The notes beneath the pieces were generated by a model that worked only from the letters and a program-made list of their open reading frames with translations, did not search any database and was not told the DNA's origin. Of a DNA stretch of 64,000 bases, positions 1 to 64,000 are shown in pieces. Numbering within the stretch: position 1 is the first letter of the stretch; each line of letters begins with the position of its first letter. Source of the DNA: Sulfuricurvum sp. (GTDB lineage Bacteria; Campylobacterota; Campylobacteria; Campylobacterales; Sulfurimonadaceae); assembly GCA_028718525.1 (NCBI GenBank), contig JAQULP010000014.1, forward strand, positions 1-64,000. Direction: 5' to 3'. The position numbers were made by a program, and so were the translations under genes.

Positions 1-371
1 TGGTATCGTTGTACCATGGTCAATTGGTTGTAACTCATGAAAGTCCCTTTATCTCTGGTCGGATAAAATCGACTCTAATCTACAACCTCTTGATCAACCC
101 TGTTGCACTTTAAATTTGAATTGGCGATTCCTATCATATTTTCCCCTGCATTGTTACCCATATTCTCCATCTCCAACCCGATAGTCAGCCCATTATTGAT
201 CGTAGCGGCACCCCACAGAGTCAATATCATCCGTAAAAATGGACATATTTCACATCATGCGATGGAGATAAAACTTTTTCATCAGGATAATAAAGAACAA
301 AATAATGATAAAATCAGCCTGTTATTCAAATTCTTGATTTAGATAACGGTCTTGACAAGGTTGCTGATTTT

Positions 372-2996
372 ATGAAAACACTAATGAATCTATCGCGGGC
401 TGAGCAACTGCATAATTTGCTGAAAACCAGTAAATTAGGCATTTTTACCAGTCTATTACTAGCCTTGGTACTTGTTTTAGCCGAAAGTACTCTAACCAAT
501 ATAAAGGTCCTCCTCATTTGGTTTGTTACACTATTTTTAGTATCCCTGGTACGGATTATACTTATCACCCTTTATCAGCAAATTCCCGAAGAAAACATAC
601 AGACAACAGCCATACGTCTTAGAAATATACGTATCGGTACCTATATATCCGGTATTCTCTGGGGATCGATCGGCGTAATATTATTCGCTTCAAGTGATTT
701 GGATCATCTACTCTTTTTAATTTTTATCTTGGCCGGTTTAACTTCCGGCAATACGGTTTCCAATGCAGCGGATCTACCGAGCAGTATCGGTTTTTCCCTC
801 TTGGCACTATCACCGCTTACCGTCACTCTATTGTTGCATGAAACCGCTCTATCGTCCTATATGGGGATCGCCATGCTCCTTTATTTCGGACTTATCCTGG
901 TTATCGGGCGATTTATGAATACAAACATCATTAAAAGCACCCTCATACAACACAAAGCCGAAGCCAGTGAAAGAGAGGCACGCTTTAGCGAGGAGCGTTA
1001 CCGTCTGATTCTGCAAAATACGCCGGCCGGAATAGTCCATTATAATCGTGATTTGATTATTACCTACTGCAATGACCGATTTGCACAGGTGATGAAAGCA
1101 CCGAAAGAGAAACTTATCGGACTTGACATTAAAACCTTGCGAGATCAACGGGTCATACCTCCCCTATTGGAAACATTAGAAGGAAAAGAGGGTGTGTACG
1201 AAGGGGAATACCTCTCGACACTCAGCAATACCCAACTGTGGATTATTATGTCTTATGTACCGCTGCGTGATCCAGACGGGATGATTGAAGGCGGTATTGC
1301 CATCATCGAAGATAAAACAGCCGAAAAGCTGGCGGAAGACGAAACCACCAAACTGTTAACCAATCTGCGTCAAGCCGAAAAGATTGCTCAAATCGGAAAT
1401 TGGCATCTGGATTTGAGGAATAACAAATTGGACTGGTCTGATGAGATATTTCAGATTTTTGAACTCGATAAAGAAACCTTTGAACCCAATTACACAACTT
1501 TTTTAAACGTCATCCACCCGGATGATCGTTTAAAAGTTTCAACCGCCTATGAAACTTCCCTCGTTACCAAAGAAAAATACGAAATTACCCACAGACTTAT
1601 GATGAAAGACGGAAGAATCAAATATGTCAGCGAACAATGTGAGACCAAATTTGATGAAGAGGGTACACCGCTTTGTTCATTAGGTACGGTTCAGGATATC
1701 AGCAAGCAGATGGAATATCAATCCCGCTTGGAAAAAAGTGAAAACACCCTCATGTTTTTATTGAAAATGAGCCCGATTGCGGTGAGAATTGCCAAAAGCG
1801 AAGGGAATGAAGTTGTTTTTGCCAATGAAGCGTATGCGCATCTCATTCAAGCAGACATCTCTGCCGTTACCGGCAAAAATCCAAAAAATTATTATATGCA
1901 TCAAGAAGAATATAACGAAATAGTCAAACACATTATCAATAAAGAGATCATCTACAATAGACTGGTAGAACTTTACATCAACCATCGAACCGTATGGGCT
2001 TTAGCCTCGTATATGCCTATCGATTTTGAAGGGGAAGCATGCGTTTTAGGCTGGTTTTATGATATCACGGAAGAGAAGAACCTGCAAAAAGAGTTAGAAG
2101 GGCAAAGAGATGAATTTAAAACCATCTTCAACACCTCAAAAGATGGAATCGCCATCTTGGATAGGGAGGCAAACTTCTTGGATTTCAACGACGCCTATCT
2201 GGAAATGACCGGTTTTTCCCGAGAAGAGCTTCTTACTAGAAATTATCTCTTCCTCACCGCTCCGGATGATCTAGAACGCTCAACTCAGGCGTTCAATACT
2301 ATTGCTGAAATCGGTTTTATTAAAGATTTCGAAAAAATGTGTATTGTCAACGATGGAAAACAGCTTTATATCAATACAACAGCCACACTTTTACCGGATA
2401 AGCAACGCATTTTAGTCAGTACCAAAGATATCACTAAAATGAAAGAACATACGCAACAACTCGAATACATAGCCCATTACGATGCCCTGACAGGCTTGCC
2501 GAATCGTATTTTAGAAGCGGATCGACTCCGTCAGGGGATGATTCAATCCCAACGCCGCGGAACTAACCTATCCGTCCTTTATCTTGACCTTGACGGGTTT
2601 AAACAAATCAATGATACCTATGGGCATGATGTAGGGGACCAATTGCTTATAGGTCTTTCGACACGGATGAAACACGCATTACGGGAAGGGGATACCCTTT
2701 GCCGATTGGGAGGTGATGAATTTGTCGCCATTCTTGTCGATTTAGCCGATACATCCGATGCCGTACCTATTATTCACCGACTTCTTGAAGCGGCACACCA
2801 ACCGATCAACCTCGGTTCATTAACCGTTCAAGTCTCTACCAGTATCGGAGTCACTTTTTATCCTCAGCCGGATGACGTGGATGGAGATCACCTTATCCGA
2901 CAAGCCGATCAAGCGATGTATATCGCTAAACAATCCGGAAAAAACAGCTATCGTATCCATAATTTTAAAGAAGCGCCTTCATACGACCTACAATAG
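372..2996 (+). CDS. Membrane-anchored multi-PAS diguanylate cyclase (GGDEF)
   Basis: ORF 874 aa; hydrophobic N-terminal helices, several PAS-like segments, C-terminal GGDEF domain with RLGGDEFVAIL signature; no EAL seen. Confidence 0.9.
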   Translation: MKTLMNLSRAEQLHNLLKTSKLGIFTSLLLALVLVLAESTLTNIKVLLIWFVTLFLVSLVRIILITLYQQIPEENIQTTAIRLRNIRIGTYISGILWGSIGVILFASSDLDHLLFLIFILAGLTSGNTVSNAADLPSSIGFSLLALSPLTVTLLLHETALSSYMGIAMLLYFGLILVIGRFMNTNIIKSTLIQHKAEASEREARFSEERYRLILQNTPAGIVHYNRDLIITYCNDRFAQVMKAPKEKLIGLDIKTLRDQRVIPPLLETLEGKEGVYEGEYLSTLSNTQLWIIMSYVPLRDPDGMIEGGIAIIEDKTAEKLAEDETTKLLTNLRQAEKIAQIGNWHLDLRNNKLDWSDEIFQIFELDKETFEPNYTTFLNVIHPDDRLKVSTAYETSLVTKEKYEITHRLMMKDGRIKYVSEQCETKFDEEGTPLCSLGTVQDISKQMEYQSRLEKSENTLMFLLKMSPIAVRIAKSEGNEVVFANEAYAHLIQADISAVTGKNPKNYYMHQEEYNEIVKHIINKEIIYNRLVELYINHRTVWALASYMPIDFEGEACVLGWFYDITEEKNLQKELEGQRDEFKTIFNTSKDGIAILDREANFLDFNDAYLEMTGFSREELLTRNYLFLTAPDDLERSTQAFNTIAEIGFIKDFEKMCIVNDGKQLYINTTATLLPDKQRILVSTKDITKMKEHTQQLEYIAHYDALTGLPNRILEADRLRQGMIQSQRRGTNLSVLYLDLDGFKQINDTYGHDVGDQLLIGLSTRMKHALREGDTLCRLGGDEFVAILVDLADTSDAVPIIHRLLEAAHQPINLGSLTVQVSTSIGVTFYPQPDDVDGDHLIRQADQAMYIAKQSGKNSYRIHNFKEAPSYDLQ

Positions 2997-3015
2997 CCCC
3001 ATCTGATAAATGCCT

Positions 3016-5592
3016 TTAAAGCGATAACTCATCGGGGCGTTCTTCTTTTCGCTCTAATGAAGGAATTTTAATATAAAAGCAGGCGCCTTCGTGTCGATTT
3101 TCAAATCCGATAGACCCGTGAAGATTATTTTCAACAATTGATTTGGTGATGTAAAGGCCTAATCCACTCCCTTCTTGAGTCTCTTTCGTCGAAAAGTAAG
3201 GTTCGAAAACCCGATGTTTTATGGATTCCTCCACTCCCCCTCCATTATCGATAACTTCGATGATAAAGAGCCCTTTCTCCTGCAAATAACTGCTGGAAAC
3301 GACAATTTTAGCAGAAGCGACGTGACGGTATAACAAAATTTCTTTTGCATTATTAATCAAATTGAGGATCACCTGAACGACATCCTGATGCCGTGTATTG
3401 ATCGGCATATTCACGTTGTAGTGTTTTTCAAGGGTGATAGCATTGTTTTCTAAATTTTTTTCCAATAGCCGGATAGCATTATCTATAATTGTATTGAGTT
3501 CCATGGTTTCAATGCGCGTCTCACTTTGGAAATACTGGCTAAAATCATTTATCGTATTCGATAACAACTCGACTTGCTCCGTCATCGTTTTTATATTTCC
3601 TCCCTCTTGCAAATCCATAAGGTTGAGCGTAAGTTCCAAATCATTCAAACACATTTGAATCACGGCCAGCGGTTGTCTCCACTGGTGCGCTATCATCGTC
3701 AGCATCTCTCCTACCGCGGCAAGACGTGATTGTGCCAGTAACATTTTTTCTTTCTCCTGCAACTTGCTTTCGATACGCCGGTATTTACTGACATCCTCCC
3801 CAATCGCTATAAGATGGGTAATTGTTCCATGAATATCTTTCACCGGAGAAATGGCAACATGGATAATACGTTCGTCCCCGTCTTTATGCTGTTTTTTTAC
3901 CTCTCCTACCCATATTTTATCTTCAGAGAGGGTCGTATAAAGCTCTTCTGACGCAAGCGGATTGAGCCCGAGCGTATTGAGCATCTCGGCATTATGTCCC
4001 AACAGTTCTGTCTCTTCATACCCGCAGCACTCGCAAAAAGAGTGGTTAACATACTCTACAATCCCGTCTATTTTGGTGATCAGCACCGTATTATTCGATT
4101 GATCTACCGCTTTTTGAAGCAATATCAGTCTTTGATGCAACTCTTCACTGGAGGTGATATCGACTAAATTGATCACAAAAAGTGATCTATCATACGCAAA
4201 ACGGTCAAGATGCATATAAAATACCCGATAATGACCTTCTCTATCGAGCATCGTAATTTTGGAATACCCCTCTTGCTGCATCTCAAAAATATTCTGCAAA
4301 CATCCATGTTGCTTATCGTTATGTTCATTGTCAATAAAATAGGTACACAGCCCCCCCAGCAGAAGTATCTCATCAGGCGACGCAACACCGAAGAAATTCA
4401 AAAATGACTGGTTGCACTCAACAATGCGTGTTTCGTTACCCAGTACGGTTAATGCGGTTTGGCTATCAAGCATCTGCCGAAAAATGTGCTCACGCTCTAT
4501 TTGATTGGTCAATATTCCATTTAATGCGGCGATATCCCTGCTTTGTTTCTTTAACCGTCGATTGAGGAAAAGGATAGCGATTACGGATACACCCAACACC
4601 AGAATAATCAAACCGGCCAGAGTAATCTGTACGGCATACTTTCTCATCACCTCGGCAAAGGTGATCTCTCCCTTATAGGGAGGCATATTTAACGTCTTCA
4701 AAAGATCATGAACCGGTGAATAGTCCAGCGGAATCGTCCAATGATCCGTATTGGTACGTTTTGCCACCTCAAGCTGGGGATTAATCCCCAGCAAAGCGAT
4801 CAAAACCGATTCTGCCAGCTGATCGGGGGTATGAGAGAGTTTGGCAAAAGGCCATTCGGGATAAAGTGCGGTACTGACTAAAAACGGGAATCCGCGATAC
4901 TGTTTGGGCAGAAGAATACGTACCTCATCCAAACGGATTTTCCCCTCAGCCGCCATCCGTTCAAGAGTGTCACTGCGTACGGTTCCTACATCGGCACGCC
5001 CCTCCAATACAGCGTGAACGACGGCATCATGCGAATGAAAAAACATCAGTCGGGAGAAATCACTCTCTTCTATTCCATGATCAAGCAACTCTTTTTTGGC
5101 CATCACCCATCCTCCGAACGATGCCGGATCCACCGCTGCGAACCGTCTGTTCTGGAGATCCGTGGGTGTTTTAATCTCCGTGTTATCGTGACGCGTAAAA
5201 ATAACGCCCCCAAAACGCTGCTGTCCCGGTACCTTATCCGAATGGTTTTGCAATGTGGCGATTCGACTGACACCGTAACGGTATTCGAAGGTAACGTATT
5301 GAAGCGTATTGGTCAGAATAAAATCGATTGTGGCTTTTGCCACCGCATCATTTAGTTCATCAAATCCAAGCGGTACGATTTCGAATCGGTACCCAGGGAT
5401 CTGGGTGTTCAAATATTCGGACAGAGGCTGCCACTGCTCGAGCGTTTGCGCCGCCCCACGCTTTGCGAGAATGCCTATTTTAATGCTCTCTTTCACTTGC
5501 GCATAAACATTGATACTGCTGAAGAGAATCATCAGTATCATTGTGAAAATCATACGTATCCGCACTCTTAACGCATACCTGCTACGATGCAT
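3016..5592 (-). CDS. Sensor histidine kinase with PhnD/TtrS-like periplasmic binding domain, TM, PAS, HisKA/HATPase
   Basis: ORF 858 aa; signal peptide, PhnD-type binding domain (KIGILAKRG...DFILTNTLQYV), TM segment, PAS, H-box (IAHQWRQPLAVIQ), HATPase (DNGGGVEE...GSGLGLYITKSIV). Confidence 0.88.
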   Translation of the reverse strand: MHRSRYALRVRIRMIFTMILMILFSSINVYAQVKESIKIGILAKRGAAQTLEQWQPLSEYLNTQIPGYRFEIVPLGFDELNDAVAKATIDFILTNTLQYVTFEYRYGVSRIATLQNHSDKVPGQQRFGGVIFTRHDNTEIKTPTDLQNRRFAAVDPASFGGWVMAKKELLDHGIEESDFSRLMFFHSHDAVVHAVLEGRADVGTVRSDTLERMAAEGKIRLDEVRILLPKQYRGFPFLVSTALYPEWPFAKLSHTPDQLAESVLIALLGINPQLEVAKRTNTDHWTIPLDYSPVHDLLKTLNMPPYKGEITFAEVMRKYAVQITLAGLIILVLGVSVIAILFLNRRLKKQSRDIAALNGILTNQIEREHIFRQMLDSQTALTVLGNETRIVECNQSFLNFFGVASPDEILLLGGLCTYFIDNEHNDKQHGCLQNIFEMQQEGYSKITMLDREGHYRVFYMHLDRFAYDRSLFVINLVDITSSEELHQRLILLQKAVDQSNNTVLITKIDGIVEYVNHSFCECCGYEETELLGHNAEMLNTLGLNPLASEELYTTLSEDKIWVGEVKKQHKDGDERIIHVAISPVKDIHGTITHLIAIGEDVSKYRRIESKLQEKEKMLLAQSRLAAVGEMLTMIAHQWRQPLAVIQMCLNDLELTLNLMDLQEGGNIKTMTEQVELLSNTINDFSQYFQSETRIETMELNTIIDNAIRLLEKNLENNAITLEKHYNVNMPINTRHQDVVQVILNLINNAKEILLYRHVASAKIVVSSSYLQEKGLFIIEVIDNGGGVEESIKHRVFEPYFSTKETQEGSGLGLYITKSIVENNLHGSIGFENRHEGACFYIKIPSLERKEERPDELSL

Positions 5593-5906
5593 AAATTCCC
5601 CCCACCTTTGAACAAAACTTCTTCATTGACCGGTTGATAACAGATGGCTGATTTTTCAACCTATAGCTATCGTATCTTAAATTGGTTTGAAGCAAGGTAA
5701 TTCGAGTCCATTTTGATAACGCCTAAGTGTAACCACCATACACATTGGTTTGCTCTTTGTTTGTCTTTCTCCTCTAAAATGCCATCTTCACGCTAACTTC
5801 ACATTCTCTTAGCTACACTGCCGAGATTGAAATAAAATAGCCGAACTCTTTAGATAGTTATATGCGGCTCTTTTATTACCACAAAGAAAAAAAAAGGATA
5901 GAGTTA

Positions 5907-6488
5907 ATGATTAAAGAAGTCATTCTACTAAGTACAACAACGGCCATGCTAATTTTTAGCGGATGCAGTTCCAAAGAACCCTCAATTGACAAAACTGCCA
6001 ACGGATCGTCACTCACATTACCGACAGCGGCAATCGCCAATACAGAAAAAGTGAATACCGCCGACACAGGATCCATTTCATCCGCCGCACCGGAAGTCAT
6101 TAATCCAAATACTTTCGGTACCAAAAGCACAAACAGCGATATTGATACCGCTGCCAATCGAGTAGACGGAAAATTATCCAGTATCTATTTCGATTATGAT
6201 AACTACTCTATCCGTTCCGATATGGAACCGGTCCTCACTACCGATTCGGCTTTGGTTAAAAACAAAACGGTTAAGCTTGAGGGAAATTGTGATGAATTCG
6301 GAAGCGATGAATACAATTACGCTCTAGGACTCAAACGAGCCAATGCCGTTAAACAAACATTGGTAGACTCAGGCGTGAGTGCAGACTCAATCAGTATGGT
6401 CTCTTTAGGCAAAAGCAATCCTGTCTGTGTTGAACAAGATAAAGAGTGCTGGAGCAAAAACCGCCGCGTAGATTTCAAACTCCTCTAA
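5907..6488 (+). CDS. OmpA/Pal-like peptidoglycan-associated lipoprotein
   Basis: Lipobox LIFSGCSS; OmpA-like C-terminus (IYFDYDNYSIRSD...GNCDEFGSDEYNYALGLKRANAVK...NRRVDFKLL); ATG at 5907 preferred over 5862 because it begins the signal peptide after AAGGA. Confidence 0.85.
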   Translation: MIKEVILLSTTTAMLIFSGCSSKEPSIDKTANGSSLTLPTAAIANTEKVNTADTGSISSAAPEVINPNTFGTKSTNSDIDTAANRVDGKLSSIYFDYDNYSIRSDMEPVLTTDSALVKNKTVKLEGNCDEFGSDEYNYALGLKRANAVKQTLVDSGVSADSISMVSLGKSNPVCVEQDKECWSKNRRVDFKLL

Positions 6489-6498
6489 TCTGCCCCTT

Positions 6499-8097
6499 TT
6501 ATTTCGCCGTCTTATTCGACAGCAGTGTTATAAGCGGCTCGTTCTTCGGGCTGTTTAGAGCAAAACTGTTTTTTGAAGTATAGAGTCCGAATTCATTCCC
6601 TTTAAAACTGAAATAATGGTAGCTTGCCCCCTTGGCATCAAGCATATCAATAACATCGTTTACCCATCCAATAGAATTTTTCGCCGTAAACGTGCCGTAT
6701 TGCTGTCCGAATTCACTCACGTGAAACGGATACCCGGCGTAAAAATCGGCATACGTATTGAAATACCCCTGTACCTGTGTTTTCGTTACATCAACTCCGT
6801 ATACACTCGTGTTATTGTCGGTAAAGCTATTCCACGGATCGTAAAAATGGAAATCATACAAAATGTTGCTATAACCGCTGAGGAGAAACGGCGAAGCATC
6901 ACTCGAAAACCCGTTTTCCACATTGATGATATGGTGCGTATCGACCGTTTTTATCGTATCAATCGTATCGGAAAGGAGCGCAAGATATTGCGCCTGAGTT
7001 GTCGCGCACGGCTCATTGATAAGATCATAGGCGGCAATGACGGGCTCATTACGGTAACGGCCGGCAATCTCTTTCCACATCTTCTTGTATCGGTCCTGAT
7101 AGAGCGATGAACCCCAAAATGCGGTAACGTTTCTAGGTCCCTGGAATCCGCCTCCCTGAGGTGCGTGCATATCCAGTACAATGTAGAGTCCCGCCTCTTT
7201 GGCCCAGCCAATCATAAAGTTCAACCATTCAAATCCGCTCTCTTTGTAAACATACGGTGCGGACTCATCTTCAAAAGTGCGATACCATAACGCGATCCGA
7301 ACCGAATTGAATCCCATTTTTTTCAGAGCGATCAGATCGTCCTTATCGTAATTGTAATAGCTGTAGTTCATAAAAGCAGCCGCAGTGGTATCGTCAGTAG
7401 CGGCATCTTCATCACTGTAAGCAATTAGATTGATACCGCGTAAACGAACGGTTTCTCCGGCAGCATTTTTGATGAGCGGACCTGAAGTGCGCAAAGCATC
7501 ATTGTTGTCGGTTTGACTTGGCTGGTAGTTTGAACTGACGATTTCAACATCGTCCAGATAATAATCATCCTTAAAACTATTTGAGTTGACGTACAGTTTT
7601 ATCCCGGAATCAATCTCCGCCTGCGTAAATCGGACAAACGCTCTAAATTTCGTCCAATTATCATCGTCTACCAAAACACGATTTAAACTTTTATACGTAG
7701 CGGTGCCGATTTTGACATTTAGGGCATAGGTGTCCGTATGGGTTCCCCCCCGCTTAAGATATCCCCGGATAACGTACGTAGTCTCTTTTTTGAGAAAAGC
7801 AGAGATATCTTTATAGGCTCCGTCATAGGTATTGGCACGGTTGAAAACGTTTAGGGCCCCGGGAGTTTTATTGGATAGGACTCCACTTTGCGATACTTCC
7901 CCGGCACCGGTATAAAACAGTGTCCATCCCTGGGTCGAATCCGCGAACGTACTGCTCATGATTACCGATTCGCTTTGATACGTCACCGCATTTGGCTGAT
8001 AATAGGTAGTTTGCGACGAAGAACCGCCTCCACCTCCGCAACCGGTAAACATCACCAGAATAAGCAATCCACATATACCTTCAAAAATTCTATTCAT
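6499..8097 (-). CDS. GH5-type glycoside hydrolase (cellulase family) lipoprotein with N-terminal carbohydrate-binding-like region
   Basis: Lipobox MFTGCGGGGG; GH5 acid/base motif DLINEPCAT and nucleophile motif FHVSEFGQ; N-terminal beta-rich CBM-like part; start at 8097 (MNRIFEGICG) chosen. Confidence 0.85.
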   Translation of the reverse strand: MNRIFEGICGLLILVMFTGCGGGGGSSSQTTYYQPNAVTYQSESVIMSSTFADSTQGWTLFYTGAGEVSQSGVLSNKTPGALNVFNRANTYDGAYKDISAFLKKETTYVIRGYLKRGGTHTDTYALNVKIGTATYKSLNRVLVDDDNWTKFRAFVRFTQAEIDSGIKLYVNSNSFKDDYYLDDVEIVSSNYQPSQTDNNDALRTSGPLIKNAAGETVRLRGINLIAYSDEDAATDDTTAAAFMNYSYYNYDKDDLIALKKMGFNSVRIALWYRTFEDESAPYVYKESGFEWLNFMIGWAKEAGLYIVLDMHAPQGGGFQGPRNVTAFWGSSLYQDRYKKMWKEIAGRYRNEPVIAAYDLINEPCATTQAQYLALLSDTIDTIKTVDTHHIINVENGFSSDASPFLLSGYSNILYDFHFYDPWNSFTDNNTSVYGVDVTKTQVQGYFNTYADFYAGYPFHVSEFGQQYGTFTAKNSIGWVNDVIDMLDAKGASYHYFSFKGNEFGLYTSKNSFALNSPKNEPLITLLSNKTAK

Positions 8098-8209
8098 TAC
8101 CAACCCACTTTCGCTTTTCTTATGATATTCACACCATTGTTTCTTCATTTGTATTACAATTATAGTCTTGTGATGATTAAACATCGTGAAAAAAAGGGGG
8201 AATATCGTT

Positions 8210-11776
<3,567 letters not shown>

Positions 11777-11778
11777 TT

Positions 11779-12774
11779 ATGGATCTCTCTACTACACTCT
11801 TAGGGCTCAAGCTCAAAAACCCCCTTATGGCCAGCGCATCACCCCTGACCGCTTCGCTGGAGAGCATTCAGCGTCTTGAAGATAACGGTATCGCCGCAGT
11901 CATCATGCACTCCCTGTTCGAAGAGGAGATTAATCATGAAATCGGGCAAATAGACCATTTTCTCCATATTCACAACCATGCAAACGCCGAAGCCTTAAGC
12001 TATCTCCCCGGCGAAGCCGATTTTGACAATCTTCAGTCGGATCATTATCTCGAAGAGATCCGACGCGTAAAAGAGTCCGTCTCTATCCCCGTCATCGCGA
12101 GTCTCAACGGGATCTCTGCCGGAGGGTGGGTGAGTTATGCCACCAAACTCCAAGCTTCAGGGGCCGATGCACTGGAATTGAACATCACCTATATCCCTAC
12201 ATCGATCGATATGGACGGCAGAGCCGTCGAACAAATGTATCTCGATACGGTAGCACAGGTCAAACAGCAGATATCCATCCCCTTAAACGTCAAAATGAAC
12301 CCCTATTTTTCCAGCCCGGCCAATATGGCCAAACGACTGGTCGAAGCGGGTGCAGACGGCCTCGGAATCTTTGATAACCCGATACGGGTCGATATAGATT
12401 TGGAACTGCTCAGCCCGCTGCGCATACCGAATATCACTTCATCCGCAAACCTAAGCGAGACACTGCGCTGGTGTGCCATCCTCTACAAACAGCTGCCGTG
12501 TTCGCTGTATGCCAATACGGGGATTCATACGGCCGAAGATGTCCTGAAGGCCATTATGAGCGGTGCTGATGCAACAGCGTTCACCTCGCTTTTGCTGCAA
12601 CACGGGGAAAAAGCGGTTCTCTCGCTATTAGAGGGGATAACCCATTGGATGGAAAAATATGAATACGATTCCATTTCACAGATGAAGGGGAGCATTTCAT
12701 TAATCCATACCGACAATGCATCGGCCTATGAACGCAATTCGTACATGCACGCTTTGCAACAGTACCGCCATTAA
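11779..12774 (+). CDS. Dihydroorotate dehydrogenase-like protein
   Basis: TIM-barrel DHOD family: MDLSTTLLGLKLKNPLMASASPLT, SIPVIASLNG, SIPLNVKMNPYFS; 2 nt after nifJ. Confidence 0.88.
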   Translation: MDLSTTLLGLKLKNPLMASASPLTASLESIQRLEDNGIAAVIMHSLFEEEINHEIGQIDHFLHIHNHANAEALSYLPGEADFDNLQSDHYLEEIRRVKESVSIPVIASLNGISAGGWVSYATKLQASGADALELNITYIPTSIDMDGRAVEQMYLDTVAQVKQQISIPLNVKMNPYFSSPANMAKRLVEAGADGLGIFDNPIRVDIDLELLSPLRIPNITSSANLSETLRWCAILYKQLPCSLYANTGIHTAEDVLKAIMSGADATAFTSLLLQHGEKAVLSLLEGITHWMEKYEYDSISQMKGSISLIHTDNASAYERNSYMHALQQYRH

Positions 12775-12820
12775 TACGCGGCATGTATTTATCCTTGGGT
12801 TGTTGACGAGGAGCTGTCGA

Positions 12821-14041
12821 TTACCCCATTTGCGCATCAAATTGGTTCACTTTTTCCATAGTGACGGCAATAATCGGTTCCAATCTTTCTGCGCTCAGGC
12901 CGTGTTTTCGTAAAAAATGTTCGATCGCTTCGATATCGAGGATCTCGATCGACCGGACCATCGTCAATAATTCACCGTAAAAGCCATCACCTTCAAATAA
13001 TGCCCGTTCAATCTCAGCCGTTACATTCAGCTTTCGCAGGACTTCCCGGTGAGGAATATTGAATAAAAGATGGATCAATGAAAGCATCCCTACAAAATAG
13101 GCCGTTGCCTGCTGCTCTTTGGTCGCTTTGGGTACAATCAGTTCCAATAATTTTGTCATCAGCTCTGTGCGGTTAATCACCATCAGCAACAAAGGAACCG
13201 TATTGCGTTCGGACGCCTGTGCCTCCGAAAACATCAGAAGCATAATCCACCGGGAGAGCGGTTCGCGCCCCATAAGGGTCAGAACATGCCGGATCGAGGA
13301 GACAGGATTACGAAGCGAAAAGACCGCAGTATTAATAAAACGGATGAGCTTTAGACTGACCATGTGATTGAATTCGAACGCATTAACCAGTTCATCGATG
13401 CCGACATCTCGCTGAAGCAGATTCCACAGCTGCATTACCGACTCTTGATCGAGAGAAAAGGAGGTATTTTCAAGTACTTTCGGCTTGGAAATAAAAAAGC
13501 CCTGAAAATAGGAAAAACCCTTGGCCAGACATTCAGTGTGGATATCATGCGAATCGATTTTTGAGCCGATAACGGTCAGCCCCCGTTTTTTGAGGTTTTC
13601 CACATCATCACGCTTAATCCTACCGCTTCGGGGGATATCGATTTTAAGATAGCTCAAATAGGGGAAAAGCGGGGTAAACTTCTCAATATTTTCAGGGGTA
13701 AACGCAAAATCGTTCAGGGCAAAACGGTACCCCTTTGCAGAAAGTTGGGCAAGACGTTGTTGCAGGTCTTCATCCACGGCAATATCTTCAAGAAGCGCAT
13801 AAACAACCCGCTCTTTGGGAAGCAATTCCTGAAGTTCGGCAACAATAAACCGTTCGTCGGCACGAATAAAACCGACCCGTTTTCCTAAAATCCTGTCGAT
13901 TCCGAAAATACTCTGAAGATTGTTAACCAACACTTCGGTAGCATACGTACTCTTGCTGCACCCGGAAGAGAATAAATCATAGGCAAACAAAGCTCCCCGC
14001 TCGTTGACGATAGGCTGTCGTCCGATGTAGCTGTTACCCAT
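12821..14041 (-). CDS. Degenerate EAL + HDOD domain signalling protein
   Basis: IGRQPIVNERGALFAYDLF...KIDI (EAL-like, motif residues lost) followed by HDOD (NPVSSIRHVLTLMGREPLSRWIMLL). Confidence 0.85.
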   Translation of the reverse strand: MGNSYIGRQPIVNERGALFAYDLFSSGCSKSTYATEVLVNNLQSIFGIDRILGKRVGFIRADERFIVAELQELLPKERVVYALLEDIAVDEDLQQRLAQLSAKGYRFALNDFAFTPENIEKFTPLFPYLSYLKIDIPRSGRIKRDDVENLKKRGLTVIGSKIDSHDIHTECLAKGFSYFQGFFISKPKVLENTSFSLDQESVMQLWNLLQRDVGIDELVNAFEFNHMVSLKLIRFINTAVFSLRNPVSSIRHVLTLMGREPLSRWIMLLMFSEAQASERNTVPLLLMVINRTELMTKLLELIVPKATKEQQATAYFVGMLSLIHLLFNIPHREVLRKLNVTAEIERALFEGDGFYGELLTMVRSIEILDIEAIEHFLRKHGLSAERLEPIIAVTMEKVNQFDAQMG

Positions 14042-14050
14042 TTTGTAAAC

Positions 14051-14257
14051 TTAACCCCTGGGAACTATCGATATGCTAAAAGTCAATCCCGTTTGCATCA
14101 CGACGAAATCATGTTTTTTGCAAAAATCTTTTTGCATCTGTTCAGCCATTTTGTACGCTTCTTCTTTGGCCTCATCAAGGTTTGCAAAATTCTGATGTTC
14201 TGCCATTCCGCTTCGTAAGAAACATCGGCATGGATTTTTAACCTCTACTTTATACAT
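14051..14257 (-). CDS. Small conserved-looking hypothetical protein (68 aa)
   Basis: ORF fits tightly between neighbours on the same strand. Confidence 0.6.
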   Translation of the reverse strand: MYKVEVKNPCRCFLRSGMAEHQNFANLDEAKEEAYKMAEQMQKDFCKKHDFVVMQTGLTFSISIVPRG

Positions 14258-14268
14258 TATTTCCCTCT

Positions 14269-15606
14269 TTAAAAATCAAATATATCGTCTAAATCAACCG
14301 CATCACCGGCATGTTCTTCCATGGTTAGAATACTGCCGATCGTTTGGGTATTGCTGATTATGGTGTCATCCATATAATTGACACTCGGAGCACCTTCTTC
14401 AAAAATCAGCCGTATCCATCCCATTAAATCCCGACTGAATGCGGCACACAAAGGCCCCAATGCGGAAGATTTTTCAATAAATAGCTGAATATGCTCGCGG
14501 ATATCAATCGATAGCGTACTCAACGCACGCCCAATAGTATAGCTTTCCGAATAAATCGATGCAATCTTGCCGATTCGATCCAGATAAGCACCGATTTCAT
14601 CAACCTCATCGACTTGGATATCCCCGCTTCCGACTACCAATAAAAGCGAATTGAGTTTGGCGATATAGGCTTTAATATCCCCTAAGTCTTCCTCTTCCAT
14701 ATAAGCGTATACTTGGTTCTCCGTTTTGTCGGTTATTTCAAAGGCAACGGTAGAAGAGCCTTCTGAGAGTGCTTCCGGCATCGTCGATTTCACAACGTTT
14801 TCGTGATGCGTTTCATGGTTTGCAACGGTTTTATGAGATGTATTCTCAAGTTTCAACCGGATAGAAATTTTATCTTCATCGTACATATAATCTGTCAATA
14901 CAGGATTTTTTTGGAGGGTAAGCCGAATAAATTTGGGATCAAGCGCCGTGAGACCGGCAAGGGTAAAATAGGTATACTCCGGCGACTCTTCTACCCAGAT
15001 CTGTTGTTCAAGCTTAAATTTTAATCCAATCGATCCGATGGTGTACAAGGTACGGACCGCATCACTGAGAAGGGCACAAGCGTTTTGCGAATTCAAAAGA
15101 TAATATTCCCAAAACTCCGCCAAATCATTGTCATTTTCAATCCGAAACAAGAGCTTTCGGGAGAAAATGCTGCGGCTATAAAGGTTATAGGCCTCTTTAT
15201 TAAGCGATTTATTCCTGCGGGCTTCGCATAGGGAAAAATAGTTGGCCAATCGGGCGGTAAAGATATCAACATTAATCGGTTTGGCAATATAATCTTCCGC
15301 ACCCGCATGCAGGATCTGGCGTTGGCGTTCCGTATCGTCTACGGCGGAAACCGCAACAATAATGACTTTGCTATCTTCAGTCCGTATTCGGCGCGTCGCT
15401 TCGATCCCATCCATTTCCGGCATCATAATATCCATTAAAATCAAGTCATACGCTTCATGGGCTGCCTGACTAACAGCCTCTATCCCGTTAGTGGCTTCAT
15501 CAATTTTTAACTTGACGGATTTGTTTTCCTCTTCATAGGTTTCAAGTACTGCCCGCAGCAGCATCCGATTATTGGCATTATCGTCGACGATTAATATTTT
15601 TTTCAT
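14269..15606 (-). CDS. Response regulator with uncharacterised C-terminal domain
   Basis: N-terminal receiver (KKILIVDDNANNR...DLILMDIMMPEMDG...AVSA...YIAKPI); C-terminal region of about 300 aa with homology to the 30408-31379 product; acidic-aromatic tail VDLDDIFDF. Confidence 0.85.
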   Translation of the reverse strand: MKKILIVDDNANNRMLLRAVLETYEEENKSVKLKIDEATNGIEAVSQAAHEAYDLILMDIMMPEMDGIEATRRIRTEDSKVIIVAVSAVDDTERQRQILHAGAEDYIAKPINVDIFTARLANYFSLCEARRNKSLNKEAYNLYSRSIFSRKLLFRIENDNDLAEFWEYYLLNSQNACALLSDAVRTLYTIGSIGLKFKLEQQIWVEESPEYTYFTLAGLTALDPKFIRLTLQKNPVLTDYMYDEDKISIRLKLENTSHKTVANHETHHENVVKSTMPEALSEGSSTVAFEITDKTENQVYAYMEEEDLGDIKAYIAKLNSLLLVVGSGDIQVDEVDEIGAYLDRIGKIASIYSESYTIGRALSTLSIDIREHIQLFIEKSSALGPLCAAFSRDLMGWIRLIFEEGAPSVNYMDDTIISNTQTIGSILTMEEHAGDAVDLDDIFDF

Positions 15607-15619
15607 TGCCTATTCTCCA

Positions 15620-16363
15620 TTATCCTAGTCTTTCTAAGAGTTGTTGCGTAAAACGCCGATAATCTTCAAGCCCTTTAGAACGTCCCTCTCCCAGAACTAC
15701 CGGGGAAGCCGATTCAAATTGTTTCGCCAACCGAATATCAACACCGATCGGCAAAAAGAGTTTCTCTTCACCGAATTGCGTTTTCACTTTTTCAAGCGCA
15801 TCCCGATGTTCAGGGATATGGGGATTGTACATTACCGGTAAAATCCCGACTTCGGCAATATCCCGCCCAATTTGAAGAGCGTTTTGATAAATCGCCCTCA
15901 CCATTTGCCCTACCGCAACCGTCCCGAGATGATGTGGGACAAAAGGGATCACAACCGCATCGGCAACCTCAAGCGAATTTTTCAGCAATGCATCAAATGT
16001 CGGTGGGGTATCAATAATACAGTAATCAAAAAATCCTTCAATCATCTCACGGCGAAAGCGATTTTTCAAAACCCCGCGTAAATCCCCGTACTCATAAACG
16101 TCGAAAAATTCCTGTGCCGGAGCCAGTGTCAGCTGCTCATGCACGGTAGGGATAAACGTTTCACTCAATGTCTTTCCCAAAAAAATCGAGTGGACACCGT
16201 TATCCCTGGAGCCTTCAGCCCCCACCCCTATAGAAGCATGGGCCTGGGTATCAAAATCAATCAAGAGAACCGATCCGTATTTGGCCAATTCACAGGCGAG
16301 ATTCACCGCTGTCGTTGTTTTGGCCGATCCCCCCTTGCGATTACTGACTACGATCGTTTTCAC
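15620..16363 (-). CDS. ParA/MinD-family ATPase
   Basis: Deviant Walker A KTIVVSNRKGGSAKTTTAVNLA, Walker A' LLIDFDTQAHAS, IIDTPPTFD; likely GTG start at 16363 (ORF track starts at 16411). Confidence 0.9.
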   Translation of the reverse strand: MKTIVVSNRKGGSAKTTTAVNLACELAKYGSVLLIDFDTQAHASIGVGAEGSRDNGVHSIFLGKTLSETFIPTVHEQLTLAPAQEFFDVYEYGDLRGVLKNRFRREMIEGFFDYCIIDTPPTFDALLKNSLEVADAVVIPFVPHHLGTVAVGQMVRAIYQNALQIGRDIAEVGILPVMYNPHIPEHRDALEKVKTQFGEEKLFLPIGVDIRLAKQFESASPVVLGEGRSKGLEDYRRFTQQLLERLG

Positions 16364-16373
16364 AAAAGAGCTC

Positions 16374-17150
16374 TCATACGTTCTCCTCACCCGGGAAAAC
16401 AATAGAATCAAGGACGATAACCAATTTCTGATTCAATTCGACAATCCCTCGCGTGCGCAACTGCAAACTAAGCGTCTGGGTACGCTCATACTGTTTAATC
16501 TGCCCCTCTTCCAAAACGACAATATCGTCAATCGTATCGACTTTAATCCCAAACGGCTCATTGCCGTTTTGATAAATGAGCATTTTTTGCATTTGCGATG
16601 ATATCTCATCCGCTTTTTCCATCATCTCATTCAAACAGTGTGTCGTTTGGGTATATATGGCCCCAATTTCATCCTGAAGCATCAGCTGAGCCCGATTCGG
16701 GTCCGTACGATGAATTTCTAAAATCTTTTTTCCCGTTTCATGAAGAGCGGCATGAATAGGCATCAAACGACGCAATATCGCCAATACTTGCGGATCATGC
16801 GTCGTATAACTATCCAGCCACTTTCCCAAACGGCAGGCATGCGGATCGGTAGTCAGTCTAAACTGCCCCGTTGTAAAGACCGCCTCACTAAGAGTTTCCA
16901 CCCAAATTTCATGGTCCCTTTTCACCTGTTTAAAGATAGAAGCTATCTCCTCTTCGTGCGTGTTCAAATTCGCAATTTTACGGAAATTGACCACTTTGAT
17001 ACTGGCATTCTCGTAAACACTCATCCCCTCCACTTTAGGGTGTGCATTCGCCATAGGGGTTATTTTCGGTATCGGCAAGATCCTTATTACCGATTCTACA
17101 GGAACGGCATACGCGTTCGAACCTACCGTAAAGATAATGTAATCACGCAC
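16374..17150 (-). CDS. CheW-type adaptor with inserted CZB zinc-binding domain (copy 1)
   Basis: CheW N-half (DYIIFTVGSNAYAVPVESVIRILPIP), CZB motif HACRLGKWL with downstream PIHAALHETG, then CheW C-half (FGIKVDTIDDIVVLEEGQI); GTG at 17150 aligns with the start of the paralogue and overlaps the upstream stop. Confidence 0.85.
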   Translation of the reverse strand: MRDYIIFTVGSNAYAVPVESVIRILPIPKITPMANAHPKVEGMSVYENASIKVVNFRKIANLNTHEEEIASIFKQVKRDHEIWVETLSEAVFTTGQFRLTTDPHACRLGKWLDSYTTHDPQVLAILRRLMPIHAALHETGKKILEIHRTDPNRAQLMLQDEIGAIYTQTTHCLNEMMEKADEISSQMQKMLIYQNGNEPFGIKVDTIDDIVVLEEGQIKQYERTQTLSLQLRTRGIVELNQKLVIVLDSIVFPGEENV

Positions 17151-17412
17151 AAAAGTTCTCGTTTGTTTCAAATCCTTCACATACTTTTTGAAACGGTTTT
17201 ATTTCACTGGGGTATAAAAACTCCCCATCATACATTTTAACGTAAGATAAAATCATCTGTAAAATACCCAAGTGGATATCATCGCTCATACTCATATCAA
17301 AGAGTACCGATTCAGGTGCTTTAGCCTGCAAATAGTCACGAAGAGTTACAATATCATCTTCATACACTACCCCCGAAAATACGACCCTCTCATTTTGCAG
17401 TTCCATTCCCAT
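17143..17412 (-). CDS. Small STAS-like protein (89 aa)
   Basis: Alternating beta/alpha pattern (VVFSGVVYEDDIVTLRDYLQA...VLFDMSMSDDIHLGILQMILSY) between two CheW-CZB genes. Confidence 0.55.
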   Translation of the reverse strand: MGMELQNERVVFSGVVYEDDIVTLRDYLQAKAPESVLFDMSMSDDIHLGILQMILSYVKMYDGEFLYPSEIKPFQKVCEGFETNENFCA

Positions 17413-17413
17413 G

Positions 17414-18193
17414 TTACGCTACCTCCCGTATCGGCAAAGATACTGTTTTGATTACATTAACCAGCTTTTCGCCAATTTCGACCACTCCTTCAATTTCAAG
17501 AAATGATCCGATTTGGTTCAGGTCATCTACATGCTTAAGCGAAGCGAGATCAATTCTGGCCATATCCTCAATCGTGTCGACAATAATCGCAAAAAAGCTC
17601 TCTTCTTTACGATAAATCAACAATTTTTGCAGATGCGCGGCAATATCTCCGCTTAAATGGATCATTTTTTCGATCTGCCCCATGGTCACATGAAAAATTT
17701 GGCTAATATCGCGCTCAACGATATGAAGCGCTTTTTCCGGATCGGTTTGGCGCAGTTCCAAAGCTACTTTTCCGATCTCATGCAATTGCGCATGTATCGG
17801 ACGCAAGACTTTCAACACCGCCAAAACTTCCGAATCATGCGTACTGTAATTATCCAGCCATTTTCCGAGCCGACATGCATGGGGATCGGTTGTCAGGGTA
17901 AAAGGGCTCCCCTCTCGAAGCGCTTTTTTAAGGCTCTCAACCCAAAACTGATGATCAATCTTCACCTGTTCAAAAATACGGTTCAGCTCTTCTTGATACG
18001 GAGGAAGATCGGTCATTTTTCGAAAACTGACTACTTTTGTCACCCGTTTCTCATACGACATCATCCCTTCAATATAAGGATGGGCATTGGGAATCGTCGT
18101 CAATGAAGGGATTTGAATAATACGCTCAACCCATGCTACCTCGATAGCATAATAGTTGTTGGATACGGTAAAAACGATGTAATCATTGCTCAT
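17414..18193 (-). CDS. CheW-type adaptor with inserted CZB zinc-binding domain (copy 2)
   Basis: Paralogue of 16374-17150: DYIVFTVSNNYYAIEVAWVERIIQIPS..HACRLGKWLDNYSTHD..PIHAQLHEIG..FFAIIVDTIEDMARI. Confidence 0.88.
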   Translation of the reverse strand: MSNDYIVFTVSNNYYAIEVAWVERIIQIPSLTTIPNAHPYIEGMMSYEKRVTKVVSFRKMTDLPPYQEELNRIFEQVKIDHQFWVESLKKALREGSPFTLTTDPHACRLGKWLDNYSTHDSEVLAVLKVLRPIHAQLHEIGKVALELRQTDPEKALHIVERDISQIFHVTMGQIEKMIHLSGDIAAHLQKLLIYRKEESFFAIIVDTIEDMARIDLASLKHVDDLNQIGSFLEIEGVVEIGEKLVNVIKTVSLPIREVA

Positions 18194-20985
18194 CAGCTTG
18201 CCGCCTTATATTCAGATTTAAGCGCATGCGATATCTCCAACAGTCCCAACGGATCTATCGCCATAATAATCTGACCGTTCCCCAGCAAAGCGGTACCGCT
18301 GAAAATCGGATGATTTTCCATAATCCCCTCCAACGGTTTTTGAACAACGTCGAGCTGTCCGAGCAGTTCATTGACAACCACGGCCAAACGGTTCCCTTTA
18401 ATACTCAACACCACTACCGGAAGCGATTTGCCTTCCAACGATTCTCGATCAAGCATAGAACGGATAAAGAGAAGCGGTATCACCTCTCCCCGTATGTAAA
18501 TGAACGGTTCATTATGGAGATATTCAATCTTGGACGGCATAATTTTTACCGTTTCCGATACGCTGTCCATTGGGAATCCGTAGTGAACATTGCTCATCGA
18601 TACGTGAAGCAGCGAAGTCACCGCCAAAGATACCGGAATCGAAAGGGTGATCGTCGTCCCTTTGTTTGCGACAGTCTTGATGCGTATTGTACCGCCAAAA
18701 TTTTCTATCGATTTTTTGACAACGTCCATGCCTACGCCCCGTCCACTGTATTCGCTGATCGTTTCGGCCGTAGATAGCCCCGGAAGCATCACCATAGAGG
18801 CTTTCTCATCATCACTCATCGCATCGATTTGATCAAGGGTCAGAAGATTTTTTTCCAATACTTTCTGAACGACACGATCAATATTAATCCCGGCTCCGTC
18901 ATCTTTAATCTCGATGATAATCTTATCACTTTGCGCATACGCTTTTAAGGTAATAAGCCCTTCAGGATCTTTCCCTTTTTGCGCACGGATATCCGGGGAT
19001 TCGATCCCGTGATCCAGTGAGTTTCTCATAATATGAATCATCGGATCGGCCAACATCTCGATCATATTTTTATCGAGTTTGGTATCTCCCCCATCCATGG
19101 TAAGATTCACTTTTTTACCTAGATTTTTAGAAATATCCCGGACCAGTTTAGGATAACGGTCAAAAACATAGGAGATCGGTAACATCCGCATCGACATGAT
19201 CAAATCCTGCAACTGTTCGGCTAAGCGATTAATAAACGTATATTTCTCCATAATAGCACGGCGTATCCCCTCCGAGTTCATGGTTTGAACCCCATCGGCA
19301 AGGTACGGCAGAGAATTTTTTGCAACGAGCAATTCACCGACAATATTCATCAGATTGTCAATCGACTCCTGCTCAATCTTAACCGTTTTTCCTATAACGC
19401 TTTTTTTCGATCCGCTATTTTGGTTATCACTGTTTTTCGCTGCCGTTTCACTCGGTTCTTTCACGATTTCGCTAACCGGTTCAACGATACGGGGAGAAGA
19501 GATTGCTGCTGCCGTTTCCGGAACTGTTTCGTGAACACTGCTACTTAACGGAGCAGAATCGATTAAAAGTGTTTCAACCACTGGCTCCGATTCTTCAGGT
19601 ACAAGCATCAGTGGTTCTCTGCCCAAATAGCGCAAAATCCATGCTGTAATCTCCGCACGGCTAGCAAATGTTGTCGGCATCTCCGAGATAAAACTGCGAA
19701 TGTGATTTTGCAAAATTGCATTCACCCGTTCAACAACCGTCTCCTCCTCAACCACTTCCAATGCCATCAACTGCTGTTCCAGTAACGCTTTCATCTGTGC
19801 ATGAGCGGCATCATCCAATACTTTTTGCTCGATGGAGATATTTTCTTCTGCGGCGGACACCTCTTCAACCTTTGCAGCACTCGTTTCTGCCCTGACATCG
19901 GATGGGTCAAAAACAAATGATTCCCCTTTTGGAAGATGGCGGAAAAACGGTTCAAGTTTTGCGATATCCTCATCACCGATTAGATCCAAAAGATTTTGCA
20001 AACGTCGAAGCTGCATACTTTGCAGTGTCTCTTTACCGATTAGCTGGAGTGATTTGCCGACCTTGTCCGCAATGGCATCTTTATCGTGCAAAGCGATGGG
20101 GTTTAGAATTTCATGATAGAGTTCCTTGAGGATATCCAGTTCATGATGACGCTCTCCATCGCTAATCCTTAACAAGGTTGCTATATCCAGCGGGTATAAC
20201 AGCAATTCATCCATAAAATTGTACAAAGCATCGCTGATTTGATCATAGGTCGCATAAACAAATGCTGCCATCTGCATTTTCAAAAGCAATCCGTCGGGAT
20301 CTTCCGTTCCCGATAAAACGGCTACGGCACCGTCACGGCTGATGCATGAGTGGATACCGATCAGATTGTCCCCGAGTAGACTGAGAGCGTACAACGGATC
20401 GTTTCCATAAAGCATACACGATTCATCGACATCAAAAACGATCCCATACAGCTGCGGAACACGGCATATCTCTTCCGTGATCTCTCCCACCTCAAACGGA
20501 AGCGTTGCCTTCAGTGTTTTCAAAAAGTTCAGCGGTAGATTAACAATCCGATTGATATCTCCGATCAGGGAGAATGGGCAGCTCCACTCCTCAATACTGA
20601 TATGAGATTTCCCCATGAGGGCACTTAGCTCTTCGGCGATCTGTTCGATCCGTGTTTCATCCGGTTCGACGATATCGCCACTCTCTTCCGCTGCTTCAAT
20701 CAGGTTCATGACTTCATCAAATGCGTTATAAAGGGATTCAATCATCTCTTCACGAAATGCGAGTTTACCGGATCGGAGCATGTCCAGTAAATCTTCCGCA
20801 TGATGAGTAATTGTTTTAACCGCTTCAAATCCGACAATGCCCGATCCCCCCTTAAGGGTATGAGCAGCTCGGAAAACCGCATTAAGCAATTCCGGGTCAT
20901 CCCCTCCGATACTTTCAATATTTTGATCAATATAAGCAAGATTTTCTCTCGCTTCCAGTAAAAACTGTTCTAAAAGCGGGTTCAT
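18193..20985 (-). CDS. cheA: Chemotaxis histidine kinase CheA
   Basis: Hpt (FRAAHTLKGGSGIVGFEAV), dimerisation/HATPase (RNSLDHGIESPDIR, DDGAGINIDRV, GRGVGMDVVKKSIENFGG), C-terminal CheW domain. Confidence 0.95.
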   Translation of the reverse strand: MNPLLEQFLLEARENLAYIDQNIESIGGDDPELLNAVFRAAHTLKGGSGIVGFEAVKTITHHAEDLLDMLRSGKLAFREEMIESLYNAFDEVMNLIEAAEESGDIVEPDETRIEQIAEELSALMGKSHISIEEWSCPFSLIGDINRIVNLPLNFLKTLKATLPFEVGEITEEICRVPQLYGIVFDVDESCMLYGNDPLYALSLLGDNLIGIHSCISRDGAVAVLSGTEDPDGLLLKMQMAAFVYATYDQISDALYNFMDELLLYPLDIATLLRISDGERHHELDILKELYHEILNPIALHDKDAIADKVGKSLQLIGKETLQSMQLRRLQNLLDLIGDEDIAKLEPFFRHLPKGESFVFDPSDVRAETSAAKVEEVSAAEENISIEQKVLDDAAHAQMKALLEQQLMALEVVEEETVVERVNAILQNHIRSFISEMPTTFASRAEITAWILRYLGREPLMLVPEESEPVVETLLIDSAPLSSSVHETVPETAAAISSPRIVEPVSEIVKEPSETAAKNSDNQNSGSKKSVIGKTVKIEQESIDNLMNIVGELLVAKNSLPYLADGVQTMNSEGIRRAIMEKYTFINRLAEQLQDLIMSMRMLPISYVFDRYPKLVRDISKNLGKKVNLTMDGGDTKLDKNMIEMLADPMIHIMRNSLDHGIESPDIRAQKGKDPEGLITLKAYAQSDKIIIEIKDDGAGINIDRVVQKVLEKNLLTLDQIDAMSDDEKASMVMLPGLSTAETISEYSGRGVGMDVVKKSIENFGGTIRIKTVANKGTTITLSIPVSLAVTSLLHVSMSNVHYGFPMDSVSETVKIMPSKIEYLHNEPFIYIRGEVIPLLFIRSMLDRESLEGKSLPVVVLSIKGNRLAVVVNELLGQLDVVQKPLEGIMENHPIFSGTALLGNGQIIMAIDPLGLLEISHALKSEYKAAS

Positions 20986-21365
20986 ACATTACCTCCGGGA
21001 TACTCAGCTAAAAGGAGTTGTAAATACCCTTTGAGAGCGTCGGGTTTAATCGGTTTGGTCTCAAAAATATTAGCACCGACTCGGAACGCTTCTACCTTAT
21101 CGGTCCGTTCTTCCTGAGTGGTGATCATAATGATAGGAACATGGCGTCGGGAAGGCTGCTTACGTAATTCACTGACAAACGAATAGCCATCCATTATCGG
21201 CATATTGACATCCACCAAATAGAGGTCTACCGCATTGTCTAAACTTTTTTCAAGTGCTTCCATGCCGTTTTCAGCTTCCAGCACTTCAACTCCCATATCA
21301 CGTAAAATCGATCCGTGATAACTCCGTACTGTTTTTGAATCATCGACTACCATTACCGTTGCCAT
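20982..21365 (-). CDS. CheY-like response regulator
   Basis: Single receiver: VMVVDDSKTVRSY, LYLVDVNMPIMDGY, MITTQ, ETKPIKP. Confidence 0.92.
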   Translation of the reverse strand: MATVMVVDDSKTVRSYHGSILRDMGVEVLEAENGMEALEKSLDNAVDLYLVDVNMPIMDGYSFVSELRKQPSRRHVPIIMITTQEERTDKVEAFRVGANIFETKPIKPDALKGYLQLLLAEYPGGNV

Positions 21366-21376
21366 ATTGCCTGCTC

Positions 21377-21766
21377 CTAAAAAAACTCTATTCCGTCATC
21401 ATCATCATGATGAAGTTTTCCGCCGAATGCGGAACGTCTCTGCTCTGCCCGTTCTAATGTAGCATTAAGTTTCGCATGCATTTTATCGATATTTTCGATG
21501 ACACTTGCGTCATTACCCTCAACAACCTGAACAAAAGACCGCAAATGTTCCTGTACACTCTCTATCGCTTCAATCGTAGCGCTAAGTTGCTGCGCAATAA
21601 TATCCTGATACTGCATCGATTCCACTGTCTCATCATCCAACTGTAATCCGTTGCTCTGAATAAACCGTGCAATACGCATATGGGTTTCATTCGTTAATTC
21701 GATAGTCTCTTTTTCAACCGACTTAATATGCTCAAGCAATCCGTCGAGTGTAGTAAGAAATTGCAT
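21377..21766 (-). CDS. Short CheZ-like protein phosphatase (candidate)
   Basis: 129 aa helical protein; MQYQDIIAQQL resembles the CheZ active-site helix QDFQDLTGQVI; C-terminal acidic-aromatic tail DDDDGIEFF; located between two cheY genes. Confidence 0.65.
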   Translation of the reverse strand: MQFLTTLDGLLEHIKSVEKETIELTNETHMRIARFIQSNGLQLDDETVESMQYQDIIAQQLSATIEAIESVQEHLRSFVQVVEGNDASVIENIDKMHAKLNATLERAEQRRSAFGGKLHHDDDDGIEFF

Positions 21767-21775
21767 CCTGTCTCC

Positions 21776-22147
21776 CTACGCAAGCCGAAGGACCCTGGCA
21801 ATTGCCTGTTTCAACTGCGCAGGATTAAAAGGCTTAACAATCCATCCGGTCAAACCAAGCGCCTTCCCTTGTTGTTTCAGTTCATCCCGTGTTTCCGTTG
21901 TCAGCATCAATACCGGGGTTCGTGAAGTCGTTGAAAGCTTCCGCAACTCTTGTAAAAACTCAAATCCGTTCATAATCGGCATATTCATATCGGTAATAAT
22001 TAAATCAGGGGTGATCCCGGAGCGGATATCGGCAAGCGCATCCAATGCGCTTAAATACTGTTTTACCTCTATCGGCATCGAATCCGTTACCATTCGGGTT
22101 GAGGCTAAGGCTGTTTCACTATCGTCGACGAAAATAACTAAAGGCAT
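21776..22147 (-). CDS. CheY-like response regulator
   Basis: Single receiver: VIFVDDSETALAS, LIITDMNMPIMNGFEF, MLTTET, WIVKPFNP. Confidence 0.92.
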   Translation of the reverse strand: MPLVIFVDDSETALASTRMVTDSMPIEVKQYLSALDALADIRSGITPDLIITDMNMPIMNGFEFLQELRKLSTTSRTPVLMLTTETRDELKQQGKALGLTGWIVKPFNPAQLKQAIARVLRLA

Positions 22148-22156
22148 ATGGTTCTC

Positions 22157-22987
22157 CTATTTTTGATAAATTAAAGTGGAATCTATTTTTTTGGCTTTGA
22201 ACACGGAAGTAATCCGGCTCATGTATTCGGCATGTCCCAGTAAGACATACCCTTCGGGGTTGAGCATATCATAAAACGTCATTGCTACCTCTTTACGGCT
22301 TGCGTCATCAAAATAGATCAACATATTCCGCGAAAAGATTACATCGAATTTTCCAAGCTGACGCATTTGAGCCTTATCGAATACGTTCGCTACTTTGAAA
22401 TCGACCGTCCCGAGCAAATCACTCGATATATCAAACCCCAATGTACGGCTCTTAAACCATTTGGTAAGAATCGGTTTGGGTATCGCATGTACGGATCGTT
22501 CAGAAAATTTCCCCGCTTTGGCTTTTTCGATTACCGTCGAATCAATATCGATTCCGACGATTTCGATATCCCGTTCCTCAACGATTTTCCCCTCTTCCAA
22601 AATGTGCAAAACGATGGAATACGGTTCTTCACCCGTTGAACTCGGTGCGGATAAAATTCTTAACGGTAAATGCTTCGGGCGCTTCGCATGAAGTTCCGGA
22701 AGCAACCGCTCAACCAAAACCTCAAACTGCTCTTTTTCACGAAAGAAATAAGTCTCATTGACGGTAATGGCATTTACAAGTGCCTGAAATTCACTGCCGT
22801 CTTTGTCTTCAAAACGGAGGACATAAAAATATTTGCGAAACGAATCGACACCGATTTTGCTGGCACGTGCATCAATATACTTGGCCAGTTTTTCAAAATG
22901 TTTATCCGCTTCAAGAAAAATCCCGGTTTTACGGTATACATATTCGCCCATTTTTTGAAAATCGACGTCAGATAGAAGATAGACCAT
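22157..22987 (-). CDS. cheR: CheR-type MCP glutamate methyltransferase
   Basis: NETYFFREKEQFEVL, LRILSAPSSTGEEPYSI, DVIFSRNMLIYFD, GYVLLGHAE. Confidence 0.95.
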   Translation of the reverse strand: MVYLLSDVDFQKMGEYVYRKTGIFLEADKHFEKLAKYIDARASKIGVDSFRKYFYVLRFEDKDGSEFQALVNAITVNETYFFREKEQFEVLVERLLPELHAKRPKHLPLRILSAPSSTGEEPYSIVLHILEEGKIVEERDIEIVGIDIDSTVIEKAKAGKFSERSVHAIPKPILTKWFKSRTLGFDISSDLLGTVDFKVANVFDKAQMRQLGKFDVIFSRNMLIYFDDASRKEVAMTFYDMLNPEGYVLLGHAEYMSRITSVFKAKKIDSTLIYQK

Positions 22988-22990
22988 TCC

Positions 22991-23617
22991 CTACCCCCTG
23001 ATCGCCCGAATGGCATTATCGACGGCAAAAGCAACATACGGATCGTCAAATCTCCCTTTGATCGATTCGAGCAATGGAATATCCTGAGGTTCACCGATCT
23101 CCGCCATATAATCCACTGCCGTCATCGCCACGTTGACATCGTGCTCATTTTCAAGCAGTTCGACTAACATTTCCCGAGATTCGGGAAAATTTACATCGCC
23201 CAAAACGTTAATCGCAAATATCCTCAGATCACGGTCGTTCCCGATTAGAAATTTAACGATGTAATATTTAATGGCATCACCGTAACTTTGCAGAGTAGTT
23301 ATCCCTAAATTTCGGATATAGGCATTACGTACTTTGAGAAGTTCCATAACCGATTCGATCGGAGCCCGCTTTCGATCCATTTTTGACAGTTGAGATGCAA
23401 TATTGACGGCCATATCCTTATAGATAAAAGGGTTATCTACTAAAAGTCGGACCAGCATTTTCCCACCACCGTCAAACTCAGCCATCTGTTCAATCGCATA
23501 ACTTTGCTTATCAAACTCTCCGTCATTTGCTTTATAGTATTCGTATGCCTCTTCAAGCGCTGCAAATTCCGGTAATTCATCAACAACGGGAGCTGTATGT
23601 TTCTTCATTAATGCCAT
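22991..23617 (-). CDS. HEAT-repeat protein
   Basis: Repeated helical pairs with VRNAYIRNLGITTLQSYG, LRIFAINVLGDV, NVAMTAVDYMAEIGEP. Confidence 0.75.
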   Translation of the reverse strand: MALMKKHTAPVVDELPEFAALEEAYEYYKANDGEFDKQSYAIEQMAEFDGGGKMLVRLLVDNPFIYKDMAVNIASQLSKMDRKRAPIESVMELLKVRNAYIRNLGITTLQSYGDAIKYYIVKFLIGNDRDLRIFAINVLGDVNFPESREMLVELLENEHDVNVAMTAVDYMAEIGEPQDIPLLESIKGRFDDPYVAFAVDNAIRAIRG

Positions 23618-23626
23618 CTAATTCTC

Positions 23627-24673
23627 CTATCGTAGGGCTGTAAGCGTTTTTAGGATTTTGGGAAACGGAAGCTGTTGCATAACCCCGCCGCGGTCATATG
23701 CCTCTTTTGGCATTCCGTAAACCGTAGCCGTCTCTTCACTCTCTCCGATTGTAAATCCGCCTGCTTTTTTAATAGCAACCATTCCGTCCGCTCCGTCATC
23801 ACCGATACCGGTTAATAAAACCGCATTAATCTGTTCGCCTCGAAAAACTTTAAGAGCGCTCAGAAACATCTCATCAACACTCGGTTGAAAAAATCGGCCG
23901 TTTTTCTCTTTTTCTTCCCGAATAACGTATTTTCCCGATACTTTTTTTGCAAAATGCAGATGTACTCCCCCTTTTGCAACGTAGATACATCCATTGACCA
24001 ATTCCATATTATTTTTGGCTTCAAGAACAGGAAGAGGACTTTTTCGATCCAGGCGTGTCGCAAATGCAGCGGTAAACTGTTCGGGCATATGCTGTACGAT
24101 ACATACCGGAAAAGGGAAATTCTCAGGTAAAGAGGTACAAATTTGTTCAATTAAACCGGGGCCTCCGGTTGAAGCACCGATTAAAAGAACCTTTTTTATC
24201 TCTCCATTCGACGTTTTAACGACTTTTTCAGTGGCTGCGGAAACGGGTGTACTGCTACGTCTTGCTACCGATTTGAGTCGTCGAGCCGGTATTCTGCTTA
24301 GGGTTTTTACTTTATGCAAAATGTCGGCGCGGTTTTCCTCACGCCCGACATTCATCGTTCCGGGTTTGGCAATATAATCAACCGCACCCAGATCCAACGC
24401 TTCCATCGTAATATTGGCACTCTCTGTCGTCAATGAACTGATCATTAATATAGGCGTCGGGCGCTGCGCCATAATTTTCTCTACGGCACTTAACCCGTCC
24501 ATGACCGGCATATTGATATCCATCGTAATGACGTCGTATTGATTAGCAACCGCTTTTTCAACCGCTTCGGCACCGTTTCGTGCCGTTTCAATCTCAAAAT
24601 CAAGCTCACTTATAATTTCACTCAGCTGCTTACGAACCAGGGCTGAGTCATCAGCGATCAATACTTTTTTCAT
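23627..24673 (-). CDS. cheB: CheB protein-glutamate methylesterase with receiver domain
   Basis: Receiver (VLIADDSALVRKQL, DVITMDINMPVMDG) plus methylesterase (LLIGASTGGPGLIEQIC, VQHMPEQFTAAFATRLD, LLTGIGDDGADGM). Confidence 0.96.
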   Translation of the reverse strand: MKKVLIADDSALVRKQLSEIISELDFEIETARNGAEAVEKAVANQYDVITMDINMPVMDGLSAVEKIMAQRPTPILMISSLTTESANITMEALDLGAVDYIAKPGTMNVGREENRADILHKVKTLSRIPARRLKSVARRSSTPVSAATEKVVKTSNGEIKKVLLIGASTGGPGLIEQICTSLPENFPFPVCIVQHMPEQFTAAFATRLDRKSPLPVLEAKNNMELVNGCIYVAKGGVHLHFAKKVSGKYVIREEKEKNGRFFQPSVDEMFLSALKVFRGEQINAVLLTGIGDDGADGMVAIKKAGGFTIGESEETATVYGMPKEAYDRGGVMQQLPFPKILKTLTALR

Positions 24674-26046
24674 TTTCCCTCTTTCCCGTATGCCCGTTCT
24701 AAATCAAGGAGCAATACAAGCCTTTTCCCCTCATTAAAATGGAGAACATGTGAATAAAGCCCATAAACATCACGTTCTTCATGTAATTCGTGTTGATACA
24801 CGGCCAATACATCACTGACGCCATCAACAAAGAACCCCATCTTCCCCTGAGGAGTATCACAGATAATAATTTTTTGCTCCGCTTCAGAAGCAGGAGGAAC
24901 ATGAAGCTGGCGGTATAATGAACCGATCGTAATAATTTGCCCTCGGATATTCACTACCCCTTCCAGGGTTTCGGGAGATTCCGCAATCGGTGTTATCGGT
25001 GTTACGTCAATGATTTCCGCTACCCGTTCAATCGCAATGGCATACTCTTCACTCCCCAGTTTAAAGACAACCACTTCACACACAACATCCGATTTCTCCG
25101 TTACCGTTGAGGACGCTTCCGAACTTATAATCAATTCATCGTATTGGTTCATCACCTCATCAATCGTTTCCCTGCCGATCAACGAAATTAAATTTTCTCC
25201 GTCATGGATCACTCCAGCAAGGTTGGAGTCGTCTCTCGCCTCTGTAAAGCGTTCAATCTGTGCATCGGCGTATTCTTTAATATCAATAATCTCATCGATC
25301 ATCAATCCGACGACTTTCGGACCCAGCTGAGTTATCAATATCCGATTTTTATCACTCGCATCGGAATGAAACCCGTAACGCATACGCAAATCGATGACCA
25401 ATACAAGTTCATCACGCAGTGACATCATCCCGATAACTTCATCATCAAGGCCGCTAATCGGTGTAATTGCACGGGATGAGCCGAGAATTTCACGCAAATA
25501 ATCGATACTTAATCCATAAGATTCGCTTCCCATCCGGAAAATAAGGTAGCGACTGTTGGTATCGTTACGTTCTGATATGATTTTTTCTACGCTGTTTTTT
25601 TCGTTAACCGTTTTGGATTCAACTTGAATCTTATGAATCAAACTTAAAAGTTTCTCCACGTCCACAATTTGAATTAATTCGTCTTCATGGTGATAAATCG
25701 CCATGATGGAATCATACGGATTATGTATGGTCTCAAGCGCTTCGGGGATAATAATCACGGAAGAGACTACTTCCGAAACAACCAGGCCGATAGTGTCCCA
25801 TGCACCGCTTAAGGTCAAAATCCGGCTTTGCTGAGAGAAGATATCGACTTTGTTCATCCCTAACAAAAAGGGCATATCCACTGCCGTGATAATATTTCCC
25901 CCTACTGCACATACGCCGTATACCTCTGCCGGGCTCAAAACAAGCGGCGTAATTTCAGGTATCCGAAGGATCTGCCCTATTAGATAGGTAGGTATGCCGA
26001 AGCTAACTTTATCGTGCTGAACGATTAAAATTTCTTCGATCTTCAT
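24670..26046 (-). CDS. Triple CheW-domain scaffold protein
   Basis: Three successive CheW-like domains (EEILIVQHDKVSFGIP; RYLIFRMGSESYGLSI; VVVFKLGSEEYAIAI). Confidence 0.88.
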   Translation of the reverse strand: MKIEEILIVQHDKVSFGIPTYLIGQILRIPEITPLVLSPAEVYGVCAVGGNIITAVDMPFLLGMNKVDIFSQQSRILTLSGAWDTIGLVVSEVVSSVIIIPEALETIHNPYDSIMAIYHHEDELIQIVDVEKLLSLIHKIQVESKTVNEKNSVEKIISERNDTNSRYLIFRMGSESYGLSIDYLREILGSSRAITPISGLDDEVIGMMSLRDELVLVIDLRMRYGFHSDASDKNRILITQLGPKVVGLMIDEIIDIKEYADAQIERFTEARDDSNLAGVIHDGENLISLIGRETIDEVMNQYDELIISSEASSTVTEKSDVVCEVVVFKLGSEEYAIAIERVAEIIDVTPITPIAESPETLEGVVNIRGQIITIGSLYRQLHVPPASEAEQKIIICDTPQGKMGFFVDGVSDVLAVYQHELHEERDVYGLYSHVLHFNEGKRLVLLLDLERAYGKEGK

Positions 26047-26051
26047 CCATT

Positions 26052-27938
26052 TCAGCCTTGTTGAAGTTCATCCGCCATCACGGCAAGTTCTTCAACCCCT
26101 TCCCCGATATGCCCAACCGTCTCAATGATCAATTCACTCGCTTTTCGTGATTCCATTGCATTTCGAGCAGAGAGTTCAACCGCCTTTTGAATTTCACTCA
26201 CACCGATAAGTCCCTGATTAAGCCCTTCGATATTTTGATCGTTTATCGATTTAAGCCCTGTAAACCGGTCCAAAAGGTCAATAAGCATCGTCGTAATTTT
26301 TTCAATCTCATTAATTAAGACGGTAATCTGCTCTTTCTCCATCTCTTGATTGCCTAATAATTTAAGCCAATCGGTACGGACCGTATCGATCTCCGCATTC
26401 ATCGATTCAATAGTGTCGTTGATTTTATCGGTATTGGATTCGGAATCTTTGGCCAAATTACGGATATCGGCGCTGACCACCGCAAAACCTTTACCGAAAT
26501 CTCCGGCACGTGCCGCTTCGATCGAACCGCTAATGGCCAGCATATTTAATTGAATGATGCTATTGGAAATACTGCCTACCGTTTTATCGACGTTACGGGT
26601 CTCTTTCACGATTACATCCAGTTCGCTGCTTGCACTGCTCCCCTCGTTGATGGAGGCGCTAAAATCATTTCCAATACCGCTCATTTGCGCTTTAACGTCT
26701 CCGAAAGAAACTTTTAACAAATCAAAATTGCGTCGCGCAATTTCAATAAGTTTATTGATATCTTTAGAAGCCGAAAGACCGTTCTCAAAGAGCTCTTTAT
26801 TCATTAATGCGCTCTGATTTGTCGCTTGTGAAGCTGCTTCGATCTGATTCAAAGCACTGGTCACTTCTTTGAGTGAGCTTTGAATATCTTCCATGGAAGA
26901 GCTGATGGCATCGGCCAATGCGGCAATCTCTTCCGCTGATTTCATGGTATCGGTCGAATATTTGAGCTCCTCAGAGAGAGTATTGAGCTCTTTAATATCT
27001 TCTTCCGTCTGAACCAATGAGTTGGATTGAATCTCAATACCGTTGAGTGTTTTTTCTACCGAACGGGCAATGTTTGCCGATGCATCGGCAATATCTTTGG
27101 AACCGTCGTTAATTTGGTTGATGTAGTGGCTAAGATTTTGCGTATACGTATTCATATTACGGGCAGCTTCGACCGAATATACCGCAATTTTCGTCAACTC
27201 TTCCATTTTAAAACTCAGAGCCGTACCGCGCCCTCCCGTTTTTTCAATGATATCGGTTGTATTAACAATACTTTTAATGATTTTATCAATGCTTTCTTGA
27301 ATTTTATTCACGAGTTTGGAGATGAAATCGGCATTTTTTTCCGATTCTCCGGCAAGCGCACGCGTTTCATCGGCTACAACAGCGAACCCTTTTCCATGTT
27401 CTTTTGCCCGGCTGGCTTCGATTGCCGCATTGAGCGCAAGGAGATTGGTTTGATCAGCGATTTTAGCAATAAATCCGACCGCTTCACCGATATTTTCGGA
27501 TGAAGCCTTGAGCTCTTCAGATTTTTTTGAAGAGGTTTTCGCGACGTTTACCGCACCGGTCATACGGGAAACCGAGGCATTAATCGTTCCGACCGCACTC
27601 ATAATGTTGTCTCCGGTTACCAGTGTAGAGGAGATAACCGTATCGATCGTTGATCCCATTCGACCGATATTGGAGTTGATTGAACGGACATTTTTTAATG
27701 CCTGCTCACTTGCACCGCTGTTCTCCTCGGCTGCAGTAGCAATTTGCTCCATCGAACTTTTCAGCTGTTCGATAGCACTGACACTCTCTTGAGCATTATC
27801 AAGAATGGTCGTTGCCACACCGGCAATGCTTTCCGAAATTTGCTGTTGTTTGGCCAGAGTGCGTGATCTGCGTTTCTCTGCACCTTGTGCCGCGGATACA
27901 ACCGGGGATACGTCGCTTCGTTTAACTAATGCCATCAT
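26052..27938 (-). CDS. Cytoplasmic methyl-accepting chemotaxis protein with two signalling hairpins
   Basis: No TM segment or obvious sensor domain; hairpin 1 [37 protein letters not shown]; hairpin 2 [33 protein letters not shown]. Confidence 0.9.
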
Positions 27939-27945
27939 TCTCTCC

Positions 27946-28368
27946 TTAATCTAGCGTTGCGTACAACGCTTCGGCTTTTTTAATATCTTCACGCGAAGGC
28001 TTTACACGGATGGATACGTATTTAATTTTTCCGTTTTTATCGGTAGAACGCAATACCGTGGCATAAACCCAGTAATATCCCCCCTCTTTACGGGCATTTT
28101 TGACGTAACCCGTCCAAAAACCTTTACTTTGCACATCATCCCATAATGATCGGAAAGCAGCATGAGGCATATCGGGATGACGCACAACGTTATGAGGTTG
28201 TCCGATCAAATCTTCCCGTTTCCATCCGGCAATTTTCAAAAAAGAATCACTGGCATACGTCACAATCCCTTTTTCATCCGTTTCAGACAATAAATACAAA
28301 TCATTGTATAGTACTTCCCCATCATCCAAAAAGGTGAGACCCTCTATTTTTTCATCAGCATTGCTCAT
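27946..28368 (-). CDS. Aer/CetB-like PAS domain protein
   Basis: Aer-type [73 protein letters not shown] (ORF reads IVTYASDSF). Confidence 0.88.
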
Positions 28369-28422
28369 TATTCCCCCCCCTTACATTAAGAGACTATCGT
28401 TGAAATTTAGAATAACGGGTTA

Positions 28423-28450
28423 ATTATAAAAATAGACTGAATATCAACAA
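28423..28450 (-). promoter_or_regulatory. Candidate sigma70-type promoter upstream of the PAS/MCP genes
   Basis: On minus strand TTGTTG (28450-28445), 16 nt spacer, TATAAT (28428-28423). Confidence 0.45.
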
Positions 28451-28499
28451 GTTTCCGCACCCACTCTACGATCCGCTACCGTATAAGTAAGGTTGATAA

Positions 28500-30404
28500 T
28501 TAAAAATGCGGCGCAACGTTGCGATTTTCTGCTATTTTGGTGAGTAAAAGATGGATCATGTTAGGGAGAAACGGTTCATTCAATTGCTCTATATGCGGGT
28601 AGGATTCATAGCCTTGCACTGGCGTAGAATTTAATACCATTACCGGGATATTTTGTTCAAGCATCCGCTCCATTTGTTTGGATGATGCCGTAATAACCAC
28701 CAAATCCCATTCATCAATCTCGATATTCTGGACATAAGAAACATGCTTCATCCCAAAATCTATCAGATATTTTTCCATTAATCCGATCAATTCAGGCTCG
28801 TCATGCTCTTCAATCAATGCTACCTTTAAAAATTGATAACGCATCGAATCAAACCTGTTTCCTATCTCTTTAGTACATATCGGAGAGGGGAGATGGAATC
28901 CGAATAAACTCCCTTTCCCTTCAACGCTTCGGAAAACAATCTCACCCCCCATCCGTGTTATCAACTGATGACAAATAGATAGTCCCAAACCGGTTCCGCC
29001 GTATTGCCGTGTAATTGAACTGTCCGCCTGTTCAAAAGCATGAAATATTTTTTCTTGTTTCTCATGCTTGATCCCAATTCCGTTGTCCTGAACCATTACC
29101 CTTAACTCTCCATCCTCATACACGGCTTTCATTTTAATGATCCCCTTTTCGGGGGTAAATTTAATCGCATTACTTAAAAAATTAGCCAGTACCTGCTTAA
29201 TACGTCCTCCATCGCCTTCCAGACAAACAGGGAGCTTCGGGTCAATATAAACCCTGTAATGAATGTGTTTTTCAAGCGTTTTCGAACCAAATAATGCCGC
29301 TGCCGTACTTAAATCATGCAAAGGGGAAAAAGGTTCGCTATGAATCACAAACTTTCCGCTTTGTAATTTGGAAAAATCAAGAATTTCATTCACCGTATCA
29401 AGAAGCATTTTTGAACTGCTATCGATTACACTCAGAAAATGGAGCCCTTTCTCATCACTGATGTATTTACGAAGCATCACGATAAACCCGCTGATAGCAT
29501 TTAGCGGAGTACGGATTTCATGACTCATATTGGCGAGAAATTCATCCTTTGCCCTCTCTGCCAATCGTGCGGTCTCTACCGCTTCAACCAAGGCAGATAC
29601 GTCATACCGCATGGCTATAAACTCTGAGATCTTATTTTCATCATCCAAGATGGGTACAATCGTAGCATCAACGTAGTAGGGATCACCGTTTTTTTTACGG
29701 TTTTTGATCGTTGCATGAAAAATCTTTTTCGATTTGATCGATTGCCACATCTCCTGAAACAATTTTGGCGGTGTGTCTGGATGACGGACAATGCTGTGCG
29801 ATTTCCCTACCAGTTCTTCTCTTGAATAACCGCTTATATCGCAAAAAGCCTGATTAACATACGTTATTACCCCTCTCGGATCGGTTTTTGAGACAATGGC
29901 ACTTTTATCGATTGCTTTTTGGTATTCTTTAAAACGGATGAGTTCTTTATGAAGTGCCTGGTTTTTTGAAAAAAAGGATTGGTTATAGTACGCTAACGCA
30001 TCGGCGAACTGTGTGTCGAGAATCTCATGAATTGCATCACATAATTCGGCGGAAACCATCATCCCATGAAGAATGTTTTTGAGAATTGATTGACGGTACA
30101 GTGAAAAAAATTTATGCAGGTCCGTCACAACAATATCTCGATTTTTGAGATAATCAATTAACCTCATTATGCTTGGAGATGGTTGGTCTAAGTCCTTTTG
30201 CGTGATAATCTCCAAAAAAGAGTGATACACCGCATTCCCGTAATGTTCCCTAAAATAGGGTTCATCCATTCCATATTTCTCAAATAACGGAACCATTCTC
30301 GGATGTTTCAGCCATGTATCCACTATGACCTTTTCGCTATTGCAGAGAAAAGCATACTCTTCCGATGAAATGTGTAGTTCCATAGCGGTTATAATAGAAG
30401 CCAT
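28500..30404 (-). CDS. PAS sensor histidine kinase with helical N-terminal domain and degenerate C-terminal receiver-like part
   Basis: Aer-type PAS (GKSHSIVRHPDTPPKLFQEMW), H-box (FLANMSHEIRTPLNAISGF), HATPase (DNGIGIKHEKQEKIFHAFEQADSS...GTGLGLSICHQLI). Confidence 0.9.
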   Translation of the reverse strand: MASIITAMELHISSEEYAFLCNSEKVIVDTWLKHPRMVPLFEKYGMDEPYFREHYGNAVYHSFLEIITQKDLDQPSPSIMRLIDYLKNRDIVVTDLHKFFSLYRQSILKNILHGMMVSAELCDAIHEILDTQFADALAYYNQSFFSKNQALHKELIRFKEYQKAIDKSAIVSKTDPRGVITYVNQAFCDISGYSREELVGKSHSIVRHPDTPPKLFQEMWQSIKSKKIFHATIKNRKKNGDPYYVDATIVPILDDENKISEFIAMRYDVSALVEAVETARLAERAKDEFLANMSHEIRTPLNAISGFIVMLRKYISDEKGLHFLSVIDSSSKMLLDTVNEILDFSKLQSGKFVIHSEPFSPLHDLSTAAALFGSKTLEKHIHYRVYIDPKLPVCLEGDGGRIKQVLANFLSNAIKFTPEKGIIKMKAVYEDGELRVMVQDNGIGIKHEKQEKIFHAFEQADSSITRQYGGTGLGLSICHQLITRMGGEIVFRSVEGKGSLFGFHLPSPICTKEIGNRFDSMRYQFLKVALIEEHDEPELIGLMEKYLIDFGMKHVSYVQNIEIDEWDLVVITASSKQMERMLEQNIPVMVLNSTPVQGYESYPHIEQLNEPFLPNMIHLLLTKIAENRNVAPHF

Positions 30405-30407
30405 CGC

Positions 30408-31379
30408 TTAAAAAAACTCCATTTCGGCTACTTCGTCCGCATCCTGTGGAGAGAGAAGTATCTGAAGCTGAGCGATACTGCTTAAAAGGGTTTTATCCAA
30501 ATAGTGGATATCCTCAGCCTTCATCGTAAGAAATACGCTGGTACGCCATACCGATAAGTCGCTGATAATAGCTTTTATGTAAATAACGATATACGTCGAT
30601 TCTTCTTCCATCTGATTGAAATCGACATGCACCAATAGATCGATCAGGACCCATAATGCATAATTGAGTTCTTGAAATTCCACCAAAAGGTTAATCATTT
30701 TTGCATAACGGGTAAAGAGATCAATAACACTCGCTTTGCCTTCCGCTGAAATGGAGTCAGTCATCCCTAAAGATGCAAGCGTTTCCTCCTCAATTTCACC
30801 CAATTCATGGATAATATCCAAATCAAGCTCAACCTCCTGCATGTACGTATACGCCGAAGTCATCCCTTCCGGTTTATACGCGTCCGATGGGCCGGCAGCA
30901 ATGTGGCTTGTCTCGTGATCCGAATCGATCATGCATACTTTTTCTTCTGCCGTCTCATAATAATGGATATGCAGATATTCCTGAATAACCCCAAAAAAGT
31001 TGTGGTCAATCAGGGTACATATTTCACGCAGCAAAGAGGAATTCAAAATCCCTTTTTCAAGGGTATACGAAAGAAGCTCGTTTTTTAGATTGACACAAAT
31101 GGTAAAAACATCTTCCAAAGGGATATTCTTTTTTTCAAAGAAAACAAGCATTACCCCGATAACAGGGCAATTTCCGAGTTTATTTCTCCCCTCAACAACA
31201 CCAAAAGCATACTCAATCACTTTTGAACCAAAATAGTTACCGAAAAAAGCGGTGGTTATATTATGTTTTCCTAAGGTATGGCTAACATCCTCTGCAGCCA
31301 TCCAACGTTTTAAGAGAATTTCTTTTGCCTGGTCGGAAAACACAAAATGCGTTTTAATCGTTTCGAAATTATTTCCCAT
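30408..31379 (-). CDS. Uncharacterised two-domain protein of the chemosensory cluster
   Basis: N-terminal half resembles the N-terminus of the 28500-30404 kinase; C-terminal half resembles the C-terminus of the 14269-15606 response regulator; tail AEMEFF. Confidence 0.7.
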   Translation of the reverse strand: MGNNFETIKTHFVFSDQAKEILLKRWMAAEDVSHTLGKHNITTAFFGNYFGSKVIEYAFGVVEGRNKLGNCPVIGVMLVFFEKKNIPLEDVFTICVNLKNELLSYTLEKGILNSSLLREICTLIDHNFFGVIQEYLHIHYYETAEEKVCMIDSDHETSHIAAGPSDAYKPEGMTSAYTYMQEVELDLDIIHELGEIEEETLASLGMTDSISAEGKASVIDLFTRYAKMINLLVEFQELNYALWVLIDLLVHVDFNQMEEESTYIVIYIKAIISDLSVWRTSVFLTMKAEDIHYLDKTLLSSIAQLQILLSPQDADEVAEMEFF

Positions 31380-31659
31380 AATCCTGACCCACTTCCTAAT
31401 ACTTGACTAATCATAACTCGACTTTTCTTAATTGTGATGATAATTTAAACAACTTATCCATCAAAGTATTTACCGCTTTAGGATAAGAGGCTTTTTTTTA
31501 AATAACTATATGAATAAAATAAAATTAATTATGAAGCAAAAAAAAATTTGCATTTATAATTATTTACTATAGCCTATGAACCAAAATTATAAGTTCTTTT
31601 TCTTCGATATTTATAATGCTATAATTCTATCCGGACACTTTAATTTATAATGGTTTATT

Positions 31660-32487
31660 ATGCGTTTTTTTATCCCCATTTTCTGTATCACGCTTTCGTT
31701 ATGGGGGTTTAACGTCTCTAAAGGGAAAACGCTCCTTCTCACGCTTCCTTCCCCATCCGGAATCATTGCCTCGAACGATCACAATATAAGCGTTTTACTG
31801 CACCCTTGTGATCCGACGAAGGGAATTGCCATGCTTCCGATCGATTATTATGCTTTATCGGGAGAGCATAACCTCACATGGAGCGCTCCGGGGAAAAAGG
31901 AAGCTATCGTCCTTACGATTGTCGAGGGGGATTATCCAACCGAAACACTCAGTGTCAATCCGGCCAAAGTCACCCCGCCGCCCGAAGCTCTCGATCAGAT
32001 ATCGGCTGAAAAAGAAGAAGCCTCTCTTCTCTATGCAACGTTTACCCCGGTCCGTTACTGGAACAAACCCTTCATCCTCCCGATAGAATCGAATATTACC
32101 AGCGCTTACGGTTCAGCAAGAACCTATAACGGAACCCTCAAAAGTTACCATGGCGGAACCGATTTCAGGGCACTTACCCCCTTGCCGGTACGTGCTTCCA
32201 ATAACGGTATCGTCGTTTTGGTCAAAGAGCGCTATTATTCAGGAGGAACCGTTATTATCGATCACGGTGAAGGACTCTACAGCTGCTATTTTCATCTCAG
32301 CCGTTTCGATGTTCATACGGGAGATTACGTGACACAGGGGCAGACTATCGCCTTGACCGGAGATACCGGTAGAATCACCGGCCCGCACCTCCATTTCGGT
32401 ATCATGCTTCACGGTATACAAACCGATCCTCTCGATCTGCTTAAGCAAATTGAACATTTATTTACATCAACCAAGGGACTTTTATGA
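31660..32487 (+). CDS. M23-family metallopeptidase
   Basis: Signal peptide; YHGGTDFRA, GGTVIIDHGEGLYSCYFHLS, GRITGPHLHFGI. Confidence 0.93.
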   Translation: MRFFIPIFCITLSLWGFNVSKGKTLLLTLPSPSGIIASNDHNISVLLHPCDPTKGIAMLPIDYYALSGEHNLTWSAPGKKEAIVLTIVEGDYPTETLSVNPAKVTPPPEALDQISAEKEEASLLYATFTPVRYWNKPFILPIESNITSAYGSARTYNGTLKSYHGGTDFRALTPLPVRASNNGIVVLVKERYYSGGTVIIDHGEGLYSCYFHLSRFDVHTGDYVTQGQTIALTGDTGRITGPHLHFGIMLHGIQTDPLDLLKQIEHLFTSTKGLL

Positions 32488-33179
32488 AACGACTTTTTAT
32501 CCTGAGTTCACTTCTTGCCGCGCAGCTGAGTGCCTTCTCCACAACCAACCTTCAGTATCTTTACGGATCTTTTGAAGGGCCGACGTTTTTAGACACCCAA
32601 AGCGGTCCAAAACAAACCCTCACCGCCGAGCACTATCGGACATGGGAGTACGGGGACCTCTTTACCTTTGCCGATTATGTCTACGCACGAAAAGGGCTCC
32701 GCTTTAGCAACGATAAAAATGATTTATACGGTGAATTTTCCCCTCGCATTAGCCTCAATAAGGTCGGAGGCTTACCCGCTTCCGACGGATTGATCAAAGA
32801 GTGGTACGCGGCATTTCAGTATAACGGTTCGGATACGTATCATGCATGGCTGTATGGAGGAGGCGTTGATTTAAATATACCGGGCTTTGCCGTATTCGGG
32901 CTCAATGCGTATCGAAAAATCCAAAATATCGGTGACGATACCTATCAACTCTCGGCAAATTATTACATTCCGCTGAACGGGCAATGGCATTTTGAAGGGT
33001 TTTCAGACTGGACAACGCGAGATTTTCTAACCCAGAATCAACTGTTATTCAATGTTTCACCGTTGGCCGGGGTTATCAAAGGGAAAATAGAAGTAGGGAC
33101 CGAATGGCACTATTATCATGAAAACAGTTTTCATACGGATAATGATGTTTTTCAGGCCATGATTAAATATACTTGGTAA
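32484..33179 (+). CDS. Tsx-like/DUF5020-like outer membrane protein
   Basis: Signal peptide, aromatic-rich beta-barrel pattern with terminal aromatic residue (FQAMIKYTW). Confidence 0.65.
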   Translation: MKRLFILSSLLAAQLSAFSTTNLQYLYGSFEGPTFLDTQSGPKQTLTAEHYRTWEYGDLFTFADYVYARKGLRFSNDKNDLYGEFSPRISLNKVGGLPASDGLIKEWYAAFQYNGSDTYHAWLYGGGVDLNIPGFAVFGLNAYRKIQNIGDDTYQLSANYYIPLNGQWHFEGFSDWTTRDFLTQNQLLFNVSPLAGVIKGKIEVGTEWHYYHENSFHTDNDVFQAMIKYTW

Positions 33180-33180
33180 A

Positions 33181-33276
33181 TTAATCTTTTTTTAGGGCGG
33201 CCCATATGAATCCGCCCATACCGACACCGACAACGCCCACTAAAAACACGATTTCTATCCAATCTACACCGCTCAT
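33181..33276 (-). CDS. Small single-TM protein (31 aa), not in ORF track
   Basis: Translation MSGVDWIEIVFLVGVVGVGMGGFIWAALKKD; AAAGGAAAT ribosome-binding site just upstream of ATG. Confidence 0.55.
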   Translation of the reverse strand: MSGVDWIEIVFLVGVVGVGMGGFIWAALKKD

Positions 33277-33333
33277 CGATTTCCTTTATTCACATTCATA
33301 AATTTTAACGCCAGACAGTATACCGCCCGATGT

Positions 33334-34407
33334 TCAACCGATAGCATTCAACTCTTTTTCTTTAAGCTGCCCGCATGCGGCACTAATATCCAACCCTTTT
33401 GAATCGCGAATCGTGCACAAAACTCCGTGCTTGATCAGATATTCTTGAAACGCAACCATATCCTGGCGGCTCGGACGCTGATAATCGCTCCCCGGATACG
33501 GATTAAAATAGATTAAATTTACTTTCGCTTTGATCCCGTGCAACAGTTTGACCAGTTTTTTGGCTGAAGTGAGATCATCATTTTTATTTTTAATGACCAG
33601 ATATTCAAACATCACCCGCTTACGGGTATCGATCGGGAACCGCTTCACAGCATCAATAATTGAGGCGATATTGTATGCTTTATTCATCGGGATCAATTCG
33701 GTACGAAGTTCGTCGTCAACGGCGTGGAGGCTGATCGCGATATGCACCCCGAGATCCATCTCCCCAAGTTTGTCGATTTTTGTACTCAACCCGCTTGTCG
33801 AAACCGTTTGGCGTTTGCCTGAAATGGACAGCCCCTCTTCATCTTTGAGTATCGTAATCGCTTTGGCCAGATTATCCAAATTATCGAGCGGCTCTCCCAT
33901 CCCCATATAAACGATATTGAGGCGACGATGAGCGGCAAGATTGTTATCCATTTTCACCGCCAATACCTGAGCGACAATCTCCCCTGCGGTGAGGTCTCGG
34001 GTAAATCCCCCCTTTGCCGTCAGACAAAATGAACACCCTACTTTACACCCTACCTGTGTCGATACACAAACGGTAAAGCGCGCTTCATGCTCGATATTCC
34101 CCTCATCATCGATGCTTTCGTCTTTCATCTTGAGCCATACCGTCTCCACCGTTTTGCCGTCACTGAGTTCAAAAAGGTACTTGATCGTTCCATCGGAAGA
34201 GCACTCTTTTCGGGCAATTTTCAGCGGCATGATCTCGTACGTTTGAGCCAATTCTTCACGCATCGATTTGGGAAGGTTTGCCATCATTTCAAAAGTCATC
34301 GCATATTGATGATAGATCCATCCCCAAATTTGTTTAGCGCGAAATGAAGGTTTAACCATCCCCGCAAGTTCAGCTTTGGTGTAATCCAAAATACATTTTT
34401 TATCCAC
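33334..34407 (-). CDS. rlmN: 23S rRNA (adenine2503-C2)-methyltransferase RlmN
   Basis: Radical SAM motif [31 protein letters not shown]. Confidence 0.96.
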
Positions 34408-34936
34408 GGATCAACCCTTTTTCTTTCAAATGTTCTCGTAGCAGCACCTTGGCAAATCCGTGATTCGCGATAAAGTCACGATGTGCATTTGCATCACAGT
34501 AGTTGGTGATACAAAAAACACCTCCTGCCGGAATACCGAAAATCTGAGCTACCCGCATCACACTAAAAAATTCCATATTTTCAATCCCCAACCCCAATGC
34601 GCGAAACTGCCCCATCGCTTTTGCAGATGTCGTAATATAGTTCGAGGAGTTGACAATAACATCTTTCACCTGCTCTGTTTGTGCCGATACAACATTATCG
34701 ATAGGGGTATAGGCACTTTTGTCCAAAAAACCTAACTCAATGTTAGCTGCCGTTTTAGACGTGACAACCTCATGGATTTGATGTTCACCGTAACTTCCCG
34801 CACTCCCGACAAAGAGGAGAAATTCGGGTTTATTCACCAGACAGTGGCGGGTTAAATTGATTGCACTGTCAATCAGCCCTACTCCGACCGGTACTGCAAA
34901 ATCAAACGTCTCGTTATTGCCTGCACACAGTATCAT
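34400..34936 (-). CDS. Purine-nucleoside phosphorylase / nucleosidase family protein
   Basis: PNP_UDP-like: [33 protein letters not shown]. Confidence 0.7.
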
Positions 34937-35694
34937 AACCGTACCGGAATCCCGTTAGCGGAAAGATAGCGTTTCAAATCCATGATATCGATCTCTTTGT
35001 AGTGAAAAATACTGGCCGCCAATGCCGCATCGGCACCATGTTCAAACGCTTCTTTAATATGTTCCATTGTCCCGGCACCTCCACTGGCGATAACCGGTAC
35101 ATTGACGGCACGACTGATCTGTTCGGTAATGGAAAGATCAAATCCCGCTTTCGTTCCGTCCGCATCCATAGAAGTCAGGAGGATCTCGCCTGCTCCGCGG
35201 TCTACTGCCTCTTTTGCCCATGCCAAAGCATTAATACCCGTATCGACACGGCCGCCGTTGAGATAGACATTATACTGATCTCCCGTTTTTTTCACATCAA
35301 TGGCTACCACCATGCACTGAGAACCGAACCGTTTTGCCCCTTCATCGATCAACTCAGGACGTTTAATCGCAGCCGAGTTGACACTAACTTTGTCACATCC
35401 AACGGCTAATAAGCGATAAATATCATCAAGTTTACGGATACCTCCTCCGACGGTGAGGGGGATAAATACCTCTTTTGCCACTTGTTCGACAATATGGACA
35501 ATAGTATCCCGCTCCTCATGGGATGCGGTAATATCTAAAAAAGTGAGTTCGTCCGCCCCCTCTTCGTTATACCGTTTTGCCACTTCAACAGGATCTCCTG
35601 CATCCTTGAGCCCTACAAAATTCACCCCTTTGACCACCCGACCGTCTTTAACGTCCAGACACGGAATGATACGCTTTGCAAAAAAATTATCCAT
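34933..35694 (-). CDS. hisF: Imidazole glycerol phosphate synthase subunit HisF
   Basis: [46 protein letters not shown]. Confidence 0.98.
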
Positions 35695-35850
35695 TAGTTA
35701 CCTTTGGCACAATCATGACGAAAGTATAACCCCCATTACCAAAAGTAACGATAAAGGATCTAAATTGGCAACCTTCATTCAAAACATCTACAAACTGGCA
35801 TTTTTGTGATTTAATAGGGGATTAACACTTTATTGGGTACAATCAGACCA

Positions 35851-36630
35851 ATGCAAAAAGATCGTGCCGCCATAGCCAAAAAAAAGTTTGGCCAAAATTT
35901 TTTAAAAGATGAAGCTGTTTTAGCCCAAATCATCCAATCGATGCCCGATACTCCTCACCGTATCGCGGAAATCGGGCCTGGGTTAGGTGATTTAACTAAG
36001 TATTTAGTTGATGTCAAAAGTGTCACCGCTTTTGAGGTCGATACCGACTTGTGCAAGCATTTGGAGCACCAATTTGCCGATGCCATCGCTACCAATGTCC
36101 TGACCCTCCGTTGCGGAGATGTTCTGGAACATTGGAAGAGTGAGCTTTTGGATGAACCGTACGATTTAGTGGCAAATCTGCCTTACTATATCGCTACAAA
36201 TATTATCCTCAAAGCCCTCGCCGATCCGGCGTGCCGAAACTTGCTTGTCATGATACAGCGTGAAGTAGCTGAGAAATTCTCAGCCGCACCCGGTGAGAGA
36301 GCTTTTGGAGCGTTAAGCGTTATTACGCAAAGTGTGGGAGAGGCGGAGATCGTCTTACATGTCCCCCCTAGCGCATTTGAACCTGCCCCAAAAGTCGATT
36401 CGTCCGTACTGCTCATTTCAAAACGGTCAAATCGTAATGATGAAGGGTTTGAAGATTTTTTGCGAACGGCCTTTACACAGCCACGTAAAACCCTTCACAA
36501 AAATCTAACCGGACGCTATGATGGTTCTCTTCTGATTCAAGCCTATGAAACGCTTGGATTGGATCGTACCATCCGACCTCATCAGCTTTGCACTTCTGAC
36601 TATCACCGGCTCTATGCCCTTATTCACTAA
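35851..36630 (+). CDS. rsmA: 16S rRNA (adenine1518/1519) dimethyltransferase
   Basis: KKFGQNFLKDEAV, IAEIGPGLGDLTKYL, VANLPYYIATNII; ATG at 35851 preferred. Confidence 0.97.
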   Translation: MQKDRAAIAKKKFGQNFLKDEAVLAQIIQSMPDTPHRIAEIGPGLGDLTKYLVDVKSVTAFEVDTDLCKHLEHQFADAIATNVLTLRCGDVLEHWKSELLDEPYDLVANLPYYIATNIILKALADPACRNLLVMIQREVAEKFSAAPGERAFGALSVITQSVGEAEIVLHVPPSAFEPAPKVDSSVLLISKRSNRNDEGFEDFLRTAFTQPRKTLHKNLTGRYDGSLLIQAYETLGLDRTIRPHQLCTSDYHRLYALIH

Positions 36631-36776
36631 AAGTTCTTCTGTTGCGTTAGCGTAAACGCTATCCGTCAAAGAACTACAACTCACCTCACGATGAGTCGGG
36701 TAAGGGATTCAGAGCATCCGAATACAACCGAACTAAACGTTTAAACTACATATACTATATTAGAGAAGGAAATTTT

Positions 36777-38900
36777 ATGTCCGATGAACAAATCGAGCCG
36801 CAAACACAACCTCAAGGGGAAAACCGTCAGCGTCGAAACAATCGAAGACCATTTCGAAGCCGAAACAATGCTGCTTCAGGTACCGAAGGGAATATAGCCG
36901 AAACAGCCAGTGGCGATGTACGTGAAGACAACCGTCCTCCGCGCAATGATAACCGTCCTCCGCGTCAGGACAACCGCCCTCCGCGCAATGATAACCGTCC
37001 TCCGCGTCAGGACAACCGCCCTCCACGCAATGATAATCGACCGCAACGCAATGAACGTCCTGAAAATTCAGACAATACCGCGGTCGATGCCGAACCAAAC
37101 CGCGGAGGACGTGAGCGCGGGCGTGGGGGACGCCGCGGTGCTCCAAGTGCTCCGATTGACAGCAATCTTCGCGATTTTGTGGTTAAAAACCAAGATGCCC
37201 ATAAAAATCGTCTCAATCCCCATTTTAAACTTAATCTCGAAAGCAATGACAAAGTGCGTATTACCCCGTTAGGGGGGCTCGGAGAGATTGGCGGAAACAT
37301 TACCGTTATAGAGACAGAACATGAAGCAATCGTCATCGATATCGGGATGAGTTTTCCGGATGAAGAGATGCACGGTGTTGATATCCTTGTTCCGGATTTC
37401 ACCTATTTGCGCGAAATACGTAAAAAAATTGTTGCCGTTATAATCACCCATGCTCACGAAGACCATATCGGAGGGGTTCCGTATCTGTTTAAAGAGATGC
37501 AATTTCCTATTTACGGAACTCCGTTGCCGCTTGCCATGATCGGCAATAAATTTGATGAACATCATATGCGTGATTTCCGCCGCTACTTTAATCCGATCGT
37601 TAAGCGTCAGGTTTATCGTATCGGGAATGATTTTGACATCGAATGGATGCATATGACCCACTCGATTATTGATTCATCCTCACTGGCAATCACGACAAAA
37701 GCCGGTACGATTATCCACACCGGCGATTTCAAAATCGACCATACGCCGGTTGACGGGTATACGGCGGATCTTCATCGTCTTGCCCACTACGGTGAAAAAG
37801 GGGTTTTATGTCTCCTCAGCGATTCAACGAATTCCTATAACAAAGAGTGGACGCCGAGTGAACTTACCGTTGCACCTGGATTTGATCGTATTTTCTCCAA
37901 AGCAGAGGGTCGTATCATCATGTCGACCTTCAGTTCAAATATTCACCGCGTCTACCAAGCCATCCAATACGGTCTCAAATATAACCGTAAAGTCTGCGTC
38001 ATCGGCCGGTCCATGGAACGTAACCTCGAAGTGTGTATGCAATACGATTACATCAAGCTCCCTAAAAATATCTTCATTGATGCCGAAGAGGCCAATCGCA
38101 TGAGCGATAAAGATGTTCTCATCGTCACGACCGGAAGTCAGGGGGAACCGAGTTCGGCCCTTTTCCGTATGGCAATCGGCGAGCATCGCCATATCAAAAT
38201 TAAACCAACCGATATGATCGTCCTCTCCGCACGTGCGATTCCTGGTAACGAAGGATCTATTTCCGGTATGCTCAACTATCTTCAACGTGCAGGTGCACGT
38301 GTCGCAAATGACCGGGATATCCACGTGTCGGGACACGCCAGCATGGAGGAGCAAAAGTTGATGCTTCGCCTTACCAATCCTAAGTTTTTCCTCCCTGTTC
38401 ACGGAGAATATAACCATATCATGAAACATAAAGAGACTGCTGTAAGCTGCGGTGTTCCCGAACGCAACATTCTCTTGATGAGTGACGGTGACTGCATCGA
38501 AGTTAATACCAAAATGATGCGCAAAGCCAAAACCGTTAAAACGGGTAAAACCTACATCGATAACCAGAACAATCATCAGATTGAAGATGACATTGTTATC
38601 GATCGCCAAAAAATGGCATCAGAAGGGATGGTTATGTTGGTTGCGCAAGTCAGCTCAGCCGATTCACATCTCCTCTCCAAACCTTTGGTAACGAGTTTCG
38701 GTCTTGTAGCTGACCGCCACGATAAAGCTTTCGCTGCAGAAATGGAAGATGTTCTCGAACATTTCCTCGTAAACCTCAAGCCGGGTCTCATCGAGAATCC
38801 AAAAGCGCTGGAAAATGATTTACGCCAAGTCGTTCGTAAACATATTTACCGCAAAATGAAAAAATATCCTCTGATCGTTCCGCACGTATTCGTTATGTAA
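36777..38900 (+). CDS. rnj: Ribonuclease J with Arg/Asn/Pro-rich N-terminal extension
   Basis: Metallo-beta-lactamase HAHEDHIGG, TGDFKIDHTPVDG, SGHASMEEQKLMLRLTNPKFFLPVHGEY. Confidence 0.97.
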   Translation: MSDEQIEPQTQPQGENRQRRNNRRPFRSRNNAASGTEGNIAETASGDVREDNRPPRNDNRPPRQDNRPPRNDNRPPRQDNRPPRNDNRPQRNERPENSDNTAVDAEPNRGGRERGRGGRRGAPSAPIDSNLRDFVVKNQDAHKNRLNPHFKLNLESNDKVRITPLGGLGEIGGNITVIETEHEAIVIDIGMSFPDEEMHGVDILVPDFTYLREIRKKIVAVIITHAHEDHIGGVPYLFKEMQFPIYGTPLPLAMIGNKFDEHHMRDFRRYFNPIVKRQVYRIGNDFDIEWMHMTHSIIDSSSLAITTKAGTIIHTGDFKIDHTPVDGYTADLHRLAHYGEKGVLCLLSDSTNSYNKEWTPSELTVAPGFDRIFSKAEGRIIMSTFSSNIHRVYQAIQYGLKYNRKVCVIGRSMERNLEVCMQYDYIKLPKNIFIDAEEANRMSDKDVLIVTTGSQGEPSSALFRMAIGEHRHIKIKPTDMIVLSARAIPGNEGSISGMLNYLQRAGARVANDRDIHVSGHASMEEQKLMLRLTNPKFFLPVHGEYNHIMKHKETAVSCGVPERNILLMSDGDCIEVNTKMMRKAKTVKTGKTYIDNQNNHQIEDDIVIDRQKMASEGMVMLVAQVSSADSHLLSKPLVTSFGLVADRHDKAFAAEMEDVLEHFLVNLKPGLIENPKALENDLRQVVRKHIYRKMKKYPLIVPHVFVM
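36927..37052 (+). repeat. Six 21-bp tandem coding repeats (DNRPPRN/DNRPPRQ)
   Basis: Direct reading: gacaaccgtcctccgcgcaat x6 with minor variants, in frame in rnj. Confidence 0.95.
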
Positions 38901-38929
38901 GGTGTGCTTCGCACCCCTTACCCTTTTTA
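38899..38929 (+). terminator. Candidate rho-independent terminator of rnj
   Basis: AAGG-T-GTGC TTC GCAC-C-CCTT stem followed by CCCTTTTT. Confidence 0.6.
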
Positions 38930-38969
38930 AACTCTTCTTCGCTATACTCTCCCAAACTCTAAAAAAGAT

Positions 38970-39602
38970 TTGCCCATGAAAGTAACCTTGCAACACCATA
39001 CTCCCTTAGTAATCTGCTCCGATGCCATCCGCACCTGTTGGCAAAGTTTTGATAAAAGCGATAACGGCGGCGAAAAAGACCGTGAGCTCATCGATCGCGT
39101 CGGAAATAAATTCAAACACGCTTCTACATTAGAACATATCACTTATAACTTCTATATCGAAGGGATCAGCCGCGCACTGCTTCAAGAACTCGCTCGTCAC
39201 CGAATGGCGAGTCTATCGGTCAAAAGTACCCGCTATACCCTCAAAGAGCTTAAAGACGAAGAACCCTTTAGTATTGACCATAAAGAGCGTGCGGAGAAAT
39301 ATCTGATTATGACCGATGTCCAAATGGTCGATGAAATGAGTATCCTGGCCCTTGAAAATCTTCGTGGCGTATTGGCAGCGGGGATCAGTAATGACCGTGC
39401 CAAATACTGCCTTCCGGAAAGTTATAAGACCGAACTTGCATGGTCGATCAATGCACGAAGTTTGCAAAACTTCATCTCTCTACGCAGTGACAAATCGGCA
39501 TTATGGGAGATACGCGATTTAGCCCGTGCGGTGTATAACGCGCTTCCGGAAGATCACCGTTATCTGTTTGAAAATTCGCTAAAAGAGGAACACCTATCAT
39601 GA
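38970..39602 (+). CDS. thyX: FAD-dependent thymidylate synthase ThyX
   Basis: ThyX motif RHRMASLSVKSTRY. Confidence 0.96.
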   Translation: MPMKVTLQHHTPLVICSDAIRTCWQSFDKSDNGGEKDRELIDRVGNKFKHASTLEHITYNFYIEGISRALLQELARHRMASLSVKSTRYTLKELKDEEPFSIDHKERAEKYLIMTDVQMVDEMSILALENLRGVLAAGISNDRAKYCLPESYKTELAWSINARSLQNFISLRSDKSALWEIRDLARAVYNALPEDHRYLFENSLKEEHLS

Positions 39603-39841
39603 AAAAAACTCTACTACTTGGTGTCATTGCCGCAATATTTCTCGTTAGCGGATGCGCTGAAAAAGAATTTACCTTTAATGGGATGATATGTCCTGCAGGG
39701 ACAAGCGAAGAACGGATACGGGCTGATTTTGCCGAATGTAAATATTATGACCTTGAAGCAGCCACAAAAGCATCACGAGCACCGATTACTATTGAATGTA
39801 AAAAATGTTTAGAAAACAAAGGGTACAAAATCGAACAATAG
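39599..39841 (+). CDS. Small lipoprotein, hypothetical
   Basis: MKKTLLLGVIAAIFLVSGCAEK lipobox; overlaps thyX stop. Confidence 0.75.
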   Translation: MKKTLLLGVIAAIFLVSGCAEKEFTFNGMICPAGTSEERIRADFAECKYYDLEAATKASRAPITIECKKCLENKGYKIEQ

Positions 39842-39896
39842 ATCGTTCTTAGAACGGTTTATGATTGCCTAGAAAGTGTTAGAGAGAAGAGAGGAG

Positions 39897-39918
39897 CTTC
39901 AGGGGAAATTCCCTGAAG
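39897..39918. terminator. Hairpin between convergent lipoprotein and rplT genes
   Basis: CTTCAGGG gaaatt CCCTGAAG perfect 8-bp stem; weak U tract. Confidence 0.45.
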
Positions 39919-39927
39919 TGTTTAGAA

Positions 39928-40281
39928 TTATAGTGCTGCTTTAGCTTGTGCAGTGAGGGCAGTAAATGCCGCTGCATCGTTCATAGCCATGTCAGCAAGG
40001 ATTTTGCGATCAAGTTCGATGTTGGCACGTTTAAGGCCGTTCATGAATACTGAATAGCTCATTCCGTTTAGGCGGCATGCCGCATTGATACGGATAATCC
40101 ACAATTTACGGAATTCACGTTTTTTCTGTTTACGGTCACGGAACGCGTATACGAGTGAGCGCTCGAGTTGCTCTTTCGCTTTACGGAAATGTTTGTGACG
40201 AGCACTGTAGAAACCACGTGCGAGTTTCAATACTTTTTTATGACGTCTGCGTCTTACGACACCAGTTTTTACTCTTGGCAT
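39928..40281 (-). CDS. rplT: 50S ribosomal protein L20
   Basis: [38 protein letters not shown]. Confidence 0.99.
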
Positions 40282-40376
40282 TATTTTCCTTTCTTTACCC
40301 GGTGCATCTCAATCTTAATGACGGGGTGCCGCTTTGCGGACTTGCCCAGCGTTATGCTGGAGGGGTTGGTAGATTA

Positions 40377-40571
40377 TTAGTCTACGATCATCTTTTTGAT
40401 AGCTTTGACATCTACGTTAGCAACCACTTTAGGGGTGTTTTGCTTGCGTCGAGTTCCAGCATCTTGTTTTGTCAAAATGTGGCTGCGGAATGCTGTACCA
40501 CGTTTGATCTGACCATTTTTTTTCACTTTAAAGCGCTTAACAGCACCTTTAACCGATTTCATTTTTGGCAT
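40377..40571 (-). CDS. rpmI: 50S ribosomal protein L35
   Basis: [36 protein letters not shown]. Confidence 0.98.
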
Positions 40572-40703
40572 CGACTTGATCCTTTCGCAAAAAATTCTCT
40601 AAACGAGAGGCGGATTATACCATAAAAAAACTTTTTATTTAATTTATACGAAACTGCTGAGATTATCTTTGAGACTATAGAGGTCAGATGAAGAAGATTG
40701 TAC

Positions 40704-40745
40704 GCATCAATACGTCAATAAGCAGAGTGTTTATTGACGCAATGC
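40704..40745 (-). promoter_or_regulatory. Stem-loop between infC and rpmI
   Basis: CGTCAATAA (40713-40721) / TTATTGACG (40731-40739) perfect 9-bp inverted repeat plus outer GCAT/ATGC. Confidence 0.5.
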
Positions 40746-40756
40746 AAAAGAAACTA

Positions 40757-41287
40757 TTATTTTTTATCGTCTTTTTTCGGATGGATCATCATATTACAAT
40801 AGCGCCCTTCCATAGCCGGTGCCTTATACATGGTTCCCACATCTTCAACCATAGGCCAAACTCGTTGCAATACAGCAACAGCCGATTCAGGATGCGCCAT
40901 TTCACGTCCGCGTAAAAATACACGGAAATGGACATGTTTCCCCTCTTCGAGAAATTCTCGCGCATGCTTTACTTTGTATCCGATATCATTATCCGCAATT
41001 TTAACCGACAGTTTGATCTCTTTGACTTCAACTTTTGTCTGCTTCTTACGCGCCTCTTTTTTCTTTTTCTCTTCTTGGTAATGAAACTTACCGTAGTCCA
41101 TGATTTTTGCGACAGGGGGCTTCGCATCCGGAGAGATAAGAACTAAATCCAGTCCCATTTCGTTTGCTTTGTTCATCGCTTCATTAATCGAAACGATACC
41201 TAATGCTTCACCGCCGTCTACGACACAGCGTACTTCAGGGACCCTGATATCTTCGTTCATCAGGACTCGGTCTTGTTTTTTAATCAA
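40757..41287 (-). CDS. infC: Translation initiation factor IF-3 (non-ATG start)
   Basis: [51 protein letters not shown]; upstream codons are TTG (41287) and ATT (41284), first ATG only at MNEDI. Confidence 0.96.
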
Positions 41288-43092
41288 AAATGTACCTCAT
41301 TAATTTGTTGTTTTACCTGTGCTAGGAACTCTTCTTCGCCCAGATTATATTGTTCACGCTTGCGTCGATCACGCACCGCGATACTTTTGTTGGTTACCTC
41401 TTCATCGCCTAACACGATAATCAGAGGCACACGTCCTTTTTCCGCTGTACGGATACGCTTATTTAAACTTTCATTTTTATCGAAAATTTCAAAATCGGCA
41501 CCTAAATCAATTAATTTAGCGCCCAATTCACGTGCGTAAGCTTCGTGTGCAGGGGCAATCGGAACGATTGCAACCTGCGTCGGAGCGATAAACATCGGAA
41601 ACTCCCCAGCGTAATGCTCCGTCAATATACCAACAAATCGCTCAAACGAACCTAAAATGGCACGATGAATCATCACCGGTTGTATTTTTACGTTCTCTTC
41701 ACCGTTATATTCCAGTTCAAAACGCGCCGGAAGATTGAAATCGAGCTGAATGGTTCCACACTGCCATTCACGCCCGATAGCATCGGTAATTTTAATGTCG
41801 ATTTTTGGACCGTAAAACGCTCCGCCCCCCTCATCAATTTCATAAGAGAGGTTGTTTTTATCCATAGCCGTTTTCAAGGCGTTGGTAGAAATCTCCCAAA
41901 CCGCGTCATCTCCGACCGCTTTTTCCGGTTTCGTCGAAATCATCATTTTATAGTTAAACTCAAATGTTTTCATGATTTTATCAACGAAATCGACGACTTC
42001 GATGATTTGCTGCTCAATCTGATCGGCAGTACAAAATATGTGGGCATCGTCTTGGGTAAATTCACGGACACGGAACAAGCCGTGAAGCGCTCCCGTCATC
42101 TCATGACGGTGAACGACCCCGTATTCGAAATATTTGAGCGGAAGATCACGGTAGGAGTGCAGATCATGCTCGTACACTTTGATATGCCCGACGCAGTTCA
42201 TCGGTTTTACTCCGAATTCAAGCTCATCGATATTGGTAAAATACATGTTTTCGCCGTAATTTTGATAATGGCCCGATACTTTCCACAAATCGGAACGAAG
42301 CATCTCCGGGCCGCGAACCGGCTCATAGCCCCGTTTTCGGTGGGCTTTGAAAAGGAGCTGCTCAAGACGTGAACGCATACGGGCACCGGCAGGGAGCCAA
42401 ATCGGGAATCCGGCCCCAACTTCTTCACGGAACGTGAAAAGCTTCATTTCGGCACCGATTTTGCGGTGATCCCGTTTTTCGGCTTCTGCCATTTGGTCAA
42501 GATACGCTTTTAGTGACTCTTTATCGGCAAACGCAATTCCGTAAATACGGGTAAGCATCTCATTTTTGCTATCTCCCCCTAAATAAGCACCCGAAATTTT
42601 TGTCAGCTTAAAATAACGGAGAAATCCGACACTTGGCAAGTGTGGACCACGGCAAAGATCTTCAAAATTTCCTTGTTTATAAATGGAAACCGTATCACTT
42701 GGAATACGATCCATGACCGCTTGCTTAAGATGATCCCCCGCAAATTTACTGCGCGCCTCATCTTTGGTAATTTCATACCGCTCAATTTTTTCTTTGCCTT
42801 TGGCAATATCAAGCATTTTCTTTTCAATCGTTTTAAGATCTTCTTCGCCAAGCGTTTCATTGACTTTGAAATCGTAGTAGAACCCCTCTTTTACGGTTGG
42901 TCCCACAAAAAATTTCGCATCGGTATAAAGAGCTTTTATCGCCTCGGCCATTAAATGGGCGCATGAGTGACGAATCACTTCCAACGCCTCCGGTGAATTA
43001 TCATAAGCGATCTCATCACCCGTAATTCCAAGAGCCCCGGCGGTTTGTAAATCAACTATTTGATCGTTGTGTTTGATCGCAATAATATCCAT
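41284..43092 (-). CDS. thrS: Threonyl-tRNA synthetase
   Basis: Class II aa[46 protein letters not shown]. Confidence 0.98.
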
Positions 43093-43198
43093 AAGGGTAT
43101 GCCTCGTTTGAGAAAATATCGCGGATTATACGGAATTGTTGATTGGTTTACGATTAAAAAATGAAAGTGATGTAATTTTTGAGGGAAAAAAGTGGAAA

Positions 43199-43274
43199 TG
43201 GTGGTCCCAACAGGACTCGAACCTGTGACCACTACCTTGTCGAGGTAGTGCTCTACCAACTGAGCTATAAGACC
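43199..43274 (-). tRNA. tRNA-Val (anticodon GAC), CCA encoded
   Basis: Minus-strand cloverleaf: acceptor GGTCTTA/TGGGACC, D arm GCTCAGTTGGTAGAGC, anticodon stem CTACC/GGTAG with loop TCGACAA, T arm ACAGG TTCGAGT CCTGT, ACCA. Confidence 0.93.
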
Positions 43275-43325
43275 ACTAACTTAATGAAAGAGCGAAATTA
43301 TATCCATGCAGAAGTTAAAAGTCAC

Positions 43326-43769
43326 TTAACTTTTGCATGTATTCGGACGAAAATTTAAAATAATCAACCAAATAACGGCTAAATCGATCATAACATCGGC
43401 AAAATTGAAAACAGCAAAGTCAAATCCGCAATGCCAATAGACATAGTCAACAACACCGCCGTGAATAAAACGGTCATATATGTTCGAGAACCCAGCCCCG
43501 ATAAGGATCCCTACCGGGAGGATATAGCACCCTTTTCGCAAATTTAAAACATATCCGATTACACCGGCCAAAAGGGCTAACTGTATCCATTTAAGCCCCT
43601 CTTCCAAAAAGGCAAACATTGAAAATGCCACCCCTTTATTGTAAACCAAAATGAGATCAATACAATCGGTATAATGGCGAAAACCTTCAACAAATAGCAG
43701 TTTAATATTCTGATCTATAATGAAAATACCGGCAGCGGCCAGCACCAAAATCACTAATGATTTAAGCAT
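43326..43769 (-). CDS. lspA: Lipoprotein signal peptidase
   Basis: [49 protein letters not shown]. Confidence 0.96.
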
Positions 43770-45102
43770 TCAATGCCTTTTCAAAAAAACTCACAATCTG
43801 CTCCATGGCTTTTTCCATAGCTTTTGAATCCTTCCCCTCCAGCAAAATACGCAATTTATTCTCAGTTCCCGAATATCGGATCAAATGACGTATATGTGCG
43901 GCATCAATCGCTCCCAGTTCTTCCTTTAATCCGTCGATCTGTTCAAGAGGTTTTTTGGTTTTTACTTTAATATTTACCAATTTTTGAGGATAGAGTTCGA
44001 ACGGACGGAGTATTTTGCTGGCTTTTTCTCCGGATGTTATTAACAATGCCAGAATCTGCAACGCGCTCACCAACCCATCTCCTGTTTTGGCATAATCATG
44101 CATGACGATATGACCGCTTTGTTCTCCCCCGAAATTAATATTCTTTTCACGCATCAGTTCCAGTACGTACTTATCTCCGACATTCGAACGGTAAAGATTC
44201 AATCCATGCTCATTCATGGTATCTTCAAGCGCTTGATTGCTCATGACCGTTGCTACAATCCCGTCCCCGGTCAGCTTGCCGCTTTGGTGCAAGAAAAGGC
44301 CGAGTGCCCCTAGAATCTGATCCCCGTCCACTTCATTACCGTTTTCATCAACCACAATGAGACGATCGGCATCTCCATCCAAAGCCAACCCGATATCTGC
44401 CCGATACTGGATGACTGCTTCCCGTAAATCTTTGGTATGCAAAGCGCCGCAACCTTCATTAATATTGTACCCGTTAGGCTTATCATGCAATACAATCACT
44501 TCCGCGCCAAGCTCTTCGAGTACCGTCGGTCCAACTTTATACCCGGCCCCGTTTGCCGTATCCAGAACGATTCGGATACCTTGCAGCGTAAGACTACGGC
44601 AAAATGAATTTTTGAGTTGTACGATATAGCGTCCGATAACATCATCAATCCGTTTAGCCGATCCGATTTTTTTCCCGGTAACCTGCCCTTCATGCAATTG
44701 TGCTTTATCATGAACTATAGCTTCGATATGGGCTTCAATCTCTTCTGAAAGTTTATTTCCGTGTGCGTCAAAAAACTTAATTCCGTTATCTTCATACGGA
44801 TTGTGGCTAGCCGAAATCATAATACCGGCATCACACCGCATATCCTCGGTTAAAAAAGCAATGGCCGGCGTAGGCATAGGGCCGATTTGTACAACATCGT
44901 ATCCAACCGCTGTCAACCCGGTGACTATAGCGTTTTCGATCATATACCCGCTTCGGCGCGTATCTTTTCCCACCAAAATTTTCTTCGTACGGGCACGATC
45001 ACTAAAATAGATCCCAGCCGCCATTGCTACACGCATCGCTAATTCTGCCGTTAAAAATGAGCCCGCTTCACCGCGTACTCCGTCGGTTCCGAATAATTTC
45101 AT
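43762..45102 (-). CDS. glmM: Phosphoglucosamine mutase
   Basis: [47 protein letters not shown]. Confidence 0.98.
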
Positions 45103-45218
45103 CCCGTTTTCTCCCTATAAGATTGATAATTCCGCTACAATCCATAAAATTTAACTTAATTTTAATTATCTTTAAGGTAGTATTCTACCCTAAAAAAAAT
45201 TCGACAAGGATAAATGCC

Positions 45219-45485
45219 ATGGCAAACCATAAGTCAGCATTGAAACGTATCCGTCAGACGGAAAAGCGTACAGAACGCAACCGATTCTATCGCACACGTA
45301 TTAAAAACATCGTTAAAGCGGTTCGCACTGCAGTAGATGCAGGAAACAAAGAAGAAGCACAAGCGGCTCTCGTCATTGCAAACGCCAACCTTCATAAATA
45401 TGTCAGCAAAGGTGTCTTGAAAAAAGAGACAGCTGCACGTAAAGTAAGCCGCCTTCACCTCGCTGTTAACGCGATTCAAGCCTAA
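45219..45485 (+). CDS. rpsT: 30S ribosomal protein S20
   Basis: [38 protein letters not shown] at 45219 after AAGGATAA. Confidence 0.97.
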
Positions 45486-45568
45486 GTATAACGAACTAAA
45501 ATTTCCCCTCTCGGGTAGATTTTGGTTACCCCCTTTTCGCACAACGCCTTTCTTTAGGAATCATCATT

Positions 45569-46636
45569 ATGCTATCCGACAAACTCACCCCGTTTATCAA
45601 CCGTTATAACGAATTAACCGAGCTACTCAGTTCACCCGATATCGGCAATGACATCAAACGGATGACCGAACTCTCAAAAGAGCAATCCTCCATCCAAGCC
45701 ATTGTGAATAAAGCGACCGAGTACAAAAAACTCCTCGAGGATATCGAAGAGAACAAATCACTCGCCTTTGATGCCGAACTCGGTGAACTTGCCAAAGAGG
45801 AACTGAAAGCACTCGAACCGCTTGTTGAACCTCTTGAAGAGGAGATCAAAAAGCTCCTGATCCCGGCTGATCCAAACGACAAACGTAATATCTATATCGA
45901 ATTGCGTGCCGGTACAGGCGGAGATGAAGCCGCCATCTTTGTGGGTGATTTGTTCAATGCTTATGTCCGCTATGCCGACGTCAAAGGGTGGAAAATCGAA
46001 TTAATGAGTTCCAGTCCATCCGACGCGGGAGGGTACAAAGAGATTATCGCCCTCATCAAAGGGGAACAGGTTTACTCACGTCTCAAATATGAAGCGGGAA
46101 CGCACCGGGTTCAGCGGGTTCCGGCAACCGAATCCCAGGGACGGGTTCACACTTCCGCCATCACCGTAGCCGTCATGCCCGAAGTTGACGATGTCGAAGT
46201 GGTTATCAACGAAAATGAACTCAAAATCGATGTGATGCGCTCAAGCGGTTCAGGTGGGCAAAGTGTCAATACTACCGACTCAGCTGTACGGATCACCCAC
46301 CTTCCGACCGGTATCGTTGTCACCAATCAGGACGAAAAATCTCAGCATAAAAACAAAGATAAGGCGATGAAAATCCTCAAAGCCCGTATCTATGAGATGC
46401 AGATGGAAGAGGCAAAAATCAAAGAGATGAGCGAGCGTAAAGAGCAGGTAGGAACCGGAGACCGTTCCGGTCGTATCCGAACGTATAACTATCCTCAAAA
46501 TCGAATTTCAGACCACCGTATCAATCTTACTTTGTACCGACTCGATGAGATTATGCAGGGGGGATTGATGGATGATATTATCGAACCGTTGATCGCCGAT
46601 GCTCAGGCGCAGATTATGGAGAGAGCCGGCTTATAA
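45569..46636 (+). CDS. prfA: Peptide chain release factor 1
   Basis: [45 protein letters not shown]. Confidence 0.98.
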
Positions 46637-46640
46637 GTAC

Positions 46641-46885
46641 TCTCACATCCTTTTCTTTTTCATAAGAAAAGTATACAAAAGAAAATCGCCCCCTCAATAG
46701 AACGCTTCCAACCGCTTTGGCACTACTGCCAGCGGTTTGGCTCTAGGTAAATTTCGGGGGCCAATTAATTATAAATTCGTCTCTTCGGCATCCTTAAAAG
46801 CCACGCGCGATGGCCGCGTGAGCGATTTGCCGAAGAGACACGCTTCTTTTGTTTCTTTTCTTGGTGGCAAGAAAAGAAAGTAAGT
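46641..46885. repeat. Structured intergenic element with terminal inverted repeats (MITE-like)
   Basis: Left end ...AAGAAAAGtatACAAAAGAA... and right end, reverse-complemented, ...AAGAAAAGaaACAAAAGAA...; internal perfect IR GTCTCTTCGGCA (46779-46790)/TGCCGAAGAGAC (46828-46839). Confidence 0.6.
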
Positions 46886-46886
46886 A

Positions 46887-47636
46887 TTAATTTCTCCAAG
46901 TGGTTTCAAAAACCCCTTTTACTTCCCCTTTAAACGTAATCACACCCTCTTCCAGCCCAAGATAAAGGGTTTCTCCGCTTTTTGGAAATACTTGCGTTTG
47001 ATCGGCTACGAGTCTCTCTTGTACCGCTCGATAAAAACTCGCCGCCATACCCGTTCCGCAGGCCAATGTCTCATCTTCAACACCGCGTTCATACGTTCGT
47101 ACCCGAAGCGTTCCGTCAAGATTGATGCTCGCAATATTCACATTGGCGTTGTAGCGATGACGAAGGGTACGCGCCATATCAATATTGAAATGTTCGATAT
47201 CGGCATCAAACGTAATCAGATGGGGAACTCCCGTATCGATCAGCCACCATCGCATTCCACTCTCGATAATCTCCTGATTCACGATCACGGGTGGGGTAAG
47301 GTCGCTTTGGACCATATTGCCCTCAACCTGGGCTTTGATGACCCCGGCTCCGGTTAAAAAGGCCATTGAAGCCGGGGCCAATCCAAAACGATGGGCATAA
47401 TGGGCGCATGCACGGCTACCGTTTCCGCACATCGAAGCAGTAGAGCCGTCAGCATTATAAAATTCCCATTCAAAATCATGGTTTTCATGCGGGACAAGAA
47501 CAATCAGCCCATCGGCCCCGATCCCGTTTTGCCGATCGCATAACGTACGCGCCAATTGGGAACGGTCGGCTTTTTCAAAGGCATGAAAGATGACAAAGTC
47601 ATTGCCGCTTGCACAGTATTTGGCAATTTGAAGCAT
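46887..47636 (-). CDS. dapF: Diaminopimelate epimerase
   Basis: KYCASGNDFVIF, NADGSTASMCGNGSRACAHYA, ETLACGTGMAASFY. Confidence 0.97.
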   Translation of the reverse strand: MLQIAKYCASGNDFVIFHAFEKADRSQLARTLCDRQNGIGADGLIVLVPHENHDFEWEFYNADGSTASMCGNGSRACAHYAHRFGLAPASMAFLTGAGVIKAQVEGNMVQSDLTPPVIVNQEIIESGMRWWLIDTGVPHLITFDADIEHFNIDMARTLRHRYNANVNIASINLDGTLRVRTYERGVEDETLACGTGMAASFYRAVQERLVADQTQVFPKSGETLYLGLEEGVITFKGEVKGVFETTWRN

Positions 47637-47666
47637 GAATATCCTTTGGATAAATAATAAGTCTAA

Positions 47667-48272
47667 TTATACCTTAGGGGCAGGATAGAGCGCTTTAATC
47701 GTTTCGACAAAGTGTTCGCACTCTTTCTGAAGATGTTTGAGATTGGATGAGTTGTCGATAACCCACGTTGCACGCTTTTTCTTTTCCTCGATGTCCATCT
47801 GGCTTTCGATTCTCCGAAGGGATTCTTCCTCTGAGAAACCGTTGCGTTTCATGAAGCGTTCCAATTGAATCGTTTTCGGAGTATATACTACTACCGAATG
47901 TTTTATCGGATATGATCCAGTCTCAAAAAAAAGGGGAATATCAATTAAATAGGGGTATTTAAGCCGATCTTGTTTCTCACTTTGCTCTTCTATAGCAATA
48001 CGAATCTTTGGATGCAAGAAAGCTTCGAGCTCTCTTTTAGCCTCAGAATCGGAAAATATCTTTTTTCCCAATTCAGGACGTTTGACTTTAGAACCGTGAA
48101 GAAATTCTTTTCCGAAATATTCCCCAATCCATGCAGAATTTTCATCCAGAATCCGGTGACTGATTGTGTCCGCGTCTATGATGCGAAGACCGTTCAGTCC
48201 CAATAAAGATGCAACCGTACTTTTACCTGTTGCAATCCCTCCGGTCAGGGCAATAGCATATTCATATGCCAT
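47667..48272 (-). CDS. coaE: Dephospho-CoA kinase
   Basis: ALTGGIATGKSTVASLL, IIDADTISHRIL, DIPLFFETG. Confidence 0.96.
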   Translation of the reverse strand: MAYEYAIALTGGIATGKSTVASLLGLNGLRIIDADTISHRILDENSAWIGEYFGKEFLHGSKVKRPELGKKIFSDSEAKRELEAFLHPKIRIAIEEQSEKQDRLKYPYLIDIPLFFETGSYPIKHSVVVYTPKTIQLERFMKRNGFSEEESLRRIESQMDIEEKKKRATWVIDNSSNLKHLQKECEHFVETIKALYPAPKV

Positions 48273-48826
48273 TAATTACGTATGATTCCCAAATAATTTT
48301 TACGAATGTACTGCGGCATTGCAAATGAGGCAGTGTGAATATCACAATTATAATATTGATGCCCTTCTAGCAAATCGCTGCGTTGCAAAATCAAATCGGC
48401 TGTCGGATGGTACTCTTTAGAACAAAGGAGCAGGGTTGATCCGTCTTCCAAATGATACGGCATAATAATTTTAAAATAATTGCCCAATACACCCATCAAA
48501 TTAGAATTGCTTTGAATATCCTCCAGATCAGGATGGCGCATGACCGCTAGCCCATCCTCTTTAAGAATTCGGTTTAGGTGAGCCAAAACGGCACCGTCAC
48601 TTTGAACGGCATCGATCATTGCGATATCAACACTCTTGTCTGCTACGTTTCGTAACGGCTCAAGAAGGTTTTCACTTCCCATGAAGGTTGTTTGCAGATC
48701 ACGATAGCGACCGAGTTCCTCGATAAGAAGAGTATTATCTTCGCTTGCTACCACTACCGAAGCAGGATTTTTATGGGTGCACATAGGAATATGTACCATC
48801 ATTTCAGGGTAAATAAACGTTTTCAT
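48272..48826 (-). CDS. Spermidine-synthase-like protein (short form)
   Basis: SpeE-like methyltransferase-fold segments (VDIAMIDAVQSDGAVLAHLNRILKEDGLAVM; FKIIMPYHLEDGSTLLLCSKEYHPTADL); only 184 aa. Confidence 0.65.
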   Translation of the reverse strand: MKTFIYPEMMVHIPMCTHKNPASVVVASEDNTLLIEELGRYRDLQTTFMGSENLLEPLRNVADKSVDIAMIDAVQSDGAVLAHLNRILKEDGLAVMRHPDLEDIQSNSNLMGVLGNYFKIIMPYHLEDGSTLLLCSKEYHPTADLILQRSDLLEGHQYYNCDIHTASFAMPQYIRKNYLGIIRN

Positions 48827-48984
48827 CAGTTATGGTATCTCTTCTTTTGGGAATTTTCGAGCGATTGTAACATGCTGAGATTAAAAGGGTTTGAATCTTC
48901 CATTTATACTGCGCGGCTAAAGGTTACACTCTTACATTTGCTATAATTTTATCCAATTTATTCTAAGTATAGAGAGGAAGCGCA

Positions 48985-49146
48985 ATGTGTGCCGAAAAAA
49001 TTCAACGTTTCTTAATGGCGATCGTCTTAACCGCGACGATGCTTCTGTTTGCCGGAAACCAGCTCATCTATGCAATGATTCTCCAAACTTTGGTTATTTT
49101 GATGCTCATCGTATGGGCTTTGAGTGATTTTTGCCCTTCATTGTAG
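48985..49146 (+). CDS. Small DUF2892-like membrane protein (53 aa), not in ORF track
   Basis: MCAEKIQRFLMAIVLTATMLLFAGNQLIYAMILQTLVILMLIVWALSDFCPSL; AGAGAGGAAG upstream. Confidence 0.75.
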   Translation: MCAEKIQRFLMAIVLTATMLLFAGNQLIYAMILQTLVILMLIVWALSDFCPSL

Positions 49147-49253
49147 ATTTTCAAAAAAGTTTTCGGTAAATGTCCCCAAAAAGATTGAGCCCCTAAATTT
49201 CTCCTAACCACTCTTTCGTTATAATAGCCTCACTATTTAAGGTGAGGAATCCC

Positions 49254-50249
49254 ATGAGCCAAATCAGTTATAAAGATGCCGGTGTCGATATCGATGCGGG
49301 TAACAGTTTCGTCGAAAACATTAAACCACTCGTTAAATCGACTGCAATACCCGGTGTTTTAGGTGGGATCGGCTCTTTTGCCGGTGCGTTTGAACTCCCG
49401 ACAGGTTACCGTGAACCGGTCATGCTCGCGGCAACAGACGGGGTCGGAACCAAACTTAAACTTGCCATCGATTCGGGTATTCATAATACGGTCGGGATTG
49501 ATTTGGTTGCGATGTGCGTGAATGATTTGATCTGTAATTTCGGAACTCCATCGTTCTTCCTCGATTATTATGCAACGGGGAAACTTGATGTGACAGCGGC
49601 TACTGCGGTAGTAAGCGGTATTGCGGAAGGGTGCCGTCAGGCCGAATGTGCCCTTATCGGTGGAGAAACGGCGGAAATGCCGGGAATGTACCATAGCGAT
49701 GATTACGATTTAGCAGGATTTGCCGTCGGTATCGGTGAAAAAAGCGAGCTTGACCGTAGCGATAAAGTGCAAGCCGGTGATATCCTTATTGCATTGCCAA
49801 GTTCAGGGCTCCACTCTAACGGATTCTCTTTGGCACGTAAAGTTCTGTTTGAAAAAATGGGGATGAAGTTTGAAGATGAATTTGAAGGTAAGCCTCTTAT
49901 CGAAACTCTTTTGACTCCGACACGCATTTACGTCAAAACGTTCAAAGCACTCAAAGATAAAATTCAGGCACTTGCCCATATCACCGGCGGGGGAATCGTT
50001 GAAAATTTCCCTCGTGTTCTTCCTGAGGGGCTACGTGCCGTCATCACGGAATCATCAATCCGTGTATTACCTATTTTTGAACTCATCGGCAAACACGTTG
50101 AACGCCATGAGATGTTTCGTGCTTTCAATATGGGGGTCGGAATGATTCTTGTCGTCAAAGAAGAGGATGTTGCGGATGTATTAGCCGAAACGGACGGCTA
50201 TATTATCGGACATCTTGAAGCAGGCCAACGGGAAGCGGTTTTAGTCTAA
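49254..50249 (+). CDS. purM: Phosphoribosylformylglycinamidine cyclo-ligase
   Basis: [59 protein letters not shown]. Confidence 0.98.
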
Positions 50250-50330
50250 TTTTCCCCTTTTCTATTGTATTAAGACGCTTTCTCTACTTTTTATACTATC
50301 ATATTCATTCATTTTCCTTAAGGAGATCGA

Positions 50331-50774
50331 ATGAATGTGAAACTTACCTCCTCCATTATCATTGCTGCGGCTATCGGAATCCAATTTATCCCCTATGGTA
50401 AAGACCACACCAATCCCCCGGTTATGAGCGAACCGCAATGGGATTCTTCCCGCACGGAAGAGCTTTTTAGTCGAGCCTGTGCGGATTGTCATTCCAATAT
50501 GACTAAATATCCATGGTATAGCCATATCGCACCTATTTCGTGGCTTGTTATGCACGACATTGAAGAAGGTCGCGAACATTTGAACGTTTCCCTGCTAGGT
50601 ATCCAAAAGAAAAATGAAGTGAAGGATGCTGCCGAAGAAGTAAAAGATGGAGAAATGCCGATACTGCCTTACCTTATTGCCCATCCTGAAGCAAGATTAT
50701 CCGATACTGAAAAAAAAGAGTTGATTAGCGGATTGGAAAATACTTTCGGAAAAAAAGAAGAGGAAGAGAAATAA
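50331..50774 (+). CDS. Haem-binding domain protein
   Basis: N-terminal anchor; CADCHSNMTKYPWYSHIAPISWLVMHDIEEGREHLN. Confidence 0.85.
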   Translation: MNVKLTSSIIIAAAIGIQFIPYGKDHTNPPVMSEPQWDSSRTEELFSRACADCHSNMTKYPWYSHIAPISWLVMHDIEEGREHLNVSLLGIQKKNEVKDAAEEVKDGEMPILPYLIAHPEARLSDTEKKELISGLENTFGKKEEEEK

Positions 50775-50786
50775 AGAGATGCGAAA

Positions 50787-50814
50787 CGGGGAAAACCCCG
50801 CTTCCTTTTATTTT
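50787..50814 (+). terminator. Rho-independent terminator
   Basis: CGGGG aaaa CCCCG followed by CTTCCTTTTATTTT. Confidence 0.7.
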
Positions 50815-52247
50815 AACATATCTGCTCTTGGGAAAGTAAAGGTGGACTGACGCGTAACCGCTACTTTCTCTTTTGCATCGACGGCATATGCGTTGATTGT
50901 TATCGGAATAACGGTATCTTTACGATCGTCATTCACCAGCATCTCGTCTGTGTACAAAACAATAACTTTTTTCTTAACAACACCCGGTTTGACTTTAAAC
51001 GGTTTCTCCGGTTGAGCAATTTTAATTTTTCCTTCCATTCCCGCCGGTGCTACAACATCAAAGTAATATTCATGATCTTCATTGAGCGTATTTTGCAATA
51101 GGAACGTATAGGCATTGTCCACTTGTACTTTTCCGGCATCATTTGTTGTAATGGAATACAACCGGTTCTCTTTATTGATATTGAGAAGCATGTATTCTTT
51201 TTTGCTGCCCATCATTCCCAAAATAATACTGACAATAATTAAAATACCGATGTATCCCAAAATTTTCGGACGGAAATAATGGGTTTTCCCTTTCATGTAC
51301 AATGTTTCTTTTTCACTTGACCATTCCACCAATGAAGGTTTCCCGAGTTTCCCCATCACTTCGGTACAGGCATCGACGCATTCAAGACAGTTAATACACT
51401 CAAGCTGTAGACCTTTACGGATATCGATATGGGTCGGACAGACGGTTACACAGCTCTCGCAGGTCGTACATTCGGCATTGCTATTGACCGCAAGGAGATC
51501 TTTTTGTTTTGTAAAAATTTTCTCTTTATTTTCATCATAAATATCCCCTCCGCGGTTCGGATTATAAATTGCCATAACCGTGTCGTCATCATATAAAACC
51601 GATTGAATACGTGAGTAGGGACACACATAAACACAAAAATTCTCTTGTAGAAAAATAACGTCATAGACCAAAAAGGCAACAATGCCAAGAATGGATCCAA
51701 TAAGTACCGTATGTTCCATAGGATTTTGTATGTAAGCCAAAAAATCTTCCGGCGGTACAAAAAACCACATCAAATCGGCTGCCGCGATAAAAGAAAGGAG
51801 AGTCCATAACAAAATCGCCGCTAAACGCTTGATCTTATTCTCCGCTTTAGAATAATCCGGTTCTTGTTGCTTGTTTTTAATCCGTTTACGAAGCCCTAAA
51901 AGTTTTGTCTCGATTAAATCGCGGTATACCACACGAAAAATAGTCTGTGGGCACATCCATCCGCAGAAAACACGCCCTCCCAATACGGTAATTCCGAAAA
52001 TACCGATAAAAAGGATCATTAGTAGAAACGGCATCAAGTAAAGCTCTTGCATATCAAATTGAACAAACATCAGATGAAGTTTGAGCTTATCAAAGCTTAG
52101 CAAGAAGAGATGGTTTCCATCCACTGTAATCCAAGGAACCACTAAAGCGAATATGGTCACCAGGCCATAAAACCAATACCGTTTAATCCGCCATGGAGTC
52201 CACCCGGACAAATACTCTTTCCCTTTTTCCATTACCGTTTCACTCAT
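50808..52247 (-). CDS. ccoG: Cytochrome c oxidase accessory protein CcoG
   Basis: GRVFCGWMCPQTIFR, CVYVCPYSRIQ, CTTCESCVTVCPTHIDIRKGLQLECINCLECVDAC. Confidence 0.96.
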   Translation of the reverse strand: MSETVMEKGKEYLSGWTPWRIKRYWFYGLVTIFALVVPWITVDGNHLFLLSFDKLKLHLMFVQFDMQELYLMPFLLMILFIGIFGITVLGGRVFCGWMCPQTIFRVVYRDLIETKLLGLRKRIKNKQQEPDYSKAENKIKRLAAILLWTLLSFIAAADLMWFFVPPEDFLAYIQNPMEHTVLIGSILGIVAFLVYDVIFLQENFCVYVCPYSRIQSVLYDDDTVMAIYNPNRGGDIYDENKEKIFTKQKDLLAVNSNAECTTCESCVTVCPTHIDIRKGLQLECINCLECVDACTEVMGKLGKPSLVEWSSEKETLYMKGKTHYFRPKILGYIGILIIVSIILGMMGSKKEYMLLNINKENRLYSITTNDAGKVQVDNAYTFLLQNTLNEDHEYYFDVVAPAGMEGKIKIAQPEKPFKVKPGVVKKKVIVLYTDEMLVNDDRKDTVIPITINAYAVDAKEKVAVTRQSTFTFPRADMLK

Positions 52248-52906
52248 AATTCTTCCTTCGAATTTACTTCAATATTCGGGCATCGGATCGTACCGATAAC
52301 CATTGCTTCAGCATCCACATCATTTCCGATACCGATTACTCCGCTGACAACCTCTTTAAGTTCACGTGACTCGATATAGTCTTTTAATGAACTCCGGCTG
52401 ACCCCCAAAACACGTGCAATCTCACTCACACTTTTCCGTTTTTTGAGTAAATCAAGAATCTCTTCCAAATAAATATCAAATTTAGAAGATGATTTTGAAC
52501 CGCGAGGGCGTCCAATCCCTTTTTTAGCATCGTCTTGCAAAACTTGGCGAAGTTGGTCGATTAAACCCAAAACCACCATTGTATCACTTTTACGATCTAT
52601 CACTACACCGGATTTAACGAAATGGATCGTATTCCCATTTTTGAGCAGACAGCTGAACATTTGCACCAAATCTTCAATGCAATTACTAAGGGTCCATGTA
52701 TCATAAACAATTAATGTATCATCATTTAAAGATCGAAAAAAACGAACGACTTCATGACGATCAACCAACCGTTTATTTTGTGATGTCTGATCCACCAACT
52801 CTTCGTGAATCGTAATCTTTTTTTGGTCGGCATATCCGTTAATTAATTTAAGCTGTTCATAAACACCGTCAAAATCTTTATCCGGGCGGATATAACTAAC
52901 AGTCAT
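52244..52906 (-). CDS. Serine-recombinase-like fold protein with HTH, catalytic residues absent; likely regulator
   Basis: SYIRPDKDFDGVYEQLKLI in place of YxRVSTxxQ; YDTWTLS in place of DRLGRS; C-terminal GRPRGSKS...KSVSEIARVLGVSRSSLKDYI. Confidence 0.75.
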   Translation of the reverse strand: MTVSYIRPDKDFDGVYEQLKLINGYADQKKITIHEELVDQTSQNKRLVDRHEVVRFFRSLNDDTLIVYDTWTLSNCIEDLVQMFSCLLKNGNTIHFVKSGVVIDRKSDTMVVLGLIDQLRQVLQDDAKKGIGRPRGSKSSSKFDIYLEEILDLLKKRKSVSEIARVLGVSRSSLKDYIESRELKEVVSGVIGIGNDVDAEAMVIGTIRCPNIEVNSKEEL

Positions 52907-52940
52907 TGTATGCTTAAATCCTTTATATACTTTAGTTTAA

Positions 52941-52964
52941 TCGTCATATTATCAAATTTGACGA
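52941..52964. promoter_or_regulatory. Candidate operator upstream of the recombinase-like regulator
   Basis: TCGTCA tattatcaaatt TGACGA inverted repeat. Confidence 0.35.
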
Positions 52965-52980
52965 TCAAAGTCAATATATA

Positions 52981-53781
52981 TTATTGTTTTTTCGTCACAT
53001 TTTTCTGATCAATAATGACAACCTCACATTGCAACTCGATGCCAAATTCATTCACAACCCTCTTTTGCGCTTCATGGATTAGACTCAAAGCCTCGTCATA
53101 CGTTCCACCGCCGTAATTGACAAGAAAATTTGCGTGGACTTCACTAAATGCCATTGCTCCGTTTCGGATCCCTTTTAGACCGACCGCCTCAATCAGCCTT
53201 CCGGCGTAATCTCCAGGCGGATTTTTAAAACAGCTGCCGGCACTGGGATCACTCGGTTGGTTGGAACGCATTGCGGCAAACATATCATACCGTTCTGACG
53301 AATACCCCGGTATTGCTTCAAAGACTGCTTCAAAAACCACTTCATCAATTGAGGTTTTCCGATATCCGTAAACGATGTCGCTTTTTTGTTTCCAGCCGCT
53401 TGGAGTACGTATGGCGATGAGATGATTAAATATCTCATATTCCTTAAGTCCGGCATTCATTTTAATCATGCCGCCAAGCGTTCCGGGAAGCTTTGATAAA
53501 TATTCAAAATGGGCAATGTCGTTTTTTTTACAAAATGAGACAACCCGTCCACCGGGGGTAGCCGCACCGATATGAAGGCCATCTTCTTCTAAACGGATAA
53601 AATCATACATTTTTGATAAGATCATTAGCGGCGGCGGAGCAGGAGAAACAAGGACATTGTTCGCACTGCCGATAATCATGCGTCCATCAGGTATTATGTC
53701 GTTTTCAATCAATGCGACCTCTACGACCGGGCCTATGCGGATAGAACTGAATTTTGAAAAATCGATTGTTTTTGTATTCAT
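52981..53781 (-). CDS. murB: UDP-N-acetylenolpyruvoylglucosamine reductase
   Basis: FSSIRIGPVVEV, LPGTLGGMIKMNAG, DPSAGSCFKNPPGDYAGRLIEAVGLKG. Confidence 0.95.
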   Translation of the reverse strand: MNTKTIDFSKFSSIRIGPVVEVALIENDIIPDGRMIIGSANNVLVSPAPPPLMILSKMYDFIRLEEDGLHIGAATPGGRVVSFCKKNDIAHFEYLSKLPGTLGGMIKMNAGLKEYEIFNHLIAIRTPSGWKQKSDIVYGYRKTSIDEVVFEAVFEAIPGYSSERYDMFAAMRSNQPSDPSAGSCFKNPPGDYAGRLIEAVGLKGIRNGAMAFSEVHANFLVNYGGGTYDEALSLIHEAQKRVVNEFGIELQCEVVIIDQKNVTKKQ

Positions 53782-54047
53782 TGCATAAAGGTCGGAATCA
53801 TATTAAACATACGAATGGTGAAATCCTGCATTTCATTCATCATCCAAGGCATTGTCAAAATGATAACCACAACAATGCCGATAATTTTTGGAATGAAACT
53901 CAAAGTCATCTCATTGATCTGAGTGGTCGCCTGAAAAATGCTCACAGCCAGTCCCAAGAACATTCCGACCAGGAGTGCGGGCAGAGAGAGGATCAACGCT
54001 ATTTTAAATGTCTCTATCCCCAATCCGATTAATTCTTCTTGCATCAT
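53778..54047 (-). CDS. fliQ: Flagellar biosynthesis protein FliQ
   Basis: LSLPALLVGMFLGLAVSIFQATTQINEMTLSFIPKI. Confidence 0.97.
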   Translation of the reverse strand: MMQEELIGLGIETFKIALILSLPALLVGMFLGLAVSIFQATTQINEMTLSFIPKIIGIVVVIILTMPWMMNEMQDFTIRMFNMIPTFMQ

Positions 54048-54163
54048 CGTAAAGTCCTTATAACGAACAGATATTTTTCAATGGCCGAACCACCATAAAC
54101 TTCTTTTCATACGAAAAAAAAACAATGCGTATAAAAATTGTTACAGTGGAAAGAACTCCCATA

Positions 54164-55027
54164 TTAACTGTACCTAAGTTCAGAATACTCAAGCGGTATC
54201 ATAAAATCTCTCGAGTGGATATGCTGTTCAAAGAAACCATGGTTATAGCCGATTTCAAAAAGTTTATCTATGGCGCGATACTGGGTATCGTTTAACGTTA
54301 TTGACTCATCGTTTGCATACAGTTCAAGGTATTTTTCCAAGGTCGGTGCATCTATTCGTACCAAAGAGCGTTCCATTAACATCCGGGAGAGACGTTCTTT
54401 ATGATCCCGCGCGATCTGTACCGCTTTGGTTAAAAGGTTTTCATACTCTATAGCTGATGTCAGAGGCAATGATCTTCGTATCGCCATACCTCCAAGCGGG
54501 AGCGGAAGTTCACCTCCGGACAATTCGCACCAGACATCCCAAAGTTCCCGTTCGACTTCCAATGAGTCGTCATATCCCAAAATGGATTCGTGGATCAATA
54601 CACCCGCATCGACAATACCGTCCAAGACTGCCTGCTCGATCTCTAAAAAATTCATATACACAATTTTAGCATCCGGATATGCTACTTTGAAAAGCAATGC
54701 ATTCGTTGTAAATTTTCCGCTGAGAGCCACTTTGAACCGTTTTTTTAAGACGGTCTCTTTTTTTCGGATCAGCTTAGGGCCATAGCCCTGGCCAAAACTG
54801 ACAGCGGTTCGCAAAAGGGCATAGTCATTCCGGATATGGGGATAAAGTCCGAAGCTGATTGCCGTTATATCGTATGTCCCTTTGAGCGCTTCCGTATTTA
54901 ACGTCTCGATGTCCAATGCGATATTTTCGAATCGAGTATTCTCTTTGCTTACCCAACCGAATTTAATGGCGTAATACATAAATATATCATCCGCATCGGG
55001 AGAGTGGGCTATCACCATGTTTTTCAC
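54164..55027 (-). CDS. MqnA/MqnD family protein (futalosine menaquinone pathway)
   Basis: AHSPDADDIFMYYAI, YDITAISFGLYPHI, GPKLIRKK, GIVDAGVLIHES, GELPLPLGGMAIRR. Confidence 0.88.
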   Translation of the reverse strand: MKNMVIAHSPDADDIFMYYAIKFGWVSKENTRFENIALDIETLNTEALKGTYDITAISFGLYPHIRNDYALLRTAVSFGQGYGPKLIRKKETVLKKRFKVALSGKFTTNALLFKVAYPDAKIVYMNFLEIEQAVLDGIVDAGVLIHESILGYDDSLEVERELWDVWCELSGGELPLPLGGMAIRRSLPLTSAIEYENLLTKAVQIARDHKERLSRMLMERSLVRIDAPTLEKYLELYANDESITLNDTQYRAIDKLFEIGYNHGFFEQHIHSRDFMIPLEYSELRYS

Positions 55028-55193
55028 TGAAAATCCTAAAAAGTATTCTGTATTAAAAAGGGGATCTTACCTCACTTGGATTCGTCCTGATCCGGTTAGA
55101 ATAAACACCCTTCTTGAGGTTTTGTGGTTCTATCTCAATTAAATTTTAACCAAATAACGCTAAAATATCCCTATTCCATAATGCGAATTATTA

Positions 55194-55241
55194 ATATTTC
55201 AATTTGTCATATTTTTAAAATATATTTCAATTTGTCATATT
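55194..55241 (+). repeat. Two direct 20-bp repeats upstream of recA
   Basis: ATATTTCAATTTGTCATATT at 55194-55213 and 55222-55241. Confidence 0.95.
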
Positions 55242-55283
55242 ATGACGCAATTTTAACACTAAATACTCCCAGGAGAGCACCGC

Positions 55284-57588
<2,305 letters not shown>

Positions 57589-57589
<1 letters not shown>

Positions 57590-57870
57590 TGCAACACAAC
57601 GATCAACTGCTAGAGGAAGAAAAGGAGAGTCTTAGCGAACGCTATTTCGGGCTTCCTACCCATAAATTTCTCCTTGCCCTCGGCGGTGTTCTTATCGTCG
57701 GCATTTATATGGGATTTATTTTTTTCGGGGATAACTCTTTAAGCGTTCTCCTCGATTTGGAAGAGTACCAAGATTTTTTAACCCATGACATTGACCGCCT
57801 TAAAACTGAAAATGCCGCTTTGCAAAAGCAGTATTTTGAGTTTCAAGAGCTAGACGCTGATTCACAGTAA
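57589..57870 (+). CDS. FtsB/DivIC-like septum-formation initiator-type protein (candidate)
   Basis: Single TM followed by coiled coil; starts at the eno stop. Confidence 0.6.
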
Positions 57871-57884
57871 TACATCGGGGATTT

Positions 57885-58502
57885 ATGAAACACTCTTTTT
57901 TAATCGCACTCTTTCTTCTCTCCCCCTTAATTGCCCGTGAGAACCCTTTTTTCTCATCCAATGGATTAAAGTCTGAAGCTGTTACCTCTAATGTCCCCGA
58001 CACAAAACCCCCGCTAACCAGTATCAATTATACTTTCCCGAACCAGGCACGCATATTGACTGAGGTGACATTGACGTTTCAAAATTTGGATGGAAGTACC
58101 GAAAAGCATACGATTCCGGTTGATAAAAGCATTGATTGGCATCATCCGATTACCATCTATCAATCCAATACGACATCTGCATCTTCTCCTCTCATTAAAA
58201 ACACGGCATCATCTGCTGATTTTGGGTTTTTACGATTGAATACAAACAATAAACATTTAACCATTGCCACATCCGATAAATTAGTGCGTCATTTCGTTCT
58301 TAGCGGACCTAATCGCATTGTTCTCGATTTTAACCACAATTCCACCTTTAAAACAGAGCGAAAATCTTTAAATTCCGCCCCTTATCTCGATGCAACTATC
58401 GAAAATCATGCTAAATTTTCACGACTCACCATAACCTTGGACGGACGATATCGCTATGCTTTAAAACAAGCCGGTGGCACGATAAGTGTTGTATGTAAAT
58501 AA
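57885..58502 (+). CDS. AMIN-domain-like secreted protein
   Basis: Signal peptide; C-terminal AMIN-like pattern (KLVRHFVLSGPNRIVLDF...LTITLDGRYRYALKQAGGTISV). Confidence 0.75.
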   Translation: MKHSFLIALFLLSPLIARENPFFSSNGLKSEAVTSNVPDTKPPLTSINYTFPNQARILTEVTLTFQNLDGSTEKHTIPVDKSIDWHHPITIYQSNTTSASSPLIKNTASSADFGFLRLNTNNKHLTIATSDKLVRHFVLSGPNRIVLDFNHNSTFKTERKSLNSAPYLDATIENHAKFSRLTITLDGRYRYALKQAGGTISVVCK

Positions 58503-58542
58503 TGCGGAAGACGTAAGAATAGATATTTAAGAAAAAGAAGGA

Positions 58543-58562
58543 TTTCTCCCCGCAGGGAGAAA
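58543..58562. terminator. Terminator hairpin between convergent AMIN gene and tpx
   Basis: TTTCTCCC cgca GGGAGAAA; U-rich on the minus-strand side. Confidence 0.6.
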
Positions 58563-58568
58563 GAGGGA

Positions 58569-59072
58569 TTATTTAACAGCAGCCAATGCAGCGTCGTAAT
58601 TCGGCTCTTCTGTGATTTCAGGAACGATCTCTTTATAAGTAACGATACCTTCTTCATTTACTGCGAAAATTGCACGGCAAGTTACACCCGCAAGTACTGA
58701 ACCGCCAAGCAATACACCGTATGCGTTTGCAAATTCTTTGTTACGGAAATCTGAACATACTGTCAATTTGTCAATACCTTCTGCTTGGCAGAAACGTCCT
58801 GCAGCGAATGGCAAGTCCAAAGATACGATTGTAGCTTTTACACCTTCGATTGAAGCCGCTTTTGCATTGAAGTTACGTGTTTCAGTAGCACAAACACCTG
58901 TGTCAAGAGAAGGAACAACGATAATAAGTTGTTTTACACCTTGTGCTCCACCTACTACTACATCGCCTAGACCAGCTGAATTAACAACAGTTACTTCAGG
59001 AGCTTTGTCTCCAACATTTACTTCGTTTCCGAGAAGTTCTACGTCTGTACCTTTGAATTTAGTCGTTGCCAT
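58569..59072 (-). CDS. tpx: Thiol peroxidase
   Basis: ATTKFKGTDVELLGNEVNVGDKAPEVTVV, VPSLDTGVCATETRNFN. Confidence 0.97.
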   Translation of the reverse strand: MATTKFKGTDVELLGNEVNVGDKAPEVTVVNSAGLGDVVVGGAQGVKQLIIVVPSLDTGVCATETRNFNAKAASIEGVKATIVSLDLPFAAGRFCQAEGIDKLTVCSDFRNKEFANAYGVLLGGSVLAGVTCRAIFAVNEEGIVTYKEIVPEITEEPNYDAALAAVK

Positions 59073-59369
59073 GTTGGCTCCTTGTTTTTCTTTTTATTGA
59101 TGTGAGAAGTATATTTTAAATCGGATAATTTGACTCTGAATTATAGAAGAGATGTTTAGCTTTAAGAAATAAATAAGATTATTCCACTTTTCTCGTTCTC
59201 ATCAGAGCCTAATTTATTGCCGTCAGCATCCTATTGTCTATATAGAGCATTTGTAGGATCTAAAAACGCTATGATTTTGAAAAACACTACATTTTTGTCG
59301 TACTTTTATGAAAAATGGAGTGGAATATGATTTGTATTCACATGGATATCTGTATTTAAAGGATATGAC

Positions 59370-59537
59370 ATGTATGAATGCACAATGGTAGAACTTACCG
59401 ATTACAACTTGAATCATCTGGTGAATCATTATGATGAAGACGTACAAGAGATCATTGAATATGCCCAAGAACATGGGGCTATAGCTATGCATGCAGAATA
59501 TGACGGCACAATTTATTGGGATGAGCACCGTAACTAA
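59370..59537 (+). CDS. Small acidic protein (55 aa), not in ORF track
   Basis: MYECTMVELTDYNLNHLVNHYDEDVQEIIEYAQEHGAIAMHAEYDGTIYWDEHRN; AAAGGA upstream. Confidence 0.55.
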   Translation: MYECTMVELTDYNLNHLVNHYDEDVQEIIEYAQEHGAIAMHAEYDGTIYWDEHRN

Positions 59538-59744
59538 TATACCCGTCAATCGGTTCATGCAATGACGTATTGTCAATCGGACCGAAGCTCATGGAGATCA
59601 TTGAATTTCGTATTCAATAATCTACTTTCAAAACCGCTTTAAAAAGCAAAGAGCTCAACGGCTCTGACATGCTCCGGAATGAAGAGTCAGACCGCTGATA
59701 CGGGACTCAGCCGTTAGCGTATTAGATCGCTCAAAAGTGCGAAA

Positions 59745-60722
59745 TTACAATTGACATCGGGGATTAACCAAGAGATCCCGATAATCTCTAAACTCTCCCA
59801 ATCGAAAAGCTTCAACTGCGGCACGCCCGATCATCGCAGCATTATCCGAACAATATGTTAATTCGGAAAGGATCAAATCCGCATTATAAGGACGTAACAA
59901 TTCAGATGTCCGCTCACGCAGATAGAGATTTGCACTCGCCCCTCCGACAATCGCAAACCGCTTTGGCGGGTTGATTTTAAAATATTTTTTGAGTTTTTGG
60001 ATCAGATGCTCCGTTGCAACCCGTTGAAACGATGCCGCTATATCAGGATAGGATGAAATATCATTGGCTTCTACCGCTAAACGAACTTGGTTTTTCAGCC
60101 CTGAATAACTGAACGCAATTAACGGTGACTGATGCAGAGGGACCGTGAAAGAGAAGCCCTTTGCATTGCCGCTTAATGCCAATTTTTCGATTAATGGGCC
60201 TCCGGGATATCCCAAGCCCATCATTTTAGCCGCTTTATCAAAACTCTCGCCGTAGCTGTCATCCATTGTTGTCGCTACGGTTTTCATATTCCGATACGAT
60301 TCAACCTCGATAAGCTGCGTATGCCCTCCGGAAACCAATAATACGGTAATCGGAAAGGCTGCCTCTTTTTCAATAAAAAGCGAATAAATATGCCCCTTCA
60401 AGTGATTAATCGGCAAAATCGGAATATGCAGAGCCAAACTCAGGGCTTTTGCCATCACAACCCCTTCGATCAGGGTAACGCCTAAGCCCGGTTCATTGGT
60501 TACGGCAATAGCCTTCAGCTGAGAAAACCACGATTCGCATTCGCTGAGTATCGACGGAAGTGCCTGAGCGTGTAATCGGCTTGCCAGCTCAGGTACAACC
60601 CCTCCATAACGTGAATGTTCCAACTCTTGGGATATTTTTTTATGATAAATGAGTTTTTTCGTTTCGATTTCGGTAATCGAAATAGAGCTGTCATCGCAAC
60701 TGCTTTCAATACTTAGAATCAT
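59745..60722 (-). CDS. tsaD: tRNA N6-adenosine threonylcarbamoyltransferase
   Basis: [47 protein letters not shown]. Confidence 0.96.
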
Positions 60723-61306
60723 AACGACTCACTTTCTGAGATTGGCTTGCCATTATTACGGAAATCGGATGATAACGATTCAAAAACCCACTCTTTGGCC
60801 CAAGGCCATTCTCCGTAGCCGGAAGCCGTATTGATATGGCCACCGTTATGAATAACATTCATAGGAATAGCGAGAGACTTTTGAAGCAACTGCGCTTCAT
60901 CCGCACTCATATAGGGATCGTTATCCGAGGTAACCAGCATTGCCTCTTTGGCAAATAGCGTTGTCGGCGCTTCCAGCGGAAAAAAACTTTTGAGGGTTTC
61001 AAGGGTGCAGTTCAGACTTGGCGGTGCAACAAGAAGCAGCCGTTTAATCGGGGAAATCTCCCCTTCGTTACATAAATGGAACCATAATATATTGGCAAGC
61101 GAATGGCATATGACAATGTCCGGATTAAACTCGGACAAGAGTGCTTTAACCTGCTTCATCCATCGATTTTTGCTTGGAAAATGGGGATTGTCCAAAAGGG
61201 GAAAATTTACAGCTCCGTATTTTTTGACAATTTCACCGGAAAGCCATGCCTGCCAGTGGGGATCATCACTCCCTCCCCATCCGTGAAGCATCAAAACTTT
61301 TAACAT
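60719..61306 (-). CDS. RBBP9/YdeN-family alpha/beta hydrolase
   Basis: [49 protein letters not shown]. Confidence 0.88.
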
Positions 61307-62376
61307 GCTATCCCCCGAACGTAACGGCGCACCTCCGCATCGATCTCAAAAATCTCTTCAATCGATGTCGGTTCATCCGTAAATTTATCATAGGCATTCA
61401 ATATCATTGAAGCTATATCGACAAAACGGCTATTTCCCGCGACAAAACGCTCTATGGCCGCTTCATTGGCAGCATTGACAATCACCCCCCGCTGCGGATG
61501 GGCGAGCAAATCCTCTTTAATCGTCCAAATCGGATATCGTTCCGTCTCGATAGGGCGAAATTCAAGCGATCCGATGCGGCTTAAATCCATCCGCTCAACA
61601 ATCGGCGTATCCACGTTTCCCATGAGTGCGTATGCTATGGGAAGACGCATATCCGCATGGGCAAAATGTGCCGTTGTCGAACCGTCCGTATAATCGATTA
61701 AAGCATGGATGAGCGATTTTGTCTCGATTAATGCATCGTATTGACCTTCACCGAATAGCCATCTGGCTTCAAGGAGTTCAAACAGTTTATTCACCATCGA
61801 TGCACTGTCAATTGTAATCTTCTGCCCCATTGACCAGTTGGGATGCTTAAGGGCATCTTCAAGGGTAGCATTGGCCAGTTTTTCCAAAGGCCAATCCCTA
61901 AAAGCCCCCCCGCTGGCAGTGATCACCATCCGTTCAATGCTCCGCCCTCCCTGATGGAGATACCACAATCCGAAATGTTCGCTGTCAATAGGGACAATCC
62001 CCCTAGTATCCACAAATGAACCGCCGACGACCAGGGATTCTTTATTGGCAAGTGCCACTTTTTTACCGCATTCCAACGCTTTTAACGTAGGACGAAAGCC
62101 CACAAAACCGACCAATGCATTAATGACATGGTTGGAGTTGGATTCTTCGATCACCTCCAATATAGCGGTTTCGCCCGTTCTGACATCCGGGTGATCCACT
62201 AACATCCGGTCTTCATCCCGCATGATAACTACATATTTAGGGCGATGGCGCTTGATTTGTTCGTTCAGAAGGGGGATGTTGCGTCCTGCAACAAGGGTGT
62301 CGACGCTAAGATGAAATTGTTCTGCTATTTTGAGAGCATTGACCCCGATGGAACCGGTTGAGCCAAGTAGGATCAA
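61300..62376 (-). CDS. dxr: 1-deoxy-D-xylulose-5-phosphate reductoisomerase
   Basis: ILLGSTGSIGVNAL, ALANKESLVVGG, IDSEHFGLW, TASGGAFRDW, HPNWSMGQKITIDSASMVNK. Confidence 0.98.
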   Translation of the reverse strand: MILLGSTGSIGVNALKIAEQFHLSVDTLVAGRNIPLLNEQIKRHRPKYVVIMRDEDRMLVDHPDVRTGETAILEVIEESNSNHVINALVGFVGFRPTLKALECGKKVALANKESLVVGGSFVDTRGIVPIDSEHFGLWYLHQGGRSIERMVITASGGAFRDWPLEKLANATLEDALKHPNWSMGQKITIDSASMVNKLFELLEARWLFGEGQYDALIETKSLIHALIDYTDGSTTAHFAHADMRLPIAYALMGNVDTPIVERMDLSRIGSLEFRPIETERYPIWTIKEDLLAHPQRGVIVNAANEAAIERFVAGNSRFVDIASMILNAYDKFTDEPTSIEEIFEIDAEVRRYVRGIAC

Positions 62377-63146
62377 ACAAGGCCCCGAAGAAGGACAAGC
62401 ATGATTACCGATGCGAAAAGGTATCCGTCAATACGGTCTAGGACTCCGCCGTGCCCGGGCAAAATCGAACCGCTGTCCTTGACCCCGGCCTGCCGTTTGA
62501 GATAACTCTCAAACAGGTCTCCGAAGACCGCACCGATTGCCGAAGCCATCGAAATGATAATCGCCTGAGTAATATCAACGAAGGTGACCCCGATAAAAAA
62601 ACCGGCACCCGTCGCAACGGCAATACCGCCGTAAACCCCCTCGCGCGTTTTGCTCGGGCTAGAGACACTGAAAGGTGTTTTTCCGATACTTCTGCCGACC
62701 ACATAGGCACCGATATCCGCAGAAGCTACAACAACAAGCAACCAGAGCAAAGAGACGATCCCGTACTCCTGATACATACTCAAAAGAAAAAGCATCCCGG
62801 CGGTCGGGTAGACAAACGGAAGAAAATTCTTCGGCGGAATATTCTGGGTATACGCCACTGCAGCCGCAAAAATCAGGCCGGCAATCACAAAGAGATCTTC
62901 ACCGTACGGATAGAGTGCCGCCGCAAGCCACAAAATAGCGGCATAGGCGTACAATGAGTTATTGGTAATTCCGAATAAACGTGTTGCTTCATGAAAGGCG
63001 AGAAGATAAACGACTCCCATGACTGCCCACATAAGCCAGAAGTTATTGATGAGTCCCACAATTAAAACGCCGATGACAAGAAAAACTGCCGTAACGATAC
63101 GCTCTTGTGTTGAATTTTTTGCAGTTTGCATAGTTTGGGTAACCAA
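62373..63146 (-). CDS. cdsA: Phosphatidate cytidylyltransferase
   Basis: SADIGAYVVGRSIGKTPFSVSSPSKTREG, GDLFESYLKRQAGVKDSGSILPGHGGVLDRIDGYLFA. Confidence 0.97.
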   Translation of the reverse strand: MVTQTMQTAKNSTQERIVTAVFLVIGVLIVGLINNFWLMWAVMGVVYLLAFHEATRLFGITNNSLYAYAAILWLAAALYPYGEDLFVIAGLIFAAAVAYTQNIPPKNFLPFVYPTAGMLFLLSMYQEYGIVSLLWLLVVVASADIGAYVVGRSIGKTPFSVSSPSKTREGVYGGIAVATGAGFFIGVTFVDITQAIIISMASAIGAVFGDLFESYLKRQAGVKDSGSILPGHGGVLDRIDGYLFASVIMLVLLRGLV

Positions 63147-63176
63147 TTGTATTGAAATTACGCGATTATAGCGAAT

Positions 63177-63485
63177 TCATACTTTAATATCTAAGATGTG
63201 GAGCGGTTTTACAGGTTTTGTCTCTTCTTCGTCTTTATTCGAACGATCAAAACGTTTTTCTTCTTGTTCAGCCTGTTCTTTCGTATGTTCACGGTCAGGG
63301 TCGGTTCCGTGATTCTCTTCCGTAGGCCGGACTTCTTCGATCTCTTTTTTAGCCTCTTGCGATGCTACTGCCGCAGCAAGGTTTTGGAGCTCAAAGCGGT
63401 TTAAAACCGCATTTTTTTCACTTGCAACCGTCGCCATTTGCTGATTGACGTAAATTGCACCCCCGATAGGACCGATATCTGCCAT
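63177..63485 (-). CDS. Hypothetical charged protein (102 aa)
   Basis: ORF with compositionally biased acidic/basic tail. Confidence 0.6.
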   Translation of the reverse strand: MADIGPIGGAIYVNQQMATVASEKNAVLNRFELQNLAAAVASQEAKKEIEEVRPTEENHGTDPDREHTKEQAEQEEKRFDRSNKDEEETKPVKPLHILDIKV

Positions 63486-63496
63486 AATAACTCCTT

Positions 63497-64000
63497 TTAC
63501 CCTTTTTCCACACTCAAAGTCTTATAGTTGGTATACAGGACATTGGCCCCTTCCTGGACTTTGACCTCTCGTCGTGGGGTATAATCGACCAAATAACGCC
63601 CTTTTTCAAATACGGAAAAATCGACACAAAGTTTTGCCGCCGCCGTAAGAAGCCGTTCGGGCAATTGCTGTTTGTCGGTAGTAATGACCACATGCGCGGA
63701 AGGGCGGTCTTTCAAATGCATCCAAATATCACGCGCTTTGGCATTTTTCAAGAGTTCGATATTCCCTTTTTCGCTTTTTCCCAGGGAGACTTTTACCCCC
63801 TCAATCCAAAATTCGGCAATAGAATCGGAACTCTTAAGCTTGGAGCTTGTCCCTTTTGCCGGAAAAAGAAGTGCGATTTCTTCAGGAGATTTGGCCTCTT
63901 CGACGGTTTGAATAAACAGTTCATGATGACGGATTTTGGCTTCGAGGTTGGTCCGTTCCTGATGGAGTCCGATTGCCTTTTGTTTTGCTTTTTTGGAACG
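63497..64000 (-). CDS. NFACT RNA-binding domain protein, partial (continues beyond window)
   Basis: AKARDIWMHLKDRPSAHVVITT; frame open upstream of the listed ORF start (63751) to the window edge. Confidence 0.85.
   Translation of the reverse strand, partial: RSKKAKQKAIGLHQERTNLEAKIRHHELFIQTVEEAKSPEEIALLFPAKGTSSKLKSSDSIAEFWIEGVKVSLGKSEKGNIELLKNAKARDIWMHLKDRPSAHVVITTDKQQLPERLLTAAAKLCVDFSVFEKGRYLVDYTPRREVKVQEGANVLYTNYKTLSVEKG

Follow-up and report, generated by a model that had tools for sequence, protein, structure and literature searches.

The window, the whole 64,000-nucleotide stretch of Sulfuricurvum sp. DNA analyzed here, comes from a draft genome of 1.94 Mb (83% complete) and carries on its minus strand a chemosensory gene cluster in which cheA is followed by two genes for CheW-like proteins that are interrupted by a CZB zinc-binding domain. 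The features of the cluster, in the order in which the genes are read and with the evidence for each in parentheses, are:

27946..28368, minus strand: stand-alone PAS protein, 140 aa, directly upstream of dosM (PAS_3, 2.3e-14)
26052..27938, minus strand: dosM, soluble receptor with two signaling tips and no sensor domain, an F9 marker (MCPsignal only; two tip motifs)
24670..26046, minus strand: cheW3, three CheW domains, an F9 marker (three Pfam CheW stretches, 6.9e-69)
20982..24673, minus strand: cheY, a 129-aa gene, cheY, cheR, a HEAT-repeat gene and cheB (ORFs and Pfam)
18193..20985, minus strand: cheA, with Hpt, dimerization, ATPase and CheW-like P5 domains (Pfam)
17414..18193, minus strand: protein B (slot 1), CheW with nested CZB, 259 aa (Pfam; insert-free HMM)
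17630-17992, minus strand: CZB insert of B, residues ~68-188, with predicted ligands H81, C107, H134 and H138
17143..17412, minus strand: conserved STAS-like ORF of 89 aa between the two CheW-CZB genes (STAS_2, marginal)
16374..17150, minus strand: protein A (slot 2), CheW with nested CZB, 258 aa (Pfam, CheW twice plus CZB)
16953..17150, minus strand: first CheW half of A, residues ~1-66 (insert-free CheW HMM 1-70)
16590..16952, minus strand: CZB insert of A, residues ~67-187 (Pfam CZB; ligand columns; model helices 65-186)
16911-16913, 16833-16835, 16752-16754 and 16740-16742, minus strand: predicted ligands H80, C106, H133 and H137 of A (ligand columns)
16377..16589, minus strand: second CheW half of A, residues ~188-258 (Pfam CheW profile 54-129; insert-free HMM 58-143)
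15620..16411, minus strand: parA-like ATPase gene, conserved beside slot 2 (Pfam; neighborhood comparison)
14269..15606, minus strand: receiver-domain protein, 445 aa, last of the conserved cluster (Pfam; neighborhood comparison)

Protein A probably starts at the GTG at 17150, where its relatives align at 'xxDYIxFTV', the GTG at 17180 given in the ORF list being probably too early; this start lies inside the preceding ORF, and the start of B shares one base with the end of cheA. The two proteins are 44% identical. The earlier note had described them as tandem paralogues, and the duplication stands; they are not adjacent, as the STAS-like ORF sits between them. Across the family of that ORF the best Pfam STAS_2 match has an E-value of 1.1e-4 (9 of 21 homologues at E <= 1), and six residues (E18, R25, D45, H47, Q52 and G80) are invariant in the 21 homologues. 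The 129-aa protein between the two cheY genes (21377-21766, minus strand) is helical, has no Pfam match above cut-off, and contains a QDxxxQ stretch (YQDIIAQQL) that we take to be CheZ-like.

Pfam matches CheW (PF01584) in two stretches in each protein, at 5.3e-19 in A and 8.9e-17 in B, above the curated cut-offs. The first stretch covers positions 2-65 of the 138-position profile in both, and the second half of A scores above cut-off even by itself (2.7e-5, profile 54-129), so that the two halves around the insert together cover CheW. CZB (PF13682) is matched at 4.7e-12 and 2.9e-11 (46.5 and 44 bits, against a curated cut-off of 29.4); with CheW and CZB in one polypeptide, A and B belong to the CheW-CZB subgroup. 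The original CZB paper is reportedly that of Draper et al. 2011.

That the CZB lies inside the CheW fold is best seen in related genomes, where insert-free CheW proteins of 142-152 aa (143 aa in G384 and G398; 168 aa, as called, in G004) occupy the same operon position. Three of these, run against Pfam, each gave one full-length CheW match (profile 2-128/129 of 138). An HMM of 144 positions, built from the insert-free sister CheWs alone, aligned to A at 1-70 and 58-143 and to B at 2-69 and 58-142, with the insert in between, and every one of the 37 proteins with an insert showed both halves (N-terminal ~1-70, C-terminal ~58-143) flanking it, the one weak C-terminal match being that of G057b, a paralogue outside the cluster. 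The gap between the halves is roughly 80-125 residues, mostly more than 100; among shuffled proteins, 1 in 600 gave any match. The alignment directly shows a short CheW loop replaced by the insert, at residues ~77-85 in E. coli CheW numbering, immediately ahead of strand 6. In CheW, strands 1, 2, 3, 6 and 8 bind receptors, while strands 4 and 5 and the 3-4 loop bind the kinase (PMC3737408), so the insertion site has kinase-binding strands (4-5) on one side and a receptor-binding strand (6) on the other.

These comparisons strongly support the reading that A and B each comprise an intact CheW fold broken, between strands 5 and 6, by one complete CZB of ~120 residues. The order first half of CheW, CZB, second half of CheW, proposed in the earlier note, is thus borne out by the Pfam stretches, the HMM and the insert-free orthologues, and the rival arrangement that it had offered as a refutation, a CheW complete ahead of the CZB, was not found, as about half of CheW precedes the CZB. 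A CZB appended behind a complete CheW is ruled out by the same Pfam stretches and HMM split, and an assembly artifact by the identical architecture of many independent genomes. Structure prediction, which the same note had suggested, gave the strand-helix-strand order along the chain (helices at ~65-186), although two AF2 models, each from an 8-sequence alignment, reached overall pLDDT values of 65.6 and 56.3, the CZB being predicted confidently and the CheW part poorly; the case for nesting therefore rests on the insert-free orthologues and the profiles. In Foldseek searches with the first model the best match was the CZB of DgcZ (3t9o; probability 1.00 over 119 columns, E >0.001), and the CheW structures 6s1k and 2ch4 aligned across the insert over 246-249 columns, with poor rmsd and E >0.001.

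The known 3His/1Cys ligand pattern identifies HCHH sets in both A and B, in place of the HxxxCxxG site named in the earlier note. All four ligands are present in 32 of the 37 inserts: 27 of the first 30 aligned, the exceptions being G004 (LSHY), G001 (YAQI) and G054 (L-AQ), and five of a further seven, the exceptions here being the sister pair G397 (HCQY) and G421 (YCFY). Of the 117 insert columns, just 8 are invariant across the 27 inserts with an intact site, and all four ligands are among these (chance ~1e-5, by hand calculation). The inserts with intact ligands span at least four taxonomic families. Where the ligands are lost CheW is intact, conserved residues such as Y14, R23, G42 and R57 being kept, and the insert has diverged throughout (30-43% identity to the insert consensus, vs 57-63% for the window copies), a pattern that relaxed constraint confined to those lineages would produce. 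With the ligands intact in most inserts and the CheW residues retained where they are gone, the sequences indicate that the zinc site is under selection in most lineages and has been lost separately from the adaptor.

DosM, with two signaling domains and no sensor, and a triple-CheW protein mark F9 cytoplasmic arrays (PMC9321776, PMC7534058), and both are encoded in the window. The cluster is on this gene content an F9-class (DosM/triple-CheW) cytoplasmic chemosensory system, its array being known here from genes alone. The function of F9 systems is described as unclear, and further sensory proteins must join the array (PMC9321776, PMC7534058): DosM homologues themselves have no sensors, which calls for inputs from elsewhere (PMC9321776). 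The PAS protein upstream of dosM, retained in many clusters, is a possible second sensor, with redox or oxygen input to DosM.

The gene order (dosM, cheW3, cheB, HEAT-repeat gene, cheR, cheY, 129-aa gene, cheY and cheA, then slot 1, the STAS-like gene, slot 2, parA and a response-regulator gene) is kept in most clusters compared, apart from contig ends, insertions and a few rearrangements. Slot 2 is often absent, and in several genera two CheW-CZB genes stand side by side, followed by the STAS-like gene. Two outlying genomes of other families, G206 and G454 (L128 and L129), have short cheA-dosM-CheW-CZB-cheB-cheR-cheY clusters, in which CheW-CZB seems to stand in for the triple CheW. A triple-CheW protein was sought and not found in G206 (99% complete, one contig), making CheW-CZB the only adaptor encoded with DosM there; this genome offers the best sequence evidence that the nested protein may be a working adaptor.

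CheW-CZB is uncommon in Campylobacterota: of 398 sampled genomes, 12 had some match at E <= 1e-8, and in 8 a CheW-CZB match extended over both halves. A contig scan recovered three close Sulfuricurvum loci, and a search of viral contigs and plasmids found no relatives. Small CZB-only proteins of 153 and 165 aa occur at L008 and L009, with a CTDCxFGQW motif and two Cys near the ligand position.

In a CZB tree built without Clostridial CheW-CZBs, all CheW inserts with recognizable ligands group in a single clade, apart from the 36 CZBs of receptors and other proteins (support 99/98), which rules out separate insertions in each protein and is consistent with a single insertion event. On a tree built from six proteins of the cluster (2111 columns), presence or absence of the insert must change five times and the ligands must decay four times, all forced by well-supported branches, and in a tree of the CheW part the insert-free proteins are nested among insert-bearing ones. 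A single old insertion followed by repeated losses is the most likely history; an alternative to repeated loss is exchange of alleles by recombination. Of two close sisters, G007 has lost the insert and G032 still has it (L063 10024-10467 vs L058 3460-4230). No clear excision scar was found in the DNA of this pair, in which the junction is highly diverged. Identity between the two falls sharply around it, perhaps marking a recombination patch.

Taken together, these features suggest an adaptor that carries its own sensor. A and B would be true CheW adaptors of the F9-class array, each with one CZB inserted, their CheW halves refolding around the CZB and taking a place in the CheA/CheW baseplate. 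Binding to CheA P5 and to receptor tips in the ring is predicted for both from operon context. Attached at either end with hardly any linker, the CZB would change conformation as zinc binds or leaves or as its Cys is oxidized or reduced, and so alter CheA coupling; a cytosolic zinc or redox input would then reach the array at the adaptor instead of through the sensorless DosM. The suggestion in the earlier note that zinc or oxidant binding directly alters array coupling is plausible: the F9 operon, the near-linkerless splice and the invariance of the ligands are all in keeping with it. There are precedents: oxidation of the TlpD CZB inactivates CheA (PMC6715182), and CheWS is described, in passages of PMC10653840, as a sensor-fused adaptor in rings. 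The expected signals would be zinc, thiol-reactive sulfur species or oxygen-derived oxidants; host HOCl is less expected in an environmental sulfur oxidizer. We put the chances of an array-embedded zinc- or redox-sensing adaptor in the F9 system at about even. It is a tentative proposal, with the odds leaning slightly against it, that the input of Campylobacterota F9 (DosM) systems is built into the adaptor, the nested CZB setting CheA activity by zinc or redox state and the signal entering at the baseplate. The insert or its ligands have been lost in several lineages, so any such function is dispensable, and a CheW with a 120-residue insert might be unable to fit both P5 interfaces.

A structural role is unlikely, though it deserves weight: the CZB could be a dimerization or spacer module tying two adaptors together in the baseplate (A with B, or two copies of one), zinc serving only to stabilize the fold and nothing being sensed. 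The DgcZ CZB homodimerizes via helix 1, according to passages of PMC8262984, and some inserts persist though their ligands are lost. Among 15 two-paralogue genomes, moreover, the paralogues keep or lose the CZB together (nine with both inserts intact, five with neither, and G004 with a decayed insert and an insert-free copy); this is suggestive only, the comparison comprising two independent contrasts and not being significant. Against such a role, many genomes have a single copy with the site intact, and redox reactivity in the CZBs that have been studied resides in the invariant Cys (PMC6715182). We regard as improbable the idea that CheW-CZB works outside the F9 array, for instance by joining F3 arrays or by titrating CheA, the CZB serving as a switch that controls entry: the window genome does encode other CheW, CheV and CheA proteins, and CheW3 is already in the same operon, but in most clusters the genes lie in a tight operon between cheA and parA, and CheW-CZB is the sole co-encoded adaptor in G206. 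That the CZB is tolerated baggage with no role in the adaptor, as its absence or decay in several lineages could suggest, is very improbable because the ligands are kept in most inserts, over at least four families, and the divergent inserts are those that have lost them.

For a sensing adaptor, the interest of the locus is twofold. F9 cytoplasmic arrays have a sensorless scaffold receptor and no known signal, and an adaptor-nested sensor would provide a direct input route. Adaptors with a CZB, with a ligand-decayed CZB and without one also occur at the same operon position as natural controls, and comparing these alleles bears on sensor control of the kinase by adaptors and on the splicing of a folded domain into an unbroken CheW.

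Several known systems share parts of this arrangement. The guess that CheW-CZB fusions might already be cataloged proved right: passages of Perkins et al. 2021 (mBio, PMC8262984) tally them by domain content as 1.4% of 10,140 CZB sequences, most abundant in Clostridia, and a 2023 paper mentions them again in its text; among the papers searched, the name occurs in these two alone. These passages give the subgroup, like the proteins here, CheW and CZB in one polypeptide and the 3His/1Cys set, with a post-Cys residue that is poorly conserved or Ala; in the inserts here that residue is usually one other than Ala (R, N, E or D, among others; G206 has A), and the CZB is nested and found in F9 operons of Campylobacterota. 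The F9 systems described previously (V. cholerae cluster I and Campylobacterota; PMC7534058, PMC9321776) likewise have a DosM with two signaling domains, a triple CheW, CheA, CheB, CheR and CheY, and in V. cholerae CheA and the triple CheW are described as making up the baseplate (PMC7534058), whereas the clusters here add one or two CheW(-CZB) genes after cheA, the STAS-like gene and parA. CheWS of Treponema denticola is also a CheW adaptor that carries a sensor domain in the ring, but passages of PMC10653840 place that sensor, a CheR-like SAM-binding domain for another ligand, at the C terminus and not within the fold. TlpD-like soluble receptors and DgcZ share the CZB fold and ligands but have the CZB at the terminus of a receptor or cyclase, and the inserts here form a clade separate from receptor CZBs (99/98). 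The earlier note had CZB as normally C-terminal on receptors or cyclases; in the cyclase DgcZ it is described as N-terminal in passages of PMC8262984. Those passages also report that species tend to have either CZB-GGDEF proteins or CZB receptors and not both; in contrast, the window genome has a CZB-GGDEF protein (L010, G000:C16:36021-36221) as well as CZB receptors. The text passages of PMC8262984 and of the 2023 paper, figures and data sets aside, contain no description of the nested topology, the F9 link or the series of adaptors with, without and with decayed CZBs. On the evidence of these passages, CheW-CZB fusions are already known, while their nested topology, F9 context and natural allelic series appear to be new.
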